Of a DNA stretch of 20,721 nucleotides, positions 1 through 20,721 are shown piece after piece. Below the pieces are notes generated by a model, which was given only the letters and a program-made list of their open reading frames with translations, made no database searches and was not told the origin of the DNA. A program made the translations under genes and the position numbers. The stretch is from a virus. The stretch covers positions 1 through 20,721 of IMG/VR virus record IMGVR_UViG_3300014501_000530; one strand, written 5' to 3'. The first letter of the stretch is position 1. Every line of letters begins with the position of its first letter.

Positions 1-62
1 GGACATGGACTGGACAGTGGCCGAGCCGGACATGGACTGGACAGTGGCCGAGCCGGACATGG
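1..62. repeat. 27-bp GC-rich tandem repeat (2.3 copies)
   Basis: Positions 1-27 and 28-54 are identical 27-mers beginning GGACATGGACTGG, and 55-62 starts a third copy. The unit is about 67% GC, well above the flanking gene. Because 27 is a multiple of 3, it keeps the minus-strand reading frame open and encodes a 9-residue repeat (SGSATVQSM). The array probably continues beyond the left edge. Confidence 0.95.
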
Positions 63-444
63 AGATAATCCGACTCGATTTTACCACATTAATCTTTGCC
101 ATCGAGCCTAAAATCCATAAATCACCCAACAAAATATCTCTACTGTCGTTCACAATCAAACGACAGATAATTCCACGCAAAACATCAACGGTTTTCATTC
201 TGCGTTCGTCGTCAAACCACCCCGGTGTCTTGGGTTCATCAACCGACAAAGAGTAGTCATCAGGTTGATCGTACAATAAAACACCCTTTTCTTCCTTCGG
301 AGTGAATTCCACCCGAATAAAGTTTTCAGCGTTTCTGCCCTCCTTTAACTCAAAATGCATAATCAACTCTGAGTGCGAATCTGTCATGGGATGATGAAGA
401 ATACGACCATCACGAGTAACGATAGCAGAGAAAAAACGACACAT
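1..444 (-). CDS. Phage protein with N-terminal MCRFFSAIV-type domain and 9-residue repeats (3' end outside window)
   Basis: The frame is open for 148 codons from ATG at 444 to the left edge, so the C terminus is missing. AGGAG lies 7 nt before the ATG. The N terminus reads MCRFFSAIVTRDGRIL, followed by a DSHSELI motif and a conserved-looking PGWFDDERR segment around residues 73-81. I recall the general pattern (MCR-F-AIV, DSHE, then short Ser/Asn-Ala-Thr-Val repeats) from uncharacterised phage proteins, but know no function for it. The tail becomes repetitive (SMSGSATVQ repeated), which would suit a beta-solenoid-like extension. The repeat DNA is much richer in GC than the rest of the gene, suggesting recent expansion. 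It is the most downstream gene seen in the leftward array. Confidence 0.8.
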   Translation of the reverse strand, partial: MCRFFSAIVTRDGRILHHPMTDSHSELIMHFELKEGRNAENFIRVEFTPKEEKGVLLYDQPDDYSLSVDEPKTPGWFDDERRMKTVDVLRGIICRLIVNDSRDILLGDLWILGSMAKINVVKSSRIISMSGSATVQSMSGSATVQSMS

Positions 445-496
445 GAAAAGCTCCTAAAAGAGTAGACCAAAGGAAAAGTAGATATGTGTAGCGGTT

Positions 497-736
497 TTAC
501 GGCGACTTTTTGCCACTTGGCTCTTGATCCAAAATCGCCCGTAACTCATTCAGATTAGACATTATAAAATCCACGATGTCGCCATGATCTGAACGGTCAA
601 GCGTCCGCCTCAAGCTCAGAAGCCTTGGATATACATCAATTTTGAACTGAGCATCCATTGCCTTTTCCAAGCTTTCGTAATAATGCCCATCGGACGTTTT
701 GTACGTTTGGCCCTTTTGAATGTCGCTTACCGGCAT
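497..736 (-). CDS. Hypothetical small phage protein (79 aa)
   Basis: ATG at 736 begins MPVSDIQKGQTYKTSDGHYYESLEKA. The TSDGHYYESLEKAMDAQ part resembles the short target-sequence-like motif often seen in small phage proteins (TSDG-x-x-F/Y-E-x-x-E-A), which gives no clear function. The rest is charged and probably helical, ending in a Lys-rich PSGKKSP tail. The ribosome binding site is weak (AAGAGA about 8 nt upstream). It is separated from the upstream gene by only about 35 bp and is on the same strand as all its neighbours. Confidence 0.75.
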   Translation of the reverse strand: MPVSDIQKGQTYKTSDGHYYESLEKAMDAQFKIDVYPRLLSLRRTLDRSDHGDIVDFIMSNLNELRAILDQEPSGKKSP

Positions 737-761
737 GGCTGTATCTCTTAATAGTTTTGTC

Positions 762-779
762 GGCTATGTACTCATAGCC
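762..779. other. 7-bp hairpin at a gene end
   Basis: GGCTATG (762-768) and CATAGCC (773-779) pair perfectly around a 4-nt loop. The hairpin overlaps the stop codon of the 772-1140 gene and lies before the next leftward gene. There is no clear U-run after it, so it may be a weak terminator or mRNA-processing structure. Confidence 0.55.
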
Positions 780-1140
780 AATAGATAAATTCCCTATTGA
801 TTCCCTCTTTTACAGCCCGCACCACTACAATGTGTTGCTGAGTTGAACCAAAATCGCTAGAGGTTCCAAACGTAATGTCCGAAAACCCCTCTTGCTCCAT
901 CGCTATCTTAATCAACCGTGGCAATAAATGGCGTTTTTTACGCGTCAATCCTTCCGGTCGATTAATCACACCCTTCCCTGAATCAACCCCTTTAAAAAGC
1001 GTTTCATACGTCCTCTTGGTGTTTTCAATAGCTCCCTTACCCTTGCATATCTCGCATTGTTTGGCATAAGTCTTTGAAAACGTTGGAATAGAGCCCACCC
1101 CTACACAATGTCTACAACGGATTAAATCCGAAGAACCCAT
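772..1140 (-). CDS. DnaJ-type CxxCxGxG zinc-finger protein (122 aa)
   Basis: The start is the ATG at 1140, placed by AAGGAG 7 nt upstream; an ATG 13 codons further up has no such site. Residues 9-16 (CRHCVGVG) and 29-36 (CEICKGKG) are two CxxCxGxG motifs, the pattern of the DnaJ cysteine-rich domain. DnaJ normally has four motifs binding two zincs, so two motifs would bind one. Residues 40-122 show no J domain and are unrecognised. Proteins with just this motif pair are common in phages and bacteria and bind zinc; a chaperone or nucleic-acid role is only a guess. The upstream gene ends 10 bp before this start. Confidence 0.85.
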   Translation of the reverse strand: MGSSDLIRCRHCVGVGSIPTFSKTYAKQCEICKGKGAIENTKRTYETLFKGVDSGKGVINRPEGLTRKKRHLLPRLIKIAMEQEGFSDITFGTSSDFGSTQQHIVVVRAVKEGINREFIYWL

Positions 1141-1150
1141 GTCAATCTCC

Positions 1151-1396
1151 TTATCGACTGATTTTCCCTGTCGCTGCAAAAACCGCTAATCTTACTTGAG
1201 CAGAGTCAGCGTTTTTCAAAAAACCCTTCCTCTCTTCTTCATCCTCAGACCTATTATGAAGGTAGATGTAATTAATGTAAGTCTGCATTAACCCACAAAC
1301 CCCATGAATTTCCGCCCCGGTTGCTCTACTTTGAGCACGCTGAATCAAACGTGTGTTTTCTCGAAGCGGAATAAATTTTTCAAGGGTGTTTTGCAT
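1151..1396 (-). CDS. Hypothetical helical protein (81 aa)
   Basis: ATG at 1396 is chosen because GGAG lies 8 nt upstream and the start overlaps the end of the upstream gene by 17 bp, typical of translational coupling. A longer in-frame start at 1432 would overlap far more. The sequence begins MQNTLEKFIPLRENTRLIQRA and is mostly helical and charged, with an EDEEER acidic patch near residues 53-58. It ends in AVFAATGKISR. No family is recognised. An imperfect inverted repeat (GCGTTTTT/AAAAAACC near 1210) lies inside its 3' coding part. Confidence 0.75.
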   Translation of the reverse strand: MQNTLEKFIPLRENTRLIQRAQSRATGAEIHGVCGLMQTYINYIYLHNRSEDEEERKGFLKNADSAQVRLAVFAATGKISR

Positions 1397-1604
1397 CGTT
1401 TTGCTCCGATTTACGTTCGGTGACAATTCCATACCGCCATGATAGAATGTTTTCTGCCAAAGTTTCTAACTCGTAATTTGGCCGAAACATCTTCAGGCGA
1501 CCTTTACGGCGTTTTGGTCGATCCATCGCAATCCTTTCTTGCCGTTCTTTTTCTCTCGCCTCTTTGCGTAATCTCTCGACATGGTCAATCAACTCGTATG
1601 ACAT
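1380..1604 (-). CDS. Hypothetical basic protein (74 aa)
   Basis: ATG at 1604 has GAGGAA about 7 nt upstream. The N-terminal half is highly charged and helical (MSYELIDHVERLRKEAREKE, then a run rich in Arg/Lys), consistent with a nucleic-acid-binding or coiled-coil segment. The C-terminal half is more hydrophobic (ETLAENILSWRYGIV). No family is recognised. It follows the upstream gene by 3 bp and overlaps the downstream one by 17 bp, so the three genes are probably translated together. Confidence 0.75.
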   Translation of the reverse strand: MSYELIDHVERLRKEAREKERQERIAMDRPKRRKGRLKMFRPNYELETLAENILSWRYGIVTERKSEQNDAKHP

Positions 1605-1607
1605 GGT

Positions 1608-1790
1608 TTATTCCTCGCGAAGCAGACGCTTTACCTCTTTGGAGGCATGTTCCCAGTGTTCTTCCCTCAATTCAAATGGAGTGGCCGTTATTATAGCCCA
1701 GATACTCCATAGAACTTTGCGGTTAATTGGGAGGATTTTATTCGGTGCTCTAATCCCTTCCCAATACTCTTCATCTAATGGTTTTGACAT
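1608..1790 (-). CDS. Hypothetical protein (60 aa)
   Basis: ATG at 1790 has TAGGAG 7 nt upstream. The frame stays open further upstream, but without a plausible start. The protein begins MSKPLDEEYWEGIRAPNKIL. A Trp/Ile-rich central stretch (VLWSIWAIITATPF, residues about 27-40) could be a short amphipathic or membrane-associated helix, and the end is charged (HASKEVKRLLREE). No family is recognised. Confidence 0.75.
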   Translation of the reverse strand: MSKPLDEEYWEGIRAPNKILPINRKVLWSIWAIITATPFELREEHWEHASKEVKRLLREE

Positions 1791-1947
1791 AGAAACTCCT
1801 AAACTAGAGAAATAAAAAACCACCCCATGAATTTGACTCCATAGAGTGGTACGGAGATCATAATCTACGAAAGGACATAGATACAGACCACCTTGCCGTC
1901 GATCTTTGCGTTGTTGGGACTCAACGGTTACATCCCTGCTCTGGGAT
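1791..1947. other. Intergenic region with partly repeated sequence
   Basis: No gene with a convincing start was found. On the minus strand two related segments of about 15 bp, AACCGTTAGATCCCA and AACCGTTGAGTCCCA, lie about 27 bp apart (near 1920-1963), and ATCCC/GGGAT can form a small hairpin between them. Two possible mini-ORFs (a 19-codon one from TTG and a 20-codon one from ATG) could lie before the next gene, but neither has a good ribosome binding site. Confidence 0.4.
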
Positions 1948-2379
1948 CTAACGGTTTCCGATTGAATCCAACTCTTCCTCTGCTGTCTTAATTGGCTCAA
2001 ACTCGATTTGTTTAACATCAACACCCGGCCCATTGAGATATTCTGCATGAAGCCTGAGGGCGAAATTTACTAGTTCTTCCATTTTCCGCCCACTGAGCAC
2101 AGAAGAAAACGATTCTGCCATTTTGGCAAATTTATCACGGGTGGATTTAATATCAAACGTTTGAATCGGAATCTTCAATAAAGACGCTTTGACTACAGGC
2201 GGCAAACTTTCTATTCCAGAAACATCTTCATCCCTTGCGTACCAGATCCGATTGTCTCCAGTCTTGATCAAGAATTTCTTTTGAAGGCTATCAAACCAGT
2301 AAACCCTACCCATAATCGGACGCGAAGTTTGGCCAATAACAGCAATTACACAATCACCGTTATTAAAACGATGTTTCAT
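1948..2379 (-). CDS. Hypothetical protein (143 aa)
   Basis: ATG at 2379 is preceded by GGAAAGG 4-5 nt upstream. The N-terminal 55 residues (MKHRFNNGDCVIAVIGQT, then GRVYWFDSLQKKFLIKTGDNRIWYARDEDV) look like a small beta-barrel (SH3/KOW-like) with turns around Gly and Asp, as in proteins that use NGDxV-type openings. The second half is helical and charged (FAKMAESFSSVLSGRKMEELV) and ends acidic. No family is assigned with confidence. It is among the larger leftward genes and is preceded by a 200-bp region with RNA-like structures. Confidence 0.8.
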   Translation of the reverse strand: MKHRFNNGDCVIAVIGQTSRPIMGRVYWFDSLQKKFLIKTGDNRIWYARDEDVSGIESLPPVVKASLLKIPIQTFDIKSTRDKFAKMAESFSSVLSGRKMEELVNFALRLHAEYLNGPGVDVKQIEFEPIKTAEEELDSIGNR

Positions 2380-2426
2380 AAAACCTTTCCGTTGGGGAAA
2401 TAAAATCGCCGAACTATTTCGATGAA

Positions 2427-2479
2427 AACCCTATAACCTGAATCGAACAGGTTTTTAATCTCGTGCCAGAGATAGGGTT
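2427..2479 (-). ncRNA. tRNA-like element lacking an anticodon arm
   Basis: Read on the minus strand, an acceptor-like helix AACCCTA/TAGGGTT (extendable to 8 bp) encloses two hairpins. One is a D-arm-like TCTC-TGGCAC-GAGA with the GG in its loop. The other is a perfect T-arm ACCTG-TTCGATT-CAGGT, whose loop matches the TTCRANY consensus. Only about five bases (TTAAA) sit where an anticodon arm should be, giving about 53 nt in total. No CCA is encoded. It could be a decayed tRNA or a functional tRNA mimic; a regular tRNA is unlikely. Confidence 0.55.
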
Positions 2480-2491
2480 GGGGAGGTCGTA

Positions 2492-2526
2492 CTATAAACT
2501 GAGTTGCTCAGTAGGTTGCTTTATAG
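2492..2526. other. Two-tiered hairpin
   Basis: CTATAAA (2492-2498) pairs with TTTATAG (2520-2526) and ACTGAG (2498-2503) pairs with CTCAGT (2507-2512) around a TTG loop. A further ACTGAGT copy follows at about 2534-2540 and could compete for pairing. With the tRNA-like element next to it, it fills the gap between the genes at 1948-2379 and 2577-2774. It may be a leader or processing structure. Confidence 0.55.
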
Positions 2527-2576
2527 GCGAAGCACTGAGTACGTTAGGTATGTTAGTCTAATCCCAAAAGTATTGA

Positions 2577-2774
2577 TTATTCTACTGGATTAATTGGATA
2601 AAGTTTATCCCAATACGACGTTGCTTCGTACTCGCCACCAATAAATTGTGGTTTTTTCGTAATCGTATTAAAAACCACCCAAGTTGTTCCATCCAAATCC
2701 AAACGGAGTTCCATCGAACCATTCTCAGAAACTCTAAGCCTTTTGTAGAGTTGAGTCACAGTCTGCCCAAACAT
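2577..2774 (-). CDS. Hypothetical small protein (65 aa)
   Basis: ATG at 2774 follows a weak AAGAGA site. The protein begins MFGQTVTQLYKRLRVSENGS and continues with alternating hydrophobic residues (MELRLDLDGTTWVVFNT), suggesting a small beta-rich fold. The end (ATSYWDKLYPINPVE) resembles the GEYEATSYWD-type ends of short phage proteins, but no function is known to me. It sits 18 bp after its upstream neighbour on the same strand. Confidence 0.7.
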   Translation of the reverse strand: MFGQTVTQLYKRLRVSENGSMELRLDLDGTTWVVFNTITKKPQFIGGEYEATSYWDKLYPINPVE

Positions 2775-2792
2775 TTGAATCTCTTTTCTGGT

Positions 2793-3038
2793 TTAATTAT
2801 CCATCCCCACTTGGCAACAAACGTCCAACGCCCACTCCCTAAAAACCGCTAATGTTCTTTCCGTTTGTTCATTCACAACCGACACAACGAGGTGACAGAG
2901 TAATGAAGTGGGATAGGGAGCGGCTAATTTGAATGGCAGATTAGCCAAGGTTCGTTCAGGAAAAAGCTCCTTTTGTGCAGCCTCCAACAAAATTTGCCCC
3001 ATTGGACGTTGTAACATTGGAAGAATTACTTGATACAT
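2793..3038 (-). CDS. Hypothetical protein (81 aa)
   Basis: ATG at 3038 is chosen because AGGAG lies 8 nt upstream, inside the end of the preceding gene; a longer frame reaches 3107 without a binding site. The sequence begins MYQVILPMLQRPMGQILLEA. It is largely helical, with a hydrophobic stretch near residues 46-58 (LLCHLVVSVVNEQ) and Cys residues near the end (DVCCQVG). The stretch is too short and interrupted to be a sure membrane helix. No family is recognised. Confidence 0.75.
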   Translation of the reverse strand: MYQVILPMLQRPMGQILLEAAQKELFPERTLANLPFKLAAPYPTSLLCHLVVSVVNEQTERTLAVFREWALDVCCQVGMDN

Positions 3039-3040
3039 AA

Positions 3041-3184
3041 CTATTCTCCTACTGCGAATACAACTGGTCCAAATCGCCCAAACCCATTTCTCAGCCAAAA
3101 ACCCCAATTTCTATACCGTGATGTTATGCCGATAGCGTAATCATCAAACCAAAACGCAAAACCCCACGTCCCAATAACAAACAT
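3041..3184 (-). CDS. Small aromatic-rich protein (47 aa)
   Basis: ATG at 3184 follows AAAGGA at 5-6 nt spacing. The frame reads MFVIGTWGFAFWFDDYAIGI and later GFWLRNGFGRFGPVVFAVGE, with many Trp and Phe, and ends in TAG at 3041-3043. That stop overlaps the binding site of the next gene, whose ATG lies 2 nt beyond. This placement supports a real, coupled gene despite its size. No family is recognised; a membrane or capsid association is possible from composition only. Confidence 0.65.
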   Translation of the reverse strand: MFVIGTWGFAFWFDDYAIGITSRYRNWGFWLRNGFGRFGPVVFAVGE

Positions 3185-3198
3185 GACAATCCTTTGGT

Positions 3199-3324
3199 TT
3201 AGTTCCAGTGTTTTTTAGGTGGATCGTAAACAAACCCCACCCAATACGCCCCTAAAACGACACGCCCAGAAGTAACAACCCAAGTGGTAAGTGGGTACGG
3301 TGGTTGGATTGGTGGTGGCATCAT
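3199..3324 (-). CDS. Small Pro-rich protein (41 aa)
   Basis: The ATG at 3324 overlaps the TGA of the upstream gene (ATGA). The protein starts MMPPPIQPPYPLTTWVV, has a hydrophobic middle (VVLGAYWVGFVYD) and ends PPKKHWN. The N terminus is Pro-rich; the middle may be a short membrane or beta segment. No Shine-Dalgarno site is seen, so translation would depend on coupling. No family is recognised. Confidence 0.55.
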   Translation of the reverse strand: MMPPPIQPPYPLTTWVVTSGRVVLGAYWVGFVYDPPKKHWN

Positions 3325-3512
3325 AAAAAACCCCATTTCATTAACTCATATTCTTCCTTGCATTGTTCGCAATCATCGCAAGAAACGCAAATTGCATCAA
3401 GGAACTTGTGTTTTTTCGCACGTTCCTCTAACTCAGAACCACGAGCAATTGTCCACACATGACCACCCAAACATTGGGCGTAATAAACCTGTTCTTGGTT
3501 TTGTTCTGCCAT
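3321..3512 (-). CDS. Small Cys-containing protein (63 aa)
   Basis: ATG at 3512 has AAAGGAG with about 7 nt spacing; the frame extends upstream without another site. It begins MAEQNQEQVYYAQCLGGHVW. Four Cys follow in CVSCDDCEQC (residues about 45-54), which could bind a metal, and the protein ends EEYELMKWGFL. No family is recognised. It lies directly downstream of the tRNA-Asn gene and its stop overlaps the next gene's start. Confidence 0.75.
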   Translation of the reverse strand: MAEQNQEQVYYAQCLGGHVWTIARGSELEERAKKHKFLDAICVSCDDCEQCKEEYELMKWGFL

Positions 3513-3542
3513 AAAACGCTCCTTTCGAGAGCAAAAGACAGC

Positions 3543-3614
3543 TCCACAGGATCGATTTGAACCAACAACCTCACCGATTAACAATCGGGAATTCTACCAT
3601 TGAACTACTGTGGA
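3543..3614 (-). tRNA. tRNA-Asn(GTT), divergent T-arm
   Basis: On the minus strand TCCACAG pairs with CTGTGGA (7-bp acceptor). The D-arm GTTC-AATGGTA-GAAT and the anticodon loop TTGTTAA, with anticodon GTT, fit tRNA-Asn, as does the TAGTTCAATGGTAGAAT segment typical of bacterial tRNA-Asn. The discriminator base is G and no CCA is encoded. The T-loop is TTCAAAT, but the T-stem (GTTGG against CGATC) has two mismatches, and the outer anticodon-stem pair is C opposite T. It is a probable functional or slightly decayed phage tRNA. Confidence 0.7.
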
Positions 3615-3620
3615 AATAAT

Positions 3621-3694
3621 AACCCGACTAGGACTTTAACCTAGATCTTCAGCAGGAAGCTAGCAAGCTGACGCTTTAATTAAGCTATCGGGCC
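3621..3694 (-). tRNA. tRNA-like gene with 13-nt anticodon loop (isotype uncertain)
   Basis: On the minus strand GGCCCGA pairs with TCGGGTT (acceptor), GCTT-AATTA-AAGC forms a short D-arm, TCAGC/GCTGA forms an anticodon stem, and CTAGG-TTAAAGT-CCTAG a good T-arm. The loop of the anticodon stem is 13 nt (TTGCTAGCTTCCT) instead of 7. It contains a near-perfect 8-bp duplication, AGCTTGCT/AGCTTCCT. A Gly(TCC) or Ser(GCT) identity could be read from different parts of the loop. It lies 6 bp from tRNA-Asn. It may be a tRNA altered by a small duplication, or a decoy. Confidence 0.55.
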
Positions 3695-3736
3695 AATAAA
3701 CAAACTCTATCCCGTAATCCTAGTAGTGGCTGGGTA

Positions 3737-4036
3737 TCAGATCTGTTGCTGGTTTGGATAATCGAAAACATATTTGGGGTTTTCAACAGGATAGGTTGTG
3801 AATCTGCTATTAGCACTCTGACTAATCTGAATGCTAACAGCAGTTCTATTGCCATCCTCCACAATATTACAAGAACCATCTGAATTAGGGTGTTTTCCAG
3901 CCCCTTGGATCCAATCTGTGTTATGCAGCCTCCAATGAGCTAGAATTCGGAATGAAGTTACTCCAGTTTTTTGGTTTTGAACCAAAACCCCTTGAGTATA
4001 CCACGTCCAATTGATGCCACCAGAAGACAAAATCAT
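3737..4036 (-). CDS. Hypothetical protein (99 aa), beta-rich
   Basis: ATG at 4036 has GGAG about 7 nt upstream and overlaps the stop of the upstream gene by 4 bp (ATGA). The protein begins MILSSGGINWTWYTQGVLVQ and contains many Thr, Ser, Asn and Gln with alternating hydrophobic residues (TGVTSFRILAHWRL, NRTAVSIQISQSANSRFTTY), suggesting a beta-sheet fold. One Cys is present. No catalytic motif is seen. Its composition would suit a structural or carbohydrate-binding protein, but nothing proves it. A GGTTTTG-AAC-CAAAACC hairpin lies inside the gene near 3970-3990. Confidence 0.75.
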   Translation of the reverse strand: MILSSGGINWTWYTQGVLVQNQKTGVTSFRILAHWRLHNTDWIQGAGKHPNSDGSCNIVEDGNRTAVSIQISQSANSRFTTYPVENPKYVFDYPNQQQI

Positions 4037-4257
4037 TTTATACTCCGCAAAGGGTTATGAAGACTAACGTCTGCTTTAATAATCAACCGTGCTTCATACT
4101 CTTCTTGAGATTTAGCTTCTCGCCACTCGGCATGAATGTTATTGCCTGGCTTATTTCCTGTATAACCCGCGTATCCCATTGCCGATGCGAAAGAAGGTAA
4201 AGTAGTTATTACCCCATTTTCGTCAGTGTGAATCCATCGAAGAACTTTAAGATCCAT
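4033..4257 (-). CDS. Hypothetical protein (74 aa)
   Basis: ATG at 4257 begins MDLKVLRWIHTDENGVITTL. AAGGAG is 10 nt upstream, slightly long; an in-frame GTG at 4281 lies before that site. The middle (GYAGYTGNKPGNNIHAEW) is Gly-rich, followed by REAKSQEEYEARLIIKADV. No family is recognised. It overlaps the next gene by 4 bp, so the two are likely coupled. Confidence 0.7.
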   Translation of the reverse strand: MDLKVLRWIHTDENGVITTLPSFASAMGYAGYTGNKPGNNIHAEWREAKSQEEYEARLIIKADVSLHNPLRSIK

Positions 4258-4281
4258 AGAAAAACCGCTCCTTATCTCCAC

Positions 4282-4404
4282 TTAGACCTGTGAACTCTTG
4301 TTCTCACAACGCCAATTTGCACAACCGTCATCGAGTATAACCCAACCGCACTTGGCACAAGGAACCCAAGGGTTAAGTTTATACTCGATATTTTGCTGCC
4401 GCAA
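4282..4404 (-). CDS. Zinc-ribbon-like small protein (about 40 aa, start uncertain)
   Basis: The frame encodes KLNPWVPCAKCGWVILDDGC followed by ANWRC, a classical zinc-ribbon spacing (CxxCGW, 7 residues, C, 4 residues, C). A TTG start at 4404 would give 40 residues. The same frame is open back to a TAG at 4432-4434, which ends the neighbouring Cys-rich ORF, and AGGAG at about 4419 is badly spaced for the TTG. So this may be an independent gene with a non-standard start, or the readthrough or broken 3' part of its upstream neighbour. Confidence 0.55.
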   Translation of the reverse strand: MRQQNIEYKLNPWVPCAKCGWVILDDGCANWRCENKSSQV

Positions 4405-4431
4405 TAGTAATCGTTGTAGTCTCCTATCGGC

Positions 4432-4626
4432 CTACACCAAACGAATTGGCAAAATCCCGCTATACAACGACGCGATTGCGGAAGTCACATTGACCCACGC
4501 ACGATTGCCAGAGTATGGACTTTCAAGGAAGAACACTTGCCACATTGGTAAATTCCTACAGAAACCAAAAAACCACTCTCCACAAAGATGGACGCAATTG
4601 ATACAATACCGGCCTATGCCTAGCAC
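4432..4626 (-). CDS. Cys-rich protein, possibly frameshifted (64 aa from GTG)
   Basis: From a GTG at 4626 the frame encodes LGIGRYCINCVHLCGEWF then CRNLPMWQVFFLESPYS, with Cys spaced like the CxxCxxxC zinc-binding pattern of small phage proteins. The GTG has only AAAGG very close upstream. A perfect start (AAAGGATGGCTATG) lies just upstream at 4658 in another frame. It reads MCKYCCHRKGGC and stops at 4620-4622. Joining the two by a frameshift near 4628 would give one protein with extra Cys at its N terminus. It is therefore either two overlapping ORFs or one gene with a frameshift. Confidence 0.5.
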   Translation of the reverse strand: MLGIGRYCINCVHLCGEWFFGFCRNLPMWQVFFLESPYSGNRAWVNVTSAIASLYSGILPIRLV

Positions 4627-4658
4627 CCACCTTTACGATGACAACAATATTTGCACAT
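4620..4658 (-). CDS. 12-codon Cys-rich leader ORF or 5' part of frameshifted gene
   Basis: ATG at 4658 has an excellent AAAGG site placed right after the stop of the 4668-4805 gene. It encodes MCKYCCHRKGGC and then TAG. It overlaps the GTG-started Cys-rich ORF. It is too short to be a convincing protein alone, so a leader peptide or the 5' end of a shifted gene are the alternatives. Confidence 0.4.
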   Translation of the reverse strand: MCKYCCHRKGGC

Positions 4659-4667
4659 AGCCATCCT

Positions 4668-4805
4668 TTATTTAACTTCTTCATAGTACTCCAAAGCCCC
4701 AATCGCTTCGGCACTATATCCCGGAGAGGTGAAAGCATCTTTAACGGTTTTGCCTTCCCCTATTTCGACATGGCCACTACGCCAGAAAAAACGCCATTGT
4801 TTCAT
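4668..4805 (-). CDS. Small phage protein with GEGKTVKDAF motif (45 aa)
   Basis: ATG at 4805 has GGAG 7 nt upstream; the longer frame to 4955 lacks a site. The sequence MKQWRFFWRSGHVEIGEGKT, then VKDAF and GYSAEAIGALEYYEEV, matches a recurrent short phage pattern (FYW-x-DG-x-x-x-x-EG-x-x-x-x-DA, then GYG-x-GA-x-x-ALDY-x-E) that I recall from many phage genomes. No function is known. Its leader contains four G-runs. Confidence 0.8.
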   Translation of the reverse strand: MKQWRFFWRSGHVEIGEGKTVKDAFTSPGYSAEAIGALEYYEEVK

Positions 4806-4819
4806 GGTTCGCTCCAAAA

Positions 4820-4855
4820 CCCAAATCAACCCCCAATTACCCCCATTGATCCCCC
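4820..4855 (-). promoter_or_regulatory. Putative RNA G-quadruplex in a leader
   Basis: The minus strand carries three runs of five G (plus-strand C-runs at 4830-4834, 4840-4844 and 4851-4855) and one run of three G (4820-4822), with loops of 5-7 nt. This fits the four-run pattern for a G-quadruplex. It ends 14 nt before the ATG at 4805 and near its binding site, so folding could limit translation. Confidence 0.5.
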
Positions 4856-4861
4856 AAGAAA

Positions 4862-5056
4862 TCAATCTTGCAGCGGTGCTTTGACTTCCATTGCATCTAA
4901 CAAGCGGTGCATTCCATCGATATATTGGTTTGCTGCAATCAAACTTAATTCGCAAGCAACCAAAAATAAAAATCGACTGCCACCAGCGTTCAAAGCGATT
5001 GCTAACCTATCCTTTTCCTCACGGGATAAGTCTTTATATTCACGTAATTGAGCCAT
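4862..5056 (-). CDS. Hypothetical protein (64 aa)
   Basis: ATG at 5056 has a strong GGAGG 5 nt upstream. The protein is MAQLREYKDLSREEKDRLAI with a hydrophobic helix (FLFLVACELSLIAA, residues about 29-42) and ends DGMHRLLDAMEVKAPLQD. The helix may span or touch a membrane, or be buried. No family is recognised. Confidence 0.75.
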   Translation of the reverse strand: MAQLREYKDLSREEKDRLAIALNAGGSRFLFLVACELSLIAANQYIDGMHRLLDAMEVKAPLQD

Positions 5057-5115
5057 AGAACCTCCAAAAACTACCCCTAAATAGGCAAAAGCAGTTATTC
5101 ACCACCTATACCTAA

Positions 5116-5214
5116 TCAAATTCGCCGAGTAACAAAATGCCCCATTAATTGTCTTGCTCGCCACTCGGTGACAGTAATCCATCGTTCTGCTTGAGTGTTC
5201 CAAATTTGCCACAT
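5116..5214 (-). CDS. Small Trp/Arg-rich protein (32 aa)
   Basis: ATG at 5214 has GGAGG 6 nt upstream, one of the best sites in the block. The frame is MWQIWNTQAERWITVTEWRA then RQLMGHFVTRRI. A longer ORF in another frame (5145-5339) has no comparable start, so this short gene is preferred. The W-x-x-x-T-x-x-E-W-R pattern looks like a compact amphipathic peptide. No family is recognised. Confidence 0.6.
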   Translation of the reverse strand: MWQIWNTQAERWITVTEWRARQLMGHFVTRRI

Positions 5215-5268
5215 TGTAAACCTCCGAAAAAACCACCAAACCCCATTTTTCCTTCAAAAACGCCACTT

Positions 5269-5424
5269 CTACGTCTTATCTCCATGCCACCAGAACAAAG
5301 TATTTCCTTCGGCGTAAGTTGCGTGGATGTCCAGACCAAGCTTTTCGCAATGGTCTAGTGCCGCGTCACAAGTGGCGAAAAACCCGATCATCTTACCGTT
5401 GTAATAAGCCGGAAACTTCTTCAT
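5269..5424 (-). CDS. Small protein (51 aa)
   Basis: ATG at 5424 follows AAAGG at 7 nt. It encodes MKKFPAYYNGKMIGFFATCD, then AALDHCEKLGLDIHATYAEG and NTLFWWHGDKT. Composition and codon pattern look genuine. The YNGKMIGFFAT-x-x-x-AL-x-x-C arrangement suggests a small alpha/beta fold. No family is recognised. Confidence 0.65.
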   Translation of the reverse strand: MKKFPAYYNGKMIGFFATCDAALDHCEKLGLDIHATYAEGNTLFWWHGDKT

Positions 5425-5581
5425 ATCTAAACCTTTCTAATTCTTACCCATTTAACCCCATTTAACGACCTAAAACAATAGTAAACCATAGAGTTATTCA
5501 CCCTATAGCACTAGAAAGCGGCGTTTTTATTAGATTTAAGCGGTCTAATCCACCAACCTAAAAACCGCTACACTTAATTCT

Positions 5582-5740
5582 TTACTCAAAAACGCAACCC
5601 TCAATCCTCCATAACCCTCGGTATTCAATGCCTTTGTGGTTAAAATCGACAAGGTAATCAACTCCGATGATTAATAGTACCAATCCCAAAACCTTTACCA
5701 TTACCCCATTAAAATTTATCCACTTTTCTACTACCATCAT
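5582..5740 (-). CDS. Small membrane protein (52 aa)
   Basis: ATG at 5740 (or the adjacent one at 5737) follows a moderate GGTGAT site; the frame also extends to 5782. It encodes MMVVEKWINFNGVMVKVLGL, a hydrophobic helix (VKVLGLVLLIIGVDYLV, residues about 15-31) and a polar tail. One transmembrane segment is likely. No family is recognised; such proteins are common in phage early regions. Confidence 0.65.
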   Translation of the reverse strand: MMVVEKWINFNGVMVKVLGLVLLIIGVDYLVDFNHKGIEYRGLWRIEGCVFE

Positions 5741-5896
5741 ATAATCACCATAGTAAAACAACCTAGACGCAATAGCAAACACCTAGTTATTCACTAGAAG
5801 CCTACTAATTTGGCAAGAATTGCCGGAATCTATACATAGAGGTGCTAGGTATCACCCCGCGTTTTTTGAAAAACCCCATTATTGACGTAAAAACCA

Positions 5897-6088
5897 CTAT
5901 AAAACCCCACCGCTTGCTTGTGCTACTATGCAAACAGCCTGATCGCGACGATAACCGCTGTGGATAAAGGCCTTAATAACCTTAATCCAACTTTGGTATT
6001 GATGGAGCAATTTGGCCATTTCAACGTCTTCACTATCAAACCTAACTGGTAATTCTATATGACCATCCATATAATGAACAATTTCCAT
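5897..6088 (-). CDS. Hypothetical protein (63 aa)
   Basis: ATG at 6088 is chosen because GAGG lies 8 nt upstream; the ATG at 6121 has none. The protein is MEIVHYMDGHIELPVRFDSE, then VEMAKLLHQYQSWIKVIKAF and HSGYRRDQAVCIVAQASGGVL. It is predicted helical after residue 20. No family is recognised. It is the last leftward gene after a 700-bp gap. Confidence 0.7.
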   Translation of the reverse strand: MEIVHYMDGHIELPVRFDSEDVEMAKLLHQYQSWIKVIKAFIHSGYRRDQAVCIVAQASGGVL

Positions 6089-6799
6089 ATAGCTAACCTC
6101 AGTTTTGTTGGCATAAGGCATTTTGAGTGGTCAAAATTGGACTTTGAGCCATCAAAATCACCTGCGTTTTTCCAAAAACACGTTCTTAATCTAAATTTCG
6201 ACCCTTAAAACACAAAAACCTAGGAAAAACCATGTACAAAAGTGTTTCATACAGGGTAATTTGGCACATTTTAAGAAAAACCAGTGTTAAATGGATGGGT
6301 AGTAGAAACGAAAATTCTAACCGATTTTGATATTATCTTTTTCGGCTAGCACGGTGGGCGATTTAATGGTGGAGTTTTGCTGTTCTTAGTTTTATTAGTT
6401 GGAAGGCTCGTAAGCTGCAACACTAATAAAATTTAGTAAACTAAAACCAGGTTCAATCTATTCAGTTGTCAATTTAAGTTATGTTGTTCAAGGTGTCGCG
6501 TCATCTTTTACAGGACATTATCCATACTCGACCGAAGCCTAGGCTGAAGGTCCACTTTGTTGAACAGAACCAAAACCAAAAGAATATACAATCAAACAAA
6601 AAAACCAGAAAAATAATTTTATTTATTTCCCTAGTGAAAAATCTGAACCGGCAATATGTAATCATATGCCTTAGTAAACTCCTCTGCAAAACCCCAGAAT
6701 AACATTTCGACACCAAGACCAATGGTCAAAGTTTTTAGGGTGGGATAATCCATTTATGGCAAAATCCCAGACGTGATGATTATAGTTAAACAACATAAA
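6089..6799. other. Gene-poor region with a long hairpin
   Basis: No confident gene is seen in about 700 bp. ORFs of 73 codons occur on both strands (6481-6702 and 6501-6722) but lack ribosome binding sites and have low-complexity composition. A hairpin at 6388-6433 has a 10-12 bp stem (TTTTATTAGT with ACTAATAAAA) and an inner GGCT/AGCT pairing. A GCGTTTTTCCAAAAAC inverted repeat lies near 6163. The region may hold regulatory RNA or promoters. Confidence 0.45.
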
Positions 6800-7246
6800 T
6801 CACCTAATTTTCATCGGAGGAAATGCGTGTTTGCAAGCACGATATTGCGGCACGTCCCCGTGTTTGTCAATCTTTTGACGAACCACAACTGGCCGACTGA
6901 CAATCTTCTCAACCATCCTGACTTTAATAGGTTCAGGCGGGAGAAAATTCATACCAGACGAATCAGCTTTTGTGGGGACGGCGGGAATTTCGCCAAACTG
7001 CTGGATTATTTCCGCCTGGCGAATAGTTGTAACCTCTTGTCGCACAACGACTTGTGAGACAGGATCTACAACACTACGGCGTTGTAATCTCGCGACTTCG
7101 GCACGAGAGGCGAGTCGATTGCCGTTCTTTTTCTTCTTGGGATATTCCTGTACCCCGCCTTGAAGTGTCGGCGTTCCCCACTTAAAACGTCCATGGGGAT
7201 AGAATTTTCTGCCATAATCCCTTGGATCAGTGTACCAACTAGGCAT
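6800..7246 (-). CDS. Hypothetical basic protein (148 aa)
   Basis: ATG at 7246 has AAAGGAA about 8 nt upstream; the frame runs further but without a start site. The N terminus MPSWYTDPRDYGRKFYPHGR is aromatic and basic, followed by a KKKKNGNR cluster. A helical region (RAEVARLQRRSVVDP, then VRQEVTTIRQAEIIQQFGEI) comes next, and finally Pro/Val-rich stretches with repeated RP/VVVRQ. It is strongly basic and could bind nucleic acid or be a virion protein. No family is recognised. Confidence 0.75.
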   Translation of the reverse strand: MPSWYTDPRDYGRKFYPHGRFKWGTPTLQGGVQEYPKKKKNGNRLASRAEVARLQRRSVVDPVSQVVVRQEVTTIRQAEIIQQFGEIPAVPTKADSSGMNFLPPEPIKVRMVEKIVSRPVVVRQKIDKHGDVPQYRACKHAFPPMKIR

Positions 7247-7352
7247 AAAACGTTCCTTTTTTAACCCCTTTTTATACGTTTGCCCTACCCCAAACGCATG
7301 GAATATGGTGTCATTCCCGCCGCTTTTAGCGTTTTTTAGGCGAAAAACCGCA

Positions 7353-7625
7353 TTATTCGCTTGAAAACAGGGTTTTTTGCGAGAAAACAACAGGAGTTGA
7401 AATCGCTTTTTCTTTCTCTTTTCCGCCCAAATTCCAGGTTTTCGTGTCCAACCCCTCCACGTAAACCTTTGCCATATCAGCACTTACGAACGGCCCCGCA
7501 TTAAAATCATTATCCATCGCATCACAATACCAACTTTCCCCAATCCTAGAGACTAAAACCGCAGCAAACCTGCGATTACGAACAAATCCCTTGAAATTAC
7601 CGCTAAGCAGTTTGATCCACACCAT
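7353..7625 (-). CDS. Hypothetical protein (90 aa)
   Basis: ATG at 7625 has AAAAGG 7 nt upstream. The sequence begins MVWIKLLSGNFKGFVRNRRF and continues with an SRIGESWYCDAMDNDFNAGPF segment that may be a beta-rich fold, then ADMAKVYVEGLDTKTWNL. The Lys/Glu-rich tail ends KTLFSSE. The frame overlaps nothing. No family is recognised. Confidence 0.7.
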   Translation of the reverse strand: MVWIKLLSGNFKGFVRNRRFAAVLVSRIGESWYCDAMDNDFNAGPFVSADMAKVYVEGLDTKTWNLGGKEKEKAISTPVVFSQKTLFSSE

Positions 7626-7661
7626 AATAAACCTTTTCTATGGTTTTTCCCTAGTTGATAA

Positions 7662-7847
7662 TCAATAGTCGATTTGGCAACCACTTGAGGTATTTTCACC
7701 CACGATATTACACCCCATAGTTGTTTGCCCCAACCTCGCGAGAAGATGTTGCCGTTCATCATTGCTTAACATTTTCCCTTGGAATGCCATCCAGACACAT
7801 TCCCTTAGTTGGGCAATCTCATCTTCGGTCAAACGCAAGGTGTACAT
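7662..7847 (-). CDS. Small helical protein (61 aa)
   Basis: ATG at 7847 follows AAAAGGA with 6 nt spacing; an ATG 2 codons earlier lies inside that site. It encodes MYTLRLTEDEIAQLRECVWM, then AFQGKMLSNDERQHLLARLG and a C-terminal tail with Cys. The LTEDEIAQLRECVWMAF pattern resembles the N-terminal helix of many small phage proteins (LT-x-x-E-x-x-x-L-x-x-x-L), without known function. Confidence 0.7.
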   Translation of the reverse strand: MYTLRLTEDEIAQLRECVWMAFQGKMLSNDERQHLLARLGQTTMGCNIVGENTSSGCQIDY

Positions 7848-7882
7848 AACCATTCCTTTTAAGGTGGTTTTCTTTCTGTTCG

Positions 7883-7934
7883 TTTTTCGGTACGTCCGAA
7901 AAAGAAGAGACTGTCTCCAGTTTAAGGAAGACAG
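7883..7934 (-). terminator. Hairpins with U-rich tail before the 7847 gene
   Basis: On the minus strand CTGTCTTCC pairs with GGAGACAG (7911-7934, one bulge) and is followed by TCTCTTCTTTTT, an intrinsic-terminator pattern for leftward transcription. A second perfect hairpin, TTTTTCGG-ACGTA-CCGAAAAA (7883-7903), follows. They could end the leftward transcript crossing the structured region and separate it from the 7662-7847 gene. Confidence 0.6.
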
Positions 7935-8082
7935 CCCCGGTTTGCTCTTTCGAGCGAGTTTTATCCATCGCAACGGTAGATCAATTAACCTGGTTTTTCA
8001 ACCAAACTAAAAGATACGCCACATGGTAACTTGCGATTTCCATTAACTTGAATACGTTTACCCGAATATTCAAGCAATACGA

Positions 8083-8225
8083 TTTGACTTGGAATCTAAC
8101 TCACGTAGTTAGCCCGTTCGGTATAATCACCACGAAAATCTGGAAGTGTCTATCGTAAAACCTACTAGCAATAGAAATACTATTGCCCACTTGCGTGCTC
8201 CAGATTCTTTCCGTACCAAGTTGAA
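8083..8225. ncRNA. Structured domain with enclosing helix and two arms
   Basis: An outer helix (8087-8092/8216-8221, extendable to 8083/8225 with G-U pairs on the plus strand) encloses a small hairpin CTAACT-CACGT-AGTTAG (8096-8112). It also encloses a long arm built from AATCTGGA/TCCAGATT (8137-8144/8199-8206), AAGTG/CACTT and GCAATAG-AAATA-CTATTGC. Upstream, CTTGAATA/TATTCAAG (8047-8074) forms a separate 8-bp hairpin. Confidence 0.55.
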
Positions 8226-8241
8226 CCATTATCGACGCTTT

Positions 8242-8351
8242 CTCTTAGTAAATGGGAGGGTCCGCAATCTGCTTTTTCTTGCGAAAAAGTGTGTCGAATT
8301 GCTTCATCCGGGAGATTAAGGCCGGACTTTCGACCGAAGTTACACTAAGAG
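8242..8351 (-). ncRNA. Structured domain closed by CTCTTAGT/ACTAAGAG with two GNRA hairpins
   Basis: An 8-bp helix (8242-8249 with 8344-8351) encloses CTTTTTC-GCAA-GAAAAAG (8272-8289, read on the minus strand) and CGGTC-GAAA-GTCCG (8323-8336, one mismatch). A 9-bp hairpin GTTAT-GCTG-CAA-CAGC-TA-ATAAC starts at 8351, immediately next to it, and could stack on the outer helix. Confidence 0.55.
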
Positions 8352-8626
8352 TTATGCTGCAACAGCTAATAACGCCCTTTGATGGAAACTTGGATTTGTC
8401 GCATCTAACCAATTCTACTGCCAAGATCCTAAACTCAACCATGGTATTGCTACCATTGGGAATTCATTTGCAGATAGAACCAGAATGAATGAAGTGTTGG
8501 GGGATTGGACCACTTGCCTATATGCAATAAAATCACTAGTACGGTAGGGTAATCTATGTTTCCATCCGAACCAAACACGATCCGACTCGACTCGCTATCG
8601 CTTGTCTCGTCTTTTCCCCCTTTTTT

Positions 8627-8743
8627 ACCTAAACCAGGTTAGGTGAATGTTATCCCTAACAAAACACTAACAAATTGAATTAGGCTAATGTTAACCCAAA
8701 CAACAACCTAACTAGGGCAACTGCCATTAAGGTATAAGTTAGG
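8627..8743. other. CTAAC/GTTAG-rich segment with helices
   Basis: CTAA(C) and (G)TTAG repeats recur here: ACCTAAACCAGGTTAGGT (8627-8644) is a hairpin, GTTAGG (8638-8643) can pair with CCTAAC (8655-8660) instead, and CCTAACT (8707-8713) pairs with AGTTAGG (8737-8743). The repeats could be parts of the RNA structure or binding sites for a DNA-binding protein. Confidence 0.4.
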
Positions 8744-8913
8744 ATTGATCGGAATGGAGACAATGAAGCTATGCGTTTTTCCTAATCATTGCGACTAGGC
8801 AAACGTCGATGGAAAACCACTAAGAACAATTACCCATTTCCTATATGGTTTTGCATTTCCGATTTAATTCGGATAGGCAAAGTGTAGATAGGGTATAGGT
8901 AAGTGTAGGGTTT

Positions 8914-9009
8914 GGGATCGAACAGGCGTCGGGCCGTGCTGGCCGTTGCCGGGCGTAGTCGGGAGGGATCGAACAGGCGTCGGGCCGTGCTGGCCGTTGC
9001 CGGGCGTAG
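8914..9009. repeat. GC-rich 45-bp direct duplication
   Basis: Positions 8914-8958 and 8965-9009 are identical 45-mers starting GGGATCGAACAGGCGTCGGG, separated by 6 bp (period 51). Each is about 73% GC in an AT-richer setting and contains GGCC-GTGCT-GGCC, a small hairpin. Minus-strand translation stays open through both copies, but no start or binding site is seen. It looks like a recent duplication of a foreign or functional element. Confidence 0.9.
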
Positions 9010-9192
9010 CAAGTGCTACAATTCCCAAGCACTTCAATGATGCTTAGTCCGCCTTAACGTAGGCTATATGCTGGCATGATGCCAGTACACCACTTTGGTT
9101 ATGACCCGTCTAAGGCCTTGCAATAACGGCCTAGGGAATGGTGTATTACGTCTCCCGAACAATGGGTAGTCTTTGCCGATCAATGACGATGG

Positions 9193-9450
9193 ACTAGGAC
9201 TATCGAAAATTCGCTAGGTCTAGTTTGCTTGCAGTTGTCAACCCGACATACTACTTCTAATTGTACTCGTGCATCTTGCGAAGCCCCAACAACGCAACGG
9301 ATGGCGTTACCATCATGCCGATACGTGGCAATTCGTTCGGTCATTCCATACCATCCAGTCTATGACACTGGACGTTGGCACTTGCGTTGTCTCATCGCAG
9401 ATAGACCTTGCTAAATGGGCCTAGTCTCTGCAAGTACAATCGTGCAAACT
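9193..9450. ncRNA. Nested multi-branch RNA domain
   Basis: From the outside in: a hairpin ACTAG.../...CTAGT (9193-9224, 12-13 pairs); ATTGTACT/AGTACAAT (9260-9267/9433-9440, extendable to 11 bp with G-U on the minus strand); and ACAACGCAA/TTGCGTTGT (9289-9297/9382-9390). The last of these encloses GATGG-CGTTA-CCATC (9300-9314), TGCC/GGCA (9316-9330) and TCCAGT/ACTGGA (9354-9372). GCAGA(TA)GAC/GTCTCTGC (about 9397-9431) forms a side arm. The helices are mutually compatible, as expected for a folded RNA. Confidence 0.55.
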
Positions 9451-9478
9451 GACAGGGAGAAAATTATCAAAGAACAAA

Positions 9479-9526
9479 AGCTACTCTTTCGAGTAGCTAA
9501 GCTTCCGTCCCTCCGTTAAGAGGGAC
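9479..9526 (-). terminator. Tandem hairpins; leftward intrinsic terminator
   Basis: AGCTACTC (9479-9486) and GAGTAGCT (9491-9498) form a perfect 8-bp stem whose minus-strand loop is GAAA and which is followed on that strand by TTTTGTTCTTT. GTCCCTC/GAGGGAC (9507-9513/9520-9526) forms a second 7-bp stem just after the 9550-9855 gene. Together they probably terminate that leftward gene. Confidence 0.75.
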
Positions 9527-9549
9527 AGTCGCGAACCCTGTAGGTTGGA

Positions 9550-9855
9550 TTAAACCGGGACAACGGCATCGACGATATCGGCGATAAAGACACCTTGTGC
9601 GGTGAACTTCGCAATACGCTTTGCTTGCGACGTTTCCACCGTAAGCATACGTACTCCCTCATCGAAAGTGCTGTTTTTTGCACCGACGATAGTACGCCGA
9701 TTCTTTCGAGCGTCCAGCGTGCAATCGAGCGTCTCCCGCATTGCCTCTAGCAATGCACGAGTGCCCTCCTCCGTCTTGCCCTTAGTCAAGGCAGACAAGG
9801 CGAGTGCTTGTCCGGCGAGTGCGGCTTTTTCCGTGGAAGTGAGTTTAGCGGCCAT
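9550..9855 (-). CDS. Hypothetical Ala-rich helical protein (101 aa)
   Basis: ATG at 9855 begins MAAKLTSTEKAALAGQALAL. No good Shine-Dalgarno site is visible, and the 100 nt upstream hold three hairpins. The protein is helical and Ala-rich at first (residues 1-45), then basic (ARKNRRTIVGAKN) and ends with FTAQGVFIADIVDAVVPV. The gene is richer in GC than the leftward block, and its antisense ORF (9602-9880) is probably a shadow. No family is recognised. A double hairpin terminator lies directly downstream. Confidence 0.65.
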   Translation of the reverse strand: MAAKLTSTEKAALAGQALALSALTKGKTEEGTRALLEAMRETLDCTLDARKNRRTIVGAKNSTFDEGVRMLTVETSQAKRIAKFTAQGVFIADIVDAVVPV

Positions 9856-9870
9856 GATACTGTCCGATCT

Positions 9871-9962
9871 GCCTACTTAGTAGGCTAAAGTGTTTTGCCT
9901 CATAAGAGGCGATATTGAAACGAGATACGTTGAACGCGAGATAGCGGAAACATTGCGTTTCC
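9871..9962. promoter_or_regulatory. Three-hairpin leader of the 9550-9855 gene
   Basis: Perfect short stems occur at 9871-9885 (GCCTAC-TTA-GTAGGC), 9897-9910 (GCCTC-ATAA-GAGGC) and 9946-9962 (GGAAAC-ATTGC-GTTTCC). They fill the leader in front of a start that lacks an obvious binding site, so structure may control its translation. A 39-codon leftward ORF (9845-9964) also crosses this area but is not convincing. Confidence 0.5.
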
Positions 9963-10014
9963 ATTGTCATCCCCCCACCGACGGCACGATTCTAGGCGAG
10001 TAGTCAAGTGAAGT

Positions 10015-10158
10015 CTATTTTGGCGAAAATTTTCTTTTTCCTTTGAAGCGAGTGACACTATCCGGTATCACTCCCTTCCGCCGATAGTCTCTGCCTTGCG
10101 TTTGTATTAACTTGGCAAGTGCCACAAGTTTAGGTGATAGTACGCTTAGCCGTCCCAT
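10015..10158 (-). CDS. Small basic protein (47 aa)
   Basis: ATG at 10158 is preferred because AAGGA lies 6-7 nt upstream; the frame also opens at 10197. It encodes MGRLSVLSPKLVALAKLIQT, then QGRDYRRKGVIP and a Lys/Arg-rich tail. It could be a small nucleic-acid-binding protein. The next leftward gene starts about 160 bp downstream. Confidence 0.6.
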   Translation of the reverse strand: MGRLSVLSPKLVALAKLIQTQGRDYRRKGVIPDSVTRFKGKRKFSPK

Positions 10159-10269
10159 ATCATTCCTTCCGTTGCTTCCATCCCCCGATTGAATCATTGC
10201 GATTGTATCGGCATTGTCAAGTACTCTGCATTGGGAAGATTTTCATTTTCTCAAAATCCAAAAAACATA

Positions 10270-10466
10270 CCATATAGATAGTGGTCAATAGACCTTCATA
10301 TGGAGCAAAATCTATATCGACGTTTGCCGCACGATAGCAGTATGCTCCGTCTTCGTGGTCAGTACGGGAAGCTATCGCCCCGCATTTTGCTTCCTATTGA
10401 GTTTAGAAGTGCTCCATTTATCCGAAAATATGGGGCGGAAAAACTGCCCCATAATTCAGTGCTCCA
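10270..10466. ncRNA. Structured element with alternative pairings
   Basis: CCATAT/ATATGG (10270-10275/10298-10303) closes a hairpin. GGAGCAAAAT (10302-10311) pairs with ATTTTGC(T)TCC (10384-10394), enclosing CGATAGC/GCTATCG (10332-10338/10371-10377) and CCGT/ACGG. ATGGGGC/GCCCCAT (10430-10436/10446-10452) is a further stem, flanked by two AGTGCTCCA copies (10408 and 10458). TGGAGCA at 10301-10307 could instead pair with TGCTCC at 10343, 10410 or 10460. An overlapping 94-codon plus-strand ORF (10300-10584) is unlikely to be real. Confidence 0.5.
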
Positions 10467-10584
10467 CAATTCGGCACATTTGCCATCTTTACTATTATTG
10501 TCACATTTCCCCTTATTGCTCTTATTACCACTAATACCAGGATTGCGTTTTTTGCCAGGAATGCCAGGATTGCTGCTTTTGTGA

Positions 10585-11004
10585 GATTTGTGATTTTGAC
10601 CCCGGCCCCATAATCATAGAAGTTATTTCAAGTTAGGGTTTTGTTCGGATTTCGCGGCGGGCCTGTAAACTAAGTTAAGATCAAAGCTTCCCGTAACAAC
10701 CAGTAATTTAAAACCTAGTAGCAGAGATATTTATTCTTTCCCGTCCCAACCAAACGCTTAATGATGTGTCTCTTATAGTAGTGCTATGGATAATCATAGG
10801 ATCAAAATAAGACTTCTATAAGAAAATGAAAAAGGGAAGTGAAAAAATCATTGTTTTTGAAAAAAACGGGGGTTGCCTAGCAAACGGTTGTTTCCCATCA
10901 TGACCAGAACCCTATATATATTTATTACTTGGTTTTTCCGTCAACTTGTATAAACCGGTAGTGAAAGCTTAAAATAAGACTTTGTAAAGAAAGCGAAGAG
11001 CAAA
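10585..11004. promoter_or_regulatory. Switch region with duplicated promoter-like segment
   Basis: No gene is seen. Two segments share TATTTATT, then a CCGTC-type stretch, then AAAATAAGACTT (10804-10815 and 10973-10984). The second lies about 20 bp before the first rightward gene, and TTGTATAAA lies about 30 bp before the second copy. They are candidates for rightward (late) promoters. A GTTTTT/AAAAAC inverted repeat lies near 10855. Confidence 0.4.
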
Positions 11005-11214
11005 ATGAACTACCATAAGAATTTCTCAGACCGACGTACCCAATCCTATTATGGTTCAGACACTCATCCATATAATTGGTTCAAATCAACTTCTCCTAGT
11101 AATCTTCTCTATCCACAAGGGGCAAGTAAATTTGGAACCAGCATAAATAAGATTCCTTATCCAACAGACAATGCTGATAGAGCACCAAGAGCAGTAACAC
11201 CAAAGTATCTCTAG
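11005..11214 (+). CDS. Hypothetical protein (69 aa)
   Basis: This is the first rightward gene, starting at ATG 11005 after a weak GAAGAG site. It begins MNYHKNFSDRRTQSYYGSDT and is rich in Tyr, Ser, Asn and Pro (HPYNWFKSTSPSNLLYPQGA), so it is probably extended or disordered, as in small virion proteins. No family is recognised. Confidence 0.6.
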   Translation: MNYHKNFSDRRTQSYYGSDTHPYNWFKSTSPSNLLYPQGASKFGTSINKIPYPTDNADRAPRAVTPKYL

Positions 11215-11242
11215 CGTCGAGGTTAGAACGGGAAACAAACCT

Positions 11243-11344
11243 ATGCCTAATAAGGACTATATATTTCAAGATATTATTGATTTTGGTCTAATCATTATTT
11301 TAATGGTTTGGATTTTAACCCTAGGAGGTTTTTGTGGCTCGTAA
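11243..11344 (+). CDS. 33-aa membrane peptide overlapping the next gene
   Basis: ATG at 11243 encodes MPNKDYIFQDIIDFGLIIIL, then MVWILTLGGFCGS and TAA. Residues 12-30 form one hydrophobic helix, so it is probably membrane-inserted. Its 3' end contains the AGGAGG binding site and GTG start of the next gene, an 11-bp overlap typical of coupling. Its own binding site is weak (GGGAAA). A toxin-like or holin-like role is possible but unproven. Confidence 0.5.
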   Translation: MPNKDYIFQDIIDFGLIIILMVWILTLGGFCGS

Positions 11345-11705
11345 GGTATTGACGGACTTAGAAAAACTGGCAAAGAAACATGAGAAAGAAATCCGCGTTT
11401 TATTAGCAAAAGAAGGCGGCCAAACTTTCGTAGATGAATGGTTGCAAAAAGACTGTCAATCCCTAGGTGGAAAAACCCCACGCCAAATCATAGACAGTGG
11501 GGATGGGGAGACAATAAAAACGCTACTCAAAAAAATCTTCAAATATGACCAAAAAGCTAAAGAGGATATAAACTTACATTCTGCCAAACACAAAATACAC
11601 GTCGCCCAAAGAGGAGATCGCGGACAACCCCAAGGAAGTCTTGCACAATCAAAGGATCAAAAATCAAATGGCCAAACCAAACCCTTATTTCCAAAGCCCA
11701 GATAG
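11334..11705 (+). CDS. Antitoxin-like protein with MbcA/ParS/Xre toxin-binding domain (123 aa)
   Basis: GTG at 11334 has a near-perfect AGGAGG 6 nt upstream. After a charged helix (KLAKKHEKEIRVLLAKEGG), residues 32-69 read FVDEWLQKDCQSLGGKTPRQ, then IIDSGDGETIKTLLKKI. This fits the W-L-x(5-6)-LGG-x-TP-x-x-x-I pattern of the DUF2384/MbcA-ParS-Xre toxin-binding domain. Such domains neutralise RES-type toxins in bacterial type II systems. No N-terminal Xre DNA-binding domain and no RES toxin are seen here. The C-terminal 50 residues are basic and disordered. It may counter a host toxin or be repurposed; the family call is by eye. Confidence 0.6.
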   Translation: MARKVLTDLEKLAKKHEKEIRVLLAKEGGQTFVDEWLQKDCQSLGGKTPRQIIDSGDGETIKTLLKKIFKYDQKAKEDINLHSAKHKIHVAQRGDRGQPQGSLAQSKDQKSNGQTKPLFPKPR

Positions 11706-11786
11706 ATCGCCTCTAGGCAGTCTGCAAGGTTGTATAGGATGTCACCCAGTAATACTATTAATCTTCTTGGTTTTTGTTTTTTGTTG

Positions 11787-11822
11787 GGTTAGAGGATGCG
11801 TGGGTTGATTCCCGTCCTAACC
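11787..11822. terminator. Hairpin between rightward genes
   Basis: GGTTAG (11787-11792) pairs with CTAACC (11817-11822), enclosing GGG-TTGATT-CCC (11802-11813). It follows the 11334-11705 gene by about 80 bp. Downstream sequence is T-rich only after about 15 nt, so it may be a weak terminator or a processing hairpin. The next gene is preceded by an AT-rich stretch with TATAAC and TTTATATG, possible promoter elements. Confidence 0.45.
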
Positions 11823-11967
11823 AAGACCCTACAATGGTTTTCTTTTCCATCCTAACCACAAATTAACAAATTTTTTCTTTAGTTGTATTTTATTATAACT
11901 GATACGTTTATATGTCGATATTCTAATATAGGAAAAATAAAGATTAATTTTTAATAAAGAAGATTTT

Positions 11968-12426
11968 ATGGCAATGTTCAATCGAGATGTTACCCGTATT
12001 CGTAGTGTTGCTCCAGTTGTTGCTAAAGGCTCATCTGGGGGATTAGATGTAGATCGAAAAGCTTTTGGTGAAGTTCAGAAAGCTGATCCGCACGATCATG
12101 AAGTTCAAAAAATTCTAGCTAAGGCTGCTAAGGAGACTATTCCAACAATTACTAAGGATAATGAGGATAAAAACGAATTTGTTTTGCCCGACCACAAGGA
12201 AAACGATCAGCGTGATGGTAAAGATGATAAGAATAATGAGGACTATAACGATAAGGAACACAAGGATGGGGTTTCTGAAGACGCCAATGGCCGAAAAGAA
12301 AAAACCCCAGTAAAAAAAGGCCGCACTAAAGCCCCAGCAGTTCAAGCTAAAGATGAAACCGTCCCACAAGAACAGATTGGTAATCATGGACTGGATGGGT
12401 TGACAGGATCGCCACAAGCTTATTAA
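11968..12426 (+). CDS. Intrinsically disordered charged protein (152 aa)
   Basis: ATG at 11968 follows a weak AAGAAG site. It begins MAMFNRDVTRIRSVAPVVAK. A long central stretch is dominated by Asp, Glu, Lys and Asn (DKNEF, DHKENDQRDG, NNEDYNDKEHKDG), followed by a basic KKGRTK segment and a Gln/Gly-containing tail ending GLTGSPQAY. Low complexity and alternating charge indicate disorder. It could be a scaffold, packaged protein or RNA-binding partner. No domain is recognised. Confidence 0.7.
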   Translation: MAMFNRDVTRIRSVAPVVAKGSSGGLDVDRKAFGEVQKADPHDHEVQKILAKAAKETIPTITKDNEDKNEFVLPDHKENDQRDGKDDKNNEDYNDKEHKDGVSEDANGRKEKTPVKKGRTKAPAVQAKDETVPQEQIGNHGLDGLTGSPQAY

Positions 12427-12491
12427 TTTTACCTATACTTTTCCTTTGGCCTACTCTTAGATTTTGAGTTTTAAAATGGGAAGGATATTTG

Positions 12492-13094
12492 ATGGATTCA
12501 TCAGACCCGAAAGTGTTTGAGATTATCAATAAGATTGCGGAAAGTCATTCGGGCAAAAAATTTGGATACTTATCTAAGGATGATTTAAAGAATGAGATTT
12601 GGGTAATTTGCCTCGATAAACTTAAAGACTTCGATTATGAGAAGGGCGAATTAGAGCATTTTCTTCGGGTTTCTGTTAAGAATCGGTTAGTTAATCGGTT
12701 TAAGGAAATGACAAAAAGCGTTAGGTCGCCCTGTCCAAGATGTCCATTTTTTGACCCTGAAGCGTTAGGTGAATGTAATAAGTTTGGGCTTAATAAATAT
12801 GGTTGTTCTAAGTATAGAAACTTTCAATTGTCTACTGATAGTAGAAATAGTCTTTTAAATGCATCGGAACAGAAATTTGAAAGAAATTCAACTGACAATA
12901 TTTTGAATCACGTTGCGGCGAGTGAACTTAAAGATAAGCTAATTGGAAAAATTAACAAACGGTTTGAACAAGACTTGAATCGTTTAATCAATGGTGAAAA
13001 ATTATCGAAACAAAAAACCAAAAAATTGAAGGTTGAAATACTACGGGTTTTGAATCCTGTACCTTTAACACAAATTACTATTAATGGAGAGTGA
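12492..13094 (+). CDS. Sigma-70 region-2-like protein with Cys cluster (200 aa)
   Basis: ATG at 12492 has AAGGA 6 nt upstream; a TTG one codon earlier is too close. Residues 25-75 (YLSKDDLKNEIWVICLDKLK, DFDYEKGELEHFL, VSVKNRLVNRFKEM) follow the sigma-70 region 2 pattern: DDL-x-x-E, a helix, FD-x-x-KG-x-x-x-x-FL, then (K/R)NRL. This is followed by CPRCPFFDPEALGEC and another Cys (residues 81, 84, 95, 105), a probable zinc-binding insertion that I associate with phage sigma-like proteins. The rest is Lys/Asn-rich and helical. It is likely to direct phage RNA polymerase usage, plausibly for late genes; the family call is by eye. Confidence 0.65.
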   Translation: MDSSDPKVFEIINKIAESHSGKKFGYLSKDDLKNEIWVICLDKLKDFDYEKGELEHFLRVSVKNRLVNRFKEMTKSVRSPCPRCPFFDPEALGECNKFGLNKYGCSKYRNFQLSTDSRNSLLNASEQKFERNSTDNILNHVAASELKDKLIGKINKRFEQDLNRLINGEKLSKQKTKKLKVEILRVLNPVPLTQITINGE

Positions 13095-13096
13095 TA

Positions 13097-13306
13097 ATGC
13101 CCACCCCACATTTTCGAGAATCAGAGGATGCATATCTCAAGAGATGTATACCTACGGTTTTAAACGAAGGAACCACGAAAGACCCAAAACAAGCTGCCGC
13201 TATCTGCCACTCTCTGTTTTCTAAACACAAGAAGTCTAGAGCTAACTTTTTGGATAGCATTAGCGAAGCTCTAAAAGAACAGAAGGAAATCGAGAATGAA
13301 GGATAA
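13097..13306 (+). CDS. Small phage-type domain protein (69 aa)
   Basis: ATG at 13097 has GGAG 7 nt upstream and follows the preceding stop by 2 bp. MPTPHFRESEDAYLKRCIPT, then KDPKQAAAICHSLFSKHKK, matches a recurring short phage pattern (MP-x-P, GE-x-x-x-x-x-x-RC, then D-x-x-Q-x-x-A-x-C). I recall it as a stand-alone protein or as the N terminus of portal or protease-type proteins, with no firm function. The tail is Lys/Glu-rich. It overlaps the next gene by 11 bp. Confidence 0.7.
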   Translation: MPTPHFRESEDAYLKRCIPTVLNEGTTKDPKQAAAICHSLFSKHKKSRANFLDSISEALKEQKEIENEG

Positions 13307-14693
13307 AAAACCAGAGCGTGGTAATAGAACCCTAAGTAAAGAAGAACAAGATTACATTAGGGACAACTGTTGGACTAAAACTGATGTGCAGCTTAGTCAA
13401 GAATTGAACCGAAGTATGTTAGCTGTTTCACGCTGGCGTAAGAAACTTGGCATCACTAAGGTTCAGGGCGGCTCTATAGAAAATTACGACGCAAATAAAA
13501 AAGCCGGAAAACCACAAGAAATAGTTCTTACTGCTAGTAACAAACTGACTGAACCTCAGCGTAAAGCGTTTTTTCAGGCTCAACTTACCAACACTATGTA
13601 CTATCGTAAGTTGAAGGAACAGTTTACAGATGACGAGATGAATTTCTATCTTGAGGAGTGGGGGGCTTTGTGCCTTCAGTTTGAAGATATTGTCGCTACC
13701 GAAAAACGCCAGATCGATGAACTTATTAAAGTAACAATTATGGGGATTCGTATTTTACGCAATGTAAAGATTACCGAGGAAGAGATAGGGCATTTGCAAG
13801 AAGAGATAGAGGAATTTAGGGGTAACCATAAAGATTTGGAAAATGACCCCGCTGCACAAACCTATGATGAAACCCGAACAATGCTTCTTAGGAATATGAT
13901 GGGTCAATCTACCGCTATGTCTAATGACTACCAAAAAAACATTGGAATGAAGAATCAGCTTTTAGGCGAACTTAATGCAAGGCGTCGTGATCGTGTAGAC
14001 TCACTAATTAAAAGAGGTACAACTTTCCTTGGTCTTGTTTCCGCATTTAGGGATAAGCAGGCTCGTGAGGAGCATGGGAAACATATGGAACTTGTAAAGA
14101 TGGCCCGAGAAAAAAACAAGACAGAATGGCGTTTACCTAATAAGTTTGAAGATGGGACTCAGGATTGTATTTTGATGGATGAGCATAGCGTTTTACCACA
14201 AAAAGATACAGTATATCTTGCTGATATGGGTTCTAGGTTGGTTGAAAAATACAACAAGGATAAAGAACAGAAGCGGGTTTTAATTTTAGACGATGATCCA
14301 AAACGCCAACAATTCTTTGCCGAAGTTTTTAACCACCATAAACTTACCTTTTCTTCCTCGGTTCAGAAGGCTATGCAGGAAATGGCTTTTAGAAAATCTA
14401 TGGAAAAACCCTATGATTTGGTTTGTATTGATTATGATTTAGGAATGAGTGTTAAAGGTTTGATTTTCGTAGAAAATATGATTAAGGATGAATGGCTTAA
14501 GGATAGCGATTTTTTGGTTCAGTCTGAAAACAAAGATGGTGCGAAACAGCTTTTAGAAACCCTGAAGGAAAATGATTATCGGGTTGAAGCTTGTCCGTTC
14601 TATGAGATACTTAAAGTCTATATGGATCAGAAAAACAAAGAAAATCAATTATTCGAGCAATCTAAGGAAGGGAAAGATGCCACGGCAAGTTAG
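13296..14693 (+). CDS. HTH protein fused to a receiver (cREC-like) domain; possible small terminase subunit
   Basis: ATG at 13296 has AAGGA about 8 nt upstream, inside the preceding gene. Residues 14-55 (LSKEEQDYIRDNCWTKTDVQ, then LSQELNRSMLAVSRWRKKLG) resemble a homeodomain-like HTH used in DNA recognition. Residues 60-320 are mostly helical, with acidic and basic stretches suited to oligomerisation, as in small terminase subunits. Residues 326-450 look like a receiver domain: LDDDP (D332-D334), IDYDLG (D379, D381) and QSENKDGA (409-416). The order and motifs match the cyclic-phosphate receiver (cREC) pattern, but the usual His in DHD and HS are Tyr and Gln. Its place three nucleases upstream of TerL fits a packaging role. 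Confidence 0.6.
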   Translation: MKDKKPERGNRTLSKEEQDYIRDNCWTKTDVQLSQELNRSMLAVSRWRKKLGITKVQGGSIENYDANKKAGKPQEIVLTASNKLTEPQRKAFFQAQLTNTMYYRKLKEQFTDDEMNFYLEEWGALCLQFEDIVATEKRQIDELIKVTIMGIRILRNVKITEEEIGHLQEEIEEFRGNHKDLENDPAAQTYDETRTMLLRNMMGQSTAMSNDYQKNIGMKNQLLGELNARRRDRVDSLIKRGTTFLGLVSAFRDKQAREEHGKHMELVKMAREKNKTEWRLPNKFEDGTQDCILMDEHSVLPQKDTVYLADMGSRLVEKYNKDKEQKRVLILDDDPKRQQFFAEVFNHHKLTFSSSVQKAMQEMAFRKSMEKPYDLVCIDYDLGMSVKGLIFVENMIKDEWLKDSDFLVQSENKDGAKQLLETLKENDYRVEACPFYEILKVYMDQKNKENQLFEQSKEGKDATAS

Positions 14694-15321
14694 TATCCAG
14701 CAGAAGATGAGGGCAATACACATTATGGGTCTAAAAAACCCAGATGGAACCCCATTAAAAAGCCAACGTGATTTAGAGAAAGAACTAAATCTTAGCAGGC
14801 CTTATCTTCGTAAACTTGCAAAAGAGATTGGCCACCAATTCCCTAGAAATGGGATTGAAGTTGCTGGCGTGGTTTGTATTTGCGAAAATTGTGGAGTAAG
14901 TTTTACTAAAAATCCAAGTCGGGTAGAACGATGTGAAAAAGATTTTTGTTCGGAAGAATGCCGCCAGGAGTGGATGAAAGGTTCTAATCATCCAAGTTGG
15001 CAAGGGGGAAAAACCGCTAGTTCATTTTCTAAATGGGTTGTTTCTACTGCTGCTTGGAAGGAACTTCGTGAACGGGCTTTAGAGCGGGAAGGCCATAGAT
15101 GTATTGTTTCTGGTATATCTGATAAAGAAGAATCTTTGCATATGCACCACTTGCAACACAAACAAGAAGAGTTAAACCCAGAAAAGACTTTTGATTTGTC
15201 TAACGTAGTGATGGTAACGGCAAAAGTTCATAGGCAAATTCATAAGTTGACTAGCCAAGGAAAAACGCCAATAGAAGCCGTTCAAATTTTAAAGGAAGAA
15301 TATGGAACAAAAAATCTCTAA
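14677..15321 (+). CDS. HNH endonuclease with N-terminal HTH (214 aa)
   Basis: ATG at 14677 follows AAGGAAGG and overlaps the upstream gene by 17 bp; the earlier in-frame ATG at 14572 lies deep in that gene. Residues 25-55 form a helix-turn-helix (SQRDLEKELNLSRPYLRKLA). Residues 69-95 hold four Cys (C69, C72, C91, C95) with an FCSEEC pattern, then SNHPSWQGG. This arrangement is typical of HNH proteins related to homing endonucleases. HH at 157-158, N176 and H185/H189 fit an HNH fold. It may cut DNA as a selfish nuclease or act in packaging. No symbol is assigned. Confidence 0.8.
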   Translation: MPRQVSIQQKMRAIHIMGLKNPDGTPLKSQRDLEKELNLSRPYLRKLAKEIGHQFPRNGIEVAGVVCICENCGVSFTKNPSRVERCEKDFCSEECRQEWMKGSNHPSWQGGKTASSFSKWVVSTAAWKELRERALEREGHRCIVSGISDKEESLHMHHLQHKQEELNPEKTFDLSNVVMVTAKVHRQIHKLTSQGKTPIEAVQILKEEYGTKNL

Positions 15322-15526
15322 AAATGATTATGTTAAAAGTATAGGTAGGCCATGGTATTTTTGTAAATGGTGGTTGAAGTGTGAAACCTATCCTTTGGAT
15401 AAAGATCCAGATGGTTTTACACACGGAGCTAAAATTTATGTGCCTTGGTGGGCTTGGCCCTTAGAATTATTACATCGTTTGGTTTTTGGATATCCTAAAT
15501 TAGAAGCAGCAGAGCAAATTAAATAG
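15302..15526 (+). CDS. Small Trp-rich protein (74 aa)
   Basis: ATG at 15302 has AAGGAAG 3-5 nt upstream and overlaps the HNH gene by 20 bp. It encodes MEQKISKNDYVKSIGRPWYF, then CKWWLKCETYPLDKDPDGFT and a Trp-rich stretch VPWWAWPLELLHRLVFGYP. The last part could associate with a membrane or bind a partner. No family is recognised. Confidence 0.7.
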   Translation: MEQKISKNDYVKSIGRPWYFCKWWLKCETYPLDKDPDGFTHGAKIYVPWWAWPLELLHRLVFGYPKLEAAEQIK

Positions 15527-15546
15527 GGATATAAAGGAGATAAGAT

Positions 15547-16551
15547 ATGAAAATAGCAGTGGTAACTGGAGCATCGGGGCAAAGCGGTAGTTATATGAGC
15601 GACCTTCTATTGGAGAATGGATATAAAGTAGTAGCTATTCAACGGCGTGCCGGATCGAGAGATAACTCCAATATAGAACACATCTTACCTCATCCTAGAT
15701 TTATAATTGAACAGGGTGATTTAACTGATTTTGGGAGTCTTAGTCGTATAGTTCAAAAGTATTTACCAGATGAGTTTTATAATTTTGCAGCGATGAGTTA
15801 TGTTGGAGCTTCTTGGGATGAACCTATCTCTTGTTGTGCAATTAATACACTCGGAGTAGCTAATTGTCTAGAATCCATTAGGTTAAATTCGCCTAAGACT
15901 AAATTTTTCCAAGCAAGTACCAGTGAAGTTTATGGCCGGGTTACAACACCAAAACAAGATGAAACAACAGAATCTAATCCAAGGTCGCCTTATGGAGCGT
16001 CAAAACTTGGTGCAGAAGCCCTAGTAAAAGTATACCGTGAAAGCTATGGCCTCTTCGCATTTTTCGCTAGAAGTTTTAATCACGAATCAGAACGACGCGG
16101 AAAACAATTTGTCACGCGAAAGATTTCGGACTACGTCGGAAAATTGTATAATTTTAAAGATGATGGCAGTTTGAAACTTGGCAATATTGACACCAAGAGA
16201 GATTTTAGTCATGCTAAGGATATCGTAGATGGTATTTGGTTAGCAGCCCAACTCCAAGAACCTGTAGATTTAGTTTTATCTTCGGGACAAACCCATTCTA
16301 TTAAAGAGGTTTTGGAAATTGCATTTGGATATATCGGTAAAAATTGGAAGAATTACGTTGAAATAGATCAAAAGTTATATCGTCCTGCTGAAGTCAACTA
16401 TCTTTGTGGAGATTCTACTAAAGCTAGAAAACTTTTACAATGGCAACCGCAGATTGATTTTGAAACCCTTATCACTAATATGGTCATAAACGATATTCAT
16501 CTTTCTAATCCAATGAAAAATATGGCGGAATCAATAAATGTGGAATCATAG
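15547..16551 (+). CDS. GDP-mannose 4,6-dehydratase-like SDR enzyme (334 aa)
   Basis: ATG at 15547 has AAGGAG 7 nt upstream. The N terminus contains the dinucleotide motif TGASGQSGS (G8, G11, G14). Residues 125-130 read TSEVYG and Y149/K153 form YGASK, the catalytic YxxxK. NHESERRGKQFVTRKI, then SSGQTHSIKEVLEIAFGYIG and YRPAEVNYLCGDSTKARKLL, are characteristic of GDP-mannose 4,6-dehydratase, which makes GDP-4-keto-6-deoxymannose, a precursor of deoxyhexoses such as fucose or rhamnose. Length fits the family. It overlaps the next gene by 14 bp. In a phage it could alter host or virion sugars. A related nucleotide-sugar dehydratase remains possible. Confidence 0.85.
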   Translation: MKIAVVTGASGQSGSYMSDLLLENGYKVVAIQRRAGSRDNSNIEHILPHPRFIIEQGDLTDFGSLSRIVQKYLPDEFYNFAAMSYVGASWDEPISCCAINTLGVANCLESIRLNSPKTKFFQASTSEVYGRVTTPKQDETTESNPRSPYGASKLGAEALVKVYRESYGLFAFFARSFNHESERRGKQFVTRKISDYVGKLYNFKDDGSLKLGNIDTKRDFSHAKDIVDGIWLAAQLQEPVDLVLSSGQTHSIKEVLEIAFGYIGKNWKNYVEIDQKLYRPAEVNYLCGDSTKARKLLQWQPQIDFETLITNMVINDIHLSNPMKNMAESINVES

Positions 16552-16948
16552 AGACGATTATAATTCGCCTGAGTATAAAGCCTGGAGGTATAGCGTTTTT
16601 TGTCGCTTCGGGTTTGAATGCCAGATGTGCCACAGACGTGGAATCCCTATGCAAGCACATCATATTTTGAAATACAGCCTATATCCTGCCTTAAGGCATG
16701 TAGTTTCTAATGGCATTTGCCTATGCGTAGGTTGTCATAAAATAGTAACAGGTAATGAAGAAGCGTATGAAGCAGAGTTCAAAAGAATAATCGCTATGAA
16801 GCGAATTTCGACTAGGAATGATAAGAAAAATAACCCAAAGAAAAAACCACCGAATGATAAGTCGCGAGGCAATAATAAAGGACGTAGGAAAAAACCAATC
16901 CGGGGAAAGAAGAAGTGGAAACCAAAGAATACAAACTTGAGGTATTAA
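16538..16948 (+). CDS. HNH endonuclease (136 aa)
   Basis: ATG at 16538 overlaps the dehydratase gene by 14 bp, so translation may be coupled. Residues 11-75 form an HNH domain: CQMC (C28, C31), QAHHI (H41, H42), NGICLCVGCH (N58, C63, C66, H67). The Cys pairs can bind zinc. The last 50 residues are extremely basic (KKNNPKKKPPNDKSR, GRRKKPIRGKKKWKPK) and should bind nucleic acid. HNH proteins next to terminase genes are known to assist cleavage during packaging, and this position fits that role. Confidence 0.85.
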   Translation: MWNHRDDYNSPEYKAWRYSVFCRFGFECQMCHRRGIPMQAHHILKYSLYPALRHVVSNGICLCVGCHKIVTGNEEAYEAEFKRIIAMKRISTRNDKKNNPKKKPPNDKSRGNNKGRRKKPIRGKKKWKPKNTNLRY

Positions 16949-17452
16949 ATGGGAAGTAGATTAAGCGATTTTTGGATTTCGAGAGATTCGCGTGATAAGG
17001 ATGGGTTCGGTTGGCGTTGGGATGAAGAAGAAAAAAAACCGGGAAAGTCTAGGATACTAGGAACAAAGGATGTTTGTTTAAAATCTGGCGATTACTCTAT
17101 TAGTTTAGATGGAGAAAATGTTCTTTCGGATTTAGTTGTAATAGAACGCAAACAGGGTTTTTGTGAGCTTTTTACCAATCTAATTAATAAAGAAAACCGC
17201 ATTAGGTTTGAAGCTGAGCTAGAACGTCTTCGACCAGTTAAGTATAAGTACCTTCTAGTGGAATCAAATATTAGTATGGACAATATGAGTTTATCAGTAC
17301 CACAAATTTTCCACGGCCCCCCTTCAAGTAAAATAGTTTCATCCCTTTTGGAATACCAAATTGAATTTGGGATTATTCCAATGTTTGTGGGCGATGCAGG
17401 CAAAAAGGTAGCTTCGCAGATTTTCAAAACAATAGCTAGAAAAGAACTGTAG
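16949..17452 (+). CDS. ERCC4/XPF-type nuclease (167 aa)
   Basis: ATG at 16949 directly follows the preceding stop (TAAATG), with GAGG upstream. Residues 10-16 (ISRDSRD) fit the first acidic motif, residues 47-50 (GDYS) and 66-68 (ERK) the core GDY...ERK of ERCC4 nucleases, and RFEAELERL continues the conserved helix. The family cuts branched or flap DNA. Only the nuclease domain is present; no HhH domain is seen. With the HNH gene and TerL it may resolve replication intermediates before packaging. Confidence 0.8.
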   Translation: MGSRLSDFWISRDSRDKDGFGWRWDEEEKKPGKSRILGTKDVCLKSGDYSISLDGENVLSDLVVIERKQGFCELFTNLINKENRIRFEAELERLRPVKYKYLLVESNISMDNMSLSVPQIFHGPPSSKIVSSLLEYQIEFGIIPMFVGDAGKKVASQIFKTIARKEL

Positions 17453-17461
17453 GTAGTAAAG

Positions 17462-19633
17462 ATGGTCATTAATCGTCATGATTTAGAACTTCGCCAGATC
17501 GAACAGACCACTTTAATTAACCCTTTTGAGGAAATTGAAGATGATTTGGAATGGCTAAATCTTGACTATATACCAAAGAAAGTTTCACATCCTTTTAATT
17601 GTTACAATGTTGGTGATATAATACCTGATCCAGTTGATGAATTAACTAATATTTTTTTAAATCCGGATTATTTACACTTTGCTGTTAGAGCTTTACTGAA
17701 TATGGAACTTCCACCATATCAATGTACCATTTTAGACACCTTATGGAGTAGACGTTTGCCAATGTTGATTGGAGGACGCGGATCTTCAAAGTCGAGAATG
17801 TTAGCTACGTATTGTTTACTTAGAATGATTTTTCATCCTGGGTGTAATGTTGTTATTGTAGGCAATGGACTACGTCAATCACGTCAAGTGTTTGATTATA
17901 TGGTTAAAACATGGAATGAATCGCCAGTTTTAAGGGACATAGCAGGAAAAGGGCGTACTGTAGGCCCACGCCGTGAAATTGACCGTTTCCAATTTGAAAT
18001 TGGTGATAGTCATACATATGCAATTCCTTTGGGCCAGGGTGATAAGATTAGAGGACTTCGTGCAAATTATGTAATATGCGACGAATTCTCATCCATTAAT
18101 GAGGAAGTTTTTAATGTAGTGGTTCAGGGGTTCGCTATTGTTGCATCTGATCCAGTTGAAAAGGTCAAGGAATACGCTACTATTAAAAAGTTAAAAAAAT
18201 GTGGTCAATGGTCTGATGAGATGGAAGCGTTATTTAGAAGTCGTGCTGGAGGAAACCAAATAGTTTGTTCTGGTACTGCTTACTACTCCTTTAATCATTT
18301 TTATAAGAGGTTTAAACAATGGCATGATATTATTGCATCAAAAGGTGATCCGCACAGATTAGCTTCTGCCTTAGGTAGCGACGAAAGTTTAAAAAACTTC
18401 CAATGGAAAGACTATGCTATTTTGCGTATTCCATATAATGAAGTTCCAGAAGGAATGTTAGATGCAAATATTTTAAATCAAGCTAGAGCTACTTTGAGCA
18501 GAAGTCAATTTTTAATGGAATATTGTGCTTGTTTTATTTCAGATACAGACGGTTTTTATCGACGTTCTATTCTTGAGGCTGCAACTTGTAATAAACCTAT
18601 TGTAACTTTAGATGGTTTAGTTCAGTTTAATGCCCAGATGACTGGTGATCGTAAAAAATCCTATGTTATGGCGATAGATCCTGCTGCGGATAAAGATAAT
18701 GCTGCTATAGTTTTACTTGAGTTAAACGTTAGTCATCGAAAAATCGCCCATGTTTGGACAACCAACAAGAAAAAGTATAACGATCTTCGCAAGTATATGG
18801 AAGCTAAAGGCAAGGAGGTTTCAGAAGATTATTATCGCTATATAGCTATGAAAATTCGGCAATTTATGCGTGAGTTTCCTATTGAACATATTATAATGGA
18901 CAAAAATGGTGGCGGAACTGCAATTGCCGAGTCACTTAAAAGTATAGAGAGTTATGAAGCTGGCGAACTACCCATTTATCCAATCATAGATCCAGACGAA
19001 CCAAAACCCGATGATATTAGAAAAGGTCTTCATATACTTGAGTTGCTTGCCCCAACCATGGAAATAAATGCCGATGCAAACCACGGAATGTTAAAAGACT
19101 TTCAGGATAAAGTTTTAATTTTCCCTATGTTTAATTCTATCGAGGTTGCAAAGTCTATTGAGATTGACGTTATTAATAATTTAGAATTTGATGGTTTTGA
19201 AGACCTACTTGAAGAAGTGGAAGAACTTAAGAATGAAATTACATCAATCGTTGTAACTCCTTCATCTAATATAGGTAAGGAAACTTTTGATACCCCGTCT
19301 ATTAAACTTGAAGGTATGAAAAAGGGTCGCCTTCGTAAGGATAGATATTCCGCTTTGCTTTATGCTAACTTCTATGCTAGAAATAAAAATGTTGAAACCG
19401 CTATAAAGATTCAATACAATCCTGTTGGGCGAAGGCGTGGTGATGGTGAGGACGACCCATATATCACTAAAAAAACCGTCGCACCAACTCAAGGTGGTTA
19501 TTATCGAACAGGGGCTTGGCCAAGGGTTAAAACAAATGCAAATTGGATTAATGATTCAGTAAATTCAGTGGGTTTTGTTAAACATACAGCCCGACCAAAT
19601 CCTAATCAAAATCCTTATGGGCTTGGTTTTTAA
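17462..19633 (+). CDS. Terminase large subunit (TerL, 723 aa)
   Basis: ATG at 17462 has a moderate AGG site. Walker A is GGRGSSKS (G104-S111, in place of the more usual GSGKS), Walker B is YVICDEF (D207, E208). The C-terminal RNase H-like nuclease has D406 (AIDPAADKDN), D480 (MDKNGGG) and D627 (RKDRYSALLY), three acidic residues expected for DNA cleavage. Length is large but normal for phage terminases with extensions; the C terminus (GYYRTGAWPRVKT) is Gly/Asn-rich. It translocates and cuts concatemeric DNA into procapsids at the portal. The gene before it encodes a nuclease and the gene after it the portal. Assignment is secure. Confidence 0.95.
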   Translation: MVINRHDLELRQIEQTTLINPFEEIEDDLEWLNLDYIPKKVSHPFNCYNVGDIIPDPVDELTNIFLNPDYLHFAVRALLNMELPPYQCTILDTLWSRRLPMLIGGRGSSKSRMLATYCLLRMIFHPGCNVVIVGNGLRQSRQVFDYMVKTWNESPVLRDIAGKGRTVGPRREIDRFQFEIGDSHTYAIPLGQGDKIRGLRANYVICDEFSSINEEVFNVVVQGFAIVASDPVEKVKEYATIKKLKKCGQWSDEMEALFRSRAGGNQIVCSGTAYYSFNHFYKRFKQWHDIIASKGDPHRLASALGSDESLKNFQWKDYAILRIPYNEVPEGMLDANILNQARATLSRSQFLMEYCACFISDTDGFYRRSILEAATCNKPIVTLDGLVQFNAQMTGDRKKSYVMAIDPAADKDNAAIVLLELNVSHRKIAHVWTTNKKKYNDLRKYMEAKGKEVSEDYYRYIAMKIRQFMREFPIEHIIMDKNGGGTAIAESLKSIESYEAGELPIYPIIDPDEPKPDDIRKGLHILELLAPTMEINADANHGMLKDFQDKVLIFPMFNSIEVAKSIEIDVINNLEFDGFEDLLEEVEELKNEITSIVVTPSSNIGKETFDTPSIKLEGMKKGRLRKDRYSALLYANFYARNKNVETAIKIQYNPVGRRRGDGEDDPYITKKTVAPTQGGYYRTGAWPRVKTNANWINDSVNSVGFVKHTARPNPNQNPYGLGF

Positions 19634-19716
19634 TATTGTTTTTTAGGTTGTATAGTCAATTGACTACAGTTGATCTTAATTGAACTGTTTTAAAAATCAA
19701 TTGAATTGAAATTATT
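19634..19716. promoter_or_regulatory. Portal leader with palindrome
   Basis: TAGTCAATTGACTA (19653-19666) is a perfect 14-bp palindrome. ACAGTT (19667-19672) and AACTGT (19683-19688) can pair around the spacer, and TCAATTGA recurs near 19697. There is no clear ribosome binding site before the ATG at 19717, so structure or a protein operator may control portal expression. Confidence 0.5.
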
Positions 19717-20721
19717 ATGGATATTACCCCAGTCACTATAAATACTCTTGTAACTAGACCGCCTGAAGTTCGTGGTCAAGGTACTGGTTATATTACTGTT
19801 AATGGCGATAAAGCTATTGCCATGAAGGAATATGGAAAAACAATAGAACAATTTGATACTGTGCAAAAAACAATTGCTTCAGATGGGGCGATTAGTCATC
19901 GTTCTCCTTACAGTGCGGCAGATTTCTTTCGTGGTCGTCCGATGGATATTTTGCCTTCTAGGTTTAGAGATGTTGTTTTTTTATGTCGAATGGCTTATAT
20001 TCAAACTGGTATTGTCCGAAATGTTATTGATATGATGACGGATTTTGCCTGTGAAGGTTTGAAATTTGTCCATCCGGATAAAAAGAATGAGGCATTTTTT
20101 AGAGTTTGGGCTAAACGGGTAAAAATTAAAGATGCGGTTAATGAATTCGTTCGTCATTTACTTATTGATGGCAATGTAGTTTTAATGCGTACTAAAGCCA
20201 AAATTACGGAACCAGTCAAAAGGGAATGGGAAGGGAAATCTATCGGTTTTGAGGAACCCGACAAAGGTGATCGTGTCATCAATGATAATGAAACCCACCA
20301 AGAAGACGATCCACCCCTAGAAAAGATTTATGTTTCACAAAAAACAAAACGCAACGAAATTCCTTGGAATTACCACTTTCTTAATGTGGCTGCTTTATAT
20401 TGGGTGGGTGGCGAAGCAAATATTGCAAACAATAGTCGTGGTCTTGCTTTTAAACCCGCTGAAACACTTATTCAAGCAATTAAAACCCCTCGTGATATTT
20501 TCCAACAACAGTTAGTTAATAATTTGCCTGAGAAAGTACGACGAGCAGTTCAGGATACTGGAAACCAAGGAAATATTATCTTCTTAGATATGGAAGATCT
20601 TATTATCATGCATAATAAAAAGGATAGCTGGGAAGATTGGTCTCCTCCATTCCTTTATTCGGTTTTAACTGATTTACAATATAAGAATAAACTTCGTCAG
20701 GCTGAGATGTCAGCTTTGGAC
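19717..20721 (+). CDS. Portal protein (5' 335 codons; continues beyond window)
   Basis: ATG at 19717 starts MDITPVTINTLVTRPPEVRG; the frame stays open to the right edge. The region RNVIDMMTDFACEGLKFVHP, then AFFRVWAKRVKIKDAVNEFV and LIDGNVVLMRTKAKI, is typical of portals, with a helical core and a wing-like beta region. Later NYHFLNVAALYWVGG and DLQYKNKLRQAEMSALD also fit. The portal forms the ring at the capsid vertex through which TerL packages DNA. Gene order TerL-portal supports it. No Shine-Dalgarno site is seen. Confidence 0.85.
   Translation, partial: MDITPVTINTLVTRPPEVRGQGTGYITVNGDKAIAMKEYGKTIEQFDTVQKTIASDGAISHRSPYSAADFFRGRPMDILPSRFRDVVFLCRMAYIQTGIVRNVIDMMTDFACEGLKFVHPDKKNEAFFRVWAKRVKIKDAVNEFVRHLLIDGNVVLMRTKAKITEPVKREWEGKSIGFEEPDKGDRVINDNETHQEDDPPLEKIYVSQKTKRNEIPWNYHFLNVAALYWVGGEANIANNSRGLAFKPAETLIQAIKTPRDIFQQQLVNNLPEKVRRAVQDTGNQGNIIFLDMEDLIIMHNKKDSWEDWSPPFLYSVLTDLQYKNKLRQAEMSALD

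Follow-up and report, generated by a model that had tools for sequence, protein, structure and literature searches.

To our knowledge, only a few very large structured RNAs are known from bacteria and phages, and no role has been established for GOLLD or ROOL. GOLLD forms a homo-oligomeric RNA cage and its expression rises at lysis; ROOL, of about 0.6 kb, is transcribed very abundantly. GOLLD (RF02032) has been described as a very large structured phage RNA, often located near tRNA genes, and ROOL (RF03087) as a large, abundant RNA encoded by phages and prophages near tRNA islands, with no protein partner identified; both assemble into RNA-only cages (PMC12286853). Abundant untranslated RNAs of 525-570 nt near tRNA genes were also found by RNA-seq in Kayvirus 515A1 (PMC7698491).

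The window analysed here, the whole 20,721-nucleotide stretch of a phage (a 20.7-kb virus record), carries leftward genes in its left half and, from 11.3 kb, rightward genes leading towards a terminase gene (17462-19633). Inside the mostly packed leftward arm lies a stretch of 1.5 kb without a convincing gene. On the basis of strand-specific folding and the absence of a coding signal, it was assigned as a candidate noncoding RNA, large (about 1.56 kb) and structured, that would run on the minus strand from 9456 to 7897. Two adjacent tRNA genes (3541-3694, minus strand) lie about 4.2 kb downstream of it on the same strand; the Rfam tRNA model detects both, and ARAGORN detects the Asn tRNA only.

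GOLLD usually measures about 0.8 kb, roughly half the length of the candidate (PMC12286853). The candidate gave no match to the GOLLD covariance model, and no conserved 3' region of that family was recognised in it. GOLLD often lies near tRNA genes; the two tRNA genes of this virus contig are on the same strand as the candidate, about 4.2 kb away and not adjacent. ROOL env-120, with 659 nt, is also much shorter than the predicted 1.56 kb, and its model found no match either. Kayvirus lncRNA1 and lncRNA2 (515A1 / phage K) resemble the candidate in being noncoding, on the minus strand of a phage, and not in Rfam (PMC7698491), and lncRNA2 shares its folding strand bias (z -5.1 vs -1.3). In contrast to the candidate, which is predicted from sequence, they have been demonstrated by RNA-seq, and they are shorter (570 nt and 525 nt). 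They also have fewer GNRA-capped hairpins, none in lncRNA1 and one in lncRNA2 as against five. A search of the phage collection revealed no sequence similarity between them and the candidate.

Relatives of the terminase were present in 80 viral contigs, the closest being 59% identical (L004). In these 80 contigs no leftward gene up to 10.2 kb had a relative, so the arm that holds the candidate RNA is an orphan; the peptides of the leftward genes, when used as queries in a contig scan, also gave no match. Upstream of the terminase, several relatives share with this contig a GDP-mannose 4,6-dehydratase-like gene and, behind it, an HNH gene (15547-16948, plus strand). Another gene-poor stretch (10200-11330) separates the leftward and rightward arms; it contains an imperfect inverted repeat (10272-10317). 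At the left end of the contig, a 27-nt tandem repeat of 2.3 copies (1-63) encodes the repeated peptide MSGSATVQS; the leftward gene that contains it is truncated by the contig end.

Folding energy was compared with that of dinucleotide shuffles, as the preliminary description had proposed; such shuffles are a lenient null, and real windows of related-phage DNA were also used. Against shuffles, the z-scores were between -6.4 and -8.0 for the minus strand and between -3.1 and -4.0 for the plus strand (-6.5 and -3.1 for 8040-9470; -8.0 and -3.7 for 7897-9456, or -6.4 and -4.0 with the other shuffle set). The folding signal thus belongs to the minus strand, a point on which the preliminary description was silent. 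Control windows from the same contig gave values from +0.5 to -5.1, the latter being reached by a coding window. Escherichia coli 16S rRNA, a yardstick of about equal length, scored -4.6 on the RNA strand and -1.0 on the other. The candidate contained 249 pairs with a probability above 0.9, compared to 136 +/- 57 in shuffles, indicating a well-defined ensemble.

The strand-specific folding expected of a large structured RNA, better than that of shuffles, was therefore found, but against real phage DNA it placed the candidate only roughly in the top 5-10%. Of 46 windows of 1.56 kb drawn at random from related phages, five exceeded it in relative folding excess, one or two reached its regression z, and several of the windows with comparable excess came from leftward arms. 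By energy, 16S rRNA was also unremarkable (excess 7.1%, z -4.6). Folding energy alone is not decisive for the candidate RNA. The energy data are compatible with the main rival explanation, which is that this is an ordinary hairpin-rich, untranslated stretch of the early leftward arm, where genes have decayed or where a long intergenic region contains several hairpins and terminators, and which yields no single functional RNA. On this view the folding excess would be typical of such phage arms, and the arms of related phages do hold many intergenic hairpins. The many hairpins noted in the preliminary description are present, but their plain density is ordinary (about 30 per kb for stems of at least 6 bp, where the leftward gene arm has 32-42 per kb on its minus strand).

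The dependence of the minus-strand signal on the maximum pairing span can also be read in favour of an ordinary stretch. The z-score was -4.3 at 60 nt, -6.5 at 150 nt, -7.0 at 400 nt and -6.4 without a limit. Since pairing beyond about 400 nt brings no extra significance, what is supported is a set of domains of up to about 400 nt; the helices needed to close the RNA as a whole (9477-9470/7949-7942 and 9193-9187/7970-7964) receive no support from span-limited folding.

It is the GNRA-capped hairpins, not the energy, that set both the candidate and 16S rRNA apart from phage DNA. With stems of at least 5 bp, five such hairpins were counted on the minus strand of the candidate (six when the upstream terminator-like hairpin is included) and one on the plus strand; for E. 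coli 16S rRNA, the numbers were five on the RNA strand and none on the opposite strand. Shuffles contained 0.43 on average, and none of 300 reached the count of the candidate. Across related-phage DNA (9,998 windows, about 1.1 Mb) the mean was 0.53, and the candidate region held the top ranks, a count of five occurring at only two or three other places, although this result has to be discounted somewhat because the measure was picked after GCAA loops had been noticed. A count that is the highest of the 9,998 windows and equals that of 16S rRNA argues against an ordinary stretch, as do the 1.5 kb free of genes in a mostly packed arm and long helices such as 9036-9008/8518-8490. We therefore consider this explanation unlikely, even as the foremost of the alternatives.

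The predicted minus-strand fold is composed of several local domains, and the z-scores given for them refer to segments that were selected after folding. The first domain (9218-9453) is closed by the helices 9453-9444/9228-9218 and 9441-9432/9268-9259, with pair probabilities of 0.95-0.98. Its inner helix, 9391-9382/9297-9288, encloses three hairpins. The two long-range helices singled out in the preliminary description both lie in this domain and were recovered as 9441-9432/9268-9259 and 9391-9382/9297-9288, with mean pair probabilities of 0.95-0.96 on the minus strand. The z-score of the domain was -3.9 on the minus strand (0 of 150 shuffles) and -1.6 on the plus strand. It is followed by a cruciform (9071-9145; z -3.1 minus, -1.2 plus), in which the pair-probability ensemble places a helix TACACCATT/AGTGGTGTA around the hairpin CTAGGCC/GGCCTTAG, and then a hairpin CTGGCA/TGCCAG.

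The central domain (8490-9036; z -5.5 minus, -4.2 plus) is closed by about 25 bp between 9036-9008 and 8518-8490, a span of 547, at pair probabilities of 0.90-0.98, the next helix being 8971-8953/8595-8578. It includes a long irregular hairpin of about 37 bp (8806-8921; z -6.7 minus, -4.3 plus). The repeat search detected here two identical 45-nt copies, 51 nt apart (8914-8958 and 8965-9009), whose G+C content is above that of the surroundings; these reflect either a recent duplication or an assembly effect. Further along the minus strand, a long hairpin with the cap ATGGTA-GCAA-TACCAT (8409-8483) was obtained by the hairpin scan, pair probabilities and segment folding, and the hairpin CTTTTTC-GCAA-GAAAAAG (8272-8289) had a pair probability of 0.99. 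The 3'-proximal domain (8006-8249; z -3.5 minus, -1.9 plus) is a multi-branch loop closed by about 25 bp between 8249-8217 and 8033-8006, with pair probabilities of 0.85-0.93. The hairpin TTAGTTTGGTT-GAAA-AACCAGGTTAA (7985-8010), given by the hairpin scan and pair probabilities, has outer pairs that compete with the closing helix of this domain.

The ends of the candidate RNA were placed by a -10-like hexamer and a terminator-like hairpin. Upstream, the intrinsic-terminator-like hairpin AGCTACTC-GAAA-GAGTAGCT followed by TTTGTTCTTT (9498-9479, minus strand; pair probability 0.98) would terminate the leftward transcript of the gene at 9855-9550. A sigma-70-like site on the minus strand (9463-9492), consisting of TCGAAA, 18 nt and GATAAT (9468-9463), is weak, with 9 of 12 consensus matches, a quality not clearly above chance frequency. 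The start near 9456 that GATAAT would set is only suggestive; it falls three bases ahead of the first helix of the first domain. At the other side, a hairpin of 12 bp followed by TTCTTTTT (7938-7907, minus strand; pair probability 0.90) likely represents the 3' end. Both terminator-like and promoter-like sites are nearly as frequent in shuffled DNA, so that we only infer the two ends. Most of what was originally described holds, but the unit reaches beyond the proposed extent, 8040-9470, up to the hairpin at 7938-7907.

The open reading frames in 8040-9470 encode 50-78 amino acids, and their codon scores (-0.19 to 0.03) are at the wrong-frame level, compared to 0.04-0.21 (mean 0.128) for the leftward genes. 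The only frame of at least 50 amino acids with gene-like codon use is a doubtful 54-aa ORF on the minus strand (9344-9180; score 0.088), situated mostly within the first domain. Apart from this frame, the codon scores of the ORFs of at least 50 amino acids bear out the earlier judgement that no credible ORF is present. The stretch could instead be a row of separate small RNAs or small genes that have hairpins of their own. The 54-aa ORF would be one such gene, a further terminator-like hairpin lies inside the stretch (8187-8167), and independent modules would give the same folding signal, which is already full at a span of 150 nt. However, no relative of the 54-aa ORF was found, the remaining ORFs score as noncoding, and the central helix links 9036 with 8490; we regard such an arrangement as improbable.

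The preliminary description had considered membership of the GOLLD or ROOL class. A search of the whole window with Rfam 15 at E-values up to 1 detected only the two tRNAs at 3541-3694. When 7880-9560 was searched with 4227 families at E-values up to 10, there was no match, including to GOLLD (RF02032), ROOL (RF03087) and OLE, which are thus unsupported as homologues; group I and II introns, RNase P, tmRNA and rRNA models also gave none. A known large RNA, such as GOLLD or ROOL, in a very diverged form would suit the phage setting, the same-strand tRNA genes 4.2 kb away and the large size, but the same search does recover both tRNAs and the length is about double that usual for GOLLD (PMC12286853), which makes this reading very improbable. 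The lack of an Rfam match is no argument against a real phage RNA, since Kayvirus lncRNA1 and lncRNA2 have none either. An element that acts at the DNA level, for example in replication initiation or packaging, would fit a noncoding stretch near the point where transcription diverges and with the 45-nt tandem duplication inside, but no iteron array was found in the repeat search and the strand-asymmetric, GNRA-biased structure suits RNA and not DNA, leaving this explanation hardly any likelihood.

A large structured RNA is supported by the strand-specific folding, the GNRA-capped hairpins, the absence of a coding signal and the flanking terminator-like hairpins. The case that the leftward transcript of the 1.5-kb stretch would be a very large folded RNA, made from a single sequence, is strong rather than proven. 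Its strand, its noncoding nature and its local domains are suggested by computation; its ends, abundance, assembly and role we infer. We think it rather probable that the candidate is an orphan large structured phage RNA that would work like GOLLD or ROOL, a function assigned by analogy. It may even represent a class of its own, a giant phage RNA of about 1.56 kb that has several domains with GNRA caps and is unrelated to the described families; we put this forward tentatively and do not claim it, as the searches gave no homologue in which covariation could be counted.

In the mechanism we propose, a stable RNA, noncoding and about 1.56 kb long, would be transcribed leftward from about 9456 to the terminator at 7938-7907, apart from the gene on its right. 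It would fold locally into domains of 75-550 nt (9218-9453, 9071-9145, 8490-9036 and 8006-8249), and the GNRA tetraloops at several helix ends may serve as docking points for tertiary or intermolecular contacts. By analogy with GOLLD and ROOL, it could be an abundant architectural RNA, probably self-assembling or protein-binding, that provides a scaffold or container during infection, though the scaffold role itself is doubtful. If true, an orphan RNA of 1.5 kb would be among the largest, with a length about that of 16S rRNA and roughly twice that of GOLLD. It would also hint that giant RNAs are frequent in phages and escape family-based annotation because each is limited to a narrow lineage.

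Searches for homologues gave no relative of the candidate. Comparison of the stretch by blastn with phages, plasmids, E. coli genomes and 24 whole related-phage records yielded chance matches or none, and chimeric peptide translations of the RNA had no relative among viral contigs and genome contigs. A gapped DNA pattern for the helix of the first domain returned only two chance matches, in unrelated contigs (L093 and L094). A covariance model of that domain, built from one sequence, recovered no sequence other than its own from 44 loci and gave no match in 18 records. GOLLD and ROOL were not found in 18 related records, the control genomes giving no match either, and words common to the candidate and the E. 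coli rRNA operon were not in excess. The candidate structure was absent from the syntenic noncoding gaps of nine relatives (L016, L021, L022, L025, L032, L033, L007, L080 and L081), which contain small genes, terminators, hairpins or repeats of other kinds.

Some of these relatives carry noncoding features of their own. In L080 (1500-2700), a noncoding stretch rich in G+C and in repeats far surpasses shuffled sequence in folding, whichever strand is taken; it contains families of repeats 18-33 nt long and a perfect long-range inverted repeat of 22 bp (2598-2577/2381-2360). The leftward arms of L021 (4650-4800), L025 (4600-4720), L022 (4100-4230) and L032 (4080-4190) share a recurrent block of hairpins on the minus strand: first GGGGC-GAAA-GCCCC and another hairpin, then GGCC-GATA-GGCC, a run of A and finally a hairpin of the CCTGC..GCGGG type. 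In L007 (3600-4200, minus strand), a motif close to GACAGGCACTCTGATTGAGGGGGG is present in three intergenic copies among small leftward genes.
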